Positions 1 to 64,000 of a DNA stretch of 64,000 nt are shown piece by piece. The position numbers and the translations under genes were made by a program. Positions within the stretch are counted from its first letter, which is position 1. Every line of letters starts with the position of its first letter. Location of the stretch: contig CAJQPY010000003.1 of assembly GCA_905480335.1 (NCBI GenBank), forward strand, positions 1-64,000, written 5' to 3'. This DNA comes from an uncultured Ilumatobacter sp. GTDB lineage: Bacteria; Actinomycetota; Acidimicrobiia; Acidimicrobiales; Ilumatobacteraceae. Under the pieces are notes generated by a model, which did no database searches, was not told where the DNA came from, and saw only the letters and a program-made list of their open reading frames with translations.

Positions 1-391
1 GGTTCGTGCCGAACTGCAACTCGTAGCCGTCGGCCGTTCGCCCCTCGGGGCATGCCATGACCCCGGCGTTGTTGATCAGCACGTCGATCGGCTGCCCATC
101 ATCGATGAGGCCTTGCGCGCAGCTCCGAACGCTCGACAAGTTAGCGAGATCCAACCGGCGGACCGACAGCGAAGCATCCGGCACGACTGCTCGTACTCGG
201 CCCATCGCCTCTGCGTTAGCGCCAGGGTCGCGGGCAAGCATCACCACACTGCCCCCGGCGGCAGCGATCGAACGCGTTGCCTCCTCACCGAGGCCAGCTG
301 AGGTACCGGTGATAACGAATCGCCGTCCCGAGAGGTCGAGCCCCGCAAGAACGTCGGTGGTGGTTGACTCGTGATCGAACCCGGTGTGCAT
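1..391 (-). CDS. Short-chain dehydrogenase/reductase, truncated by the window edge
   Basis: The N-terminal 130 residues of an NAD(P)-dependent oxidoreductase are visible; the rest lies beyond position 1. After a short leader, residues near 24-33 read FVITGTSAGLGE, the TGxxxGxG Rossmann motif, and near residue 109 there is VLINNAGVM, the NNAG motif of classical SDRs. The later YGxELQFGTN-like stretch resembles retinol dehydrogenase/WWOX-type SDRs. The ATG start at 391 was chosen because the motifs follow in frame. The catalytic Tyr-Lys pair is off the window, so activity cannot be judged and the substrate is unknown. Confidence 0.8.
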   Translation of the reverse strand, partial: MHTGFDHESTTTDVLAGLDLSGRRFVITGTSAGLGEEATRSIAAAGGSVVMLARDPGANAEAMGRVRAVVPDASLSVRRLDLANLSSVRSCAQGLIDDGQPIDVLINNAGVMACPEGRTADGYELQFGTN

Positions 392-990
392 CCGGTGACC
401 ATATTCCTCGCTGACACAGCCGCTCCCAGCGGACCGCAGACCTGGAGCAACCGAACCATGCGAGAAGGCCCAGAGAGGTGAGGACTTTCGTTGCTACCAA
501 CCAAATCAGCGACCGATTCGACATACACACCGGGTTGTTTACATTGACCCGATCGACCACGGAGCGACGGGCGGCCGACGCGTCGAAGTTCGATGTCTGC
601 ACCACTGGGGTACCAACAAATCCGAGATGATTAGCGTACAGCTGATCACAGACCACAACACAACGTATGGCTGTTTCGTTGGTCCAGGCATCAGGTCGCA
701 CACGGCACAATCGTTTCGTCGACATCACGCAACATGGAACGGTCGTACACGACGGTCGGAGGCGACATGATGTTGCACAGGCCTGTGAGCATTTCGGATG
801 CAGCGCTGCAAGATGCTGATATCGAACAGCGCTCAGGCGCTGAGCAAGAGTCAGTAGGGTGGGTTGCGACAACCCGGAGAACATCCTCACAAGTTGCGAG
901 GAGTTCACGGTCTTCGCGGTCCTCATTTGTCAGCCACGTTGCAAGCCGCCCCCAAAGCTTTTGCCGGGAAGCGGCTCTGGGCTGTTGATT
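392..990. other. Intergenic stretch, no gene recognised
   Basis: About 600 bases between the truncated SDR and the tRNA-Glu gene. Open frames on both strands here have the Arg/Ser-rich composition of non-coding frames, and none shows a known motif. A minus-strand frame at about 691-990 is somewhat protein-like but has no recognisable domain and runs into the tRNA gene. It could be the remains of a decayed gene or a promoter region. Confidence 0.4.
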
Positions 991-1066
991 TGGCATCCCG
1001 TACGGGATTCGAACCCGTGCTGCCACCTTGAGAGGGTGGAGTCCTAGGCCTCTAGACGAACGGGAC
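991..1066 (-). tRNA. tRNA-Glu (anticodon CTC)
   Basis: On the minus strand the sequence starts GTCCCGTTCGTCTAGAGGCC and folds as a cloverleaf. The acceptor stem GTCCCGT pairs with ACGGGAT, the anticodon arm is CCACC-CTCTCAA-GGTGG (anticodon CUC, reading GAG), and the T-arm contains GGTTCGAATCC. The 3' CCA is encoded (991-993). The gene lies near gltX, whose product charges it. Confidence 0.95.
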
Positions 1067-1239
1067 CTGATGCAACATCAACCTAGATCGATGCAGACTC
1101 AGACGATAGCGGGCATAGCCAGGGTTTCGCACGCCACTGGGTGGCTGCGCCAATTCGCAGAGTCGATGTGGACCGCAGGCGATAACGTCGTGCGGGCAAA
1201 GGGCTCCGTATCGTTTATCGGTCCGAGGCCACCGCACTC

Positions 1240-1314
1240 TGGGGTGTGGTGTAATTGGCAACACGACAGTTTCTGGTTCTGTTATTAGGGGTTCGATTCC
1301 CTTCACCCCAACCA
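1240..1314 (+). tRNA. tRNA-Gln (anticodon CTG)
   Basis: The acceptor stem TGGGGTG pairs with CACCCCA. The D-arm is GTGT/ACAC, the anticodon arm is ACAGT-TTCTGGT-TCTGT with anticodon CUG (reading CAG), and the T-arm contains GGTTCGATTCC. Discriminator A1311 is followed by an encoded CCA (1312-1314). It is divergent from tRNA-Glu, 173 bases away. Confidence 0.93.
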
Positions 1315-1367
1315 CCTTACGGCCGACCTCACGGTTCGGCCGTCGGCGTTCTGTCCCGAACGACCGT

Positions 1368-2405
1368 TCAGCCGGCGATGCGGGCCAACCGCTCAAAACC
1401 GATGACCCGACCGATGGCCACTCCCCCGGCTTCTTTTAGATGTCGGCGCAATGACTCTCCTCCGGTCACCACCGAGGTGTCTGTCGACGACACCGTTGCA
1501 TCCAGTCCAACTTCCTCGGCGATGAGTCGGCTGCGAAGCGCGTGGTACGGATCGGTGACGATCAGCACCTCATCAAGCCCGCGTGCCTCCAGCAGATCAG
1601 CAGCCGCCTCCAATGATTCGTACGACGTCGAGCCGTCATTCTCAAGCACGAGCGCATCCAGCGGGATCCCTCGTTCCGCAAGGTAGGCGGCTGATGCTTC
1701 AGCTTCAGTGAATCGATCTCCCGGAATGTTTCCCCCAGTCACCACGACGAGCGGGGCAACTCCCTGCGGCCACAGGTCAACGACATGATCGAGACGAGCA
1801 GCCAATTGCGGTGACGGTCTCCCGTCGTACTGCGCCGCACCCATCACCACAATCGCGTCGACCGGACCGTCATCATCAGCACGGCCCGTTGTCCAAACCT
1901 GGACAAGCGACACGAGGTAATAGACAAGGCCGACCGCCACTGCAATCACGCACGACGCAAGTATTCGACGGCGCGCCCTAAACCAAGGATTACGTACCCC
2001 GCCATATGCCTCAGGGTCGTCATCGCTGGGGGCTGGATCCAATGGCTCCGGCCCCGCCGGAATATCTGGACCGATTGAAGTTGCGTCGACTGGCACCGTC
2101 ACCGGGGGCTCGGGGCTGGTCAATGCCCGATCCGTTGGCGACTGACTTCGCGATGATCCTGCGCTTGGCACTTGGTCCGTCACAAGATGTGAGGTTTCCA
2201 GGCTCGTCAGCGCCTCAGTCATGAAGGTGTTCACATCTGCGTTGTTTCCCCGAACCGGGGCGATCATCGGCTCGCCGACGACAGAACGGGTCCCTTCCTT
2301 TACCTCAATATGAGCGGCAACCGGCTCCCCTAACGACGGGAGCGATGGGTCTGCATCACACGCACCGCGCACAGGCCCGTGCTCTTGATGACCGGCCGGC
2401 GGCAT
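1368..2405 (-). CDS. DUF218 (YdcF/SanA-like) membrane protein
   Basis: A 345-residue protein with a long Pro/Ala/Asp-rich N-terminus (about 1-150), one membrane segment (about residues 152-170, LASCVIAVAVGLVYYLVSL) and a C-terminal DUF218 domain. Domain signatures are DAIVVMGAAQYDGRPSPQLA, VVVTGGNIPGDR, ENDGSTSYESLEAA and IVTDPYHALRSRLIA. Family members (E. coli SanA, YdcF) are linked to envelope integrity, but no enzymatic reaction is established. The gene begins four bases after the gltX stop on the same strand, so it is probably co-transcribed and perhaps translationally coupled. Internal ATGs near codons 47 and 61 are alternative starts, since the N-terminal linker is not conserved family sequence. 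Confidence 0.82.
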   Translation of the reverse strand: MPPAGHQEHGPVRGACDADPSLPSLGEPVAAHIEVKEGTRSVVGEPMIAPVRGNNADVNTFMTEALTSLETSHLVTDQVPSAGSSRSQSPTDRALTSPEPPVTVPVDATSIGPDIPAGPEPLDPAPSDDDPEAYGGVRNPWFRARRRILASCVIAVAVGLVYYLVSLVQVWTTGRADDDGPVDAIVVMGAAQYDGRPSPQLAARLDHVVDLWPQGVAPLVVVTGGNIPGDRFTEAEASAAYLAERGIPLDALVLENDGSTSYESLEAAADLLEARGLDEVLIVTDPYHALRSRLIAEEVGLDATVSSTDTSVVTGGESLRRHLKEAGGVAIGRVIGFERLARIAG

Positions 2406-2409
2406 CGGC

Positions 2410-3843
2410 CTAGTCTGCCTCAGATTTCGATGCCATTCGGGTCACTGCGTTGCGGAGGCGTCGCAAAGTCTCGTTCTGTCCCAGCACTTCAAGCGCCTCA
2501 AACAATGGTGGCCCCACTGATCGACCGGTCACCGCAACACGTGGCAGCGCTTGGGCTTTGCCGAGCTTTATTTCGTAGGACAGCATCACCGCCTCCATCG
2601 TCGCCTTGAGCTTGTCGCTTCGCCATTCGTCGGGACCGAACGACGCGTAGGCCTCCGCGATCTCGACGAGGAACGGACCGGCCCAGTCCGGCTTAGCGGC
2701 CTTGGTCCATGCGGCGTCATCGACGTCGGGATCAGCGCCGTCGGGGAGAAACAAGAACTCGACCAGCGCTGGAGCGTCACCAAGCCTCTCAAGCCGCTCC
2801 GTGATGTGCGGGGCGATCGCGGCGAAGCGCTGACGATCCCAGTCGTCCGGTAGGTCGGCGTCGACCGCTGCGAGGAAGTCTGCAAGGGGTAGGTTTTTGA
2901 TGTACTGCTTGTTGAAGGCAACGAGCTTCTTAACATCGAAAAACGCAGGCGACAGCGTCACGTCCTCCAGCCGGAACGCTGCCTCCAGCTCGTTCCAGGG
3001 GAAGATCTCGCTTCCTGCTTCCTCGGCACCGGGAGGTGTCCACCCAAGCGTCATTAGGTAGTTGACCATTGCGTCAGCGAGGATCCCGTCGTCTCGATAC
3101 GACTCGACGGCCACCTTGTCTCGCCGCTTCGACAACTTCTTTCGTTGCTCGTTCACTAGTACCGGAACGTGCGCCCATCGGGGCGGTTCGGCGCCTAGCG
3201 CCTCCCACAGCATCTGCTGCTTTGGGGTGTTCGGCAAGTGCTCCTCAGCACGGACAACATCGGTAATGCGCATCTCAATGTCGTCGACCACGTTGGCGAG
3301 GAGGAACATAGGCGTGTTGTTCCCGCGCAACAGCACGAAATCCTCGATTGTCGAGTTGTCGAACAACACGTCGCCGCGCACCGCATCGTGCACCACGGTG
3401 GTTCCCTCCGGAACCCGAAATCGGAGTACCCGACCCGAGCCGGGCTCCACGCCGCGATCACGCGAGTACCCGTCATAGCCGGTGATTCCGAGCTTCTTGG
3501 CCCGATCCTGGACCTCCTGGCCAGTGAGGTCGCAGTAGTACGCAGCGCCAGACTCGAAAAGTCGCGACGCTGCGGTGATGTGCGCAGCGGCGTACTCACT
3601 CTGGAAATGCGGACCCTCAAAGTGGTCGTCGTCGGCCGAGACTCCGATCCATGCAAGGGCGTCAATGATTCCCTCGGTCCATTCGAGTCGGTTGCGAGCC
3701 TCGTCGGTGTCTTCGATGCGGAGCACAAACGTTCCGCCAAGTCGGCGTGCGAGTGCCCAGTTGTGCAGCGCTGTGCGTGCTCCTCCCACGTGGAACGAGC
3801 CGGTCGGCGACGGTGCGAATCGAAAGCGAGGTCCTTCAGTCAT
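2410..3843 (-). CDS. gltX: Glutamate--tRNA ligase
   Basis: A class I aminoacyl-tRNA synthetase that charges tRNA-Glu (and tRNA-Gln if non-discriminating). The 477 residues begin [19 protein letters not shown], in which the HIGH motif is HVGG (18-21). The KMSKS motif is KLSKR (236-240). Domain order is Rossmann catalytic fold, stem-contact region, then a helical anticodon-binding domain, and length fits bacterial GluRS. The ATG at 3843 (MTEGPRF) was preferred over one nine codons upstream because family members start just before the FAPSPTG motif. tRNA-Glu and tRNA-Gln genes lie about 1.3 kb away. Discriminating versus non-discriminating type cannot be decided from the sequence here. Confidence 0.97.
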
Positions 3844-4188
3844 CGTGCTTCGCACGCTACCGAGCGACACCGACTGCGAAACGACAAGCAGGTGTCGCGT
3901 GCCGGCAAAGCACGGCGAAAGAACTGTAAAAAGTTCTCAGGATCCTTCAAGTCCCTCGTCGCTGCGCTGGAACGTCACTCGAGAAGGATCATCGCAACGC
4001 TGCCTTTTGCTCCGACGTCCCGAGACCACGCCGAGTCACCCACCGGCACATCGTGACTGCTTCACCTCAAGGGCAAACAGCTGATCGTCGGCCCCGACGG
4101 CTGGCGAGTCTGAGCCTCATCTCCGGGCAACGAACGAGCACACCCTCTCGCATTGGCACTGCACCGCCGGGTGCGTGACACTGGGAGC
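3844..4188. other. Intergenic region with a small inverted repeat
   Basis: No coding sequence is convincing in these 345 bases upstream of gltX (leftward) and the DUF2237 gene (rightward), so promoters for both are expected here. At 3920-3937 AGAACT-gtaaaa-AGTTCT is a perfect 6-base inverted repeat with a 6-base A-rich spacer, a possible operator. Confidence 0.35.
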
Positions 4189-4557
4189 ATGACCCAGCTC
4201 AACGTGCTCGGAGGCGACCTACAGCCCTGTTCCTACGACCCGATCACTGGGTTCTATCGAAACGGCTGCTGCGAAAACCGAGGCGACGACCCGGGAATGC
4301 ACACTGTGTGCTGTCGGCTCACCGACTCGTTCCTCGAATACTCAAAGTCGCAGGGCAACGACCTCACCACGGCAATGCCCGAGTACGGGTTCGCCGGACT
4401 CGGAGCTGGCGACCAGTGGTGCGTGTGCGCGACTCGTTGGAAGGAGGCGTTCGACGCCGGCCACGGATGCGATGTGATCCTCGAGGCAACGCACGTCTCC
4501 ACCCTCGAGTACGTCGATCTTGCCGACCTCAAGGCGCACGCCGTCCGCCCCCGCTGA
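4189..4557 (+). CDS. DUF2237 family protein
   Basis: A 122-residue soluble protein starting MTQLNVLGGDLQPC. Family hallmarks are the N-terminal NVLG-x-x-L-x-x-C segment, GFYRNGCC, HTVCC near residue 40, FL-x-(Y/F)-S, GD-x-WC(V)C near residue 78, W-x-x-A and the final VSLEYVDLADLKA-like stretch. The conserved cysteines suggest metal binding or redox chemistry, but the family has no established function. The ATG at 4189 matches the usual family start; an upstream frame extension from 4153 is not conserved. It stands alone. Confidence 0.88.
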   Translation: MTQLNVLGGDLQPCSYDPITGFYRNGCCENRGDDPGMHTVCCRLTDSFLEYSKSQGNDLTTAMPEYGFAGLGAGDQWCVCATRWKEAFDAGHGCDVILEATHVSTLEYVDLADLKAHAVRPR

Positions 4558-4612
4558 ACTTGGATCGGCACTCAGCTGCCGTGGTGCTTCATTCAGACGG
4601 TCGAGCCGAGCA

Positions 4613-5005
4613 TCAGGATCCGTCGATGGCATTGCGAACCGCAGCGGCGACCTGGTCGGCTGTCGCTCCGGGAGTCAGGATCTTCGCCACGCCCCCCGCC
4701 ATCAGCGGCTCGACATCGACTTCGGGGACAATTCCGCCCACGATCACCGGGATGTCAACCCCGCGTTCACGAACCTTCTCCACGACCAACGGAGCCAGCG
4801 TCATGTGAGCACCGGACAGCATCGACAACCCAATCGCATCGACGTCTTCATCGACCGCTGCCGCTGCCACGGTGTCAGGCGTTTGGAACAAGCCCGTGTA
4901 GATGACCTCGAAGCCTGCATCACGCAGGATGCGCGCCACCACCTTCACTCCACGATCGTGGCCGTCGAGACCAACCTTCGCAACGAGCACGCGTTCTCCG
5001 GCCAT
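4613..5005 (-). CDS. Cobalamin (B12)-binding domain protein, methylmalonyl-CoA mutase C-terminal type
   Basis: A 130-residue stand-alone B12-binding module. It opens [19 protein letters not shown], containing the DxHxxG cobalamin motif (D14, H16, G19) that places His as the lower axial ligand. SMLSGAHM (SxL) and [10 protein letters not shown] (GG) complete the Rossmann-like fold. This matches the small or separate subunit of methylmalonyl-CoA or related acyl-CoA mutases (isobutyryl-CoA, ethylmalonyl-CoA), which needs a large TIM-barrel partner not found in this window. A GGGGAG about 11 bases ahead of the ATG could be its ribosome site. Its neighbour, a hydroxyacyl-CoA dehydrogenase, fits acyl-CoA metabolism. 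Confidence 0.9.
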
Positions 5006-5039
5006 TATCAGTTGTTCTCCCCGTTTATCGTCATCAGGT

Positions 5040-5101
5040 TGATCGTGGTCATATTGAAAATGGCGGCGGCCGTCACAATGATTGTCATGTTGCCACGATC
5101 A
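5040..5101. repeat. Inverted repeat between hbd and the B12-binding gene
   Basis: TGATCGTGG (5040-5048) and CCACGATCA (5093-5101) are perfect 9-base inverted arms around a 44-base loop. The element sits entirely in the gap after the dehydrogenase stop and before the B12-binding protein start. It could be a weak terminator or attenuator, or a chance repeat. Confidence 0.35.
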
Positions 5102-5111
5102 TTACACCTCG

Positions 5112-5996
5112 TCAGCGAGCCGAATAATCGTAGAAGCCGCGGCCGGCCTTGCGACCGAGCAGTCCGGCTTCAACCATCCGCGACAGCATCGCAGGTGAGG
5201 CGTAGAGCGGTTCCTTGAACTCTGAGTACATCGACTCTGCAACAGCTTGAGTTGTGTCAAGCCCGATCAGGTCAGCCAGCGCCAGCGGGCCCATCGGATG
5301 ATTACAGCCTTCGACCATGCCGTTGTCAATGTCCTCAGCTGTTGCAAAGCCGGATTCCATCATCCTGATCGCAGAAAGGATGTACGGGATCAGCAACGCA
5401 TTCACCACAAAGCCGGCGCGGTCCTGACTGCGGATCACGATCTTGGTGAGCGCATCCTCGGCGAACGCCTCTGCACGAGCGATCGTCTTTGTTGACGTCA
5501 TCAGGCTCGTGACCAACTCGACGAGTTTCAGCACCGGTACCGGATTAAAGAAATGGATCCCCACCACATTTTCTGGCCGTTGCGTCGCAATGCCGAGCTT
5601 CATGATCGGGATCGAGCTGGTGTTGCTAGCGAGAATCACATCCGGCGACTCGACCACTCGGTCGAGCGTGCGAAACACCTCTGTCTTGAGCCTTTCTTCC
5701 TCGATGACGGCTTCGATCACAAGCTGTCGGTCGGCCATGTCGCCGAGGTCGGTCGTAAAGTTGAGCAGGGCCGAGGTGCCGTCGCGCTCCTCTGGAGTCA
5801 TTCTCTCCCGCGCAACCGCTTTGTCGAACGACCCTAGGAGGCGCGCTCGCCCACGCTCGGCCGCAGCGGCATCGACCTCCTGCACCAACACGTTCATACC
5901 GGCTCGGGCGCACACCTCGGCGATACCAGCCCCCATCTGGCCGCATCCAACGACCCCAACGCGTTCGATGGAATCGGCCGTCTTCGCAGTATTCAT
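5112..5996 (-). CDS. 3-hydroxyacyl-CoA (3-hydroxybutyryl-CoA) dehydrogenase
   Basis: A 294-residue NAD(P)-dependent dehydrogenase interconverting 3-hydroxyacyl-CoA and 3-ketoacyl-CoA in beta-oxidation or butyrate/PHB metabolism. The Rossmann motif VGVVGCGQMGAGIAE lies at residues 13-27, and the catalytic motif VVGIHFFNPVPVLKLVE at about 144-160 carries the active-site His148. NPMGPLALADLIGLD near residue 240 and the end KAGRGFYDYS are typical of PaaH/Hbd/FadB2. The ATG at 5996 gives the family length; an extension from 6035 is not conserved. It may be co-transcribed with the downstream B12-binding gene. Confidence 0.94.
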   Translation of the reverse strand: MNTAKTADSIERVGVVGCGQMGAGIAEVCARAGMNVLVQEVDAAAAERGRARLLGSFDKAVARERMTPEERDGTSALLNFTTDLGDMADRQLVIEAVIEEERLKTEVFRTLDRVVESPDVILASNTSSIPIMKLGIATQRPENVVGIHFFNPVPVLKLVELVTSLMTSTKTIARAEAFAEDALTKIVIRSQDRAGFVVNALLIPYILSAIRMMESGFATAEDIDNGMVEGCNHPMGPLALADLIGLDTTQAVAESMYSEFKEPLYASPAMLSRMVEAGLLGRKAGRGFYDYSAR

Positions 5997-6056
5997 AGGA
6001 CAGGAAACGTACTTCCCGCCACCGACCGACAACAAAGCATGTGTGACACTGCGTCG

Positions 6057-7682
6057 ATGACAATTTCCCGTCGCCGCTTTCTTGCCTTGTCCGCCACATT
6101 CACGGTCGCCGCCTGCTCAAGCGATGGCACAGACCTCGCTCGGCCTGAGAGTGCCGGCTCAACCACGTCGACCGAGCCGTCAGCAACCGATGCCCCGACA
6201 GGCTCCGCGCCGGGTCCAACTCTCGCACCAGCACCCGAGGCCACCACGACCATCACCGATTTCGAATCACCGGATGTCAAGCTGTCATCGGACCCATTCG
6301 TTTTCGGTGTGGCATCGGGTGACCCCGATTCTGAGTCGGTGGTGATCTGGACACGCCTCGGCGGTGACCTGTCCGAGGTGGAGACGCCCACCGGTGAAAT
6401 TCCCGTCGACTGGACCTTCACGACCGACAGCGGCATCGAACTCGCTGGTACGGTCATGACAAGCCCGGCAATCGGCTCCTCGGTCCACATCACCATCCCG
6501 ACGACTGCGCCCGGCAGCTACTCGTTTTCCGCTGGCGGCTTCACTTCGCCGAGTGGGCGCACAGCACCCATCAACCCTGCCGCAACCGAGTTCCGGATCG
6601 CGGCTGCGTCGTGTCAGCACTACGAGACCGGGTTCTACGCCGCCCACGGCGACATCGCCGACTGGAAGCCTGACCTCGTGATGTTCCTCGGCGATTTCAT
6701 GTACGAGGGCGCCGCCGGCGAACTGGGAGGTGCAGTGGTCCGCCAACATGAGGGTCCCGAGCCGACCGACATTGATGGATATCGTGCCCGCTACGCCACT
6801 TATCTGTCCGACCCACAACTTCAGAGAAGCCGAGCGGCAGCTCCGTGGCTAACCATCTGGGACGACCATGAGGTAGAGAATAATTACGCCGGGGTGATCT
6901 CGGAGAATGATGACGACCCTGCGACTTTCGCCCGACGGCGAGCAAACGCATACCAGGTGTGGTGGGAGAACACACCGACACGGCTCGACCCCCCCTCAGA
7001 GGACGCAAACCCTGAGGACTCGTTCGTCATCCATCGCGGGCTTGAGGTCGGTGAACTCCTGCGCATCTCGGCCCTCGACGGCCGCCAGTTCCGCAACCGG
7101 GCCGTGAGCCGCGAGATCCTCCAGACCGGTCCGCCGGTGGATGGTTGGGACGATCCTGATCGCACCATGCTCGGCGACGAGCAGGAGGCATGGATCGCCG
7201 ACCGGTTCGCCACGTCAACAACAGTGTGGAACTGCCTCGCTCAACAGACTGTGCTGAGCGACACCCGCGTCGGCGACGTCGGAGCGATTCTCAACTATGA
7301 CCAGTGGGATGGATACCACCCCGCACGGGAACGCCTTCTTGCGGTTGCGCCGCCCAACTTCGTGACACTCACGGGGGACATCCACCTCGCCGGCGTTGCC
7401 GAGATCGGACCGATCGGAAACCCGGTAGGCATCGAGTTCATCACGACCGCAATCTCATCGACTGCGAACGTCGACCCAGCCCTCGCCGAAGTGGTGCTGT
7501 CGATCCCCTCAATCGTGGACGGGGACCTTGTGTCACGCGGCTACACGCGACACACGGTCACGACCGATGCATGGACAGCCGAGTACCGCCAAGTCGTCGA
7601 CATAGCGAACGCCGATTCCGATGTCACAACCTGGAAGACGTTCCGTGTCGGTGCAGGCACCCCTGCCGTCACCGCCCAGTGA
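6057..7682 (+). CDS. PhoD-like alkaline phosphatase, Tat-exported lipoprotein
   Basis: A 541-residue metallophosphoesterase that probably releases phosphate from phosphomono- or diesters outside the membrane. The N-terminus MTISRRRFLALSATFTVAAC combines a twin-arginine motif (SRRRFLA) with a lipobox ending at Cys20, followed by a Ser/Thr/Pro linker. PhoD family features are the N-terminal beta domain (DPFVFGVASGDPDSESVVIW), metal-binding motifs MFLGDFMYEG and TIWDDHEVENNY, and TLTGDIHLAGVAE near the C-terminus. The start at 6057 places the Tat motif correctly. Divergent from hbd, with starts 60 bases apart, and convergent with the aldehyde dehydrogenase. Confidence 0.93.
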   Translation: MTISRRRFLALSATFTVAACSSDGTDLARPESAGSTTSTEPSATDAPTGSAPGPTLAPAPEATTTITDFESPDVKLSSDPFVFGVASGDPDSESVVIWTRLGGDLSEVETPTGEIPVDWTFTTDSGIELAGTVMTSPAIGSSVHITIPTTAPGSYSFSAGGFTSPSGRTAPINPAATEFRIAAASCQHYETGFYAAHGDIADWKPDLVMFLGDFMYEGAAGELGGAVVRQHEGPEPTDIDGYRARYATYLSDPQLQRSRAAAPWLTIWDDHEVENNYAGVISENDDDPATFARRRANAYQVWWENTPTRLDPPSEDANPEDSFVIHRGLEVGELLRISALDGRQFRNRAVSREILQTGPPVDGWDDPDRTMLGDEQEAWIADRFATSTTVWNCLAQQTVLSDTRVGDVGAILNYDQWDGYHPARERLLAVAPPNFVTLTGDIHLAGVAEIGPIGNPVGIEFITTAISSTANVDPALAEVVLSIPSIVDGDLVSRGYTRHTVTTDAWTAEYRQVVDIANADSDVTTWKTFRVGAGTPAVTAQ

Positions 7683-7744
7683 TTTACCCGTTCACAGCAG
7701 CCGCAAATCACAGCGACTCGTTGGGGTCGCGACCAGGTAAATCA
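7680..7744. terminator. Possible bidirectional terminator between convergent genes
   Basis: TGATTTACC (7680-7688, overlapping the phosphatase stop codon) and GGTAAATCA (7736-7744) are perfect 9-base inverted arms. The loop holds a smaller GCGAC/GTCGC stem. Placement between two convergent stops suits a bidirectional terminator, but the long loop makes it weak by itself. Confidence 0.4.
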
Positions 7745-7749
7745 AAAGG

Positions 7750-9168
7750 TCAGAGCTGGAGGGACTTTGTCTGGAGGAACTCGTCGATGCCGTAGACGCC
7801 GTTCTCGCGTCCATAGCCCGACTGCTTGTACCCACCGAAGGGTGCGGCAATGTTGAAGCTGCCTCCGTTGACGTCGACCGCACCAGTTCGCATCCGTCGG
7901 GCCACGGCGAGCGCTCGCTCCTGGTCACCTGACCACACCCCACCTGACAAGCCGTAGAGGCTGTCATTGGCGATGCGTACGGCGTCGTCGTCGTCGTCGT
8001 AGCCGATGATCGAGAGCACCGGCCCGAAGATCTCCTCTTGCGCGACGGTCATGTCATTGGTGACATTGGCGAGCACGGTCGGCTTCACGAAGTACCCGGT
8101 CTCATGGCCTTCAGGCTTGCCGAGACCACCCGCGGCGACGACCGCACCCTCATCGAGACCGGTCTGGATGTAGCCCTGGACGCGATCCCACTGAACCTGA
8201 CTGATGAGCGGACCGAGGTGCATGCCTTCTTCAGTCGGGTCACCGACCTGCGTTTGAGATGCCGCAGCGGCGGCGATCTCGACGGCTTCGTCGTAGCGGC
8301 TGTTCGGGACAAGCATCCGCGTGTGAGCCGTGCAGGTCTGACCAGAGTTGAGGTAACAGGCGAACAGACCCTTCGGAATCACTGCTGCAAAGTCAGCGTC
8401 ATCGAGCACAATGTTGGCCGACTTGCCGCCGAGTTCGAGTGACACCCGCTTGACGGTCTGCGAGGCCACCTCGGCAACACGCTTGCCTGCGCGAGTCGAG
8501 CCGGTGAAGCTCACCATGTCGACGTCGGCGTGCGCCGCAATCGCTTCGCCGACAATCGGACCGGTGCCGGTAACGAGGTTGAACACGCCTGAGGGCAGGC
8601 CAACGTCGTGGACGATCTCGGCGAGAATGAAGGCGTTGATGGGCGCCACCTCGGAGGGCTTGAGCACAATGGTGCAGCCAGCTGCGAGTGCACCGCCGAC
8701 CTTGCAGATGATCTGATGAAGCGGGTAGTTCCACGGCGTGATCGCTCCGACGACACCGACGGGCTCCTTGACGACGAGGCTATTGCCGATCTTTTCCTCG
8801 AACGAGAACGAATCGAGCAATGTCGCAAACGTCTGCATGTTCCCGGCGGGGAGCCCGGCCTGGATCATCGTCGACCAGGTGATGGGCATACCGACCTCGC
8901 CAGCGATGGTTGAGGCAATGTCGGCCGAGCGCGCCTGCAGGGCCTCGTTCAACCGGACCAGATACTTCTGACGTTCCTCAACCGGCGTGGCCGACCAGGT
9001 GTCGAACGCAGCCTTGGCAGCAGCGACGGCCTTGTCGACGTCGCTGGACGTGCCTTCGGGGATCGACCCCATGATCTGCTCGGTGCCGGCGTTGATGACC
9101 TCGATTGAGCCCTCGCCGTCGGATGGAACCCAGGCCCCGTCGATGTAAATATTGCTGTAATCACGCAT
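7750..9168 (-). CDS. NAD(P)-dependent aldehyde dehydrogenase
   Basis: A 472-residue ALDH superfamily enzyme oxidising an aldehyde to an acid. TPWNYP (144-149, oxyanion Asn147), the cofactor motif FTGSTRAGK (221-229), the general base in LELGGKS (Glu245) and the nucleophile in NSGQTCTA (Cys279) are all present. EEIFGPVLS and the C-terminal [14 protein letters not shown] are conserved. The physiological aldehyde cannot be told; betaine-type and aliphatic ALDHs look alike. It appears to be transcribed alone, ending near the phosphatase gene. Confidence 0.95.
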
Positions 9169-9214
9169 CCTTGGAGCCTCGCAGACGACACGGTTAGCCG
9201 CCGAACCGAGCGAG

Positions 9215-9682
9215 TCAGGGTGCGAGGCCGGAAAACGGCGGCACCGGCAGGTTGCGCAACACTGCGAAGAACACGAGAACTACGATCGATCCGTAGAGCA
9301 CCGGCACGGGAGGACGCAGTGTCGGAACCCGCGCGCAGCCGAGGCGACGATCAATCCAGGCCACCCATGACCATGCGAGCAGGAGCAGCCCGACCGGAAC
9401 GAGGACGTTCCGAGACATCACGCCAGCGAGGTCACCATGTGCCAACTCATGTACGGCGCGCATCGATCCGCAGCCCGGGCAGTACGCGCCGAACAAGGCG
9501 ATCGATGGACATGGCGGATAGTTGCCCGCTGCGTGCGGATCGCGCAGTCCGACGGTGACGACTGCAGCGAGAGCCGCGACGGCGACTGCGACGGGTGGGC
9601 CGACTGCGCGCCACGACCACGTCGACACGATGGTGGAGTCGACCGCTGCCGCGTACGCCGTCGGGGCCGCCTCCTCAGGCAT
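9215..9682 (-). CDS. DUF2752 membrane protein
   Basis: A 155-residue integral membrane protein with a DUF2752 core: [28 protein letters not shown] contains the invariant CPxCGxxR pattern before a HGD motif (given here in part, about residues 60-85). Three hydrophobic helices flank it. The family has no proven function. The ATG at 9682 overlaps the last eight bases of the CD225 gene (9675), so the pair is translationally coupled; a TTG four codons upstream is the only longer option. Confidence 0.85.
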
Positions 9683-9989
9683 TACTCGCAGCAAGGGCGA
9701 TCAGCACGAAGACCACCGCCACGACAACCGAAACGATTGCTCCCCAAATCGCGAACCGCTTGGCCATTACTGACGATGCCTGTGCCCCGACATAGTCACC
9801 CGAGTTGTACTTTCCGTCAACCTGGGCCGCGAACACGATGCTGGCGATGCCAAGCGGCAGACAGCAGAACAGCGTCGACAGGATCGCCCAGGCGAGATAA
9901 CTGTCCGGTTTCGGACCGACGGGGCCACCCGTTGGGCTCCCTGGCGGGCTGTACGGCGGAGGCGGCGGGGGCGGTGGCTGGTTGGTCAT
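9675..9989 (-). CDS. CD225/dispanin family small membrane protein
   Basis: A 104-residue protein with a Pro-rich cytoplasmic N-terminus (MTNQ followed by eight prolines, then PYSPPGSPTGG) and two membrane segments. The first, YLAWAILSTLFCCLPLGIAS, is the dispanin signature with the double Cys, followed by IVFAAQVDGKYNSGDYVGA. Eukaryotic relatives include IFITM proteins; bacterial roles are unknown. The neighbouring DUF2752 gene overlaps it, as these families often co-occur in actinobacteria. A ribosome site GAGGAG lies just ahead of the ATG. Confidence 0.88.
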   Translation of the reverse strand: MTNQPPPPPPPPYSPPGSPTGGPVGPKPDSYLAWAILSTLFCCLPLGIASIVFAAQVDGKYNSGDYVGAQASSVMAKRFAIWGAIVSVVVAVVFVLIALAASNA

Positions 9990-10122
9990 TGATTTCTCCT
10001 CGTCGATGCGTGCAAGCGCTGATCGTCATTCACCCCGAATCTACGCGAACTGATCGGACCGGCCGTGCACGCTGCATCCCGACTGCTGCTCGTCATTGAG
10101 CGGGGACGAGATGGCTCCGGTA

Positions 10123-11199
10123 TCAGCCGGCGAGATGCTGTTCGGCGAGGTCAATGCTCGACAAAACCCGATCGAACAGGCCGGGCATGTCGATGCCGTC
10201 GGCCGACTTCATCCCCAGCTTGTAGCGGGCGTACACGCCGTGCACGATGCACGCCGTCTTAAACGAGTTGAAGCTCCTGTAGTAGCCGAGCTGCGTCAGG
10301 TCGGCACCGGTCTGGTCGGCGTAGTACCTGATTAGGTCGTTGCGCGAGGCGAACCCCGCCAGCGCAGTAGGCGCGACAGCATGAGAGGTCGGGGTGTCGG
10401 ATGGTTCGGCCCAGGCGTTCAGGGCGTACGCGAAATCGGCGAGCGGATCACCGAGCGTGCCAATCTCCCAGTCGAGAACGGCGACCACGTCTCCCCTCTC
10501 ATCGACCATCACGTTGTGCACGCCGTAGTCACCATGCACCACTCGCGCCGGGCCCTGCTCGGGAATCGCCGCGATTAACCGCTCGTACAGCGCATGCACG
10601 CGGTCGTCGTCGTACTCGGCGGCTTCTGCCGAGGCCGTCCACGACCCGTACCACGTACGCAGCTGCCGGGCGACGTATCCCTCGTGCCGCCCGAGATCAC
10701 CCAAGCCGACCTCGTCAGGATTGACAGAATGGAGATGTGCGAGCACGGCGATGAACGACTCTCCCACCCGGCTGCGTGCAGACTCGCTAAGGCGTGACGC
10801 TGTCTGCTCAGCCGTGTAGAGCGCTTCTCCGGCGACCTTGCCCATTACGTAGAAGTGTCGGTCACAGACCGCTCGATCGTCACAGAACCCGATCGGTTCC
10901 GCGACCGGCACGCCGATCGGGTGCAGCGCATCGATGATCCGAAACTCGCGGCGCATGTCGTGCGCTTTTGGGAGCAGCTCTCCCTGCGGTGGACGGCGGA
11001 TGACGAAATGATCACCAGCGGTGTCGGTCAATTCGTAGGTCAGATTGGAGTGCCCGCCCTCGAGTCGCCGCCACGCGCACGGCGGCGTGACACAAGTTTG
11101 CGCCCCCATCCAGGCCTCTACGGCCGCTAAGTCGAATCCGGCGACGTCACGTCCAGCAAGATCAGATTCGCTACTCGTTTTGTTAGATCCGCCGGCCAT
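10123..11199 (-). CDS. Phosphotransferase family protein (APH/ACAD10-like kinase fold)
   Basis: A 358-residue protein of the aminoglycoside phosphotransferase/choline kinase superfamily. The N-lobe has EGGHSNLTYEL and a Lys-poor FVIRRPP strand as in ACAD10/FadE36-type members. The catalytic loop is VVHGDYGVHNVMVD (Brenner motif HGDxxxxN) and the metal motif is AVLDWEIGTLGDPLADFAYAL. FadE36-type homologues accompany acyl-CoA dehydrogenases and probably phosphorylate a lipid or acyl intermediate, so antibiotic resistance is unlikely. It starts 12 bases after the stop of the PGL-PGI gene, suggesting an operon. Confidence 0.85.
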   Translation of the reverse strand: MAGGSNKTSSESDLAGRDVAGFDLAAVEAWMGAQTCVTPPCAWRRLEGGHSNLTYELTDTAGDHFVIRRPPQGELLPKAHDMRREFRIIDALHPIGVPVAEPIGFCDDRAVCDRHFYVMGKVAGEALYTAEQTASRLSESARSRVGESFIAVLAHLHSVNPDEVGLGDLGRHEGYVARQLRTWYGSWTASAEAAEYDDDRVHALYERLIAAIPEQGPARVVHGDYGVHNVMVDERGDVVAVLDWEIGTLGDPLADFAYALNAWAEPSDTPTSHAVAPTALAGFASRNDLIRYYADQTGADLTQLGYYRSFNSFKTACIVHGVYARYKLGMKSADGIDMPGLFDRVLSSIDLAEQHLAG

Positions 11200-11211
11200 C
11201 GACAGATCCTG

Positions 11212-13545
11212 TCAGGTGCGGTGCGCTCGGTACCAGGCAATGAGTGCGTTGGTTGCGCTGTCGTGGTCGTTGGGGCGAGGTGAACCGGTCAGTTCGGGGG
11301 TGATCTGGTTGGCGAGCTCCTTGCCGAGCTCGACACCCCACTGGTCGTAGCTGTTGACTCCGAACACTGTTCCTTGGACGTGGACTATGTGTTCGTATAG
11401 CGCGATCAGCTGCCCCAGCACCGACGGTGTCAGCTGCTCGGCCAAGATCACCGTATTGGGGCGGTTGCCTTCGAAGTTCCGGTGCGGCTCGGCATCGTTG
11501 ACCCGGCCAAACGCAAGCGCCTCAGACTGGGCAAACAGGTTGGCCATCAGTAGGTCCTGATGCTCCTGATACCGATGATTGCCCCGAGCGAAGCCAATGA
11601 GGTCGCACGGAATGATCCGGGTTCCCTGGTGGATCAGTTGATAGAACGCGTGCTGGCCGTTCGTGCCCGGTTCGCCCCAGATAATGGGCCCGGTGTCGTG
11701 GCAGACCGAAGCGCCTTGCAGATCGACCGACTTACCGTTTGACTCCATGTTGAGCTGCTGAAGGTAAGCAGCAAAACGGGCGAGGTCGTTCGAGTAAGGC
11801 AACACGGCTTTGGTGTCGTAGCCCAGGCCGTTAGCAGACCAGATTCCGAGAAGGGCCATGATCACCGGAGCGTTGTCGCGCAGTGGAGCGGAGCGGAAGT
11901 GCTCGTCGATCACGTGGAACCCGCCGAGGAAGTCGCCGAACGCATCGGGTCCAATTGCGAGCATCAGCGACAGCCCGATTGCCGAGTCGACCGAGTAGCG
12001 CCCGCCCACCCAGTCCCAGAACCCAAACATCTTTGTCGTGTCGATTCCAAAGTCGGTCACTCGTTGAGCGTTAGTGGACACGGCAACAAAGTGCTCAGCC
12101 ACCGCCGCTTCGCCCAACGCATCAACAAGCCAGGCGCGGGCAGTACGGGCATTCGTGAGGGTCTCGATCGTACTGAAGGTCTTTGACGCCACGACAAACA
12201 GCGTTGATGCCGGGTCGGAGCCAGCGAGAACGGAGGAGATATCCGCACCGTCGACGTTAGAGACGAACGAGCACCGAATGTTCTCGTTGCGGAACGCACG
12301 CAGCGCCTCGTAAGCCATTGCTGGGCCGAGGTCAGAGCCGCCGATCCCGATGTTCACAACGTGGCGGATGGTTCCCTCGCTGTGCACAAAATGGCAGAAC
12401 GCACGCATTGCCTTGAGCACCTCGTGAACCTCTGGGACGACGTTCACGCCATCGATCATGAACGTCGATCCTTTCGGCATCCGCAGTGCAACATGGCCGA
12501 CAGCTCGATCTTCGGTGACGTTGATGTGCTTGCCAGCAAACATCGCATCGCGTCGCGCCTCAACACCGGAACCCGCGGCCAATGCCAGCAGTGCGTCGAT
12601 GATGCTGTTGTTGACGGGCTCCTTCGACCAGTCGATGCGCAGATCCCCCGCTGTCGTGACATACCGCTCCGCACGGCCGGGGTCCGTGTCGAATAGCTCT
12701 CGCAGGTGTGCGGGCCGCGGGATGAGCGGGAGCGAACCGAGCGTGACCCTGTCTGTCGAGGAAGCGTCCATACTGCTTGGACGGTAGCGAACTGTGTCCG
12801 CCAGACCGGCCGATTCGGGGTCGACTGGATACCCCTGCGCATCGACTTCGGTGAACTCGGACGGCTTGAGCGCTGCGGCTGCGGCGCGATCGAGGTAGAT
12901 CACCGTGTGGTCGAGCCCAATCGCCGCCACCGGCAGCGACTCGTCGATCCATGCAGCACCACGCCGCTGGGCGCCATGAACCCATTGCGCAACCACGTCA
13001 GCCTTCGCTGCACCTGTTGCGAGCAGGATGCGCGCACCAGCTCGGTTCACGACGTCGACGCTGAGCGTCATTCGGTCACGGCCGTTGAACTCACCGATCG
13101 TGAACACGGGGGCCGTCGAGGTGAGCGCCCGTCTCGCGGCTGGGTGCGGAGCCGGCGCCCACGACGCAGTGTGTCCGTCATCGCCAAGACCGAGATGGAT
13201 CACGTCGAATTGCTCTGGCAACGTCGCCGCGTACTCGCTGGCTGCGGCTTTGAGATCGACCGCAGTCACCGGCATCGCGTGATGATCGGCAGGGAAAGCA
13301 ACGAGTTGCGTGGCGTTGCGGTCTGCGTCGCCGTCGGGCGCGATGCGTTCGTCGACTTGCCAGACTGAGACCGCCCGCCAGCCGACATCAAAGTCAGCGG
13401 CGAGTGCCTCGAAGAGCGAGGGCGCCGATCTCCCGCCGCTCACGGCGAGCGTCGCCATCTGGCGCTCGGTGATCGCGATGCGCAATCGGGTTGCGATGTG
13501 GTGCGCCGCCGCTGATGCCGGGCTCGTTGAGACTCGAACGTCCAT
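11212..13545 (-). CDS. Fused 6-phosphogluconolactonase / glucose-6-phosphate isomerase
   Basis: One 777-residue frame joins two sugar-phosphate enzymes. Residues about 1-235 are 6-phosphogluconolactonase (pentose phosphate pathway): AVSGGRSAP (34-42), VDER (64-67) and [14 protein letters not shown] (118-131). Residues about 259-777 are phosphoglucose isomerase (glycolysis): [13 protein letters not shown], the signature [33 protein letters not shown], and [12 protein letters not shown] near the end. No stop separates them; the linker is about 25 residues. An internal ATG at 12771 could in principle start a free isomerase of 519 residues, but no Shine-Dalgarno sequence precedes it. The ATG at 13545 was chosen because 69 further upstream codons carry no family sequence and overlap the divergent rarD promoter. 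The phosphotransferase follows 12 bases downstream. Confidence 0.92.
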
Positions 13546-13636
13546 ACTCGCAACGTACCGGGCCCGCCGATGGCCACAGGCCGTGACAATCCGATCGTGC
13601 ATACAGACCTCCGTTCTGGGGCGTAGGGTTTTGAGC

Positions 13637-14623
13637 GTGATCCGCCGATCGACGAATGCGGGTGCCGCTACCAATGCTGCTGATGCTGCTGCGGCGACCG
13701 AGGTCCTCCGGGCTGACAACGATTCTGAGGGGGCCCTCTCCGTTGACGGCATCAGCCGCGGGGTTCGCGTCGGTGTCGCTGCCTATGTGATCTGGGGGCT
13801 GCTCACCATCTACTGGAAGCAGTTGAGCGCGTTCGCGGCGCTCGAGTTGATCGGTTGGCGAATGGCGTGTGCCGGCGTTGTCATGGCGGCCATCGTCACA
13901 GTTCGCGGATCGTGGCCTCGGTTGCGCACAGCATTGGGCGACCGCACCACAGTGGTTCGGCTGATTGCAGCCGCAGGGCTTCTGACGGCCAACTGGGGAA
14001 GCTACGTGTGGGCGGTGGTGAACGATCGAGTGATCGAAACTGCGCTCGGCTACTTCATTGCACCGCTCGCAACGATGGCAATCGGTGTTTTCGTGCTCCG
14101 CGAGCAGCCGTCGACCGCTCAACGGATTGCGTTCGGGCTGGCGTCGGTCGCCGTGGTGATTCTCACCATTTCCAACGGCCAGCCACCGTGGGTCGCCCTG
14201 GTACTCGCTGGCACCTGGAGCCTGTACGGGTTGTCCAAGCGTCAGATCAGCCTCGACGCCATCGACAGCCTCGCCGGCGAGACATTTGTTCTCTTTGCTC
14301 CGGCGGTCGCGCTCCTCATTGCCGTCAGCGGCCGCACCAACAGCGTCGTTTCCTTGGCAGACACAAGCGAGTGGATATTCGTTTTCGGCACCGGCGCGAT
14401 CACGGCCATCCCGCTGATGTTGTTCGCTTCTGCAGCTAAGTCGATCCCGTTCACGCTGCTCGGGCCGCTCAACCTCATCGTGCCCGTTATCAACTTCGGT
14501 CTCGGATGGCTGCTCTACGACGAGGAAATTCCCGCGGAACGGGTATTGGGCTTTTCATTCGTCTGGGTTGCGCTGATCGTTGTGATGTACGACCGAATTC
14601 GTTCGGTCCGAGGGTCACGCTGA
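13637..14623 (+). CDS. rarD: EamA/RarD-type drug/metabolite transporter
   Basis: A 328-residue inner-membrane protein with about ten transmembrane helices in two EamA repeats, after a roughly 35-residue Ala-rich cytoplasmic tail. RarD signatures are [60 protein letters not shown] and the C-terminal [13 protein letters not shown]. RarD proteins are annotated as chloramphenicol-sensitive permeases, but physiological substrates are unknown. The GTG at 13637 was chosen: the frame is open much further upstream, but that region overlaps the oppositely oriented fusion gene. A TAGGG lies about ten bases ahead. Confidence 0.9.
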
Positions 14624-14720
14624 CGATCGGCGCCGTCACTTTCGAAGAGGCGACGACCCCCTCAGCCTCGGCGGTGCAACGGTCAACGACGCGACGAAGC
14701 TGCTCGGTTAGCATGAATAT

Positions 14721-15005
14721 ATGCGTCGCATCGTCATCACCATTCCCTTGCTCGCTCTGGTCGTTAGTGCCTGCTCTGGAACCGAGAGCTATAAGGACCA
14801 GACCGAGGACTTCCTTAACGACGATGTGCAGGTCGAAAATGCCGTCGGCGGCGAAGTCTCCGACGCGTCATGTGACGAGCCTGACAACACCGACGTAGGC
14901 ACTGAGTACCAGTGCACGGCCGAGGTCGCTGAGTTAGGAACTGCGACGTTCGACGTGCTGATCAACGAAAAGGATTCGTTCCTGGTCACCGATTTCAACT
15001 TCTGA
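14721..15005 (+). CDS. DUF4333-like secreted lipoprotein
   Basis: A 94-residue lipoprotein. The signal MRRIVITIPLLALVVSAC ends in a lipobox at Cys18. The mature part resembles DUF4333: a helix (YKDQTEDFLNDDVQ), a Cys pair (ASCDEP...EYQCTAEV) and a final strand (TFDVLINEKDSFLVTDFNF). Actinobacterial DUF4333 proteins are small exported domains of unknown function. The ATG follows a weak AGCATGAATAT context with no strong ribosome site. It is on the same strand as rarD, 97 bases downstream. Confidence 0.75.
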   Translation: MRRIVITIPLLALVVSACSGTESYKDQTEDFLNDDVQVENAVGGEVSDASCDEPDNTDVGTEYQCTAEVAELGTATFDVLINEKDSFLVTDFNF

Positions 15006-15054
15006 GCTGGTCGTCCGGCCGCGCTGCGCCGTTTCCGGCACCAAAGCCGCCGAC

Positions 15055-15882
15055 CTACCCCTCTGCCGTTCGATAGTCACCAAATGTCTCGTCGCGACTC
15101 GTAAGCGCCGAGGTGACGCCCCGGCTGAAACGGTCGTGATATTCGATCGAACTCGGCTGATGGAACCCAATCGCGTTGATGTCGGCGGTTGCCCGCATGC
15201 CGTTGCGCATACCCATCGCCTCCATTGAGCGATGGACAACGCGCTTATTCAGCGCCTGCAGGTCCGACGGCACCTTGGCGACCCGTTCCGCAACGGCGAG
15301 CACAGCAGCATCGAGCTCATCGGCTGGAAACGAACGGTTGGCAAAACCGGCTTCGACCGCTTCCACACCTGATAACGAGTCGCCGGTCAGCATTGCTTCC
15401 ATCGCGCGACGCATACCCATCATCCAGACGTGCCATCCCATATCAGGGCTACTCATCGAACGGACCGGCGGGTAACCAATCTCCGCATCGTCAGCGACGT
15501 ACACGAGGTCACACGCTGTTGCGAGCTCCGTTCCACCGGCCAGGCAGTAGCCATGCACCTGGGCGATAATCGGGATACTCAAATCCATCATCTCGAACCA
15601 TCCCTGGAGCACGTGACGTGCCCAGCCTCCATCGGCCGGGCTAATCGTCCAGGGCGGGCGTTCTGCCGGGTCCTGAGCCAGGTCGTAGCCCGCAGAGAAG
15701 CAGGAACCTGCACCCCGGATCACCACGACGCGGACGGTCGGATCCCGGTCCGCTGTACGCAACGCGTCAAATAGGGCGCTACGTAGATTGTGCGACAGCG
15801 CGTTTCGCTTCGATGGTCGGTTCAGGGTCAAGCGCCGAACGTGTTCGGTGGGTTCGTCGATCAATACGACTTCATCGGTCAT
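15055..15882 (-). CDS. Enoyl-CoA hydratase/isomerase family protein
   Basis: A 275-residue crotonase-fold protein. TLNRPSKRNALS near residues 19-30, the oxyanion-hole strand CFSAGYDLAQD near residue 61, and VHGYCLAGGTELATACDLV near residue 109 are typical. The insert around SSPDMGWHVWMMGMRR and the Glu within GGTELA differ slightly among hydratases, isomerases and dehalogenases, so the exact reaction is open. It is on the same strand as the liv operon and begins about 130 bases after the livK stop; a hairpin between them may separate the units. Confidence 0.9.
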   Translation of the reverse strand: MTDEVVLIDEPTEHVRRLTLNRPSKRNALSHNLRSALFDALRTADRDPTVRVVVIRGAGSCFSAGYDLAQDPAERPPWTISPADGGWARHVLQGWFEMMDLSIPIIAQVHGYCLAGGTELATACDLVYVADDAEIGYPPVRSMSSPDMGWHVWMMGMRRAMEAMLTGDSLSGVEAVEAGFANRSFPADELDAAVLAVAERVAKVPSDLQALNKRVVHRSMEAMGMRNGMRATADINAIGFHQPSSIEYHDRFSRGVTSALTSRDETFGDYRTAEG

Positions 15883-15948
15883 CGCCGGACCGTACTGACT
15901 GAAATGCGATTTGAGCGATCCGGGCCACTGCGATGGCTGGACGCGAAC

Positions 15949-15981
15949 GGGCCCGCCGCTCCCACTCGGAACGACGGGCCC
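15949..15981. terminator. Weak hairpin after livK
   Basis: GGGCCCG (15949-15955) and CGGGCCC (15975-15981) form a 7-base GC stem with a 19-base loop, about 30 bases past the livK stop on the minus strand. No U-tract follows, so this would be a U-less terminator at best. Confidence 0.35.
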
Positions 15982-16011
15982 ATCAGGTCTTCGGTTATTC
16001 AGTAACTCAGA

Positions 16012-17520
16012 TCAGCCCGAGAACGTGCCGAGGGACCCGTTCAGGTCGACTGGGTCGCCCACAGCTACGAAGCCGCCGATCTCGGTCGACCAGACTCGCA
16101 GCTGTGTGCCTTCGGCAAGGTAGCCGTCGTCTGGGCCCATCACGTAGACCAGACCGTTGAGCAGCAGCGGCGACGAGTAGTTGACGTTGCGCGCCGCGTT
16201 GATGATGCCCTCACGGCTCAGGTTGCCGGCGTCTGCGGCCTCCTGGATTGCCTTGACCGCAACCTCCATCGACTCCCAGCCTGCTGCGGCGATGCCACCT
16301 GGGTCGGCTTCCGAACCAGTCGCAGCGAACGCCTCGAGGTAAGCAATGGCGCCCTCGTCGGTCGTGGCGACTTCCTCGTTGTTGACGTCCTTGAGGTTGT
16401 TCGATGTGAATACGCCGTCGGCACCGCCGTTGCCGACCGCACCGAAGAAGATCGGATTAGCGCATGTGGCAGTCTGGTAGATCGATGCGTCGAAGTCGGC
16501 GTTGGCAGCCTTTTGGTTGCCGATTTCGGTCATGAACGCAATGCACTGGGCCCCGAGCGGAACCGCAAGGATCGTGTCGGGATTCGCCGCAACCAGGTTC
16601 GTGACTTGTCCCGACGGTGCACCGGAATCAGACGCTTCAATGGTTTCACTAACCACAACCTCGATTCCGTTTTCTTCAGCTGCAGCCTCGAACGCCTCGG
16701 CGTACGCTTGGCCGAACTCGTTGTTCACGTAGAACAGCCCAGCGGTGGTTGCACCATCAGCGGCAGCCTGTTTGGCCCACAACTGCGATTCGATGGCGTA
16801 AGGCACCAACAGACCGGTCGTCCACGGGTTGTTCTCAACATCGCCCCAGTTCGGGGCACCCGTGGATGCGGTCAGTTGTGGGATGCACTGAGCATTTAGG
16901 TCTTCCTGGATCGCCAGGTTGTTCGGCGAACCGATCACACCGGCGATGATGTCGACTTCCTCGTCGAAGACAAGTTCGTCGATGTTGGCAACCGTCAAGT
17001 CAGCTGTGTACTGATCGTCCTTGACGATGAGCTCTAGCTCCTGGCCGTTCACTCCACCATTCTCGGCGTTGTAGTAATCGATGTAGGCCTGCTGGCCGTC
17101 GGCGAAGGGGGCGAACAGCACCGCCGGGCCACCCGACAACGGAATTGACGTTCCGATCGTGATCGTTCCTTCGATCGCTGCGGTTGCAGCGCCAGGGTCT
17201 TCACAGTTACTAACGTCAACGGCAAAGGCATTCCCGCTCGCGTCTTCTGAATCACCATCGACGACGTCTTCGGCCTCGTCAACGACGTCCTCCACGACGT
17301 CGTCGGCTTCGTCAACGACGTCTTCCGCAACGTCAACAACATCCTCCGCAACGTCCTCTACGACATCGGCGGCATCTTCTGCGACGTCTTCAACCGCATC
17401 TACACCATCTTCTGCCGCACTTTCGACGTCATCGACGACAGAGTCGGCGTCACTCCCGCATGCCGCAAAAGCAAGCGCTCCCGCTGCGGCAAGCGCCACA
17501 AGTTGCAAATTTCGGGCCAT
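16012..17520 (-). CDS. livK: Branched-chain amino acid-type ABC transporter substrate-binding lipoprotein
   Basis: A 502-residue extracellular receptor that would deliver an amino acid or amide to LivHM. The signal MARNLQLVALAAAGALAFAAC has a lipobox Cys21. Residues about 26-90 are an almost pure Val-Glu/Asp-Asp tract made of imperfect VEDVAEDVVD-type repeats. From about residue 106 a Peripla_BP_6 domain follows: ITIGTSIPLSGGPAVLFAPF, NGQELELIVKDDQYT, and ITGVIGSPNN-like and AGLFYVNNEFGQAYAEAFE segments. It is the last gene of the liv operon, 142 bases after livM. The ligand cannot be read from sequence; Leu/Ile/Val, urea and short amides are candidates. Confidence 0.9.
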   Translation of the reverse strand: MARNLQLVALAAAGALAFAACGSDADSVVDDVESAAEDGVDAVEDVAEDAADVVEDVAEDVVDVAEDVVDEADDVVEDVVDEAEDVVDGDSEDASGNAFAVDVSNCEDPGAATAAIEGTITIGTSIPLSGGPAVLFAPFADGQQAYIDYYNAENGGVNGQELELIVKDDQYTADLTVANIDELVFDEEVDIIAGVIGSPNNLAIQEDLNAQCIPQLTASTGAPNWGDVENNPWTTGLLVPYAIESQLWAKQAAADGATTAGLFYVNNEFGQAYAEAFEAAAEENGIEVVVSETIEASDSGAPSGQVTNLVAANPDTILAVPLGAQCIAFMTEIGNQKAANADFDASIYQTATCANPIFFGAVGNGGADGVFTSNNLKDVNNEEVATTDEGAIAYLEAFAATGSEADPGGIAAAGWESMEVAVKAIQEAADAGNLSREGIINAARNVNYSSPLLLNGLVYVMGPDDGYLAEGTQLRVWSTEIGGFVAVGDPVDLNGSLGTFSG

Positions 17521-17662
17521 TTTCGATTTTCCCCCTATTTGGTGGTTGATGTTGCGCGTTCACGCTCTCTTGGAGTGGGCTCGCAAACAAAGTAAGCCCA
17601 CATTGTCGACGGTATCGGCCAACGGCACCGCTTTACAGGCAGCCTCCCGAGATTTGTCGTTG

Positions 17663-19129
17663 TCAGCGTCCCTGAACTTGCACGCCTTCGGGCGCCTTCG
17701 CCGCACGCGACTCACTGGGCGGCTTCGGAATGATCTGTACGAATCTGCTCCGAAAGATCCTGAAGGTCCCCACCGCTCCGAACGGAACGAACCGAGCGAA
17801 AAGGATCAAAAGCACACCAAAGATCACGCCGCCCAATCCATCGAGCTTTCCGCCGTCGCTGATCCCAAGCAGCATCACTCCAGCCGCAACTAGGGCGCTC
17901 ATTGAACCGACCACGACAAGCACGGCTTTCCATGCACCGTTTGAAACATTGGCCCGAATGTCGTTGCGATGTTGCATCACGTACCGGGCGACCACGACCA
18001 TGACCACGGCAACGAGCACGATCAACGTAATCGTGAAGACCGCCTCGTAGTCAGCGGGTGCCTCGCCGATGCTGCGCGCGATCTCGTTAACGAACACATA
18101 GAACACCGCACCAACCATCGGCCCCCAATTCTGCGCTGCGCCGCCGACCACCATGGCCACGAGTAAGGTAATGGCTCCGAAGAGCCCGAACAGAGGCACG
18201 TCTGCGTCGACGAGTCCGAGTTTCAGGCCGAACAGTGCGCCGCCGATGCCCGTGATTGCTCCGGAGAGGCCGAAGGCGACGGTCTTAATGACCGAAAGAT
18301 TTACGCCCATCACCTCTGCTGCAAGTTCGTTATCGCGCGTCGCCACCATCGCCCGTCCAATCCGGCTGCGCATGATTCCCGACACCATCAACATGATGAA
18401 CAGCAGCAAGGCAAGTGAGAGGTAGATCATCCACTGGTTGAGGTCGGCGCGACCGTCGAGTCCGGTCGGCAGCTTGATGCCGAAGAAATCGAACACGTAC
18501 TCCGGCGGCGTGTATTTGTCGCCCTTGATTCCAGTGGCCCCACCGGTAACGTCCTCGAATTTCTCGTACTTGAGGATGGAGCGCACCGCCTCCACGAAGA
18601 CCAACGTAGTTAGGGCCAGATAGATACCTTTTAGTCGTAGCGCTGGCAGTCCAACAACGCACCCGACCAGGAAACACAAAGCCGCTGCGACCGGAATAGT
18701 CCAGCCCGGATCCCAGACGTTCTCATCGCCAAAGAAGGGCGTGGACACACGGCCTTGCGTCAGGACGAGGCCTGTGTAGGCACCAATTGCGAAGAAAGCC
18801 GAATGGCCGATCGATAACTGGCCTGTGTACCCAGTGATGAGATTCACGCCCATGACAGCAATTGCGATGATGAACGCGTCGGCGAGTAGGCCGAGTCCGG
18901 AATTCGACCAGCCACCGCCCACGATGCCGGTGACACCAAACACCCGCATCAGTAAGTAGGCCAGCGGCAACGCGAAGACCAACACCCGGCCAAGCCAATG
19001 GAGCGCGCCGTGCTGAGGCGTGAAGACCGGAAGGCCTCCCGCCGACTTACCGCTCACGACTTCGGTCGCCATCTCGACTTCTCCGTCGTCGAGAGTCACG
19101 CTGTCACCCTCGTGGTGCACATCGCTCAT
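17663..19129 (-). CDS. livM: Branched-chain amino acid ABC transporter permease LivM
   Basis: A 488-residue permease subunit, longer than typical LivM because of a C-terminal extension (about 420-488) with two extra helices and a basic tail. The core has GYTGQLSIGHSAFFAIGAY, LRLKGIYLALTTLVFVEAVR, SRIGRAMVATRDNELAAEVMGV and FGLSGAITGIGGALFG, all LivM signatures. The start ATG at 19129 shares its A with the livH stop (TGATG, one-base overlap), which settles the start and implies coupled translation. A longer open frame upstream is inside livH. Confidence 0.92.
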   Translation of the reverse strand: MSDVHHEGDSVTLDDGEVEMATEVVSGKSAGGLPVFTPQHGALHWLGRVLVFALPLAYLLMRVFGVTGIVGGGWSNSGLGLLADAFIIAIAVMGVNLITGYTGQLSIGHSAFFAIGAYTGLVLTQGRVSTPFFGDENVWDPGWTIPVAAALCFLVGCVVGLPALRLKGIYLALTTLVFVEAVRSILKYEKFEDVTGGATGIKGDKYTPPEYVFDFFGIKLPTGLDGRADLNQWMIYLSLALLLFIMLMVSGIMRSRIGRAMVATRDNELAAEVMGVNLSVIKTVAFGLSGAITGIGGALFGLKLGLVDADVPLFGLFGAITLLVAMVVGGAAQNWGPMVGAVFYVFVNEIARSIGEAPADYEAVFTITLIVLVAVVMVVVARYVMQHRNDIRANVSNGAWKAVLVVVGSMSALVAAGVMLLGISDGGKLDGLGGVIFGVLLILFARFVPFGAVGTFRIFRSRFVQIIPKPPSESRAAKAPEGVQVQGR

Positions 19130-20016
19130 CAGACTCGCTCCACTTTCTCGGTGCCGAACAAACCTGCGGGTCGGAACAGCAGAACGCTCAGCAATACCAC
19201 CAACATCACGGGGAACAACATGTCCGACAAGAAGTCGACATAACCGATCAAAAACGCCTTCAGCAGCCCGATTAGCAAGCCACCGACAACGGCGCCTACT
19301 GGCGAGTCGAGCCCCCCGAGTACTGCGGCTACCGAGGCGTAAAGAAATGGGCCGAGCATCAACGTTCCGGTCAGACCCGCCGACGGCGCAAGCATGACAG
19401 CCGCGAGCGCACCGATCGCTCCAGCGAGCCCCCACCCGAGGATCAAAATATTGCCGACTCGAATACCGACGAGATTCGATGACTCTTGGTTGTTGGCCAC
19501 CGCCCGCATCGCCAGGCCGATTTTGGTGCGGTTGAACAGCAAGAAGAGCAGCACGACTACGACCGCGAGAACACCGATGATACCGACGCGCTCCCAGCGA
19601 ATTGCGGCATCCCCGATCCGGAAGAACGAGTCTGCATTGGTCGGGAAAAGGCTCGGGAGACTGCGTGCGTCAACGCCCCAGAACATTGCACTCAATTGAT
19701 TCACGGCAAGGAACACACCGATCAACGCGACGATCACGGCCCCAGGGTTTCGATTCTCGATCGGACGAACAACAACTCGTTCGACGAACGCCGCGATAAG
19801 GAATCCGATCGCCATTGCCAAGAGAATCGCAACCCATACCGGCAGTCCGGAAAGGGTGAAGGTCGAAGCGAAGAACGCGCAGAGCGTGCCGATCTCGCCC
19901 TGTGCGAAGTTGAGCTGACCTGTCGACCGGAAGATCACCACGAGCGCCAGCGCAAGCAGTGCATAGATCGAGCCCTCGGCAAGGCCATCGAACATTCGCT
20001 GGATGAAAAGTGACAT
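19129..20016 (-). CDS. livH: Branched-chain amino acid ABC transporter permease LivH
   Basis: A 295-residue permease with about eight membrane helices. GLAEGSIYALLALALVVIFR and STGQLNFAQGEIGTLCAF at the N-terminus and TKIGLAMRAVANNQESSNLVGI are LivH signatures, the last being the EAA-like loop that contacts the ATPases. Its start overlaps the livF stop by one base (TGATG at 20016) and its stop overlaps the livM start in the same way. Confidence 0.94.
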   Translation of the reverse strand: MSLFIQRMFDGLAEGSIYALLALALVVIFRSTGQLNFAQGEIGTLCAFFASTFTLSGLPVWVAILLAMAIGFLIAAFVERVVVRPIENRNPGAVIVALIGVFLAVNQLSAMFWGVDARSLPSLFPTNADSFFRIGDAAIRWERVGIIGVLAVVVVLLFLLFNRTKIGLAMRAVANNQESSNLVGIRVGNILILGWGLAGAIGALAAVMLAPSAGLTGTLMLGPFLYASVAAVLGGLDSPVGAVVGGLLIGLLKAFLIGYVDFLSDMLFPVMLVVLLSVLLFRPAGLFGTEKVERV

Positions 20017-20732
20017 CAGCCCGCACCCCCGAGATAGGCCTGCTTTACGGTGTCGTCATTTAGGAGTTCATCACCGGTACCGCTAGCCACGATGTGCCCG
20101 GTCTCGAGCACATAGGCCCGATCGCACAACTGCAGCGAGAGCCCTGCGTTTTGCTCAACCACGAGCAGGGCCATTCCCATTTCGTCGCGGAGTTCACCGA
20201 GGATCTTGAACAGATTCTGCGTAATGATCGGAGCCAGACCGAGGCTGGGCTCGTCACACAGCAACAGCTTGGGGCGATTCATCATCGCACGAGCGATGGC
20301 AAGCATCTGCTGCTCGCCGCCCGACAGCGAGCCGGCGCGCTGATCCCGACGCTCGGCAAGGCGCGGAAACACGTCGTACCAACGATCGATATCAGCAGCG
20401 ATCGAACCCTTGACGGAGTACGCACCGGCACGCAGGTTGTCCTCCACTGTCAGGTCGGTGAATGTGCCACGACCCTGCGGGACCTGTGAGATCCCGACCC
20501 GCAGCACGGCGTCGGGGCGGGCTGAGCCAATCCTGTTGCCATCGAAAAGCACGTCGCCTGACCGTTGAATCATGCCGGAGACGGAACGCATGGTCGTGGT
20601 CTTACCGGCACCGTTCGCACCGAGAATCACCACGATCTCGCCGTCGGCGACATGAAAATCAAGGCTGTGGAGTACTTCGATCTGGCCATATCCGGCCGAC
20701 AGACCCCTGACCTCCAACAGATTCTCGCTCAT
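20016..20732 (-). CDS. livF: Branched-chain amino acid ABC transporter ATP-binding protein LivF
   Basis: A 238-residue ATPase. Walker A is GANGAGKTT (about 38-46), the ABC signature is LSGGEQQMLAIARAMM, Walker B is LLLCDEPSLGLAP and the switch region is LLVVEQN. The VPQGRGTFTDLTVEDNL segment distinguishes LivF. Its ATG overlaps the livG stop by four bases (ATGA). Confidence 0.95.
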   Translation of the reverse strand: MSENLLEVRGLSAGYGQIEVLHSLDFHVADGEIVVILGANGAGKTTTMRSVSGMIQRSGDVLFDGNRIGSARPDAVLRVGISQVPQGRGTFTDLTVEDNLRAGAYSVKGSIAADIDRWYDVFPRLAERRDQRAGSLSGGEQQMLAIARAMMNRPKLLLCDEPSLGLAPIITQNLFKILGELRDEMGMALLVVEQNAGLSLQLCDRAYVLETGHIVASGTGDELLNDDTVKQAYLGGAG

Positions 20733-21490
20733 ACGCTCGTCCCCAGGTACGCCTTAATAACGCGTGGATCGCTCTGCACCTCGCGCGGAAGGCCTTCTGC
20801 GATCTTGCGTCCGAACTCCATTGCAACGACACGATCTGAGATTGACATGACCATGCCCATGTGGTGCTCAACTAACAGCACGGTGACGCCGTACTCGTCG
20901 CGTACCCGCATGATGGTCTGGCCGAGTTCGTCGACCTCGGCGTGAGTTAGACCGGCGGCGGGTTCATCGAGCAGGATCAATCTAGGGTGCGAAGCAAGGG
21001 CCCGAGCCAGCTCCAGCCGCTTGAGCGTGCCAAACGGCAGCCCGGCGGCGGGCCGGAACGCGTGCTGCGCAAGGTCAAGCGACTCAAGGATGTCGAACGA
21101 CTCCGCCGCCAACCGCTTTTCCTCGGCGCCGGCACCGATGCGCAGAGCACTGCGGACGAATCCGATCTTGCCGTGACTTGTTGCACCGGTCATCGTGTTC
21201 TGCAACAGCGTCATCGTAGGAAACAGCGCAAGGTTCTGGAACGAACGGGCAATACCCCGGCTGGCGATACCGTGTGCTGGAACGTTGAGCAGGTTCTCGC
21301 CGTCGAAAGTCAAGGTGCCCCTAGTCGGTTCGTAGATCCTGCTCAAGACATTGAACATCGTCGTCTTGCCAGCGCCGTTCGGTCCGATCAGACCGAGGAT
21401 TTCACCCTCTTTCATCTCGAAAGACAACTCGTCCAGCGCCACGATGCCACCGAACTGCACGGTGATCGCTTTGGCTTCAAGTAGTGCCAC
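20729..21490 (-). CDS. livG: Branched-chain amino acid ABC transporter ATP-binding protein LivG
   Basis: A 253-residue ATPase and first gene of the liv operon. Walker A is GPNGAGKTT, followed by the LivG-specific [18 protein letters not shown]. The signature motif region reads [14 protein letters not shown] in place of LSGGQ, the substitution usual for LivG proteins, and Walker B is [11 protein letters not shown]. The GTG at 21490 was chosen because it gives family length; the open frame continues 71 codons upstream without conserved sequence. A GAGGGG lies about 13 bases ahead. The operon promoter should lie between here and the divergent peptidase gene (183 bases). Confidence 0.92.
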
Positions 21491-21673
21491 GTTGCTGTGT
21501 TCCCCTCGGACTGAGCAAATATCGAACAGGCCGGACGGTAGCAGTATGTGACATTGAGCATCGCGAAGCGCTGCTGCCTCGACAAAGTCGTCACGACCAC
21601 GACAGAACGTGGCCCCCGTCACTAACCCCGGCACCGCGACATTGGGTAGAGGTTCGACATCTAAGATCGTCCC

Positions 21674-23284
21674 GTGGCCACTCCACGCACCACGCTGCCG
21701 CAATCACGTGCCGTACGGCGACAGAAGCGAACCGCTCGCATTGCGCTCGCCGTAGCCGGCTCACTGCTTGCGGCGGCCTGCGGAGGCGCCGACATCCTCG
21801 TAACTAGTGAGCGCGCCGACCAGATCCAATCGACTGGCTTTCCCAGCTCCGGTGACCTAGGTGATCCCAACGATATCGACGACGCGGAGCCAGACCGGAA
21901 CACGCCGCTCGAACCGATCGATCCCGCAGATCCAATGGGCGAACCCGACGTAGTCGAGATCGATCCGGCCGCAATCGATCGCGATGCGATCAATTTCGGT
22001 GACAACAAACCAGCCCGCGACTACGACGATTTCCTACTTGCCTCGCTCGGCGACATCGACACCTGGTTGCGCACCGAGTACGAGGCTTCCTTTGGCGAAC
22101 CGTACGAACCGCTGGAAGGCCAAGTTTTCGCCGGCTACCCCGAACGATCCGAGCCCATTCCGGGCTGTGGCGAACCGGTAACGAGATACAACGAACTCCA
22201 GCAGTTCGTTGCGTTCTACTGCCCGATCGGCGACTTCATCGTTTACGACGACGGCGAGAGCGGCCTCCTCGCCCAGTTGGCAGCCGAATTCGGACCCGCC
22301 ACGATCGGCATCGTGCTAGCTCACGAGTACGGCCACGCTATCCAATTTCGAACCGGCGCACTGCAACTCAACCTCCCGACCGTCGCCACCGAGCAGCAGG
22401 CAGACTGCATTGCTGGCGCCTGGGCCGGCCGGGCAGCCGCCGGTGATGCACCAGGAGTCCCGTTCTCGGACGAGGACATCCGGGCCGGGCTGATCGCCAT
22501 GATTCAGGTGCAGGATCCAGTCGGGATCGATCCAAATCAGCCTGGGGGGCACGGGTCTGGCTTCGACCGTGTCGGCGCCTTCCAGGTCGGATTCCAAGAG
22601 GGCCTCTCGAGGTGTGCACTACTCATAGACGATCCGCTCCCATTGACGCCGCTGCAATTCCTGAGCACGGACGACGTCCGCAATGAGGGCAACGCCCCCT
22701 TCGGATTCGAGGAGGACGACCTGTTCGGCTTTCTCGTCCCTGACCTCAACCTGCTCTACGACAACGATTGGCAGAACAGGTTTCCCGACTTCACACCACT
22801 GACACTCGTTTCGGTGCAATCCGCGAGCGAGATCGAATGCGACTCGCCATTTGGCCTATTTGAGTTAGGGGCCGAATTGTGCTCAGAGAGCAACACCGTG
22901 TATCTCAACGAACCGACAGCGATGCAGCTGTACGCCGACTTCGGTGACTTTGCTCCTGGTTACCTCCTGGGCGTCGTGTGGGCGGAACACGCACAGATCA
23001 CCAACGGTTCCCAGCTGAGCGGCGAGAACCGACAGTTGCTGAACGACTGTCTCGTTGGCGCGTGGGTCCAGACCGTGACACCCGACCCGACAACCGGTCT
23101 CTTACCCGAACCACGCGACCCTGATCGCAGCGCATCGGTTTCGCCGAACGATTTGACCGAGGCGATTCAGACGGCGATTGTCATCGGTGACCCGACACAG
23201 AGCAACAACGTCCTGGGTTCGGCATTTGAGAAGATTGATGCGTTTCGCCGAGGCGCTCTCGGCGGCGTCGACGCCTGCGTCTGA
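21674..23284 (+). CDS. Neutral zinc metallopeptidase-like lipoprotein (YpfJ type)
   Basis: A 536-residue exported protein with GTG start. The basic-hydrophobic signal ends in LLAAAC (Cys36), followed by an acidic linker (about 40-110). The catalytic region has VLAHEYGHAIQ (zinc ligands His217 and His221, Glu218 general base) and EQQADCIAGAW (third ligand candidate Glu240), the arrangement of the YpfJ/putative neutral zinc metallopeptidase family. It is about twice the usual family length; the C-terminal half (about 300-536) continues with a further helical, Cys-containing domain not recognised here. Its substrate is unknown and it stands divergent from livG. Confidence 0.85.
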   Translation: MATPRTTLPQSRAVRRQKRTARIALAVAGSLLAAACGGADILVTSERADQIQSTGFPSSGDLGDPNDIDDAEPDRNTPLEPIDPADPMGEPDVVEIDPAAIDRDAINFGDNKPARDYDDFLLASLGDIDTWLRTEYEASFGEPYEPLEGQVFAGYPERSEPIPGCGEPVTRYNELQQFVAFYCPIGDFIVYDDGESGLLAQLAAEFGPATIGIVLAHEYGHAIQFRTGALQLNLPTVATEQQADCIAGAWAGRAAAGDAPGVPFSDEDIRAGLIAMIQVQDPVGIDPNQPGGHGSGFDRVGAFQVGFQEGLSRCALLIDDPLPLTPLQFLSTDDVRNEGNAPFGFEEDDLFGFLVPDLNLLYDNDWQNRFPDFTPLTLVSVQSASEIECDSPFGLFELGAELCSESNTVYLNEPTAMQLYADFGDFAPGYLLGVVWAEHAQITNGSQLSGENRQLLNDCLVGAWVQTVTPDPTTGLLPEPRDPDRSASVSPNDLTEAIQTAIVIGDPTQSNNVLGSAFEKIDAFRRGALGGVDACV

Positions 23285-23375
23285 CCTTAATTCCGTTCGA
23301 GAATCAGTCAATCAGGGCAAAGGCGCAACATTTTTGCTCAATCTGTCTCGGCCAATCAGCTGCGACGAGCCGCGG

Positions 23376-24380
23376 TCAGCCGATCAGATCCTCCACCACC
23401 GTTGCGAGTTCGACTGGACGATCACCCTGCACACTGTGACCGGCGCCCTCGATGACCCGCACGTCAATCCCGGGCTGACGTTTACGTGCTTCGGCAACGT
23501 CGTCGTCATCAACGACCGGTGATGTCGAACCTCGAACGAGGGTGAGCGGTACCGCCACCGATCCAAAGTCATCCCACATCGGTGACATAGCCTTCGACGC
23601 GACCGGACGCATCCCACTTCGACTGATGTCGCCGCCCGAGTCGCCGGCAGCTCTGAGCGAATCCCCAGTTTCGCCATTGGTGTCGGTTTCGTCGCGGGAG
23701 CGGACGTGACTCGAGCGGTCGTAACGCCACTGCCACGAGCCGTCGCGAGCTTGGACAGCGTTATGCAGGATCCCCCGCCGCAACGACGACTCCGACCGGG
23801 TCGGATTAAATCTGATCGTCCGATCGAGAAGGTCCTCAAAGCTCGCGAATTCCTGGGGGCCGTCAACGAAATCCAGCACCGCTTTCGCCTTCTGCTGGTC
23901 GACGCCGGGCGTGATGTCGACCAGCACGAGACGTCGAACAAGTGCAGGGTGCCGGACTGCCAATTCCATCGACGTCAAGCCACCCAGCGACATGCCGACG
24001 ATCACTCGGGCAGTTGGCGCGTGCTCCTCCACCATCACTGCGATGTCGTCGGCCAGGTTGTGCGGCGTGTATGCGCCGTCGTCACGCCACGCCGAGTGTC
24101 CGTGGCCTGGAAGGTCGACCGCGAGCGCAGGGCGCCCAAGTGCCAGCGCCACGGTGTCCCAGGTGTGCGCATTCTGCGCGCCGCCGTGAACGAACACCAC
24201 GTCGGCCGCTCCGACGCCCCAACGCAATGCACTGACCGTTCGCCCCGAACCAGACCGGAGTTGAACGGAAACCCGTTCAACCGGCGGCAACTCGCCGACC
24301 GGAAGCTCGAATTCGGCGATGTTCTCGTGGAAGAGCCCGAACTCGTTGTAGTCGAACGGCGGGGCTTCAGCGGCGTCCAT
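23376..24380 (-). CDS. Alpha/beta-hydrolase
   Basis: A 334-residue alpha/beta-hydrolase. VVFVHGGAQNAHTWD carries the oxyanion-hole HGG, DLPGHGHS is typical, and the nucleophile elbow is IVGMSLGGLTS. The catalytic acid should lie in SPVVDDDDV and the His in IEGAGHSVQGDRP. A polar insert (DETDTNGETGDSLRAAGDSG) sits in the cap region. ATG at 24380 (MDAAEAPPFD) was preferred over one eleven codons upstream; neither has a clear ribosome site. Substrate unknown; esterases, haloperoxidase-like enzymes and lactonases share this sequence type. Confidence 0.88.
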   Translation of the reverse strand: MDAAEAPPFDYNEFGLFHENIAEFELPVGELPPVERVSVQLRSGSGRTVSALRWGVGAADVVFVHGGAQNAHTWDTVALALGRPALAVDLPGHGHSAWRDDGAYTPHNLADDIAVMVEEHAPTARVIVGMSLGGLTSMELAVRHPALVRRLVLVDITPGVDQQKAKAVLDFVDGPQEFASFEDLLDRTIRFNPTRSESSLRRGILHNAVQARDGSWQWRYDRSSHVRSRDETDTNGETGDSLRAAGDSGGDISRSGMRPVASKAMSPMWDDFGSVAVPLTLVRGSTSPVVDDDDVAEARKRQPGIDVRVIEGAGHSVQGDRPVELATVVEDLIG

Positions 24381-24432
24381 GATCAAATCGTAGAGATCAA
24401 AACGAATCCACACGAAGCGGGCACGCTGAGAG

Positions 24433-25644
24433 TCAGGGCGAAACGAGCATCGCAGTAGTTGTGGTTGTGGTTGTCGACGACGTCGTACTCGACGAGGTTG
24501 TCGGAGCCGACGTTGCAGGCGGTGCCGTCGTTGGAGCCGCCGTGGTGCTCGGTGCCGTGGTGGCCGGCGCGGTAGTTGACGCAGGCACCGTCGTCGACGA
24601 CTCAGGCACCGTGGTCGTCGACTCAGGCACCGTCGTCGTCACATACTCGGGATCGAGCCAGTTGAACGTCGGTGGTGGCGAGCCGTTCTCCTCGGGCTCC
24701 TTCTCGCCATCCCACACGAAGATCTGATCGCCCATGTCCACCAGATCCTGCAGCCCCTCGGAAATGTTCAGTGGAATACGGATACACCCGTGTGAAGCAG
24801 GCTGGAGTGGCACGTTTTGGGCACCGTGGATGGCGATCCCGTAGTTGAAGTAGACAGGATTCCACATGCTCCCGAGCGCACTGTCCCTGATCCCTTCAAC
24901 CTGCCGGTAGAACTCGAACACGCCGCCGGGTGTGTTCGAGCGACCGCATTCGCCCCGGATGATCGGCTCTTCGCCGTCGCGGTTTCCATACTCTCCAGGA
25001 CTGATCGTGACCTCTTCGCACCATTCTTCGTTCGTCCCCGACGACATGTGCGTGATCAGCACCGGAACATCGTCCTGGAACACGGCCAACACTTGCTCGG
25101 GCAGGTAGACCTCAGTGTGATTCGGGGTGGAGTTCGGGCGCCGGGGCTGAATCGCGAATGGTTCCTGCATCGCGTCCCACATCTCGGGCGTGACCTGCCC
25201 CGTCGGACGGTTGCTGTCGACGCCGAGGACCAGCTTCTCGTACGCCCAGACAGCCTTGATGGTCTCACCGCCGAAGATTCCGTCGGTTGGTCCGGGGGCA
25301 AACCCGAGATCGGTCAGTCGTTGCTGCACCTGCTGAACATCGGAACCCGCCACTCCTTTTGTCAGCGTGCGCTCGATCACCGACTTAGTCACGGGCGCCG
25401 TTGTTTCAACTGTGACGATAACTTCTGGCGCCGAATCGGGAACAGTCAGCTGAGTCAGCTCTCCGGTCGTCACGACGTCTGCGTAGGCGCCACTAACGTC
25501 GTTGCTTCCGTTGCCGAGGGCCACACCTGCCACGATCACGATCGCCAGTACTGCCAGTGCAGCCCCAGCCGGCAACCACTGCGTGACCTGATGACCCTCA
25601 CGAGGAGCATCGGGGGAAGGGGAGGCGGGGATTTGCTGGTTCAC
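24433..25644 (-). CDS. L,D-transpeptidase with peptidoglycan-binding domain and Thr/Pro-rich tail
   Basis: A 403-residue membrane-anchored cell-wall enzyme. One membrane helix (about 26-43) precedes a PG_binding_1 domain (about 95-160: VQQVQQRLTDLGFAPGPTDG). The YkuD catalytic domain (about 175-315) ends in IAIHGAQN (His273) and ASHGCIRIP (nucleophile Cys287), so 3-3 cross-linking or anchoring activity is expected. Residues about 335-400 are a low-complexity Thr/Ser/Pro tail with TTVPES-type repeats, probably extracellular and O-mannosylated if the host glycosylates such tails (inference). A second L,D-transpeptidase is at 46236. Confidence 0.93.
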   Translation of the reverse strand: MNQQIPASPSPDAPREGHQVTQWLPAGAALAVLAIVIVAGVALGNGSNDVSGAYADVVTTGELTQLTVPDSAPEVIVTVETTAPVTKSVIERTLTKGVAGSDVQQVQQRLTDLGFAPGPTDGIFGGETIKAVWAYEKLVLGVDSNRPTGQVTPEMWDAMQEPFAIQPRRPNSTPNHTEVYLPEQVLAVFQDDVPVLITHMSSGTNEEWCEEVTISPGEYGNRDGEEPIIRGECGRSNTPGGVFEFYRQVEGIRDSALGSMWNPVYFNYGIAIHGAQNVPLQPASHGCIRIPLNISEGLQDLVDMGDQIFVWDGEKEPEENGSPPPTFNWLDPEYVTTTVPESTTTVPESSTTVPASTTAPATTAPSTTAAPTTAPPATSAPTTSSSTTSSTTTTTTTAMLVSP

Positions 25645-25764
25645 GACAGAGACTCGATCCAGGGTCCAGGACCATGGGTCAAGCTATCCGGGCACCACAC
25701 CGCAGGGAGCGCGTAAAAGCATAGATTCGCGGTGATTTTCCGGCTGGCCCGTGGGCGCTGAGTC

Positions 25765-26547
25765 TCAATTGCGGCGAACGGGTTCGATCCCGTCGAGATC
25801 GCTGCGCAACTCGCGCATCTCCTGCAGAATCGTCCAGATGACGCCAGGCGAACTCAACGTCGACTCGCCGCGCGTGCGGGGGAAGTAATCGACGCCGAAT
25901 TGCAGCATTTCGAAACCGAGGCGGGTCGAACGAATCACGAGTTCGGCATCGATGAACGACCCCTCGCTGCGCAACTCAACATGCTCGAACAGCCTCGCCC
26001 GGCAGAGCTTGAACGCGAAGTTGATGTCGCGGGCCTTGACCCCGAACATCGAGCGGATCAGCAGGTTGTATAGAAACGTGTAGATGAGCCGCAGGTAGCC
26101 CTCACCGGTCCGATCAAACCGGTACGCGCTCACGAGATCGACGTCGTAATCGCTGAGCAGCCGTACGGCACGCGGTAGTTCTGCCATGTCGAACGGCAGG
26201 TCGGCATCGGTGTAGAGAATGAGATCGCCAGTGGCCGATGCGAAGCCCGTCTTTATCGCGCCACCAAGCTTGCGATTCTTCTCGTGGTGGACGGCCCGAA
26301 CATGCAGACTCTCCGCCGCCAGCCGGTCAGCAATCTCACCCGTGCGGTCGGTCGATGCATCATCGATCACGATCAGCTCGTAGTCGCCGATGTCGCCTCG
26401 AGCTATTAAGCCACGCGCTGCCCGGTGCCCTGCGTCAAGTGCCCGCTCGATGTACATCTCCTCGTTCCACATCGGGTAGAAAATCGAGAGCTTCTCAAAC
26501 CGCTCCTCTGCAGTCCCAGCTTCATCGTTATTTTCAAAGACGGTCAT
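25765..26547 (-). CDS. Glycosyltransferase family 2 (dolichol-phosphate mannose synthase-like)
   Basis: A 260-residue GT-A fold enzyme. SIFYPMWNEEMYIERAL starts the nucleotide-binding domain, VIDDASTDRTGEIAD is the GT2 motif, and LILYTDADLPFDM has the metal-binding DxD. Later features (AYRFDRTGEG, DINFAFKLCRARL) resemble polyprenyl-phosphate hexose synthases, which load a sugar on undecaprenyl or polyprenyl phosphate. No membrane helices follow, so a partner flippase is expected elsewhere. It is divergent from the membrane protein gene at 26621. Confidence 0.87.
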   Translation of the reverse strand: MTVFENNDEAGTAEERFEKLSIFYPMWNEEMYIERALDAGHRAARGLIARGDIGDYELIVIDDASTDRTGEIADRLAAESLHVRAVHHEKNRKLGGAIKTGFASATGDLILYTDADLPFDMAELPRAVRLLSDYDVDLVSAYRFDRTGEGYLRLIYTFLYNLLIRSMFGVKARDINFAFKLCRARLFEHVELRSEGSFIDAELVIRSTRLGFEMLQFGVDYFPRTRGESTLSSPGVIWTILQEMRELRSDLDGIEPVRRN

Positions 26548-26620
26548 CGCCCGAGCAGGGTAGTCGTGCGGTGTGGCCGGGCGCGCTGGTCACGCTTTGA
26601 CACCAGTAGCGTGCCGTGTG

Positions 26621-27262
26621 ATGTCGACGAGCTCCGACGACCCAGACCAGGCAACGCGTGTCGGCCTGAGCCGAACCCCGTTGACGCCGTCTCGGGCACC
26701 GAGTGGCTCACGGCCAGGCGACTTGATCCCCAGGTGGCGTTATGCCCTTTCGATGGCATGGATCATCGCATTCTTTGCGTACGCCGCCATCTGGCAGGCC
26801 AGCGTTCAGATCGGCATCGGAACCTGGTGGATCGGCCCACGGGCTCAACCGACACCCACTGTGGTCAAGGTCCTCCCCTCGCTGCTAGCGATCTCGATGG
26901 CGATGTGCGCCATCTACAACGTCCCGCGGCTGGTACGGCTTAGCGCAATGGGCGTCCTTCTGGCCACGATCGTGGCGATTCCGGACTTCTCACGCTCCAT
27001 CAGCCTCGGCGTCGCAGAACTCCTGGTTGCCGGGATGCTCGGAGTCGTCACTCTTGTTGCGCTTACCGGCAGATATCGCCTGGTTCCCCGCCACGCACTA
27101 GACGATCCGATCTCGAATCTCGGACCCTCCGGCGCCCTACCTGCAACTGCGCCTGGCTTGGCACCGGACGCAGCGGGCGCCGCTCGCGACGGCGTCAGTA
27201 CCGGCACAGAAACCGACGCGGCTATGAACTACTTTGCGCCACCCGACCCAACAGGTCGCTGA
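26621..27262 (+). CDS. Uncharacterised four-helix membrane protein
   Basis: A 213-residue protein of unknown function. After a Ser/Pro-rich N-terminal tail, four hydrophobic segments (about residues 43-60, 80-96, 104-120, 131-147) are seen, then an Ala/Pro/Asp-rich cytoplasmic tail. No family motif was recognised. The ATG at 26621 fits better than one 16 codons upstream, which lies in the promoter side of the divergent glycosyltransferase gene. Same direction as argG, 33 bases ahead, so possibly co-transcribed. Confidence 0.7.
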   Translation: MSTSSDDPDQATRVGLSRTPLTPSRAPSGSRPGDLIPRWRYALSMAWIIAFFAYAAIWQASVQIGIGTWWIGPRAQPTPTVVKVLPSLLAISMAMCAIYNVPRLVRLSAMGVLLATIVAIPDFSRSISLGVAELLVAGMLGVVTLVALTGRYRLVPRHALDDPISNLGPSGALPATAPGLAPDAAGAARDGVSTGTETDAAMNYFAPPDPTGR

Positions 27263-28705
<1,443 letters not shown>

Positions 28706-29081
28706 CACGCTGCCAGTCCGGAAGGAACACGTCGGTCACAGCATTGGACAACTATGAGCCGTCTGCGATGGTCACCTTCGAAACCCGTACCAGCCCGGTT
28801 CTGCAGCGGCACGCCAAGAACTGGTGAAGCGTCCGCAACTCGTCGCACTGCCAATCCTGCAGATGAGGAAACAGCCACACCGCCTGGTCGATCAGGCCGA
28901 CCGGCTGCTTCGCGCCTCGTGCGCTTCCGCCGCACTCACAGCTTTTAACTACACGTTTGATTTCTCTGTCGAGACAGGAGTAGACGCATAGATCGATCCA
29001 GAACAACGCGCCGAGGCCCAGTTCCGATGCGCAGGCGCGGCACGAATCGACTCAGACAAAACATGGCCGGATCGGGTCAGG
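28706..29081. other. Intergenic stretch after argG, no gene recognised
   Basis: About 375 bases between the argG stop and the SDR stop (convergent). A minus-strand frame at 28752-29006 encodes 84 residues with several cysteines and ordinary composition, but it matches no family I recognise and lacks a ribosome site. It may be a relic or chance. Confidence 0.35.
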
Positions 29082-29843
29082 TCACGTCCGCATGGATTCA
29101 GTGTGGCCATCGACGGGAATGGCCTGACCGGTGATCTTTGAGGCGGCAGGCGACGCAAGAAACCCGATGGCTTGGGCTACGTCGACGGCGTCGACGAAGG
29201 TCTGCAGCGAGACCTGCTGTTCGAACCCGGCACGAATCTCCTCGCCGGTACGTCCGGTCGCAGCCGCTTCGAGCTTGATCACATGATCCATCCGGGTCCC
29301 CGCCACCGAGCCGGGGCACACAGCGTTCACTCGGATGCCGAATTCACCCAGCTCCATGGCCATCGTCTTGGTCAGCCCGATCACCGCCCACTTCGCTGCT
29401 GCGTACGGCGACCGGTACGGGAACCCAAACAAACCGGCCGTCGAGGCGATGTTCACGATCACTCCGCTCCTCTGCTGCTTCATCACAGGAATCGCGTGCC
29501 GCGACGTACGGAACATCGAGGTGACGTCGACGTCAAGCGTCCGGGTCACCTCGTCGGGATCGAGATCCTCCAGCACTCCGCCCGGCCCTGCGATGCCGGC
29601 GTTGTTGACCAACACGTCGATACCACCGAGTGATGCGATCGACTCGAACATGAATCGGTCGATCGATGCTGTGTCGGCGACGTCGGCAACAGAGGCGGCG
29701 ATCCCCTCGATCTCCCCGACATCAGCGACCGCCAACGGGTCGATGTCGCAGACCGACACTTGCGCGCCGGCTACTGCGAGTAGCTCCGCCGCCGCTCGCC
29801 CGATCCCTGCGCCGCCGGCCGTGACGACGACACGTAGCTCCAT
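29082..29843 (-). CDS. Short-chain dehydrogenase/reductase
   Basis: A 253-residue classical SDR. TAGGAGIGRA (residues 8-17) is the cofactor motif, VLVNNAGIAGPGG carries NNAG, NIASTAGLFG holds the catalytic Ser and SPYAAAKWAVIG the Tyr-x-x-x-Lys pair. ITGQAIPVDGHTES is the usual C-terminal motif. The first residues (MELRVVVTAGG) are unusually short before the Rossmann glycines. The upstream M20 peptidase stops six bases before its ATG, so the two are one operon. Substrate unknown. Confidence 0.92.
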   Translation of the reverse strand: MELRVVVTAGGAGIGRAAAELLAVAGAQVSVCDIDPLAVADVGEIEGIAASVADVADTASIDRFMFESIASLGGIDVLVNNAGIAGPGGVLEDLDPDEVTRTLDVDVTSMFRTSRHAIPVMKQQRSGVIVNIASTAGLFGFPYRSPYAAAKWAVIGLTKTMAMELGEFGIRVNAVCPGSVAGTRMDHVIKLEAAATGRTGEEIRAGFEQQVSLQTFVDAVDVAQAIGFLASPAASKITGQAIPVDGHTESMRT

Positions 29844-29848
29844 GAGGG

Positions 29849-30955
29849 TCAGCCCCGCCCGACAATCGCCGCGACAAGGTTGCCAACCAACGCAGCCCGA
29901 GCCGGCATGGTCGCAACGACGACGTGTTCCGTGTCGGCATGCGCGCCCCCACCGACGGCACCGAGTCCGTCCAAGGTCGCCACACCGATCGCTGCGGTAA
30001 AATTGCCGTCGCTCCCTCCGCCGACGGCGAGCCCGGAGATGCCCGGCGACACCTGCTCGGCGAGCGGAAATAGCGTCGCTGACGCGGACTCTGGCATCGG
30101 CGGCCGGTTGACGCCACCGAGCACGGTGACCGTCGCTGCGTCATCCACCGTGCTGAGACTCGCCATCGCCCTCTCGACACGATCCTTTTCGTTGACCGAC
30201 TCAACTCGAACATCGACCTTAATTCGCGCTGCGGCCGGAACCACGTTGTCGGCCGTGCCTGCCACGGCAACTGTCGGCGTGACCGTCGTCCCAAGATCTG
30301 CGCGTCCGATCTCGTTGATTGCCAGAACCTGGTGCGCGGTTTCAACAAGAGCGTTCACGCCGTTCTCCGGCTCGAGGCCGGCATGAGCGGCGCGACCACC
30401 GATGACAACTTCAAAGGTGCCACACCCCTTGCGACCAGTCTTCAGGCTTCCACCGTCGGCCGACGGCTCAAGCACAAGGACGTTGCCGCATTCGCGAGCT
30501 CGACCTTCGATGAGCTCACGCGAGTGGACCGAGCCGACCTCTTCGTCCGCACTGAACAGCAGTTCGACCCCGCTGAGATCGTCGAGGCGACTCAGACCGT
30601 GCAGCGCCTGAACAATGCCCCCAAGCATGTCGAAAACACCGGGCCCCGTCGCGATGCCCTCAGTGACATCAAACGGACGCTTCGCCAGCGTGCCCATCGG
30701 GAACACGGTGTCATGATGCCCGAGGATTAGGACCTGCGGGTCGCCACCTCCTTTCCAGTGCACATGCGGACCAGCGGCGCTCGAAATGAGTTCACTAGCT
30801 CCACCGAGATGGCGATCGATCATCGCCCCAAGTGCAACGGCTGACGCGTCGAGCGCATCGAGGTCGAGTGATGGCGACTCGATTTCGACGAGTGCTGCCA
30901 GATCGGTGAGCATCATGTCGAGGTCGAACACGTCGGCAGAGATCATGTCAATCAC
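29849..30955 (-). CDS. M20 family metallopeptidase (carboxypeptidase G2-like)
   Basis: A 368-residue zinc-dependent amidohydrolase/exopeptidase. LILGHHDTVFP has the first zinc His and the Asp two residues on, ATGPGVFDMLGG the bridging Asp, and LFSADEEVGS the catalytic Glu pair. A dimerisation domain with GRAAHAGLEPENGVNA follows, and GAVGGGAHADTEHV near the C-terminus supplies the last ligand. CPG2-like members cleave C-terminal Glu from folates or dipeptides, but the substrate is not determinable here. The downstream SDR gene is six bases away. Confidence 0.92.
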   Translation of the reverse strand: MIDMISADVFDLDMMLTDLAALVEIESPSLDLDALDASAVALGAMIDRHLGGASELISSAAGPHVHWKGGGDPQVLILGHHDTVFPMGTLAKRPFDVTEGIATGPGVFDMLGGIVQALHGLSRLDDLSGVELLFSADEEVGSVHSRELIEGRARECGNVLVLEPSADGGSLKTGRKGCGTFEVVIGGRAAHAGLEPENGVNALVETAHQVLAINEIGRADLGTTVTPTVAVAGTADNVVPAAARIKVDVRVESVNEKDRVERAMASLSTVDDAATVTVLGGVNRPPMPESASATLFPLAEQVSPGISGLAVGGGSDGNFTAAIGVATLDGLGAVGGGAHADTEHVVVATMPARAALVGNLVAAIVGRG

Positions 30956-31000
30956 GAGCTCAGGTTACGTCCAGCTGCAGACTCGTGCGATCCTTCGGAC

Positions 31001-33394
31001 ATGAAGAAATGTCTCTCGGCCGGAATTGTTTCCGTTGCACTCGTCGCCGCTGCGTGTTCCAGCGGAGACGCACCAGGATCCTCGGACGGCACGGCTGCGA
31101 CCGGCTCACAGGCATCGTCCGAAACCTACGAAACCGTCGGCGACGAGGTCAACGACGAGCCAGCACCGACGATTGCGAAAACAGCCACGAGCAGACAGGA
31201 AAATGGTTCGGTCTCGCTCGACGGGACGATTAATGCCGAAATTTTTGCCGGCGTCGAGCAGATCATGCTGCTCGATGCAACACCTGGCGCCGAGTTCGTA
31301 TTCGTCACCAACGAAAACATCGATGAGACATTCGCCACGGGCGTTGCAGACGACTACGGCTCGCTAGTTTTGCGTGGTCTCGATGCTGACGTCGACTACC
31401 GGATCGGTGACGGCGAAGTGCTGACCGCACCGGTCGATGTCTTGGCGCGCGAAGAGCACCCCGATTCGGCGTTCTACACCGATCAACGATTGGCGGTGAA
31501 CCGCACCGACATCACCGGCTTCGACTACATCAAGACACGTGACGGCACCACCCTCGGCGCGTACATCGTTCTACCCGGACCGCCCGAGGATGGCCCTTAT
31601 CCAACCTTAGTCGAGTACTCCGGCTACTCACCGAGCAACCCTGAGCAGGGAGCGGGCTTCGCCACGCTCTTTCAGTCGCTCGGCTACGCCTACGTCGGCG
31701 TGAACATGCGTGGCACCGGGTGCAGCGGCGGCTCGTTTCAATTCTTTGAGTACACACAATCAACCGACGGCTACGACGTCATCGAAGCAGTAGCTGCGCA
31801 GCCGTGGGTTGCTGGCAACAGCGTCGGCATGGTTGGCATTTCCTACCCAGGAATCAGCCAGTTGTTTGTCGCACGAACACAGCCGCCGAGTCTCAAGGCG
31901 ATCACTCCGCTCTCGGTGAACGACGATACGTACCAGGGCACCCTGTACCCAGGCGGCATTCTCAATACAGGGTTCGCAGTGAGGTGGGCAGAGGAGCGGT
32001 TCGACTCGGCGCTTCCGTCAATCGACCCGAACGGCCAACCGATCGACACCGGACAGGGGTGGACCATCGACCAGATTGCAACGGGCGACGACGAGTGCGC
32101 TGCCAACCAGGGTGCACGACTCCAGAATCCAAACACCTCCGACGAGATTCGGGCGAATGAGTTTTATGACCCAACAGTCGGCGACGAGTTGGCGCCGCAA
32201 CTCTTCGTCGACGAAATCGAGGTTCCGACGTTCCTCTCCGGGGCATGGCAGGACGAGCAGACCGGTGGCCGCTTCCCGACCATGCTCGATCGGTTCACCG
32301 GCACGGATCGCTTCTACGCAACGATGGTCAACGGGCTTCACACCGAGTCGATCAGCCCCTCGGTACTCCCGCGCATGCTGGAGTTCCTCGACCTCTACGT
32401 CGCCGAGAGAACGCCCGACCTCGCACCCGCACGGGCCGTTTCGCCGATCCTTGCCGCTGGGATCTGGGGCACCGACGAAGTCGGTGAGATCCCCGATCGA
32501 TTTGCCGGAATGGAATACGCCGACGCCCTCGCTGCGTTTGAGGCCGAACCACCCATCGAAGTCCTGTTCGAACAGGGAGCGGCAGATGGCTCGACGCCAC
32601 TCGCCCCACTCGCTCGGTTCAGTGAGCGTTTCGACGCTTGGCCGATTCCATCGGTCGAGCCGACGGTCTGGCACCTCGGCCCCGACTCACTCACCTCCAA
32701 CCCTGTCCCAGACGAGGCTCGCGTCGAATACCAAGCGCGGCCCGACACCTCGCCAGCGACCTATTGGACGGGCAACTCGTCAGACCTTTGGCGAACCGAC
32801 GTCGAGTGGAACTGGCCGGAACCGGCCGAGGGGACGTTCGCTGACTTTCGCTCCGAGCCTTTAGACGAGACCCTCACGATGATCGGATCCGGGTCTGCCG
32901 ACTTGTGGATCACGAGCACCATGGGCGATACCGACCTTGAAGTCACCCTTACCGAGGTGCTTCCCGACGGCAGCGAGGTACTTGTGCAGTCTGGATGGCT
33001 GCGAGCCAGCCACCGAGCCCTCGATGAGTCAGCGTCCACCGCCCTTCGTCCCGTGCACACGCACCTTGAGGCAGATGTTGCGCTGCTCCCGGACCCCACG
33101 GACGAGGACGCCGAGACGACTGATGTGTTCAGACTCGCTCGCGTCGAGATTTTCCCGTTCGCCCACGTCTTCCGCGCCGGCTCCCAGATTCGACTGATGG
33201 TCGACGCCCCGGGTGGCAACCGCGCCGTGTGGGAGTTCGACACGATCGCCGATGGCGAGCAGGTCCAGATCGGACTCGGACCATCGACGCCGTCCCAGCT
33301 CGTGCTTCCCGTCGTTCCTGCGGTCGAGTCACCCGTCGACGCTCCCGCCTGCGGTTCGCTCCGCGGGCAGCCGTGTCGCCCAGCAACGTCGTGA
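31001..33394 (+). CDS. CocE/NonD-type alpha/beta hydrolase lipoprotein (X-Pro dipeptidyl-peptidase family)
   Basis: A 797-residue exported hydrolase. The signal MKKCLSAGIVSVALVAAAC has lipobox Cys19. After a Ser/Thr/acidic linker and an N-terminal beta domain, the hydrolase core reads RDGTTLGAYIVLPG, YAYVGVNMRGTGCSGGS and VGMVGISYPGISQLFVA, with nucleophile Ser281 in GISYPG, the CocE signature. The C-terminal half contains the jelly-roll PepX_C domain (DLWITSTMGDTDLEVTLTEV, RLMVDAPGG). It likely cleaves an ester or X-Pro peptide outside the membrane. It is divergent from the M20 gene, 45 bases apart. Confidence 0.92.
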   Translation: MKKCLSAGIVSVALVAAACSSGDAPGSSDGTAATGSQASSETYETVGDEVNDEPAPTIAKTATSRQENGSVSLDGTINAEIFAGVEQIMLLDATPGAEFVFVTNENIDETFATGVADDYGSLVLRGLDADVDYRIGDGEVLTAPVDVLAREEHPDSAFYTDQRLAVNRTDITGFDYIKTRDGTTLGAYIVLPGPPEDGPYPTLVEYSGYSPSNPEQGAGFATLFQSLGYAYVGVNMRGTGCSGGSFQFFEYTQSTDGYDVIEAVAAQPWVAGNSVGMVGISYPGISQLFVARTQPPSLKAITPLSVNDDTYQGTLYPGGILNTGFAVRWAEERFDSALPSIDPNGQPIDTGQGWTIDQIATGDDECAANQGARLQNPNTSDEIRANEFYDPTVGDELAPQLFVDEIEVPTFLSGAWQDEQTGGRFPTMLDRFTGTDRFYATMVNGLHTESISPSVLPRMLEFLDLYVAERTPDLAPARAVSPILAAGIWGTDEVGEIPDRFAGMEYADALAAFEAEPPIEVLFEQGAADGSTPLAPLARFSERFDAWPIPSVEPTVWHLGPDSLTSNPVPDEARVEYQARPDTSPATYWTGNSSDLWRTDVEWNWPEPAEGTFADFRSEPLDETLTMIGSGSADLWITSTMGDTDLEVTLTEVLPDGSEVLVQSGWLRASHRALDESASTALRPVHTHLEADVALLPDPTDEDAETTDVFRLARVEIFPFAHVFRAGSQIRLMVDAPGGNRAVWEFDTIADGEQVQIGLGPSTPSQLVLPVVPAVESPVDAPACGSLRGQPCRPATS

Positions 33395-33490
33395 GTTTTC
33401 GGCTCATAACCTTGCGGGCGTCAGACCCATTCCGAGAGTGGGGAACCCGCAGCACACACAACAGACAGGTCGCCCTGCCAGACTGACCGG

Positions 33491-34318
33491 GTGAGCTCAG
33501 GGGATCATCGGCGCGAATTAGCGGAATTTCTTCGCGCCCGCCGCGAGTCGATCCGCCCCGCACAGGTGGGGCTTCCAGCCGGACGGGGACGACGCACACC
33601 CGGACTTCGACGAGAGGAGGTGGCGCTGCTCGCCGGCGTGTCAATCACTTGGTACACGTGGCTCGAACAGGGGCGGCAGATCAACGCATCCGACGACGTC
33701 CTACTGTCGATCGCTCGAGCGTTGCGACTGGACGATGCAGGACAGGCGCACCTCCTTGCGCTGACGGATCCAGGCACGGCATCGGCTGAAACTCCCACCG
33801 AGGCGCCAAGCGCACTCGTGCGCCTTCTCGATGCCTTAATGCCATCACCCGCTTACGTTCTCGGACCGCACTGGGAGTTCGTTGCTTGGAACGACGCTCA
33901 GGAGCGTCTGTATCCCCGTCTCCCCGAGCTGAAAGCGCCTCGACGAAACCTGCTCTGGGTGTTGTTCGCTGATCCGTCGGCACGCGACTTGATCGTCGAC
34001 TGGGACATCCACGCCCGTCAGGCGCTCGCGGAGTTTCGCTCAGCTACGTCGACGCTTCGCCACGACACAGCGATGGTCGAATTGGTTGACATGCTCACTA
34101 CTGAGAGCGACGATTTCGCCCAATGGTGGCCGGAGCACGACGTGTCGGAGTTTGAGACCAGGCTGCGACGTTTTGCACACCCCTCCGCAGGCGAGCTCAC
34201 CTTTGAGTACCAGCAGCTGACCCCCGCTGAGTGGCCTTCGTTACGTGTTGTGGCGCAACTCGGTCTTCCGGGCGATGATTCGGCAGAACGGCTTGCCGTT
34301 CGTCACTACCTCGTCTGA
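33491..34318 (+). CDS. XRE-family regulator with MmyB-like ligand-binding domain
   Basis: A 275-residue transcription regulator with GTG start. Residues about 8-75 are a helix-turn-helix domain (RRTPGLRREEVALLAGVSIT, then WYTWLEQGRQINASDDVL), the hallmark of the MmyB-like family. The C-terminal part (PAYVLGPHWEFVAWNDAQER, NLLWVLFADPSARDLIVDW) is the MmyB PAS-like ligand domain that binds fatty acids in studied members. Such proteins often control a neighbouring gene; here that could be the hydrolase upstream or genes in the following patch. Confidence 0.9.
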   Translation: MSSGDHRRELAEFLRARRESIRPAQVGLPAGRGRRTPGLRREEVALLAGVSITWYTWLEQGRQINASDDVLLSIARALRLDDAGQAHLLALTDPGTASAETPTEAPSALVRLLDALMPSPAYVLGPHWEFVAWNDAQERLYPRLPELKAPRRNLLWVLFADPSARDLIVDWDIHARQALAEFRSATSTLRHDTAMVELVDMLTTESDDFAQWWPEHDVSEFETRLRRFAHPSAGELTFEYQQLTPAEWPSLRVVAQLGLPGDDSAERLAVRHYLV

Positions 34319-34902
34319 GTCATTGACCGGCTGGAGGGACGGTCGGGGGGCATGAAAGGGGCGGAGGAACTCGTCTTGGACTACCTAAACACTTCTTAAA
34401 GGGAACTTCTTGAGATCTGTGTGTTGATGCGCAGCACAATGACACCGCCAAATCGCACGGGCTGCCAGTCGAGAGAGCTGCAACTTCTGCGCTGTCCCCG
34501 CTCAGAATGCTCTACGTCAGGGTTGCTCGGAGCTTTCGCTTTCAATCTCTACTTTCGATCATGGCGCTGGGGTGATCAATTCTCATCCACGTCGCTTTTG
34601 TTACGTCTGTGCTCGGTTTTGAGGGCTCGCAGCACAAACGATTCGACAAAGCCGGTACGCCTGGGGTCGTTTGTTGTCAACCATGTACCCCGAAGAAAAT
34701 TGAGTGATAGGCCACAGGCACCACCCGTGGTGAGCAGTTGAGGTGCGCAACCTGCGCCTAATGCCCGTCCGGTACGAAGCTGCGAGGAAATTCCGCGGAA
34801 ACCGATCACGACGTCGTCCGCACGCAGATGCTCTGATGCCACGCGGCAGCGTCAGGTACGACCGTGTGCCGGACGCAAAAGATGAATCCAATCAGCTTTC
34901 AA
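34319..34902. other. 584-base stretch without recognisable genes, lower GC
   Basis: No frame on either strand has family motifs or a convincing start. Composition is visibly less GC-rich than the surroundings and includes short repeats such as CTTCTTAAAGGGAACTTCTT near 34391. It marks the left edge of a patch (about 34.3-37.5 kb) of unusual composition and content, and may contain decayed sequence. Confidence 0.4.
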
Positions 34903-35922
34903 TTACGGAGCTGCGACCAAAGCGGCAGTGGCTATCGCGCGGATGTCAACTTCATATGCGTTGACCGCAGGCAGGTTCATGGGATTGACTCCGTAGATTG
35001 AATTGAGCCAGATCAATGTTCCCGTATCTCTGGTCATGTCGGATGCATGGCCCTTTTTGTCAGTAAAGACTGATGATGATTTCGATCCAACCAAATCTCT
35101 CAGCTCGGGAATCAGACCTCTTTCGTATTTGCTACGTATTTCGTAGACCGCTGCACCGTGGTAGAATGCAACGACCTCTGCGCCACCTGACGCGGCGCTC
35201 ACGCTCTCGGCTAGTAGTTGGTAATCAGGGTAGGCGGCATCCGTAAGAGCTCTGTGCTCAGCAGCCGACGCATATTCTTCTGGATAGTCCCTCCATGGCA
35301 TTGCAAACCGAAAACGCGTTTCAGGATTTCGTGCAAGTGCGTACGCGACGATATCGAACAGTGCCTGGTCATATTGGAAACCAGTCTCTACAAACTCCTT
35401 TGAGCAGCAAATAAGAACAACAACGTCGACAGCACCATCATTCAGCTGTTCTTGGATACGCGCTCGAACCGCAGGGTCTTCCCACATCGCTTGCGGGGTA
35501 CCTTTTTCTCCTCCGCGGAACACAATTCGTTGCTCGTGCCCATCGATTCCGGCTAAGAGCGTTGCCCAAGCCATTCTCTCAGCGAATGGTCGACCGAAAC
35601 TGTGGCCGGCATACAGAACCGTAAGACCATCCGGTTGGTGCTGATGAAGCCGAACAGCGGGCTGGAATTCGCTGTTCGGCAGCGGGCTGGCACTTCGATT
35701 GAGAGCGACAAAAGGTACGGAGCCTGGCGCCTGGCTGGTAGCGACGAGGACTGCTGTCTCAAGCAGCGAAGCTGTGCTGGTCGTGGCAGCTGAGGGTTCC
35801 TGCTCAGCTTTCGCCGGAGCAGGAATGGCTGACGGCGGCGGGAACGGCTTGGCTGAACTGTCAGTAAATGAAGTCAGCAACAGTGCCGCAACTGCCGAAG
35901 CGCACGCCAACTGCTTCTTCAC
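34903..35922 (-). CDS. Secreted SGNH-hydrolase-like protein
   Basis: A 339-residue protein starting at GTG 35922 with a signal peptide (VKKQLACASAVAALLLTSFT), then a Pro/Ala/Thr linker to about residue 95. The globular part begins GLTVLYAGHSFGRPFAERM; the GHSF element resembles SGNH block I (nucleophile Ser108). DKKGHASDMTRDTGTLIWLN near the end could supply the Asp/His pair, though not in a canonical DxxH. Two adjacent Cys (VVLICCSKEF) are in the middle. Hydrolytic function is inferred from these motifs only. Codon choice is less GC-rich than in neighbours, suggesting transfer. Upstream in-frame ATGs up to 36072 are not supported by signal-peptide position. Confidence 0.6.
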   Translation of the reverse strand: MKKQLACASAVAALLLTSFTDSSAKPFPPPSAIPAPAKAEQEPSAATTSTASLLETAVLVATSQAPGSVPFVALNRSASPLPNSEFQPAVRLHQHQPDGLTVLYAGHSFGRPFAERMAWATLLAGIDGHEQRIVFRGGEKGTPQAMWEDPAVRARIQEQLNDGAVDVVVLICCSKEFVETGFQYDQALFDIVAYALARNPETRFRFAMPWRDYPEEYASAAEHRALTDAAYPDYQLLAESVSAASGGAEVVAFYHGAAVYEIRSKYERGLIPELRDLVGSKSSSVFTDKKGHASDMTRDTGTLIWLNSIYGVNPMNLPAVNAYEVDIRAIATAALVAAP

Positions 35923-36287
35923 TACTGGGACTATACATCCACGCAGGAATTTCTGCTGGGCGGACTGCGTCCGTAATGACTGGCTGGCTGCCAGGCTGTC
36001 TTCACGCCAAAGATTCCGATCACGGTCAGCGGGAAATGATGGATCCGAGAGCATGCACCTGTTCACAACCACCCTTCACCCTCATGCGACCACAGGCGTT
36101 CACGCATCCGTGCAGACAAGTCTCAAATTTCCTGAGAGGTATTGCAGCGTTACCTGCCATGCCCATCTGGGCTGACCTCCTCCGGTCAAAGGGCATCACT
36201 TGCTCAACAAGCCTCAAATGCCGGGACCGACACCGGTGCAACAAGAGTGGTCCGTGTCGCTTACTAGTCAGATTGCCTGCTAATCTC

Positions 36288-36305
36288 TGTTAGTTAAACC
36301 TAACA
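36288..36305. promoter_or_regulatory. Palindromic operator resembling a DtxR/IdeR iron box
   Basis: TGTTAG-TTAAAC-CTAACA is a perfect 6+6+6 inverted repeat ending six bases before the GTG of the FEA1-like gene. Its TTAG...CTAA arms match the core of the iron-box consensus (TTAGGTTAGSCTAACCTAA) at 11 of 19 positions by eye. A TAATCT at 36281-36286 could be the -10 box, which would put the palindrome over the transcription start, a repression position. Confidence 0.5.
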
Positions 36306-36311
36306 CTTACT

Positions 36312-37469
36312 GTGACCCATCCATCCCGGAAGCTCGCCGCTACGGGCATTGCACTAGCGATCGCTCTCGCAGCGTGCGGCAGCGACGACTCAAGTTCCTC
36401 TGGTACTTCGGCCCCCGCTACCGCAGCCCCCGGTTCTGCAGCCCCAACCCCCGATACCGCAGCCCTAGAGGTCGACGTCGACCCTCCCGCAGATGAGCCG
36501 AAGGCACCAACGGAGGATGCGACTTCGATGGACGTCGGCTACGCGTATGCCTCAAACGTCGATAGCCACCGCCTCGTTGTCGTTGATGTCTGTGACGTCA
36601 AGGACCTGCTTGATAGCGACCCGATCGACTTCGACGCGATCAACGGGATCTACACCGACGGAAAGAACTCGGTGAAGGACGACGGTGTGAGAACGATTGC
36701 CGGATTTGCAACCGGCGAAGACAAAAAGCACGGTTTGTCGGACTTTTATGGCACGCCAGCACCACTCGACGAATTCGTCTCGTCGGCGATCGCTGGAACC
36801 GGCGTCTTTGAAGGCACCTCAGACAACGTCCGCTCCCAGGGTGTCGAAAAGGGAATTCAGAACCAGATCATGGTTGCGTGGGTCGTGCACGAACTGAACT
36901 CGGCAATTGCAAAGGGTCAAGAAGGCAATTTCGATGTGTCGAGTGGCGCTGTCCACAACTGGCACGAGGGCTGGGCGTTTTACGCCGGCGCAGAGCCCGG
37001 GTGTGGCCCCTACGGCACTGCCGACAAACGTGGCGAGAACTTCGGCACGCTCACTGACGGCGACACCTCAGCTGCGAATGAAGCGATCCTTGCTGCCATG
37101 ATTGCGGGTCGAGATTCCCTGCTTGCTTCGGATGTGGCAGGCGCCGAAGCGGCGGCCGCTGAAGTGGTCAAGAACGTGGCGATCACGTACAGCCAGGCAG
37201 TGATCCGATATGCCACCAAAATCGCCGACGATGTGGCGGCGGGCGACCTGGATGCAGCTGCCAAGCACGCAGCTGAGGGTCTCGCCTTCTGGCGGGTCAT
37301 CGAAGCGTATTTGGTGCCGGCAGGAGCCGACGGCGAAACGATCAACGCAGTCTTCGCTCTCGATGGCGCCTACGGCTCCGACGGTGGTGCTGATGAGGTG
37401 CGTGCTGCACTCCAGCCTGCGTGGGATGCGCTGGGCATCACCGATGCCGACATCGGGACCCTGAGCTGA
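36312..37469 (+). CDS. FEA1-like (low-iron-inducible periplasmic) lipoprotein
   Basis: A 385-residue lipoprotein with GTG start: signal VTHPSRKLAATGIALAIALAAC (Cys22), then a Ser/Ala/Pro linker to about residue 75. The helical domain carries HNWHEGWAFYAGAEPGCGPY followed by ADKRGENFGT, the pattern I associate with the algal iron-assimilatory FEA1/H43 family and its bacterial lipoprotein relatives. A role in extracellular iron capture is inferred from that resemblance and from the iron-box-like palindrome directly upstream. A strong terminator follows. It is flanked by a truncated PfkB gene and an atypical secreted protein, so it may be laterally acquired. Confidence 0.65.
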   Translation: MTHPSRKLAATGIALAIALAACGSDDSSSSGTSAPATAAPGSAAPTPDTAALEVDVDPPADEPKAPTEDATSMDVGYAYASNVDSHRLVVVDVCDVKDLLDSDPIDFDAINGIYTDGKNSVKDDGVRTIAGFATGEDKKHGLSDFYGTPAPLDEFVSSAIAGTGVFEGTSDNVRSQGVEKGIQNQIMVAWVVHELNSAIAKGQEGNFDVSSGAVHNWHEGWAFYAGAEPGCGPYGTADKRGENFGTLTDGDTSAANEAILAAMIAGRDSLLASDVAGAEAAAAEVVKNVAITYSQAVIRYATKIADDVAAGDLDAAAKHAAEGLAFWRVIEAYLVPAGADGETINAVFALDGAYGSDGGADEVRAALQPAWDALGITDADIGTLS

Positions 37470-37480
37470 GTTGATTCTTG

Positions 37481-37522
37481 CCGTGGGTGCGAGCGACGTC
37501 GAGATGTCGCTCGCACCCACGG
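37481..37522. terminator. Strong intrinsic terminator after the FEA1-like gene
   Basis: CCGTGGGTGCGAGCGAC (37481-37497) pairs perfectly with GTCGCTCGCACCCACGG (37506-37522): a 17-base stem with an 8-base loop, 11 bases past the stop codon. A short C/T-rich run follows. It overlaps the broken end of the PfkB fragment. Confidence 0.85.
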
Positions 37523-37713
37523 TCCCCTTCCAATCGATCACGCAAAAGCGAACCGAACCGGTTAACAGACAGACCGCCGACAAATTCGACCTCGGCCCCG
37601 AGTAGATCTGCGGCTCGTGCCGTGTCATAGGGCGCCCCGCCGAGTGACGCCTCGACGGTTCCGATCGGCGTGGTAGCGATATCCACAAGTGCTTCCCCGA
37701 CGACGACGATCAC
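37519..37713 (-). pseudogene. Truncated PfkB-family sugar kinase (N-terminal fragment)
   Basis: From a GTG at 37713 the minus strand reads VIVVVGEALVDIATTPIGTV, then SLGGAPYDTARAADLLGAEV and EFVGGLSVNRFGSLLRDRL. This is the N-terminal third of a fructokinase/ribokinase-like enzyme (GEALVD start, GG substrate motif, FGxxL). Homology stops after about 65 residues exactly where the terminator hairpin of the FEA1-like gene begins; the catalytic GxGD region is absent. The remaining frame continues into non-homologous sequence. The gene seems cut by the insertion or rearrangement that brought in the patch to its left. Confidence 0.75.
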
Positions 37714-37868
37714 GACGAGATGCGTGCCACTCCGAGATGCGCGCGTTCTGGGCTGACACCCGGGCACCTAACGGCAGCTACTGCGCTGGCTCCTGGGTTA
37801 CACGCAGATATCGTTCTGGAAGTAGCAGCTCGCAACCCGACACAACCACCACGGACACCGGGAGATTG

Positions 37869-38759
37869 ATGGACACCAGCGACCTGAACACCGGACACCC
37901 CAGCAAAATCGGCGGATTTGCGACTCGCATAGGCCTGCTAGTCACCACGAACATCGCAGTGATTGCACTGTTCACGTTCGTTGCATCGATCTTCGGGTTA
38001 GATCCGCAGAGCATTATCGGACTCACGATTTTCGCGGCGTTGTTCGGGTTCGGCGGGTCGTTGGTGTCGCTTGCGCTATCGAAGAAGATCGCAAAGCGCT
38101 CGACAGGCGCCGCAGTTATCGAGAATCCACGCTCCCAGACAGAGCAATGGCTGCTCGACACCGTGGCTCGTTTGGCGCGAGATGCCGGCATCGACACTCC
38201 GGAGGTTGCAATTTACGACTCGCCGATACCGAATGCCTTCGCGACCGGCGCGAAACGCAACGACGCGCTGGTCGCCGTCAGCATTGGCCTCCTTCGGCAG
38301 ATGAAGGTCGAGGAGGTCGAAGCGGTGTTGGCTCACGAAGTTGCCCACGTCGCGAACGGCGACATGGTCACCCTTACGCTCATTCAGGGCGTGCTGAACA
38401 CGTTCGTGATCCTCATCTCACGCATCATCGCCAACGTGGTCGTTAGCGATCGGGGTGGCCGCGGGACATACTTCATCGTCGTCATCGTTCTTCAGATGAT
38501 TCTCGGCTTCTTCGCCAGCATGATCGTGGCGTGGTTCAGCCGACGGCGTGAGTTCCGTGCCGACGCCGGCTCGGGCCAGCTGACCAGCAACCCACAGATG
38601 GTCTCGGCACTCCAGGCGCTGCAGCGCCAGCACACCGAGGACACACTTCCCGACGAAGTTGCGGCGTTCGGCATCCGCTCAAGCACTGCCACCGGCGTTC
38701 GCAAGCTATTCTCGTCCCACCCACCGTTGGAGGAGCGAATTGCTGCGCTGCAACGCTGA
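37869..38759 (+). CDS. htpX: HtpX-type M48 membrane metalloprotease
   Basis: A 296-residue inner-membrane zinc protease for quality control of membrane proteins. Two N-terminal helices (about 20-42 and 48-72) precede the catalytic domain. VLAHEVAHVANGD contains HEVAH (156-160), and the third ligand Glu is in SRRREFRADAGSG. Two further hydrophobic helices lie between these. SSHPPLEERIAAL is the usual C-terminal motif. A GGGAG four bases ahead of the ATG supports this start. The region upstream (37714-37868) should hold its promoter. Convergent with ppgK, 17 bases apart. Confidence 0.95.
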   Translation: MDTSDLNTGHPSKIGGFATRIGLLVTTNIAVIALFTFVASIFGLDPQSIIGLTIFAALFGFGGSLVSLALSKKIAKRSTGAAVIENPRSQTEQWLLDTVARLARDAGIDTPEVAIYDSPIPNAFATGAKRNDALVAVSIGLLRQMKVEEVEAVLAHEVAHVANGDMVTLTLIQGVLNTFVILISRIIANVVVSDRGGRGTYFIVVIVLQMILGFFASMIVAWFSRRREFRADAGSGQLTSNPQMVSALQALQRQHTEDTLPDEVAAFGIRSSTATGVRKLFSSHPPLEERIAALQR

Positions 38760-38776
38760 GGCGTCCAGCCAGAGTC

Positions 38777-39532
38777 TTAAGGGGCGACGAGTGCAGCGCC
38801 GACGATGCCGGCGTTGTTCGCCATTGAGGCCACCACAATTTCGGTGTCGATCGAGATCAGGTCGAGCCACTTGTGAGGTGACTTGCTCGCACCGCCACCT
38901 ACCACGAAGAGGTCAGGGCTGAACAGGGCCTCGACATGGCGTAGGTAGTGCTCGACTCGCCCCGCCCACTGCGGCCAGTTGAGTCCATCGCGCTTGCGTG
39001 CGCTTGTGGCGGCCCGCGTCTCCGCGTCGTAGCCGTCGAGTTCAAGATGGCCGAGCTCGGTGTTGGGGACGAGCAACCCATTGACGAAAAGCCCCGAACC
39101 GATCCCCGTACCGAACGTGAGCATCATCGCAACACCTGCAAAGTTTGCAGCGACCCCGTAGCGAACCTCAGCGAGCCCAGCAGCATCAGCGTCGTTGATC
39201 ATGTGCACGCCGACACCGATCGCTTCGCTGAAGATCCGGTCGGCGTCGACATTCAGCCACGACTCATCGATGTTCGCTGCCGATCCGACAGTCCCATTGC
39301 GAACGATCGCCGGGAAGGCACACCCGACACTCCCCTCCCACCCGTGATGCCCGACGAGTTCGACGACGACTTCTGCCATCGCCTCAGGCGTTGCGGGCTG
39401 CGGCGTGTCGATGCGGTAGCGATCAGTGACCAGCCCTCCTGTTGCGAGATCAACAATGGCCGCCTTCATTCCACTGCCACCGATGTCGATACCAAAGGCC
39501 TGGCCGATGGGGGCACTACTCAAGGTCGTCAC
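38777..39532 (-). CDS. ppgK: Polyphosphate glucokinase
   Basis: A 251-residue ROK-family kinase phosphorylating glucose with polyphosphate (and usually ATP), typical of actinobacteria. GIDIGGSGMKAAIVD (residues 14-28) is the phosphate-1 motif. INDADAAGLAEVRYG and LTFGTGIGSGLFVNG are the glucose and phosphate-2 regions, and TELGHLELDGYDAE is characteristic of PpgK. It feeds glucose 6-phosphate to the PGI domain encoded at 11212-13545. Transcribed alone or with upstream sequence; the acyl-CoA dehydrogenase stop lies 61 bases upstream on the same strand. Confidence 0.94.
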   Translation of the reverse strand: MTTLSSAPIGQAFGIDIGGSGMKAAIVDLATGGLVTDRYRIDTPQPATPEAMAEVVVELVGHHGWEGSVGCAFPAIVRNGTVGSAANIDESWLNVDADRIFSEAIGVGVHMINDADAAGLAEVRYGVAANFAGVAMMLTFGTGIGSGLFVNGLLVPNTELGHLELDGYDAETRAATSARKRDGLNWPQWAGRVEHYLRHVEALFSPDLFVVGGGASKSPHKWLDLISIDTEIVVASMANNAGIVGAALVAP

Positions 39533-39593
39533 GAGGCGGCACGGTAGCGGTCGGGGCGATCTGCGCGAACAATTCCCGGTCGAGCGGGCGGTC

Positions 39594-40817
39594 TTACACT
39601 GTGGACTTGCGCGCCTCCGACCAGCTCATCCCGCGCTCGAGGTTTGGTTCACGCGACAGACCGAGTACATGCTCGGCAACAATGTTGCGCTGAACTGCGA
39701 ACGTCCCGCCCCCAAGGGTCAACGCTGGATGAAATAAGTAGCCGAAGTGCCAAATCGGATCGACATCGGGGAACTGGGCGTCAAAATTGTTCTCCGTAGG
39801 GCCGCCCCGCATCGCGGACGGCACATGGCCGGACGGCCCCGATCCGTCGAGCATGCCGTTGGCTCCCGCGAGGTCCTTCGCGAGGGCCAGCACGTGCTGA
39901 CCGTGGTCGTCGGCCATGATCTTCTGAATCGAGGCCTCGGCCCCCGGGGTCTTGCCCTGCAACGTTGCGCTCAAACTCCGAAACCGGTTGAGTCGAAGCA
40001 GCTCCGCTTCGATGTAGACGTTGACTGCCCGCTGGCGCATCAAGGGATCGGCGAGGCCTCCTTGCTTACGACACAGGTCGATCAGCAGCTCGGCCGACGG
40101 ACCGACGCCCCACATCGATCCCGCCGACGACAGCGACACGCGTTCGTTCGAGAGTGTCACCTTGGCGAGTCGCCAACCATCGCCCTCGTCACCGATGCGA
40201 TTAGCGACAGGAAGTCGCACGTTGTCGAAGAACACCTGGTTAAACGAATGCGCAGTGGTCATGTCGACAATCGGCGACATCGAAAGCCCCTCGGCATCCA
40301 TCGGCATGATGAAGTACGAGATGCCCTTGTGCTTCGGCTGATCTGGATCGGTGCGCGCAATCAAGATGCCGAACTTGGAATGATGCGCACCGCTCGACCA
40401 GATTTTTGATCCATTGATGACGTACTCATCACCGTCGCGCTCGGCACGAGTTGCAAGGTTTGCCAAGTCTGAGCCCGCTTCGGTTTCAGAGAACAACTGA
40501 CACCAGAACTCCTCGCCGGAGAAGATCTTCGGAAGGTAGCGCTCGTGATGCTCCTGTGTCCCGGCGAGCAAAATGGTTGGAGCGGCCCAGCCGATCCCAA
40601 TCTGGTTGTTTGGTCGCCGGATCCGCGCGCGAGATAGTTCGTCGTCGATTACCAACTGGTCAATAGGATCCGCGTTGAGCCCCCAAGGAGCCGGCCAGTG
40701 GGGCACCACGTAACCGGCCTCAGCGAGTTGCTGGCCTGTCGGACTTGGGTTATCCGCAATCCAGTCGCGAACACGCTGGCGAGTCGGGTGGTCCTCTGGT
40801 GGCAGGTCGAAATCCAT
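39594..40817 (-). CDS. Acyl-CoA dehydrogenase family protein
   Basis: A 407-residue FAD enzyme. The start MDFDLPPEDHPTRQRVRDW leads into the N-terminal helical domain. The beta domain has QLFSETEAGSDLANLATRAE and NGSKIWSSGAHHSKFGILIART, and the C-terminal helices include TLSNERVSLSSAG and AGANGMLDGSG. ALTLGGGTFAVQRNIVAEHVLGL is the end motif in which EG of many ACADs is replaced by GG, so the catalytic base may be elsewhere, as in steroid-degrading FadE heteromers. The ATG at 40817 was chosen; the frame stays open 101 codons upstream without conserved sequence. Substrate unknown. Confidence 0.92.
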   Translation of the reverse strand: MDFDLPPEDHPTRQRVRDWIADNPSPTGQQLAEAGYVVPHWPAPWGLNADPIDQLVIDDELSRARIRRPNNQIGIGWAAPTILLAGTQEHHERYLPKIFSGEEFWCQLFSETEAGSDLANLATRAERDGDEYVINGSKIWSSGAHHSKFGILIARTDPDQPKHKGISYFIMPMDAEGLSMSPIVDMTTAHSFNQVFFDNVRLPVANRIGDEGDGWRLAKVTLSNERVSLSSAGSMWGVGPSAELLIDLCRKQGGLADPLMRQRAVNVYIEAELLRLNRFRSLSATLQGKTPGAEASIQKIMADDHGQHVLALAKDLAGANGMLDGSGPSGHVPSAMRGGPTENNFDAQFPDVDPIWHFGYLFHPALTLGGGTFAVQRNIVAEHVLGLSREPNLERGMSWSEARKSTV

Positions 40818-40969
40818 CGCCCGCCATCCTGGCCGATCCGATCCCCCTCGCAAGGATCGGCGCGATGCGGGCGGACGGGATTCCCGGTGGCAGGCTCGAA
40901 CCGTGAGGGCCCCACCGGCGACAACCGATCCGAACGCGAATGCGACGCCCGTCGGCGTGCTGGTCGGGG

Positions 40970-41137
40970 CCCGGGTTCGGCGAAATGTACGCCGTCCATC
41001 GACTTCGATGCGACGGCTTCGACGTGTGTGCGGTCGAATCTGGCGGCAACGTCGGTGGAACGTGGTACTGAAGCCGCTACCCGGGGGTTCGATGCGACAT
41101 CGAGTGGACGTGGAATCCAAGCTCGGTACTTCAAACG
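40970..41137 (+). pseudogene. Relic of a flavin-containing (Baeyer-Villiger type) monooxygenase
   Basis: Reading from 40973 gives GFGEMYAVHRLRCDGFDVCA and VESGGNVGGTWY, then TGA (41069), then SRYPGVRCDIE and PSSVLQTYLR. This matches the FAD-binding N-terminus of BVMOs, where GTWYWNRYPGARCDxES is diagnostic, so the TGA replaces a Trp codon. The preceding GxGxxG start is in another frame (frameshift near 40970), and homology ends after about 60 codons. The rest of 40818-41415 holds no intact gene. Confidence 0.7.
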
Positions 41138-41415
41138 TACCTACGCTCCCAGGACGGTGCGCCTCACGTCACCGACGACGACACACGCATCGCCGGATCG
41201 ACCGTCGTGGAGTTGAAGAGCATCCACGCCCGTTCATGGGTCAATCGTAGGTCGCCGCACGTCTTCACACTCGGCAGCGTCCGTACGATCAGATCACCTT
41301 ACATGACACGACGACCGGTGTGCCGACCCCCCCTGGACACCGGCGTTACATTCCTCGAGTTCATCCGAGATCGCTGACAACCGGGGCAGTTCCCGACACG
41401 AGAGCAGCCACAGTC

Positions 41416-42288
41416 TCAGTTGCCGACGTATTGGTAGCCGAAGCGTCCCTTAATGCAGAGGTTGCCGTGGGTGACCGAGTGGTCGACCGGCGAGGTGACC
41501 TTGACGATCTCATTGTCCTGAACGTGCAACTCGAGATTGCAGCCAACACCACAGTACGAACAGACCGTCGTCGTCACTGTCTGCTCCTCCTCGCGCCAGC
41601 TTTCGGACCGACGGAGATCGAATTCACTCTTGAATTGCAGGGCGTTCGTCGGGCAAACCGCCACACAGTTGCCGCAGTACACACAGGCAGAGTCTGGCAG
41701 CACAACGTCGAACTCAGTTGAGACCCGGTTGTCGAACCCACGCCCCGCCACTGCGATGGCGAAGGTGTGCTGCGCATCATCTCCACAAGCCTCGACGCAC
41801 TTGTAGCAGAGCACGCACTTGTCGTAGTCCCGAATGTAAAGCTCGTCCTGGATACGAATCGGTTCCTCAATCACCTCTCGGTCGTCGACGTATCGAGTCA
41901 CGTCGGCCTCATAGCGAACCGAGTACTGGTTTATCTCGGGAGCTTGGCTCAGGTCAACACTCGATCCAAGGAACTCAAGCACCATCTTGCGACTGTGGCG
42001 CACCCGGTCTGAGTCGGTCTGGATCTCCATCCCGGCCTCTGCCAGGCGCGAGCAAGACGGCACGAGTGTGCGATTGCCTGTCACTTCGACGACACATACT
42101 CGACAGACGTTGACTGGGGTAAGGTTCTCGGCGTAGCAGATCGTCGGCGTGTCAATGCCGCTCGCAGTGCACGCGTCAAGGATCGTGGCGCCCCGAGCCA
42201 CCGACACGTCATTGTTATTGATGCGCACCGTCACCGACTCAACGGCCGACTCGCCCTCAGCGTGAGTGTCAGACTCGATGGTGGTCAT
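41416..42288 (-). CDS. Formate dehydrogenase iron-sulfur/molybdenum-domain-I protein (split N-terminus of FdhA)
   Basis: A 290-residue electron-transfer protein equal to the N-terminal third of NAD-dependent formate dehydrogenase alpha subunits. It carries a plant-type [2Fe-2S] site (C51, C62, C65, C79), two [4Fe-4S] sites (C158/161/164/168 and C202/205/208/212), and the Mo-enzyme [4Fe-4S] domain TTVCSYCGVGCNLELHV with C243, C246, C250 and C278. It stops at GRFGYQYVGN, where fused homologues run on into the molybdopterin-binding domains. Those are encoded separately upstream at 44082-46055. Its ATG overlaps the stop of the NuoEF-like gene by four bases. It should assemble with the catalytic polypeptide in the cytoplasm to pass electrons to the diaphorase. 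Confidence 0.88.
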   Translation of the reverse strand: MTTIESDTHAEGESAVESVTVRINNNDVSVARGATILDACTASGIDTPTICYAENLTPVNVCRVCVVEVTGNRTLVPSCSRLAEAGMEIQTDSDRVRHSRKMVLEFLGSSVDLSQAPEINQYSVRYEADVTRYVDDREVIEEPIRIQDELYIRDYDKCVLCYKCVEACGDDAQHTFAIAVAGRGFDNRVSTEFDVVLPDSACVYCGNCVAVCPTNALQFKSEFDLRRSESWREEEQTVTTTVCSYCGVGCNLELHVQDNEIVKVTSPVDHSVTHGNLCIKGRFGYQYVGN

Positions 42289-44069
42289 GGGCGATCTCCG
42301 ACCAGACCAAGGCGGATCGCCGACTGCACTGCCCCGGACGCAGTGTGTCCCAATCCGCAGATTGAGGCGTCGCGCATGACCGTCGCCATGTCATCAATCA
42401 GCGTGTTGCGTTCATCGGACAGCGCGCCGTTGGCAGCCATCTCAACGAGTACTTCGTGCTGCCGCGTCACACCCACGCGACACGGAACACACTGACCGCA
42501 CGATTCATTCTTGAAGAACTCAGCGATACGGAGAACGAGCGCGGTGAAGTCAACGGTGTCGTCGAACAACGTGATGACCCCCGAGCCGAGCGTCGCTCCC
42601 GCATCGCGGACTGCCTCAAGGGAAAGTTCGAGATCGAGTTGATCGGGTCCGACAAACACCCCGGCGGCCCCGCCGAGCAGAACCGCTCGTGTCATCCCGG
42701 TCGACCCGCCTGCGAGGTCAATGAGATCACCGAGTGCAATACCGAACGGGACTTCGTACAGCCCCGGGACCCTGACGTGGCCCGACAGACAGAACAGCCG
42801 ATGCCCGCTCGAACGTTCGGAACCGAGCGTGCGGTAGTGGTCACCGCCGACCTCAAGTAGGTCGAGCACATTGAGCAGCGTCTCGGGATTGTTGACCGCT
42901 GTTGGCTCGCCGAACAAACCGTAGGTGGTCGGAAAGGGCGGCTTGTTGCGCGGCTCACCGCGATATCCCTCGATCGATTCCATTAGTGCGGTCTCCTCGC
43001 CACAGATGTAGGCGCCCGCCCCTCTCCGGAGTTCGATATCAAAACGAGCACCGGAGTCCATCACGTTGTCGCCGAGCAGTCCGGCGATACGGCACTGTTC
43101 GATGGCGTTGCGTAATCGCGTCGTTGCCAACGGGTACTCGCCACGGATGTAGATCCAGCCATTGTCGGCGCCCACCGTCAGACCGGCGATTGTGAGTGAC
43201 TCGATCAACGCAAACGGATCGTTCTCCATCACGATTCGGTCCTTAAACGTTCCCGGTTCAGATTCGTCAGCATTAGCAATGACGTGTTTCGGACGACCCC
43301 GTTCGTCAGCGACAGCACGCCACTTGACGGCGGTCGGGAACGCTGCGCCACCCCGACCTAACAGTTCGGCAGATTTAACCTCGTCGATCACGGCATCCGA
43401 GCCGATTTCGATCGCATAACGCAACATCGCGTAGCCGCCGTGATCATGGTACGACTGCAGCGAAGTGGGGTCGACGACCCCGACACGGTGGAGCAGCCGG
43501 AGTTTTGACGACCCGTGTTGTGGCAGACGGTACGACGTCGGGTCGGCGATGCTTGCAGCGTCAGCTGGGACCCGGTCCGGTTCTGCGCGGCCTTGGATGA
43601 ACTGCGCTGGGGCACGCTCGCACTGCCCGATGCAGGGTCCACGGTGAACCCGCTCGCCTTCGGCTTCAAGCGAGCGAGCGAGCGCCTCGGCACCAGCGAT
43701 ATGACATGACGTATCCATGCAGACGTGGTGCACCGATTGGCCGTGGGCCGGGTCGGTGGTGCGGAACAATTCGTAGAATGTGGCAACACCGAACCCCTCC
43801 GCCGGAGGAACCTGGAGAGCCCCACAGAGGTAGTTGAGGCCACCCGGACTAATCCAGCCGGCCTCGGCCTGCAGGGCATGAAGTCCGGGTAGGAGGAGGT
43901 GACGACGCTCGCGGCGACGTTCGGTGCCCCCGCGGACGACACGTTCGGTCTCGTAGACCACGGCGTGGTCAGCTGGCGCGATCACTGCGTCGACGACAGC
44001 ACGTTCGGCATCTGTCGAGGTGTCGACCGACAGCTTCAGGTCAGCCACGCTGCCTCCAGCGTTCCGCAT
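42285..44069 (-). CDS. Formate dehydrogenase diaphorase subunit, NuoE-NuoF fusion
   Basis: A 594-residue NAD-reducing subunit. Residues about 20-165 are NuoE/FdsG-like thioredoxin-fold [2Fe-2S] with C117, C122, C146 and C150. Residues about 200-594 are NuoF/FdsB-like: FMN site LGRGGAAFPTAVKW (238-250), NADH motif RGAGAYICGEETAL (349-362), and a [4Fe-4S] site ESCGQCVPC (C524, C527, C530) with C571. Electrons from formate would pass through these clusters to NAD+. Separate genes are usual in fds operons; fusion is also seen in some HoxF and FdhB proteins. It starts 12 bases after the fdhA stop and overlaps the iron-sulfur gene downstream. Confidence 0.92.
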   Translation of the reverse strand: MRNAGGSVADLKLSVDTSTDAERAVVDAVIAPADHAVVYETERVVRGGTERRRERRHLLLPGLHALQAEAGWISPGGLNYLCGALQVPPAEGFGVATFYELFRTTDPAHGQSVHHVCMDTSCHIAGAEALARSLEAEGERVHRGPCIGQCERAPAQFIQGRAEPDRVPADAASIADPTSYRLPQHGSSKLRLLHRVGVVDPTSLQSYHDHGGYAMLRYAIEIGSDAVIDEVKSAELLGRGGAAFPTAVKWRAVADERGRPKHVIANADESEPGTFKDRIVMENDPFALIESLTIAGLTVGADNGWIYIRGEYPLATTRLRNAIEQCRIAGLLGDNVMDSGARFDIELRRGAGAYICGEETALMESIEGYRGEPRNKPPFPTTYGLFGEPTAVNNPETLLNVLDLLEVGGDHYRTLGSERSSGHRLFCLSGHVRVPGLYEVPFGIALGDLIDLAGGSTGMTRAVLLGGAAGVFVGPDQLDLELSLEAVRDAGATLGSGVITLFDDTVDFTALVLRIAEFFKNESCGQCVPCRVGVTRQHEVLVEMAANGALSDERNTLIDDMATVMRDASICGLGHTASGAVQSAIRLGLVGDRP

Positions 44070-44081
44070 TCGGACGGAACA

Positions 44082-46055
44082 TCAGGAGCCGGCCATGGGG
44101 ATTGGGAAGTCGATTTTGTCGATACGGATAGCGGCAGCCTTGAATTCGGAGGTACCCGACCGCTTGTCCCATGCGTCATTGGTCAACTTGTTGATGTCGA
44201 CAAGATCGGGGAAGTGATAGGTGGTGAAGGTCAGCCCAATCGGAATGTCGAACTGGAAACGCACTGCCATTTCGACCGAGCCACGCGGAGAAGACACGCG
44301 AACCCGCTCTCCGTCGCTCAGCCCTAGGGATTCGCCGTCGACGGGATTGATGTCAAGCGCTTCGCCGTAGCGAATCGGTGATGTGAATCCGTTCGACTGC
44401 ACACCGGTGTTGTACGAGTCGAGCGACCGCCCGGTCGTGAGGCGCAGCGGGAACTCCTCGGTGAGCTGTTCCTTCGGCCCCTCGTGTTCCACGACCGAGA
44501 AGGGCGCCGGCGCACGACCCCCGAGATCGTCGGCCCAGAGCCATCCGTGCAGGAAGGGTGAACCCGGGTGATCGAGGCTCGGACACGGCCACTGGAGGCC
44601 ACCGGCCTCGAGTCGCTCATACGACATGCCTGCATGCAGCGGCGACAAGGAACGCAACTCGTCCCACAGCGCTTCCGGCTCATTTGTGCCGAGATCAACG
44701 CCCATTCGGTCGGCGAGATCGATAATGATGTCGATGTCGTGGCGCGCCTCACCCGGCGGCGTGACCGCGCCGCGAACGCGCTGCACTCGCCGCTCCGACG
44801 ACGTGACAGTGCCATCCGACTCGGCCCAAGCCACCGATGCAGGCAGTACGACGTCAGCCAACTGGGCGGTCCGGGTCAGGAAGATGTCCTGAACCACGAG
44901 GCAGTCGAGACCGCTCAGCAACGCACGAGCACGGTCGACGTCGGCCTCAGAGTCGGCCGGGTTCTCCCCCACCACGTAGACGGCCGTCAGCTCGCTGCGT
45001 TCCATCGCCTCGAACATGAGGGTGAGATGGATCCCGGGGGTCGGATTGAGGCCCATTCCGTAGGCCGCTTCAAACTTGGTGCGATCGGCGTCATCATCAA
45101 TCCGCTGGAATCCTGGCAACTTGTCCGGGAGCGCTCCCATATCGCCGCCACCCTGCACGTTGTTCTGTCCGCGCAGCGGAACCAGCCCCGAACCCCAGCG
45201 ACCGACATGACCGGTCAGGAGTGCGAGGTTGCACAACGAGAGCACGTTGTCGACTGCGTTGTGATGTTCGGTGATGCCGAGAGTCCAAAGGATCTGGCTT
45301 TTCCCGCCCGTGGCGTAGGCGTGAGCAACCTCGCGGATCGCTGTTGCGGGCACGCCAGTGATCTCAGCGGCAACGTCGAGGGTGTAGGGCTCGACGGCAG
45401 CAGCAAAGTCCTCGTAGCCTCGGGTCGAGCGGATGATGAAGTCGTCGTTGGCGAGGCCGGCGTGGATGATCTCGCGAGCGATCGCATTTGCGAGCGCAAT
45501 ATCGGTGCCGACGTCGATCCCGAGCCACAGATCGGCGAACTTCGACGACGATGTCCGCCGCGGGTCAACGCTGTACATTCTCGCGCCGTTGTCGAGGCCC
45601 TTCATCAAGTGATGGAAGAAGATCGGGTGCGCTTCGCGAGCGTTCGAGCCCCAGAGCAGAATCACGTCTGCTTCCTCAATCTCTGCGTACGAGACTGTCC
45701 CGCCACCTGCACCGAACACTGTCGCCAGACCGACGACCGAGGGAGCGTGTCAAGTCCGATTGCAGGAGTCGATGTTGTTCGACCCCATGGCCATGCGTGC
45801 AAACTTCTGGGCGAGGTAGTTCACCTCGTTCGTAGCCTTCGAGCACGAGAACATGCCGAAGGCGTTGGGCCGCGTCCCGTCAACGATTGCGGTGCGGGCG
45901 ACGCTGAGCCCTGCTGCTGCCCGGTCAAGCGCTTCGTCCCACGTCGCCGACCGCAGCGGCGCATCTTTCGTGTCGCGCACCATCGGGGTGGTTAGTCGCG
46001 GCAACTTAGGTGCCGCGACTTGTTCACGATGCGGGCGTTTCGATCGCTTCCCCAT
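44082..46055 (-). CDS. Formate dehydrogenase catalytic subunit, selenocysteine-containing (UGA at 45750-45752)
   Basis: One 657-residue gene read through an in-frame TGA at codon 102. Upstream of it the frame runs ATWDEALDRAAAGLS to SCNRT; directly after it HAPSVVGLATVFGAGGGTVS. In formate dehydrogenases the residue between RT/RV and H(A/G)PS is the molybdenum-ligating Cys or Sec, so UGA here encodes Sec. Later motifs (ILLWGSNAREAHPIFFHHLM, YSVDPRRTSSSKFADLWL, LRGQNNVQGGGDMGALP, LTTGRSLDSYNTGVQS) cover the bis-MGD binding domains. The N-terminal [4Fe-4S] domain is absent and encoded at 41416-42288. The end is DKIDFPIPMAGS. No Tat signal, so cytoplasmic. First gene of a three-gene operon; ATG at 46055 has no clear ribosome site. 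Confidence 0.9.
45721..45737 (-). promoter_or_regulatory. Bacterial SECIS element in the formate dehydrogenase gene
   Basis: In the mRNA, GUCGUC-GGUCU-GGCGAC forms a 6-base stem (one G-U pair) with apical loop GGUCU. The loop begins 18 bases after the UGA, the same sequence and distance as the GGUCU loop read by SelB in E. coli fdhF. The host would need SelA, SelB, SelC and SelD, none of which is in this window. Confidence 0.8.
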
Positions 46056-46235
46056 AGGGGCAAGCTACTGCGCTTTATCACGCAGGGGAATGCTTAGCGG
46101 CCCACAATCCGGGACAGTTCCACAATACGGAACGTTGAGCGTCACGGCGGCCCTCCCGATCCCTACGTTGCGGCATTGCGAAACACGCCGGGAACGACCG
46201 GACCCGTCGGGTTGGATTCGCTAGGCTGCACTCCA

Positions 46236-47309
46236 ATGCGTGACCAGCGGAACGGACAACGCGAGGGCCCGGTGTCTGCTTCCACTACTCGCTTTTCCAA
46301 GCCAGTCGAACAGCGTCGGCGCGAGGTCGTCTTAGGTCTCACTGTCGTCGGCGTGCTCGGCGCTGCTGTGGTCGCAGCGTTCGCCACTTCGGACAACTCG
46401 GGCCAGGCGACCGCAATCGCTACAGCCGACGTACTTGCCGACATCAACACCACGATCGACTCGACGGAAACTGCCTCAGTCGGCGATGAGCCCTTCGTCG
46501 AACCCGTCGACGTCGAGCTCACGGGTCTCGAGGACTCCGGTCCTTCGTCTACTGACGCCCCGCAGCGCTCGGACGGCGGCTGCACCATCGAGGCACTGTC
46601 GCTCCGGATCGGCGCAAGCGGCGACGGGGTCAAATGCTTGCAGAACGCCCTCGCCGATGCCGGCCATTTCTCGGGCTCGTCGAACGGCGAGTTCGGACAG
46701 GCCACGTTCGATGCCGTCATGCAGTACCAGTCGGCCGAAGACTTCTTCGTCGACGGCGTAGTCGGTCGCGAAACCGCGCTCGGCCTCAGGGTCTGGCCCG
46801 ACGAGGAGTCGCTCGTCACCCGCACCCCGAAGCCCGCAGCGGACGCCACCGATCTCTGGGGCGTCAAGCTGTCACCGGTCGGGTCAGCTGGCGACGATGC
46901 TCCTCCACTCCCGGAAGACTCCGGATCCGGCTACCGCGTGGTGTACGACCGGGCCGGCCAACGTGTTTGGGCGGTCGACGAAAACGAACGGGTCATCCGG
47001 TCCTGGCTGGTCTCGGGCAGCACGTACTCCAACGAGTTGCCCGGCAACCACCAGGTGTATAGCCGTTCCGAGGTATCGACCGCCTGGAATGGTAAGGCTT
47101 ACCTGCCGAACATGATTCGTTGGCTCAAGACCGAGCGCGGCGCAATCGGCTTCCACGGCATACCGACAAAAGTCTCGACCGGCGAGGTGTACCAGACGAC
47201 CGACGAACTTGGCACCCGTCTCTCCGGCGGTTGCCAACGGCAACACAATCTCGACGCCGCGTTCCTGTGGGGATTCGCCCCGGTCGGCACTCCCGTCATC
47301 GTCACCTGA
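46236..47309 (+). CDS. Peptidoglycan-binding L,D-transpeptidase
   Basis: A 357-residue type II membrane protein. One helix (about 31-50) anchors it, followed by a Thr/acidic linker. Residues about 116-185 are a peptidoglycan-binding domain (LRIGASGDGVKCLQNALADA), with a Cys pair probably forming a disulfide (C116, C134). The YkuD catalytic domain (about 230-357) has IGFHGIP (His307) and LSGGCQRQ (nucleophile Cys333), where SGGC replaces the common SHGC. The ATG at 46236 was preferred over one 20 codons upstream. Divergent from fdhA, with 180 bases between. Confidence 0.9.
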   Translation: MRDQRNGQREGPVSASTTRFSKPVEQRRREVVLGLTVVGVLGAAVVAAFATSDNSGQATAIATADVLADINTTIDSTETASVGDEPFVEPVDVELTGLEDSGPSSTDAPQRSDGGCTIEALSLRIGASGDGVKCLQNALADAGHFSGSSNGEFGQATFDAVMQYQSAEDFFVDGVVGRETALGLRVWPDEESLVTRTPKPAADATDLWGVKLSPVGSAGDDAPPLPEDSGSGYRVVYDRAGQRVWAVDENERVIRSWLVSGSTYSNELPGNHQVYSRSEVSTAWNGKAYLPNMIRWLKTERGAIGFHGIPTKVSTGEVYQTTDELGTRLSGGCQRQHNLDAAFLWGFAPVGTPVIVT

Positions 47310-47363
47310 CTGCCTCATCCTGAGCGCCTCGTCCTTTGCGCTCAAGCGGCAATCGGCGCCTCC

Positions 47364-47885
47364 CTAGCCAGCCCAGCGCGATTCCGCGCCGGCATGACCC
47401 GTTCGGATCAACCAGATCGTGGTGATCACGGCGGCGATCGCGGCAAGAACGGACAGCACCGTCGCGACAGCGTCATGCGACATGGCCGCAGTATCGGCCG
47501 AATGCGGTCGCACCGACTGATCGCGTCCACTCATCCAGTCACGGGTAACAACTGCGAGCGTGAGCACGAACCAGACGATGGCGAGCACGAACGTCGCGTT
47601 TGCAAGGTCCTCGTGATCAGCGATCTGTTGCGGCGACCCTAGGAGGAACAAGTTCTCAGCCTCGGATACGAGGAGCGACTCGCCCGACTCCTTTGCCACG
47701 AACAGCATGGCAACGAGCACAAACACTGCGACCGGCATAAACCAGCCGACTCGGACCCGCCAGTCGCTCTTGACGGCCAACATCACGGCGACCACTGCGA
47801 AGATCGGCACAAGCACCACCGGGGCATGCACCGCAAGCGGGTGCGTCGGCACCCCGAAAAACTCATCGAAGAGCCCAGCGATCAT
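47364..47885 (-). CDS. DUF2231 membrane protein
   Basis: A 173-residue integral membrane protein. GVPTHPLAVHAPVVLVPIFA at residues 11-30 is the DUF2231 signature with two conserved His, which may bind heme or a metal. Four hydrophobic helices follow, with an acidic loop (KESGESLLVSEAENLF) after the second. WLIRTGHAGAESRWAG at the C-terminus is also conserved. The family often neighbours cupredoxins and oxidases; here a cupredoxin-like lipoprotein lies 41 bases upstream on the same strand, so the two may form an operon and share a redox role. Confidence 0.87.
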   Translation of the reverse strand: MIAGLFDEFFGVPTHPLAVHAPVVLVPIFAVVAVMLAVKSDWRVRVGWFMPVAVFVLVAMLFVAKESGESLLVSEAENLFLLGSPQQIADHEDLANATFVLAIVWFVLTLAVVTRDWMSGRDQSVRPHSADTAAMSHDAVATVLSVLAAIAAVITTIWLIRTGHAGAESRWAG

Positions 47886-47926
47886 TTGCGCAACCTAGTC
47901 GGTGCGCAGAACCTGACCTGGATTAC

Positions 47927-48574
47927 TCAGGAGACTTTGATATCCAGGCGCTGGCCCCGCCCGGCGTGGTTCTGCGCGCCGCCCCCAAGGTTGCACACGA
48001 GGACGTAGTTGCCCGGAGCCAGCGCCACGGTCAACTCCTCCGACGAGCCGCCGCCGATGCGAGCAGTGCGCCCGAGAAGCGCTCCAGTCGGTAGATCGTC
48101 CTCGATCACAGCGCCACCCTCGGCCAGGGGAAGCGACTCGTAGCTCTCACCCTGAATGACCACGAGCTCGTGAGGGAAACTTCCATTGTTGGTAGCAGTG
48201 AAAGTAACCTCGCCAGCGGCATATTCAACGGGGGCTTCAATCGCCCACTCGACAAGCGAGGCGACAATCCCATCCGCAGGTGTACCAATCGTGTCCTCAG
48301 TGATCGGAACGATATCTCCGGCCTCCGGCGGAGCCGTCTCGACCGGAGTGGTGGCAGCAGGAGACGTCTGTGGCGGAGTGGCTTCTGCTGACGCAACAGA
48401 CGTAGCAGCCTGAGCACTCTCGGTGTCGGTGCTTTCGCTGAACACCCCCGAGGACTCGGGCCGGGCCTCAGATGTCACAACGGTCTCGGTGGTCTCGTTG
48501 TCCGAACCTCCGCACGCAGTAAGGATGAGTGCGAGCGCGGTGCCAGCACTGAGAATGAGGCGACTGTTCATCAT
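47927..48574 (-). CDS. Cupredoxin-like lipoprotein with apparent Gln axial ligand
   Basis: A 215-residue lipoprotein: signal MMNSRLILSAGTALALILTAC (Cys21), a Ser/Thr/Glu/Pro linker (about 24-90), then a beta domain. NNGSFPHELVVIQ gives His135, and NYVLVCNLGGGAQNHAGRGQ gives Cys194, His203 and Gln208. This is the type 1 copper layout, but with Gln where Met normally follows His by five residues. It could accept electrons in the periplasmic space or bind copper structurally. ATG 48574 was chosen at the signal peptide; the frame is open nearly 200 codons further upstream inside the divergent gene. Confidence 0.85.
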   Translation of the reverse strand: MMNSRLILSAGTALALILTACGGSDNETTETVVTSEARPESSGVFSESTDTESAQAATSVASAEATPPQTSPAATTPVETAPPEAGDIVPITEDTIGTPADGIVASLVEWAIEAPVEYAAGEVTFTATNNGSFPHELVVIQGESYESLPLAEGGAVIEDDLPTGALLGRTARIGGGSSEELTVALAPGNYVLVCNLGGGAQNHAGRGQRLDIKVS

Positions 48575-48707
48575 GAACGGTGAACGTACAGCAGGAAACA
48601 ATGCGTTTGCATGCACAGGTCGCCATCTTTCCTGCATGCCGTCGGGCACGTTCTCTTTGCGCTCAAGGCGCTCCAAAGCAACCCGCAACAGGCCGTAGCC
48701 TGACCGG

Positions 48708-49502
48708 ATGCGTACCGCAGGTCCAAATGTCGACGCCGACCGGTATCTGGCCCGGCTCGGCGTGGATGGCGGCTCAATCCGCTCCAACCTCGACAGCCTG
48801 ACTTTGCTCCAACACGCGCATCTTGCGGCGGTGCCGTTTGAGAACCTCGACCTCGTGTTTGCGGCTGGCGTCGCACACGACCGCAGCGCAGCGCTGAACA
48901 AAATCATCGACGCACGCCGGGGCGGCTGGTGCTTCGAGCTGAATGGTGCCTTCGGCGCACTCCTCGAGGCGCTTGGCTTCCGAGTATCGCTACTCGGAGC
49001 TGCCGTTCTGCTTGAGGGCCCCAGCATGATCCTCGAGCACCTCGCACTCGAAGTTTCCGGCGGCATCGGCCTCATCGAACCGCACTTCGTCGACGTCGGA
49101 TTCGGCACTGGCACTGTGCGCCCACTTCCACTCAACCAACTCGGACCACATGACGGCGGGAACGGCACCTACGAGTTCTTCGCCAGCCCGCAGGGCACAA
49201 CGCTCACCGAGCATGTCGATGGCATTCCCGCAGCACAACTCCGGTTCAAGCGCGTTGCCCACTGCTTCGAGGACTTCGCACCGGTAGCGGCGTCGATGCA
49301 AGTCGACCCCGCCAGGCACTGGTCGTCCAAACCGCTTGCAACACGCCTGGTCGATGTCGATTCAACAGATCGGGTCACACTCACCGCCGACCGCCTCAAG
49401 ATGAAACACGCCGACGGCTCGCAGACCAACGAGCTCATCAAACGGAACACGTGGAATGCCACTCTCCGCGACTGGTTCGGAATGGACCCTCCCGGCTTGT
49501 AG
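48708..49502 (+). CDS. Arylamine N-acetyltransferase
   Basis: A 264-residue NAT that would transfer an acetyl or other acyl group from CoA to arylamines or hydrazines. The Cys protease-like triad is complete: RGGWCFELNG (Cys75), ILEHLALEV (His111) and HFVDVGFG (Asp129). AVPFENLDL near residue 42 is the other family motif. Some actinobacterial NATs act in steroid or amide-forming pathways; the context gives no hint here. GTG/ATG choice is clear from family length. Confidence 0.93.
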   Translation: MRTAGPNVDADRYLARLGVDGGSIRSNLDSLTLLQHAHLAAVPFENLDLVFAAGVAHDRSAALNKIIDARRGGWCFELNGAFGALLEALGFRVSLLGAAVLLEGPSMILEHLALEVSGGIGLIEPHFVDVGFGTGTVRPLPLNQLGPHDGGNGTYEFFASPQGTTLTEHVDGIPAAQLRFKRVAHCFEDFAPVAASMQVDPARHWSSKPLATRLVDVDSTDRVTLTADRLKMKHADGSQTNELIKRNTWNATLRDWFGMDPPGL

Positions 49503-49561
49503 CCAAACGCGTGCTGAGAGCACTCCGTTGCGCAGGCGAGATGTCTCAGCGAGGCTCAAAG

Positions 49562-50113
49562 TCAAGAACCGACGGCTGTGCGCGGTTCGTGCGAAACATC
49601 ATCCGGTCCGAGTTCCCTCATCCACGCAGCGATCTCAAGGGAGACGCCGTCAGGGTCGGAAAAGTAGATTGAGCGGACATACACACCGTCGTGGTTCTCG
49701 CGAGACACCCCCCACTCGCTGTTGTCGTGATTCCATACCTCGGTGCAGTCGACGCCGGCTCGGCGCAGCGCTGCGACGCAGACATCGATCTGGTCGGCGG
49801 CCACATTAAAGGCCACATGGTTCATCGAGCCGTGGGCGCTCACGATGTCACCCTGGTCGGGGCGGTTTGCCGGCGCCGACACTCCCGGCACCGCCTCGGG
49901 CGCATGCGGGAACCAGAAGAACGCCAGTGAATCGCCGTGCCCGCAATCGAAGAAGAAGTGTTGGCCACCTCCGGGCATCTCGATCGTCTTGGTGAGCGGC
50001 ATGCCGAGCACGCCACTGTAGAAATCGACGGTGCGGGCCATGTCGCTGCTCACGAGGGCGAGGTGATTGATCCCGCTGAAATCGATGCGTTGCGAATCCG
50101 TGCTGTCGCTCAT
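49562..50113 (-). CDS. VOC (glyoxalase/bleomycin resistance/dioxygenase) family protein
   Basis: A 183-residue protein with paired beta-alpha-beta-beta-beta modules. INHLALVSSDMARTVDFYSG starts the first, HFFFDCGHGDSLAFFWF continues it, and the second has SMNHVAFNVAADQIDVCVAA and YVRSIYFSDPDGVSLEIAAW. Metal ligands are candidate His near residue 17, His near 106 and Glu near 163. The ATG at 50113 was chosen as the conserved start; a longer open frame is inside the divergent selenoprotein gene. The two divergent starts are only 36 bases apart. Confidence 0.9.
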   Translation of the reverse strand: MSDSTDSQRIDFSGINHLALVSSDMARTVDFYSGVLGMPLTKTIEMPGGGQHFFFDCGHGDSLAFFWFPHAPEAVPGVSAPANRPDQGDIVSAHGSMNHVAFNVAADQIDVCVAALRRAGVDCTEVWNHDNSEWGVSRENHDGVYVRSIYFSDPDGVSLEIAAWMRELGPDDVSHEPRTAVGS

Positions 50114-50149
50114 GGTCGCCCATGTTCCCACGCCCGATACGGTCGAGGC

Positions 50150-50710
50150 GTGCCCGACCGCCCTCCCCTCGACGAGCCAGCACCGCCTGTCACGCTGCCG
50201 GTGTACGGCGGCGGCACCTGGTCGCTCGACGACCACGTTGGGCCCGAATGCCAGAGGCCCGTGGTGCTGGTCTTCCACCGCCACATCCATTGACTGCCGT
50301 GTGCCGAACACATCGCCGCCGTGAGCGAGCAACTCGACGACACCGCCGAACTCGTGTTGCTGACGTTCACCACGGCCGAACTGCTCGACGGGTATCAGGA
50401 GCGCCGCGACCTGTCGCTCCCGATCCTGATCGACGGGAATCGGGACGTTTATGCCGCATACGGACTCGGGCGAGGGAGCCTCGGCCGAATCTGGGGCTGG
50501 GCAACCCTTCGCCGCTATGCCCAGATCCTGCGACGGTCGGGACGCGGCATGGCTGACCTAAAACCGACCACCGAGGACACGCGCCAACTCGGCGGGGATT
50601 TCGTCATCGCGCCTGACGGTCGTCTCAGCTGGGCCTATTGGAGCGCTGGGCCCGCCGATCGCCCGTCCGTCAACGACGTGTTCGACGCCGTGCAACGAGC
50701 GGCAGCATGA
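50150..50710 (+). CDS. Peroxiredoxin-like (AhpC/TSA fold) selenoprotein, UGA at 50291-50293
   Basis: A 186-residue thioredoxin-fold protein if TGA at codon 48 is read as selenocysteine. GTG 50150 opens VPDRPPLDEPAPPVTLPVYG and then PVVLVFHRHIH-U-LPCAEHIA: the strand, loop and UxxC match the CxxC redox site of peroxiredoxin-like proteins (typically VFxRxxxCxxC). The frame continues VSEQLDDTAELVLLTFTTAE, RDLSLPILIDGNRDVYAAYG and QLGGDFVIAPDGRLSWAYWS, all usual for AhpC/TSA relatives. Read as separate ORFs the N-terminal 47 codons or the C-terminal GTG 50321 product would lack part of the fold. A 4-base stem UCGC/GCGA with loop CGCCGUGA (50313-50328), 23 bases past the UGA, is a possible SECIS. 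Stop overlaps the helicase ATG. Confidence 0.82.
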
Positions 50711-53433
50711 ACCCGACACCGCCACTGATCCGTCACCTTCCCGACGCCGGCGACGACGGTCGCGCCGACGACGACGCCGTGTTCGACGGCTTCACGGCGT
50801 ACACCGACGAGGTCGGCATCGAGATGTACCCGGCTCAGGAGGAAGCCGTGTTCGAACTCCTCCTCGGCAACCACGTGATCGTCAACACGCCGACGGGGTC
50901 TGGCAAGTCGCTCGTCGCGACCGCCGCGCACTTCGCCGCGCTCGCATCGGGCCGGCGCAGCTACTACACCGCGCCGATCAAGGCGCTCGTCAGCGAAAAG
51001 TTCTTCGCACTGTGTCGGGACTTCGGCTCGGACAACGTCGGGATGATCACCGGCGATGCTGCGGTCAACGCCGACGCACCGATCATCTGCTGCACGGCCG
51101 AGATCCTCGCCAATCAGGCGCTGCGCGACGGCCGGCGCACCGACGTCGACCTCGTTGTGGTCGACGAGTTCCACTACTACGGCGATCCGCAGCGGGGCTG
51201 GGCCTGGCAGCTCCCCCTCCTCGAACTCCCCGACGTGCAGTTCGTCCTGATGTCGGCAACGCTCGGCGACGTCGGGTTCTTCCAGCGCGATCTCGAGGCG
51301 AGATCGAATCGCCCGGTGTCGGTCGTCCGCTCTGCGCAACGGCCCGTGCCGCTGCATTTCGAGTACCGCACCTCGACGCTGCACAACAGCGTCGACCAGC
51401 TCCTTGAGTCGGGTCGGGCACCGATCTACATCGTCCACTTCACGCAGAAGGACGCAACCGACGCCGCCCAGGGCTACATCGCCCTCGATCCGCTCACCAA
51501 GGCCGAGAAGGGTCTGGTGCGCGAAGCGATCGGCGACTTCCGCTTCGACTCTCCGATCGGCAAGGACCTCAAACGGTTCGTCACCGCCGGCGTCGGCGTG
51601 CACCACGCAGGCTTGCTCCCCAAGTATCGGCTGCTCGTCGAGAAACTGGCGCAGGACGGTCTGCTGAAGATCATCTGCGGCACCGACACACTCGGTGTCG
51701 GGGTGAACGTGCCGATCCGGTCGGTGTTGTTCACCCAACTCTGCAAGTACGACGGCATATCGGTCCGCATTCTGTCGAACCGCGAGTTCGCGCAGATCGC
51801 CGGACGCGCCGGACGCAAGGGATTCGATGACCGTGGTGACGTGTGGGTGCAGGCTCCCGAGCACGTGGTGGAGAACCTGCGATCGCAGGAAAAGGCCGAT
51901 GCCGGCGGACGCAAGAAGATCGTCAAGAAGAAGGCACCGGACCGCAACTACGCGGCCTGGGACCGGAACGTGTTCGACAAACTCGTCAACGGCCAGCCGG
52001 AGGAGTTGCGGTCGCACTTTCACGTGAACCATCAGATGGTGATGTCGATGCTCGACCGCCCGGGCGACGGCTGCGGCGACATCCGTCGCCTGCTGACCGA
52101 CAACCACGAGACCCGCAAGCGTCAGCGTGGCCACATCCGCCGGACGATCTCGATCTATCGCTCCTTGGTCGATGCCGGCATCCTCGAGTTCCTCGACGAA
52201 CCCGATGACGAGGGGCGCCTCGTGCGGGTCACCGTCGACCTGCAGGACGAGTTCGCGCTCCATCAGCCTCTGTCGCTCTGGGCGGTGCAAGCGATCTCCG
52301 AACTGGACCGTCAGGCAACGGATCAGACCCATCCCGAAACGCCTACCGACTCTGCAGCCCCGGATCACGCTGACTCGGATCCCGCCGACTCGGATGCCGT
52401 AGCCGAGGACCACGATGCCCAGGACCACGACGCCCGGGACCATGACGAGCCCGACCAGGAGCATGCAGAACCGGTCCAGGCGCCGGTTCGGTCGAACGAG
52501 GTCAGCCATGCACTCGACGTGTTGACCGTCATCGAAGCTGTTGCCGAGAACCCCGGCGTCGTGATCGCAGCCCAACTCGAGCAGGCCAAGAACACCCTGA
52601 TGGCCGACATGAAGTCATCCGGTGTCGAGTACGAGGAGCGCATGGAGCGTCTCTCCAAGGTCGAGGCGCCGAAGCCGAACAAGGACTGGATCTACTCCAG
52701 CTTCAACCGTTTCCGCACGCATCACCCGTGGGTCGGCGGCGACACGGTGAAGCCGAAGTCGGTCGTACGCGACCTGTACGAGCGGTCGATGACGTTCGGC
52801 GAATACGTCTCGCACTACAAGCTCAAGCGATCCGAAGGCGTCGTGCTGCGGTACCTGTCCGACGTGTACAAGGGCCTCATCCAGAACGTTGCCGACGAGT
52901 ACGGCACCGACGAGATCGACGACCTGACGGCGTGGCTGGGCGCCCTCGTTCGCCAAGTCGACTCCAGCCTCATCGACGAATGGGAGCGGCTGATCGCTCC
53001 GGACTCCGACGATGCTGCCCGGGCGCCGATCCGCCCAGCGGGGCCCGTGACGGTCATGGACGACGAGCGCGCGTTCCGGGTCATGGTCCGCAACCAAGTC
53101 TTCGAGTGGGCGCAGCGCCTCGCCCGCCATCAGGGCTACGACGCACTCATCGTCGATCCGGTCGACCCCGAGAAGTTCAGCTCGATCGAGGACGTCGTCG
53201 CCGCGATGGCGCCCTATTGGGAGCGCTTCGACTCGATCGACCTCGGACCCGAAGCGCGCAGCCCCGAACGGTTCGTGTACGAACCGCAGATCGGCCGCGT
53301 CGCACAGGTGCTCCTCGACCCCGACGCAACGAACGAGTGGCGTATCGAAACAGTGGTCGATGTCGACGCAACGATCGAGCAGGGTCGCGCCGTGTTGCGC
53401 CTCGTCGACATCGTCGACGACTCCCACGCCTGA
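50707..53433 (+). CDS. DEAD/DEAH-box helicase with DUF3516 C-terminus
   Basis: A 908-residue superfamily 2 helicase of the Ski2-like actinobacterial type. Motif I is NTPTGSGKS (60-68), motif II DEFH (153-156), motif III LMSATLGD, motif V region GVHHAGLLPKYR and GTDTLGVGVNVP, and motif VI QIAGRAGRKG. The C-terminal third is DUF3516. Between about residues 540 and 595 lies an Asp/His/Ala-rich insert (DHADSDPADSDAVAEDHDAQ and similar) that looks disordered. RNA or DNA preference is not known. The ATG overlaps the stop of the selenoprotein gene (ATGA), implying coupled translation. Confidence 0.93.
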   Translation: MNPTPPLIRHLPDAGDDGRADDDAVFDGFTAYTDEVGIEMYPAQEEAVFELLLGNHVIVNTPTGSGKSLVATAAHFAALASGRRSYYTAPIKALVSEKFFALCRDFGSDNVGMITGDAAVNADAPIICCTAEILANQALRDGRRTDVDLVVVDEFHYYGDPQRGWAWQLPLLELPDVQFVLMSATLGDVGFFQRDLEARSNRPVSVVRSAQRPVPLHFEYRTSTLHNSVDQLLESGRAPIYIVHFTQKDATDAAQGYIALDPLTKAEKGLVREAIGDFRFDSPIGKDLKRFVTAGVGVHHAGLLPKYRLLVEKLAQDGLLKIICGTDTLGVGVNVPIRSVLFTQLCKYDGISVRILSNREFAQIAGRAGRKGFDDRGDVWVQAPEHVVENLRSQEKADAGGRKKIVKKKAPDRNYAAWDRNVFDKLVNGQPEELRSHFHVNHQMVMSMLDRPGDGCGDIRRLLTDNHETRKRQRGHIRRTISIYRSLVDAGILEFLDEPDDEGRLVRVTVDLQDEFALHQPLSLWAVQAISELDRQATDQTHPETPTDSAAPDHADSDPADSDAVAEDHDAQDHDARDHDEPDQEHAEPVQAPVRSNEVSHALDVLTVIEAVAENPGVVIAAQLEQAKNTLMADMKSSGVEYEERMERLSKVEAPKPNKDWIYSSFNRFRTHHPWVGGDTVKPKSVVRDLYERSMTFGEYVSHYKLKRSEGVVLRYLSDVYKGLIQNVADEYGTDEIDDLTAWLGALVRQVDSSLIDEWERLIAPDSDDAARAPIRPAGPVTVMDDERAFRVMVRNQVFEWAQRLARHQGYDALIVDPVDPEKFSSIEDVVAAMAPYWERFDSIDLGPEARSPERFVYEPQIGRVAQVLLDPDATNEWRIETVVDVDATIEQGRAVLRLVDIVDDSHA

Positions 53434-53440
53434 GGCTGAC

Positions 53441-54679
53441 TCAGCGACGAAGCAGATCCTTCGCGATGTGGGTGATCTGGAGCTCGTCGGTGCCGGCGTA
53501 GATCTGGAGGACCTTGGCATCGCGGGCGATCTGCTCGACTTGAAACTCGCTCATGTAGCCGTTCCCGCCGAAGATCTGGACGGCTTCGAGCGCCACCTCG
53601 GTGGCGGCACGAGCGGAATACAGTTTCATCGCGGACGCTTCGGCAAGTGACAAGTCGACACCGTCGCGCGATGTCTCGATGTAGCGGAACACCATGTTCT
53701 CGACATTAAGTCGAGCCATTTCCATCCGCGCCAGCTTGTCCTGGATGAGCTGGAAGTCACCGATCCGCTGTCCGAACTGGACCCGCTCCTTCGCGTACTC
53801 GATGCTCAGTTCGAGCGCCTTGTCGATCATTCCGAGCGCCATCGCCGCGACACCCGACCGCTCGATCGCGAACGTCGCCTTGGCACCCTCACGACCACCC
53901 GACGGCAGGTCTTCGGTTTCGCCGATCAAGCGGTCGATTCCGACGCGAACGTCGTCGAGGAACAACTCGCCGGTCGGCGATGAATGCATCCCCATCTTGC
54001 GGAGCGGCTTCGACTGTTCCATGCCGTCCATGCCCGTGTCGAGCACGAACGACAGGATCTTGCGATCCTCCGGTGGGTTCCCCTCGTCGAGCTTGCAGAT
54101 GAAGATGACCGTCTCGGCGTAGGGGCCGTTCGTGATGAACGTCTTGGAGCCGTTGAGGACGTACTCGTCGCCGTCGCGACGAGCGGTTGCCTTCATCGAC
54201 CCGAAGGCATCAGATCCCGAGTTCGGTTCGGTGATCGCCCATGCGCCGACTTTGTCGAGCGTGAGCAGGTCGAGCGCCCAACGCTCCTTCTGGGCAGTCG
54301 TGCCCTTGCTCATGATCGCTGCCGAGGCGAGCCCCATCGAGACGCCCATCGCCGTGACCATGCCGGGCGAGTAGCGGCAGAGTTCGATGATCGGAATCAT
54401 CGTGAGCGAGGGGTCGTGGCCATCCCCGGATGCGGGCTTCTCGGGGGGAGTCTCCCCTGCGGCGATTGCGGCCTCGACCGACTTCTCGAAGGCGATCGTC
54501 TTGGCGAACCGGTCCTTGGCCATCTGATCCATGCCAAAGGTCGAGAACAGTTTGCGCAGCAGGTCATACGGCGGCATGTCGCCGAACTCGAGTTCTTCTC
54601 GTCGCGGCGCGATCTCGCGCTCGATGAAGTCACGAACCGCATCGCGGATCATCAACTGCTCTTCGTTCCAGGCGTACAT
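53441..54679 (-). CDS. Acyl-CoA dehydrogenase
   Basis: A 412-residue FAD flavoenzyme for the first step of acyl-CoA oxidation. MYAWNEEQLMIRDAVRDFIE starts the helical domain. WAITEPNSGSDAFGSMKATA and LNGSKTFITNGPYAETVIFI form the FAD/substrate beta domain. RVQFGQRIGDFQLIQDKLA and the C-terminal QIFGGNGYMSEFQVEQIARD then AKVLQIYAGTDELQITHIAK hold the catalytic Glu candidate in YAGTDELQ, somewhat shifted from YEGT. The ATG at 54679 was chosen by homology; the longer frame overlaps the divergent recQ region. Convergent with the helicase, eight bases apart. Confidence 0.94.
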   Translation of the reverse strand: MYAWNEEQLMIRDAVRDFIEREIAPRREELEFGDMPPYDLLRKLFSTFGMDQMAKDRFAKTIAFEKSVEAAIAAGETPPEKPASGDGHDPSLTMIPIIELCRYSPGMVTAMGVSMGLASAAIMSKGTTAQKERWALDLLTLDKVGAWAITEPNSGSDAFGSMKATARRDGDEYVLNGSKTFITNGPYAETVIFICKLDEGNPPEDRKILSFVLDTGMDGMEQSKPLRKMGMHSSPTGELFLDDVRVGIDRLIGETEDLPSGGREGAKATFAIERSGVAAMALGMIDKALELSIEYAKERVQFGQRIGDFQLIQDKLARMEMARLNVENMVFRYIETSRDGVDLSLAEASAMKLYSARAATEVALEAVQIFGGNGYMSEFQVEQIARDAKVLQIYAGTDELQITHIAKDLLRR

Positions 54680-54819
54680 GTGGGTGACGGTATCGCTCGG
54701 GCGTAGCGCGACCCAGTCGAGCGCCGCATGCGATCGCCTTCCTCGGCCACGCCCTCCGCGCCACTGTTCCCGCGACGGTTCCCCGCGACTCTGAGGTACC
54801 CGAGTGGCACACTCGTTCC

Positions 54820-56925
54820 ATGAGCGCCGAGACGACCACCGACGACGAGCTTCTCGACGCGCTTCGCACACTCACCGGACGCGACGACGCCACGTTTCGC
54901 GAACACCAGCGCGATGCAGTCGAGGCACTGGTCGATCACCATCGTGTGCTGGTGGTCCAGCGCACGGGCTGGGGCAAGAGCGCTGTGTACTTCCTCGCGA
55001 CCCACCTGCTGCGCCAACAGGGTCTCGGACCGACGCTCCTGATCTCACCGCTGCTGGCCTTGATGCGCAACCAAATCGAGGCTGCCACGCGGCTCGGGCT
55101 GAGGTCCATGACCGTCAACTCGTCGGCCAAGACCACGGTCGACGAGTTGGCCGACGCGCTCAACACCGACTCACTCGACCTGATCCTCGTGTCACCCGAA
55201 CGCCTCGCGAACCCGGAGTTCGCCGCCAAGGTCATGCCGATGCTCGAGGAACGACCCGGGATGATGGTGATCGACGAGGTCCACTGCATCTCGGACTGGG
55301 GGCACGATTTTCGCCCCGACTATCGGCGGATCGGTCGAATGCTCGACGAGTTCGGGCAGGGCCGAGTCCCCATTCTCGGCTGCACCGCAACGGCCAACCT
55401 GCGTGTCGTCGACGACGTCGCCGAGCAGCTCGGGGCCGAGCTGACCACGTTCCGCGGCGCACTGGGCAGATCCGGTCTCGGCCTAGGCGTCATCGACCTC
55501 CCGGCGCAGCCCGAGCGGCTCGTGTGGCTCGCCGAGCGACTGGAGTCGATCCCCGGGTCGGGCATCATCTACTGCCTCACGATTCGCGACACGCAGGCGG
55601 TCGCCGATTTCCTGCAGTCGCGGGGGTTCGACGTCGCCGCGTATTCGGGGGCAACCGAATCCGATGAGCGGGAGAAGTTGGAACGTCGACTGCAGGCGAA
55701 TGACCTGAAGGCGCTCGTTGCCACCAGCGCTCTCGGTATGGGCTACGACAAGCCTGACCTGGGCTTCGTCATCCATTTCCAGATGCCGGGCTCGCCGATC
55801 GCCTACTACCAGCAGGTCGGCCGAGCCGGGCGCGCGCTCGACGAGTCGGCGGCGATCCTGCTCGTCGGGCAGGAGGACCTGCAGATTCAGAACCACTTCA
55901 TCAACCGGGCATTTCCCGCACCCGAGAAGGTCGACGAAGTGTTGGCGATCCTCGATGCCGCCGGCGGGCCGGTGGGCCTCCGCGACATCGCCACCGAGGT
56001 GAACCTCACCTGGGGCGACATCGAGTCCATTCTCAAGCAGCTCGACGTAGAGGGCACCGTCCGCCGGATCAAAGGCCAGTCCTACGAGCGGACCGACCGG
56101 CCATGGGAGTACCCGACCGAGCGTGTCCAGAACGTCACCGACGCCAGACGATTCGAACAGCAACTGATGCGTGACTATGCGGAGACGTCCGGTTGCCGCA
56201 TGCAGTTCTTGACCGCGCTGCTCGACGATCCCGCCGACGAGCCCTGCGGGATCTGTGACAACTGCCGGCGGACAGTGCGCGTCATCGACGGCGAATCGGC
56301 GATCGAGGTCCTGACCGAGTCAGGTGTGTTCGCGCCCTTCGAACCCGCTCCGGCCGACCTCGAGCGTGCTGCGGGGTTCCTGCGCAATCGTCCGATCGTG
56401 CTCGCCCCGAAGAAGCAAGGCATCCCAGCCGCCGAGCGCAGCGAAGTCGGCCAAGCACTCGCCGTGTGGGGCGACGACGGCTGGGGGCGCTCCATCGAAC
56501 GCGGAAAGTACGCAGATCGTCGCTTCCGCGACGACATCGTCGACGCGCTCGCCGCACTCCTCGACTCCTGGTCGCCCCCGACCCCCATCCAGTGGGTGAC
56601 CGCCGTCCCGTCGAGCCGCTCAGGCGATCTGGTTCCCGACGCGGCGCGGCGGCTCGCCGAGCGTCTCGGAGTTTCATACCGCCCGGCGATCGAGCGAATT
56701 GCGGAACGGCCGCCTCAGGAGGCGCAGGCCAACAGCGCCCATCAACGATCCAATGTCGAGGACGCCTTCGCTGTATCCGGCGAGGTTTCGACAGGAGCCG
56801 TGCTCGTCGTCGACGATCTCATCGACTCCGGCTGGACACTCACCGAAGTGGGCCGCGTCCTGCGCCGCGCCGGAAGCGGTCCAGTCGTGCCGCTGGCACT
56901 GGCCACCACACCGATCCGCAACTGA
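54820..56925 (+). CDS. RecQ-like DNA helicase fused to a phosphoribosyltransferase domain
   Basis: A 701-residue protein. Residues about 25-360 are a RecQ-type SF2 helicase core: VQRTGWGKSAV (motif I, GWGKS 50-54), MVIDEVHCISDWGHDFRPDY (motif II, with the RecQ aromatic-rich loop), GCTATA (III), and QQVGRAGR (VI). A zinc-binding region with Cys near 458 and CGICDNC follows. The C-terminal about 120 residues are a type I phosphoribosyltransferase fold ending in the PRPP motif VLVVDDLIDSGWTLTEVG (about 660-677), as in ComF. Such a fusion may couple DNA unwinding with nucleotide salvage or use the PRT fold for binding; the role is unknown. Confidence 0.93.
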   Translation: MSAETTTDDELLDALRTLTGRDDATFREHQRDAVEALVDHHRVLVVQRTGWGKSAVYFLATHLLRQQGLGPTLLISPLLALMRNQIEAATRLGLRSMTVNSSAKTTVDELADALNTDSLDLILVSPERLANPEFAAKVMPMLEERPGMMVIDEVHCISDWGHDFRPDYRRIGRMLDEFGQGRVPILGCTATANLRVVDDVAEQLGAELTTFRGALGRSGLGLGVIDLPAQPERLVWLAERLESIPGSGIIYCLTIRDTQAVADFLQSRGFDVAAYSGATESDEREKLERRLQANDLKALVATSALGMGYDKPDLGFVIHFQMPGSPIAYYQQVGRAGRALDESAAILLVGQEDLQIQNHFINRAFPAPEKVDEVLAILDAAGGPVGLRDIATEVNLTWGDIESILKQLDVEGTVRRIKGQSYERTDRPWEYPTERVQNVTDARRFEQQLMRDYAETSGCRMQFLTALLDDPADEPCGICDNCRRTVRVIDGESAIEVLTESGVFAPFEPAPADLERAAGFLRNRPIVLAPKKQGIPAAERSEVGQALAVWGDDGWGRSIERGKYADRRFRDDIVDALAALLDSWSPPTPIQWVTAVPSSRSGDLVPDAARRLAERLGVSYRPAIERIAERPPQEAQANSAHQRSNVEDAFAVSGEVSTGAVLVVDDLIDSGWTLTEVGRVLRRAGSGPVVPLALATTPIRN

Positions 56926-57034
56926 ACTCTGCGCTGACGGGCTCAACCGGCCGATGCCTCGGCGCAAGCCACCGCCCGCACCCCACCGAGCTCCCGGTGC
57001 TCGTTCGACGGGCCCGGTGTGGTCTGCTGGATCC

Positions 57035-58282
57035 ATGAAGTTCGGGATCTTCTATGAGCACCAGCTTCCCAAGCCCTGGACCGAGGATGACGAGTACCGA
57101 CTCCTCAACGAGGCGCTCGACCAGGTCGAGCTAGCCGACCGCCTTGGCTTTGACTACGCTTGGGAGGTCGAACACCACTTCCTTGACGAGTATTCACACT
57201 CGTCAGCGCCAGAAGTATTCCTCGCAGCTGCTGCTGCTAGGACGTCGAACATCCGACTCGGTCATGGCATCCGCCAGGTGATCCCGAACTACAACCACCC
57301 GGCGCGAACTGCAGAGGGGCTGGCAACACTCGATCTGATCTCGAACGGTCGCGTCGATTTCGGAATCGGGGAGGGCGCCACCCGTCTCGAACTGCACGGC
57401 TTCGGTATCCCTGCCAAGCAGAAGCGGACGATGTCGCTTGAGGCCGCCGAGCAGATCGCGAACATGATGGTGCTCGACCCGTACCCCGGCTACCACTCGG
57501 AGAGCTTCTCGATGCCTTGCCGCAACGTGATACCAAAACCGCGACAGAAGCCGCACCCGCCAATGTGGATTGCGTGCACGAATCGCGACACGATCAAGGT
57601 CGCCGCACGCAACGGGCTCGGCGCACTGGCATTCACCTTTATCAATCCCAACGAGGCGAAAGCCTGGGCCGAGATCTACTACGACATCATCAAGAGCGAG
57701 GAATGCGTGCCGATCGGCCACACGGTCAATGCCAATCTCGCGCTCGTGACGGGCTTTTCAATGCACGAGGACCGGACGACCGCAATCCGTACCGGCCAGG
57801 AGGGGTTTGAGTTCTTCGGATATGCGATGAGCGCGCTCGTTACGAAGGACCAGGTTCCCGGTCGGACAAATCTGTGGGGTGAGTTCCAAAAGCGTCGAGA
57901 TCCATCGATTGAAGCAGAACGGATCATGGCCGCCGAGGCAGCTGGCGACACCTATTCGAGTTGCATCGGAACGCCAGCTGATGCTCGCCGCTATGTGCGC
58001 GGCCTCGCCGCCGTAGGTGTTGATCAGCTGATCTTTATCCAGCAGTGTGGCCGCAACCAGAACGAGGACATCTGTTCCTCACTGCAGATGTTCGCCAACG
58101 ATGTCCTGCCGGAATTCAAGGCTGAGGAAGCAGAGCGCCAACACCAGAAGGACGAAGATCTGGCTCCGTATATCGAAGCGGCGTTGCGTCGCAAGCAATG
58201 GATGCAGCCGCTCGCCGACGATGACATCCCCGTCGTTCGCGCTTCGGTTGCTAAGGCCCAGACATCCGGTCGCCTCGCCTGA
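57035..58282 (+). CDS. LLM-class (luciferase-like) flavin-dependent oxidoreductase
   Basis: A 415-residue TIM-barrel flavoenzyme. MKFGIFYEHQLPKPW opens the first strand; FDYAWEVEHHFLDEYSHSSA and RTSNIRLGHGIRQVIPNYNH are typical of bacterial luciferase-like monooxygenases. GRVDFGIGEGATRLELHGF and PPMWIACTNRDTIKVAARNG complete the barrel. FMN or F420 use cannot be decided. ATG 57035 fits family starts; the frame is open 112 codons upstream but that part overlaps the recQ gene. Confidence 0.93.
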   Translation: MKFGIFYEHQLPKPWTEDDEYRLLNEALDQVELADRLGFDYAWEVEHHFLDEYSHSSAPEVFLAAAAARTSNIRLGHGIRQVIPNYNHPARTAEGLATLDLISNGRVDFGIGEGATRLELHGFGIPAKQKRTMSLEAAEQIANMMVLDPYPGYHSESFSMPCRNVIPKPRQKPHPPMWIACTNRDTIKVAARNGLGALAFTFINPNEAKAWAEIYYDIIKSEECVPIGHTVNANLALVTGFSMHEDRTTAIRTGQEGFEFFGYAMSALVTKDQVPGRTNLWGEFQKRRDPSIEAERIMAAEAAGDTYSSCIGTPADARRYVRGLAAVGVDQLIFIQQCGRNQNEDICSSLQMFANDVLPEFKAEEAERQHQKDEDLAPYIEAALRRKQWMQPLADDDIPVVRASVAKAQTSGRLA

Positions 58283-58329
58283 CGATCCAACAACTGAACA
58301 ACTCGACAATCCGATCTGCGCTTACAGAC

Positions 58330-58700
58330 GTCTCGACGATGGATCGCTGAACTTCTTCAACCCATCCTTTTTCGCTGCAGAAGAGGACGAAGCTGGCGGC
58401 AAGACGTTTGAGGTTCAATTGCAGGGAACGCCGAATTCATCGTTGAAGTCGTTAATGGCGAAAACGAAAGACCGGTCCGGTGCTATTCGCTTTCCGCAGC
58501 TTGAGAAGTGCCCATCTTCGCAAAACTGCGTGTTGATCCCGCTCACCGGGCTACGTCGAAGATCGGCCACAATCAGGGCTGCTATCCCTCGATAAAAGAT
58601 GAACGGGCTCGCTCTCATTCTGCCGAGGAGAACCGGAACGAGCGAGGGGATCGCCGTCTTCGTGCCCTCCTCGACGATGCCCACGTGATTGCGCAGACTC
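58330..58700 (-). pseudogene. Relic of a DUF2252 family gene
   Basis: The minus strand reads PSLVPVLLGRMRASPFIFYR then GIAALIVADLRRSP, QFCEDGHFSSCGK and SFVFAINDFNDEFGVPCN, followed in another frame by NLKRLAASFVLF. This is the DUF2252 core (GRMxxSPFxFxRGAA, CGDAHxxNFG, FDxNDFDE, WDxKRLAAS) with GDAH changed to EDGH and a frameshift at about 58413. Start and C-terminal two-thirds are missing. It fills most of the gap 58283-58908; a plus-strand frame at 58290-58595 is the antisense of this relic. Confidence 0.72.
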
Positions 58701-58875
58701 AGAGCGGGTTCCTAAGACCCGGCTTGCAAACACGGCAACAAGTCCTTGCGTATTTCTCTGCTCCGTGCGCTCAGCAAGCTCGGAACCTGCACTCGTCTAG
58801 ATCGAGTCGCATGTTGATCGCCGCCGACGACGACTGAAATTAATTCACATCACGAACCCGTCCGACACCTGCGAC

Positions 58876-58903
58876 TGGGCGCACCTGATTTCAGGTGCGC
58901 CCA
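58876..58903. terminator. Hairpin terminator after the molybdoenzyme gene
   Basis: TGGGCGCACCTG and CAGGTGCGCCCA form a perfect 12-base stem with loop ATTT, six bases past the stop of the minus-strand gene at 58909. No clear U-run follows, so it may be a U-less or bidirectional terminator. Confidence 0.75.
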
Positions 58904-58908
58904 ATCCC

Positions 58909-61746
58909 TCATAGCCGATAGGCGTCGAGCGTCGGCTTGAGGGGACGGGCGTACCAGAGTGGACGGCGCAGACCCGAGTCATTGGTGGTGCCCGCAGGGC
59001 GGGTCTTCTCCATCCACTCGAGGTATGCCTCGCGCGACTTGGCGGTGTCCACAACGACATCGCCGTACTTATCGTCCGCCTCAGCCGGGGTTACCCGCAC
59101 TCGCTGATGCCAACACTGCATCCCCGAGATCGGGTCCGGTTGCACACAGAAAGTTGCGTTCTGATGTACTCCGGTGTCGTGCCACCAAATCCGTCCGGTA
59201 TCGGGATCCGATGACTCATACGACGTCATGTTTTTCGGGTCCCCGCCCTCCCGTCTAAGCGTCCAAGTCGTGCCCTGCTGATCGATCGTCGCCTTTCCGG
59301 CGGCCCAGTTCCGACCTTCAGTCTCGTCAAGACGCCAGCGGCCCATGTGGTGCGACGCAGCGACGACACCCGGTCGAATGCCTTCGGTTCGCCATGCCTG
59401 GATCACAAAGTGGCCGATACGTGTCGAGATGCGCACTAATCCGCTCTCCTCGATCTCTAACTTCTCAGCATCGGACGGGTGGATCCACAGCGGGTGCCGG
59501 TGACTGATTTCGTTCAACCACTTCGAGTTGGCTGAGCGGGTGTGAATAAGAGTCGGGATGCGGAAGGTAGGCAACAGAATTCGTTCGGTGCCGGCGATGT
59601 CCATGTCCTCCCAGTGCACGTGGCTCGGGATCCACTTCGGCGTCGAATACTCGGGCCAGCCCCACTCTTTAAGTGTGGTCGAGAACAGCTCGAGCTTCTT
59701 TGACGGCGTCGGAAAGCCCTCCTTGATTTCGCCGTCGATCTCGACAGCGGGCGAGCCATCGCCGAGCTTCGCGAGTTCGGTTACCTCGAACGACTCCTCA
59801 GAACCGTCAAACGTCCCGATCGTGCCTGGCTTGCGGAACACGCCGTGCTCGTCCTTGACGCAGTCGGCAACGGCTTCGGCTGACACGGGCTTCTCGTAGG
59901 GCACGTACGGGTCGGTCGGCACCGCGAATGAGCCGCGATCACGCATGAACTCCAGGGGCTTTTGACCAGCTTCCTCCGCTGCCTCGGCCAGTCCGGGCAC
60001 CTCTTCGGAGAAGATGTGGCCGTAGTACTCGTCGACACTGATCGGATTGCCGGGACGCTCATCGGATTCGAACCACTGACGAATTCCCATCGAGCCATCA
60101 GGGTCAATCTTCCACGATAGGTCGATCCAAAACTCGTTCTCTTCCCAGACTTCACCGGGGTTGTACTCGTGACTCCGAGCATCGGGCCCTACCGGTTCGC
60201 CGTTCTTGATCTCGGCGTACCGCCGGAACACTGACTGGCGGAAGCCAATCCACTTGCCGGCGTGCGTCTCGTACGAAGACACGTCGTGGCGCTCGGCACC
60301 GACGCCCATCGGCAGCACATAGTCCGCGAACCACGACGTCTCCGACCATGTCGGCGTGAGCGCCACGTGGCAGTTGACCTTCTCCGGATCTTTCAACGCC
60401 TCAAGCCAGGTGAAGCCGTCGGGGTTGGTCCAGATCGGGTTGTAGACACGGGAGAAGTAAGTGTCGAGCTGGCCGCGCCCCTCGTTCAGAAAGTGCGGCA
60501 GAAGAATCGACATTTCGTGGTAGGCCAGCGGAAATTCTTTGGGCCAGCTGAGCTCGTTCCACTTCTCAAGCGGTGGAGCACCCTTCGGCTGGTGCGCAGC
60601 AAATTTATTCCAACCGTTGCCCGACGTACCGCCAACGGTTGCGACCGAGCCGGTGAGCACATTGAGGAAGAACAACGAACGAGCGACTTGCCAGCCACCC
60701 TGGTTGCCTGCACCGGCAGCGCGCCAGTTGTGGCTGGCGAACTTGGTGGGGTGTTTTCCGATGATCGTTGCGATCTCGCGAATCTCGTCTGCGGAAACGC
60801 CAGTGATCCGCTCAGCTTCTTCGACGGTGTACTCGCTGTAGTGATCCTTCAATGCCGCTTCAACTGACTCGAAGGTCCGTGGCATGTCGGGGTAAAGCTC
60901 AGCTAGGAAGGTTTCCCAGTTCACCCATCGCCGGACGAAGTCACGTTCCCACGTGCCGTTCTCAAGCAGCAAATGTGCGATCGACAGACACAGGAACGCC
61001 TCGGTGCCGGGCCAGGTTGGCAGCCAGTGGTCAGCTTTAGAACCGGTGTTACTCAAACGCGGGTCAACGCAGATCACCGTGGCGCCTTTGTCTTGTGCCT
61101 CCATGATCCGCTGTGCATGCGGGTTGAAGTAATGGCCGGCTTCAAGGTGCGACGAGATGAGAAAGATCACCTCGGCGTTTGCGAAATCCGACGACGGGCG
61201 GTCGTGGCCCATCCAGCTCTGGTAGCCGATTCGAGCGTTCGACGAGCAAATGTTGGTGTGGCTGTTTTGCCCGTCGGTGCCCCACGCCTTCAACACGCGA
61301 TCGGCGTAACCGTCTTCGCCCGGACGGCCGACGTGATACATCACCTCGTTGTGGCGGTCCTCCATGAAAGCCGTACGGATCCGCTCACCGATCTCGCTGA
61401 GTGCTTGTTCCCAGCTGATGCGTTCCCACTGGCCCGAACCGCGGTCCCCCGTCTGCTTAAGCGGGTACAAGATGCGCTCCTGATCGTAAATCTGGTTCAG
61501 CGTCGCCGGGCCCTTTGCACAGTTACGGCCGCGCGATGCGGGATGCTCGGGGTTGCCCTCGACTTTCGAGATCTCACCTGTCTCATTGTCGAAGTACGCG
61601 AGGAGGCCACACGCGGCCTCGCAGTTGAAGCACGTGGTCGGAACGAGCGTGTAGTTACGCTCCTGCTTCTCCGGCCACATTTTCGCATCAAGCTCGGTCC
61701 AGTTGTGCCACTTCGAATGCGGCGGGTACTTGTTCAGATCGGTCAT
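58909..61746 (-). CDS. Molybdopterin oxidoreductase catalytic subunit (PsrA/SoeA-like)
   Basis: A 945-residue bis-MGD enzyme. The N-terminal [4Fe-4S] site is TTCFNCEAACGLLAYF (C39, C42, C46) with C76 in GRNCAKGP. NSHTNICSSNARIGYQSW has the likely molybdenum-ligand region (C167 or a nearby Ser). VIFLISSHLEAGHYFNPHAQ, VDPRLSNTGSKADHWLP and the C-terminal HHMGRWRLDETEGRN domain follow. No Tat signal is present, so the enzyme should sit in the cytoplasm, as sulfite-oxidising SoeA and unlike periplasmic PsrA/PhsA. The ATG at 61746 has GGAG six bases ahead (CGGAGCACACG), which decides it over one 12 codons upstream. Substrate is inferred only: sulfite, polysulfide, thiosulfate or formate are possible. 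Confidence 0.9.
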   Translation of the reverse strand: MTDLNKYPPHSKWHNWTELDAKMWPEKQERNYTLVPTTCFNCEAACGLLAYFDNETGEISKVEGNPEHPASRGRNCAKGPATLNQIYDQERILYPLKQTGDRGSGQWERISWEQALSEIGERIRTAFMEDRHNEVMYHVGRPGEDGYADRVLKAWGTDGQNSHTNICSSNARIGYQSWMGHDRPSSDFANAEVIFLISSHLEAGHYFNPHAQRIMEAQDKGATVICVDPRLSNTGSKADHWLPTWPGTEAFLCLSIAHLLLENGTWERDFVRRWVNWETFLAELYPDMPRTFESVEAALKDHYSEYTVEEAERITGVSADEIREIATIIGKHPTKFASHNWRAAGAGNQGGWQVARSLFFLNVLTGSVATVGGTSGNGWNKFAAHQPKGAPPLEKWNELSWPKEFPLAYHEMSILLPHFLNEGRGQLDTYFSRVYNPIWTNPDGFTWLEALKDPEKVNCHVALTPTWSETSWFADYVLPMGVGAERHDVSSYETHAGKWIGFRQSVFRRYAEIKNGEPVGPDARSHEYNPGEVWEENEFWIDLSWKIDPDGSMGIRQWFESDERPGNPISVDEYYGHIFSEEVPGLAEAAEEAGQKPLEFMRDRGSFAVPTDPYVPYEKPVSAEAVADCVKDEHGVFRKPGTIGTFDGSEESFEVTELAKLGDGSPAVEIDGEIKEGFPTPSKKLELFSTTLKEWGWPEYSTPKWIPSHVHWEDMDIAGTERILLPTFRIPTLIHTRSANSKWLNEISHRHPLWIHPSDAEKLEIEESGLVRISTRIGHFVIQAWRTEGIRPGVVAASHHMGRWRLDETEGRNWAAGKATIDQQGTTWTLRREGGDPKNMTSYESSDPDTGRIWWHDTGVHQNATFCVQPDPISGMQCWHQRVRVTPAEADDKYGDVVVDTAKSREAYLEWMEKTRPAGTTNDSGLRRPLWYARPLKPTLDAYRL

Positions 61747-61825
61747 CGTGTGCTCCGTACTCTGGGGAAGGCGCAGTGCCATTGTGCGACCGGTGTTTGA
61801 GCCCGGGCGGCGAGCGGTTGACGGG

Positions 61826-63358
61826 TCATGAGAGAGGAACGGATTGGCCGGCGCGGACAAAAGCGGTTTCGGACAGCCACATCCCGACGAGTGCGAGCGC
61901 GCCCGCCATCGCCGGCAATAGGGCGGAAGTGTTCTCAACCGACAGCGCTATGACGGCAAGCCCGCCAGGCGCTATCACGCCGAACGACAGCCCCCAGTTG
62001 AACCAACCGGCCTGCTCACCCTTGGTCATTGAAGCGATCGCAAGTTCGACATGGCGACTCCCGTGCGACGCCAGCTCGACCCAGGTCAGGAAACCGACCG
62101 CCGCGACACCCCCAAGCAACGCCCACCACACGGCTCGTTGCGATGGGACGTTCATGAACAGGTCAAGAATCGCATACGCCGACGCTCCGGCGACGACTGC
62201 CCGCGCCAGCAGCAATGGGAGAAGAAGGGGAGTCTGCCACAGGTCGCGACCTTCGCATTGGGCGAATAGGAACGCCGTGTAGCCGGCCGTCGCAGCGCCG
62301 AGGATGGCTGCCGGAACAGCCACCATCTTCAGTGCAACCGCGGCATCGGCCACACCGAGGATCCACCAGATTCCACAGACCGCAGCGAACACTGCCAGCA
62401 CGTAAGCCCCTTTGACCAGCCACGAGTCAAAGTTCGACCGAGTGAGCAGGAAGTAAAACCGGCCAGGCTGTTTCAGGTCACCAATCAGCAGCGCACCAGT
62501 GATGGCCATGAACACGCCCGCAACCATCGGCGGCACGATGCCGACCGAAGCCTGCTCATCGGCATGACCCAACACGATCATCAGCGCAGCCATCAGCATG
62601 ATCCCGCCTGCGATTGCCTTGGTGACTAGATATCCCGACACCATCCGATCCCACGTCGTCTTGTGTGAAGTGGTGTACGCAGTGCGAGCAACAACGCCCG
62701 GGTCTCCCTGGCCGTGCTCGTCGAGCAGCGGTAACTGACGATGATTCGCCGTGGTATCGGCCCAGATCATCCCGTCTGCCGCGATCTTCGTACGCGTCGG
62801 GTCGAGCGATGCCTGGTCGGCACCCTTATAAAACACCTTTGGCTTGGTGTTCTGGTCGGGAGTCCGCACTGCGACGTCCTCGCGCCCGATCATCTTGCCG
62901 ACTGGATCCTCCGGGTTGTCGAAGTCCACGACTTTGATCGCCTCAGTCGGACAAACGACCACGCAGGAGGGTGCGAGGTTCATCTCCACGCGGTGATTAC
63001 AGAAGTTGCACTTTTGCGCAGTGTTGGTCTCGGGGTTGATGTACAGCGCGTCATACGGACAGGCGTTCATGCATGACTTGCAACCGATGCAGTTGTCGTC
63101 CTGGAAGTCGACGACGCCGTTGTCAGCCCGGAATAGCGCATTTGTCGGACAGATCGTCATACACGGTGCGTCTTCGCATTGGTTGCAGCGCATCACCGAG
63201 AACTTGCGGCTGGCGTTTGGAAACGAGCCGGTCTCGATGTACTTGACCCACGTACGGTTTACGCCGAGCGGCACGTCGTGCTCGCTCTTGCACGCGATAG
63301 TGCACGCGTGGCACCCGATACACGAATCGCTATCAAGGAGGAAGCCGAGGCGGGTCAT
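61826..63358 (-). CDS. Fused four-cluster ferredoxin / NrfD-type membrane anchor
   Basis: A 510-residue electron-transfer subunit. Residues 1-180 are a DmsB/PsrB/SoeB-like protein with four [4Fe-4S] motifs: CIGCHACTIAC (C13, C16, C19, C23), CNQCEDAPCMTIC, CIGCKSCMNAC and CNFCNHRVEMNLAPSCVVVC. Residues about 240-510 have seven to eight membrane helices of the NrfD/DmsC/PsrC type, the quinone-interacting anchor. The two parts are usually separate genes. It would pass electrons between the catalytic subunit (downstream, 79 bases) and the quinone pool. ATG at 63358 was chosen because MTRLGFLLDSDSCIGC matches ferredoxin starts; the frame is open 44 codons further, across the operator. Confidence 0.92.
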   Translation of the reverse strand: MTRLGFLLDSDSCIGCHACTIACKSEHDVPLGVNRTWVKYIETGSFPNASRKFSVMRCNQCEDAPCMTICPTNALFRADNGVVDFQDDNCIGCKSCMNACPYDALYINPETNTAQKCNFCNHRVEMNLAPSCVVVCPTEAIKVVDFDNPEDPVGKMIGREDVAVRTPDQNTKPKVFYKGADQASLDPTRTKIAADGMIWADTTANHRQLPLLDEHGQGDPGVVARTAYTTSHKTTWDRMVSGYLVTKAIAGGIMLMAALMIVLGHADEQASVGIVPPMVAGVFMAITGALLIGDLKQPGRFYFLLTRSNFDSWLVKGAYVLAVFAAVCGIWWILGVADAAVALKMVAVPAAILGAATAGYTAFLFAQCEGRDLWQTPLLLPLLLARAVVAGASAYAILDLFMNVPSQRAVWWALLGGVAAVGFLTWVELASHGSRHVELAIASMTKGEQAGWFNWGLSFGVIAPGGLAVIALSVENTSALLPAMAGALALVGMWLSETAFVRAGQSVPLS

Positions 63359-63448
63359 CGCATCAGCCGAGTTCGTTGGCCGTCGAACATCATTTCGCCA
63401 TTGTGGCGTACCGCCAAGGTCGCCGCTAGGGGCCGTTGTTCTTGATGG

Positions 63449-63477
63449 CCATAGGTTCAAGCTATGGCATGCCATAG
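63449..63477. promoter_or_regulatory. Triple palindromic half-sites in the divergent LysR promoter
   Basis: CCATAG (63449-63454), CTATGG (63462-63467) and CCATAG (63472-63477) alternate in orientation. The first pair forms CCATAG-N7-CTATGG, containing a T-N11-A LysR box; the second pair forms the perfect 16-base palindrome CTATGGCATGCCATAG. It lies between the divergent starts at 63358 and 63509, a classic place for LysR autoregulation and activation. Confidence 0.7.
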
Positions 63478-63508
63478 GGACGCTCTTCATGATCGATATC
63501 CTGATGTT

Positions 63509-64000
63509 GTGCCATTACCGCCAGGCTTCCCAGAGCTCGCAGCGCTCGACCTGCTCCGCTCGGTCGTGGAACTTGGCAGCCTTTCACGGGCGGCTCATGC
63601 ACACGGCATCACGCAGCCATCGGCAAGCAGCCGGATTCGCACGCTCGAACGCCAGCTAGATATCACGCTGCTCGAGCGTTCACCCACGGGCTCGCTCCCC
63701 ACCCCCGACGGCCAACTGTTCGCAGGGTGGGCGAATACCGTGCTGGATGCCGCCACGACTATGCACACCAACGTCGAGGCTCTGCAGGCCCGCCACGTAG
63801 GTCTCTTGCGGATCGCTGCGAGCTACACCATCGCCGAGTACCTGCTGCCGCCATGGCTTGATCACTTCTTGAGTGACCGCCCAGACGACTCGGTGACACT
63901 TGAGGTCACGAACAGTCGCGCAGTCCTCGATCGACTCGAGTCGGGAACGGTTGATCTCGGCTTCATCGAGTCGCCGACAGTGCCTGCACATATGCACCAA
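63509..64000 (+). CDS. LysR-family transcription regulator, truncated by the window end
   Basis: The first 164 residues are visible. The winged-helix domain reads FPELAALDLLRSVVELGSLS, RAAHAHGITQPSASSRIRTL and ERQLDITLLERSPTGSLPTP, the LysR DNA-binding pattern. The effector domain begins near HVGLLRIAASYTIAEYLLPP. GTG 63509 was chosen because an in-frame ATG at 63464 would put the start inside the operator palindrome. It is divergent from the molybdoenzyme operon and probably controls it; the effector is not known. It resembles CysB/CysL-like activators only in general fold. Confidence 0.9.
   Translation, partial: MPLPPGFPELAALDLLRSVVELGSLSRAAHAHGITQPSASSRIRTLERQLDITLLERSPTGSLPTPDGQLFAGWANTVLDAATTMHTNVEALQARHVGLLRIAASYTIAEYLLPPWLDHFLSDRPDDSVTLEVTNSRAVLDRLESGTVDLGFIESPTVPAHMHQ

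Follow-up and report, generated by a model that had tools for sequence, protein, structure and literature searches.

A probable selenocysteine-containing formate dehydrogenase with a divided alpha subunit in an Ilumatobacter genome

The window analysed here is a stretch of 64,000 nucleotides from an uncultured Ilumatobacter sp., whose genome assembly (2.95 Mb, 51 contigs) is 94% complete. Its minus strand carries three genes attributable to a formate dehydrogenase (FDH), and two short features lie inside the catalytic gene.

41416..42288, minus strand: N-terminal iron-sulfur part of FdhA (protein P0002), 290 aa; PF13510, Fer4, and PF04879 at residues 237-288
42285..44069, minus strand: fused FdhG-FdhB (NuoE-NuoF-like), 594 aa; PF01257, PF01512, PF10531, PF10589
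44082..46055, minus strand: fdhA, catalytic subunit with molybdopterin domains only (protein P0001), 657 aa; predicted selenocysteine (Sec) at residue 102, TGA translated as U
45721..45737, minus strand: candidate bacterial SECIS (bSECIS) hairpin core with a 6-bp stem, loop GGUCU at 45727-45731; pairs and loop present in 90/90 TGA loci
45750..45752, minus strand: in-frame TGA very probably read as Sec, at the position of the Mo/W ligand; TGA in relatives, TGC or TGT in stop-free orthologues

Read from 46055 to 44082 on the minus strand, fdhA is a single frame of 657 codons followed by a terminal TGA. Its translation contains one internal stop, the TGA at 45752-45750, which is codon 102 and stands in the context SCNRT-U-HAPSVVGL. 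The initial annotation had described one frame interrupted only by this TGA, and translation agrees. The two open reading frames that it listed exist as given, except that position 45749 is the stop-to-stop limit of the second one, whose first start codon is a GTG at 45719. It had also held that homology is intact on both sides, which would not be the case for a frameshift. Indeed, positions 51-672 of the Fdh-alpha profile TIGR01591 match residues 18-645 of P0001 in one alignment across the TGA, and the best PDB match, 7qv7 (FdhF of a hydrogen-dependent CO2 reductase), covers residues 20-649 in a single stretch that also crosses it. The residues around the TGA had been likened to the FDH active site. 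This likeness holds, since the TGA falls at the metal-ligand position and U-HAP agrees with UHxP, the motif given for Sec FDHs, under TIGR01553, in Table 1 of a 2026 review (PMC13188914). Taken as a single chain, P0001 scores 605.6 bits, under the curated TIGR01591 cut-off of 666.25, as expected because the first 48 profile positions sit in another gene.

This other gene encodes P0002. The Molybdop_Fe4S4 domain (PF04879), which normally starts the catalytic region of FdhA, is absent from P0001, whose domains are PF00384 and PF01568, and ends P0002 instead, where a ferredoxin region of 2Fe-2S and 4Fe-4S type precedes it. TIGR01591 is found in two pieces, its positions 1-48 in P0002 and 51-672 in P0001. 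Compared with FdhA of 6tg9, residues 20-288 of P0002 match positions 26-303 and P0001 matches 307-933. The gene between them encodes a fusion of FdhG and FdhB with 2Fe-2S thioredoxin-like, FMN/NAD and 4Fe-4S domains, which matches the FDH beta chains 6vw7_B, 6tg9_B and 7e5z_B. The FMN/NAD (NuoF-like) and 2Fe-2S (NuoE-like) modules that form a diaphorase are thus found in the same operon. The NAD-dependence proposed in the initial annotation stands as far as this module (PF01512, PF10589, PF01257) is concerned, while the specificity for NAD+ is what the protein families suggest.

The canonical order of FDH genes is G, B, A. Here the order is permuted: catalytic part of A, then GB, then N-terminal part of A. 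The same arrangement, all on one strand, is found in 77 of 93 loci, including all four loci with a cysteine codon that are described below. Fifteen others break off too early past fdhA for the order to be read; the second gene has begun in 11 of them, and 4 extend no more than 224 nt. The last locus, L112 (50% identity), has room for both partner genes and neither follows fdhA. In L112 alone among 94 rows, moreover, the Fe4S4 domain lies directly upstream of the catalytic part. As L112 is both unsplit and distant, the split seems to mark a closer subfamily.

The TGA is widely conserved. A contig scan gave 480 confirmed relatives, and the aligned codon is TGA in 80/80 of the best-scoring loci (about 70-85% identity), which are related to each other and are not a random draw. 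Most of these 80 have record titles naming Acidimicrobiia, Acidimicrobiales, Acidimicrobiaceae or Ilumatobacter(aceae); other titles read Candidatus Microthrix, Candidatus Poriferisocius, Actinomycetes/Actinomycetota, marine group Sva0996 or plain 'bacterium'. In a cultured relative, Ilumatobacter nonamiensis, FdhA shares 87% identity with the present one. Two wider surveys yield stop counts, the position of the TGA being checked in the fetched loci only. Among 121 genomes drawn from the family of the source genome, 42 of the 44 rows at at least 59% identity have a TGA inside the frame, and the remaining 2 are fragments beginning past the codon. Sixteen more distant rows, at most 38% identical, are stop-free over frames of 704-1695 codons. 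The phylum survey covered 396 genomes, in which 40 rows reach at least 60% identity: 35 have a TGA (4 of them with a further stop), 4 are stop-free and 1 starts after the codon. Those listed at 41-57% identity are mostly with TGA, some without. Thirteen hand-picked phylum loci were fetched, and the codon is TGA in 9 and Cys in 4.

Two loci kept in these counts have additional in-frame stops. The family row of genome G099 holds three TGA and one TAA; in its locus (L111), further stops lie close together at codons 274 and 280, perhaps owing to a local assembly frameshift. The extra stop at codon 11 of L094 may be an assembly fault.

The UGA is followed by a putative bSECIS hairpin. Nucleotides 16-32 from the UGA read GUCGUC-GGUCU-GGCGAC, with the loop starting 18 nt after the UGA. 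The six pairs and the GGUCU loop are kept in 90/90 TGA loci (the source locus, the 80 scanned and 9 fetched), which share ancestry and are not independent trials. The core occurs in five versions, found in 80, 6, 2, 1 and 1 loci, among them GUGGUC-GGUCU-GGCCAC, GUGAUC-GGUCU-GAUCAC and GUCACC-GGUCU-GGUGGC, in which the two sides of the stem change together. Double-sided compensation affects two stem pairs, with G-C replacing C-G in 7 loci and A-U replacing G-C in 2. Two further pairs changed on one side only, with pairing kept. When random synonymous codons were drawn for each gene, the six pairs arose in 3727/18000 draws, and pairs plus loop in 560/18000. Furthermore, codons 105-112 show the lowest synonymous variation among the 147 eight-codon windows scored (81 loci).

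The bacterial SECIS model asks for a loop of 3-9 nt with a G in its first two positions, an upper stem of 4-16 bp, 16-37 nt from UGA to loop and a minimum free energy (MFE) of at most -7.5 kcal/mol (PMC13188914). The hairpin lies within these limits with its 5-nt loop beginning with G, its 6-bp stem, its distance of 18 nt and, for a 39-nt fold that includes a lower stem, -10.2 kcal/mol. This last value is not below that of shuffled sequences (z 0.30), and folds of 43, 53 and 91 nt show no excess stability over shuffles either (z 0.84, 1.44 and 0.87). Longer stretches fold otherwise outside the core, which is unformed in the 91-nt fold. In the same way, the MFE fold of the first 38 nt of L112, a TGA locus, is another structure, though the six pairs are possible there. 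A scan of the 64-kb window with Rfam at gathering scores returned two tRNAs and nothing else. As single-sequence folding gives no excess stability, the case for the hairpin rests on the comparative evidence, which is strong: covariation and the frozen synonymous sites.

In four stop-free orthologues, all from a single genus (f32 g71, genomes of 6.1-9.7 Mb), the codon is TGC or TGT. The loop reads GGACU in three cases and GGGCU in one, GGUCU being found in 0/4. These orthologues keep 5, 5, 3 and 4 of the stem pairs, and all six in 0/4. In a tree of 41 of the 94 rows, drawn with L112 outermost (midpoint root), the four Cys rows group together (support 100/100) and are nested in a group of seven rows (99/93) that includes three TGA rows, these TGA neighbours belonging to the family of the source genome. 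These data fit a scenario in which Sec came first and was later exchanged for Cys, the hairpin decaying too; as a single genus is concerned, it would count as one event. At E <= 1e-9, no tRNA-Sec is detected in three of the four Cys-form genomes. The fourth, G479 (locus L101), combines the Cys form with a tRNA-Sec, perhaps because it encodes other selenoproteins or is in the course of losing the trait.

The initial annotation had predicted Sec decoding and had named the absence of all sel genes as an argument against it. The source genome contains a tRNA-Sec, selA, selB and selD, which support the prediction together with the covarying hairpin. The tRNA-Sec, at position 93312 of contig C6, scores 66.5 bits against a gathering score of 47 and is called tRNA-SeC with anticodon tca by ARAGORN. 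On the same contig, selA (398.8 bits, cut-off 267.9) adjoins selB (275.4 bits, cut-off 242.25) at 41819-44874, the two frames overlapping by 4 nt. The selD gene (365.7 bits, cut-off 125) is on contig C31 (L018:1402-2448, minus strand), and fdhD is on contig C12. SelD has its own in-frame TGA (U20, SHGAG-U-GCK), which fits UxxK, the motif listed for this protein (PMC13188914), and the 46 nt from this TGA fold well (z -2.40, two hairpins). It is therefore likely, judging from sequence features, that selD is a second selenoprotein gene, and at least two genes of this genome look like selenoprotein genes. No selenoproteins are more widespread among bacteria than FdhA and SelD (PMC5029168).

Sec machinery also accompanies the TGA gene across the family. 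Once G078, whose fragment misses the codon, is excluded, selB exceeds its cut-off in 40 of 41 genomes with the TGA gene, and tRNA-Sec is found in 34 of them. Either of the two is present in 40/41 of these genomes versus 55/79 of the others (Fisher p 2.3e-4, kinship ignored). The exception is G036, an 89%-complete draft with neither selB nor tRNA-Sec; it is one of the 7/41 in which no tRNA-Sec was found with stricter filters. The presence of Sec machinery in most genomes that do not have this fdhA means that other selenoproteins probably occur there.

A Cys-type gene that had suffered a nonsense mutation or a sequencing error, or had become a pseudogene, would also show a lone in-frame stop in a single assembly. 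Such an accident would hardly put a TGA at this codon in every one of the 80 best relatives and a TGA inside each of the 42 family rows that span the codon; moreover, frame and homology continue past the TGA and the synonymous sites right after it are frozen, so that we give this explanation practically no weight. An open frame on either side of the TGA would be equally compatible with a genome-wide reassignment of TGA, or with its readthrough by a near-cognate tRNA (e.g., for Trp or Cys) without selenium. But TGA is the terminal codon of both fdhA and selD and thus still seems to terminate translation. In addition, the genes of the Sec system are present and the GGUCU hairpin separates TGA loci (90/90) from Cys loci (0/4). 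Reassignment or readthrough is as improbable as a defective gene.

Sec UGA codons compete with termination. The UGA could therefore also act as a selenium switch, Sec being inserted when selenium is sufficient and a 101-aa product being released otherwise. The accumulation of formate without selenium in Actinomycetospora (PMC7176365) points in this direction, at the level of a strain that has three Sec FDHs, but nothing was seen that would mark the 101-aa product as functional. Such a switch, which we regard as rather unlikely, could coexist with Sec decoding and does not compete with it as an explanation. The UGA of codon 102 is thus very probably read as Sec.

As a whole, the operon is best interpreted as encoding a cytoplasmic, NAD-linked Mo (or W) formate dehydrogenase with Sec in its catalytic subunit, a reading drawn from sequence comparison to which we assign a probability of about 97%. 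During translation, the ribosome would meet the UGA at codon 102 and then the small hairpin, the loop of which starts 18 nt downstream of the UGA. By analogy with the known families, SelB carrying Sec-tRNA-Sec would recognise this hairpin, so that Sec would be inserted instead of termination. Sec would then ligate the metal of the molybdopterin cofactor, as in related enzymes, and formate would be oxidized to CO2. Electrons would travel along the Fe-S clusters of the N-terminal subunit (encoded at 41416-42288) and reach the FMN/NAD module (encoded at 42285-44069), where NAD+ would be reduced. This path, like the NAD+ specificity and the cytoplasmic location, is deduced from the protein families. 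The physiological role is perhaps the oxidation of formate derived from one-carbon metabolism.

It also seems somewhat more probable than otherwise that these genes represent a Sec FDH subfamily of Acidimicrobiia and several other actinobacterial families. In this subfamily, the alpha subunit would be cut between its [4Fe-4S] and molybdopterin domains, the operon circularly permuted and the active-site cluster supplied in trans, and one genus would have exchanged Sec for Cys with loss of the loop. A search of the literature found nothing joining formate dehydrogenase, Acidimicrobiia and selenium, and no description of a split FDH alpha subunit was found in titles or abstract openings. Selenocysteine and Acidimicrobiia do occur together in a single paper, and the one linking Ilumatobacter with formate dehydrogenase deals with a biocatalytic cascade. 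By record titles, the present data place a selenium-dependent FDH in Acidimicrobiia and close kin. If this is true, formate turnover through this FDH requires a supply of selenium. With its alpha subunit in two parts, the enzyme would also be a naturally occurring case for examining whether docking in trans is feasible for the Fe-S domain beside the active site, which could be of use to engineers of FDHs for CO2 reduction. Besides, annotation that ignores Sec would cut fdhA in two.

The window holds a second molybdopterin oxidoreductase frame on the minus strand, within 58909-63490. It has 1009 aa and no internal stop, its best matches are thiosulfate/DMSO reductase-like and below cut-offs, and it overlaps a frame of 554 aa whose N-terminal region resembles TtrB/NrfC ferredoxins.

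Among solved enzymes, the FdsGBA-type NAD-dependent FDHs (6tg9/6tga, 6vw7, 9wxb, 7e5z) have in common with this operon the modules FdsG, FdsB and both halves of FdsA. The 572-aa beta chain of 7e5z matches both halves of FdhG-FdhB (query 49-586), so that this fusion is not new. However, FdhA is one chain in these enzymes, whereas two genes encode it here, that of the catalytic half leading, and their FdsA presumably has Cys where Sec is predicted here. The best-scoring solved chain is FdhF of 7qv7, E. coli FDH-H (1aa6) being fifth among the matches listed. E. coli FdhF is the classic UGA-Sec enzyme; it and FdhF of 7qv7 work in other complexes. The matches to 7qv7 and 1aa6 start at chain positions 63 and 59 (query 20 and 18), which indicates about 41-43 extra N-terminal residues relative to P0001.

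The closest likeness in description is found in Actinomycetospora chiangmaiensis DSM 45062, for which three Sec FDHs were reported in 2020 (PMC7176365). One of them, FDH3, is called cytoplasmic and NAD-dependent, and its subunits FdhA3, FdhB3 and FdhC3 (640, 614 and 316 aa) were all seen by proteomics (PMC7176365). It has Sec in its alpha subunit, as predicted for the present enzyme, and its subunits compare with 657, 594 and 290 aa here, a likeness of sizes and description. It differs in belonging to another actinobacterial lineage, and the part of the paper that deals with it does not discuss a split alpha subunit. FdhA3 appears at 640 aa under a RefSeq accession in Table 1 of this paper (PMC7176365), which suggests that annotation may not always break such genes. 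Without a selenium supplement this strain accumulates about 0.6 mol of formate per mol, whereas hardly any accumulates when selenium is added (PMC7176365), an effect of the whole strain and not specific to FDH3 because three Sec FDHs are present. Sec decoding in actinobacteria, including a cytoplasmic NAD-dependent Sec FDH, is thus already in print (PMC7176365), and the finding presented here amounts to another lineage for a known enzyme.
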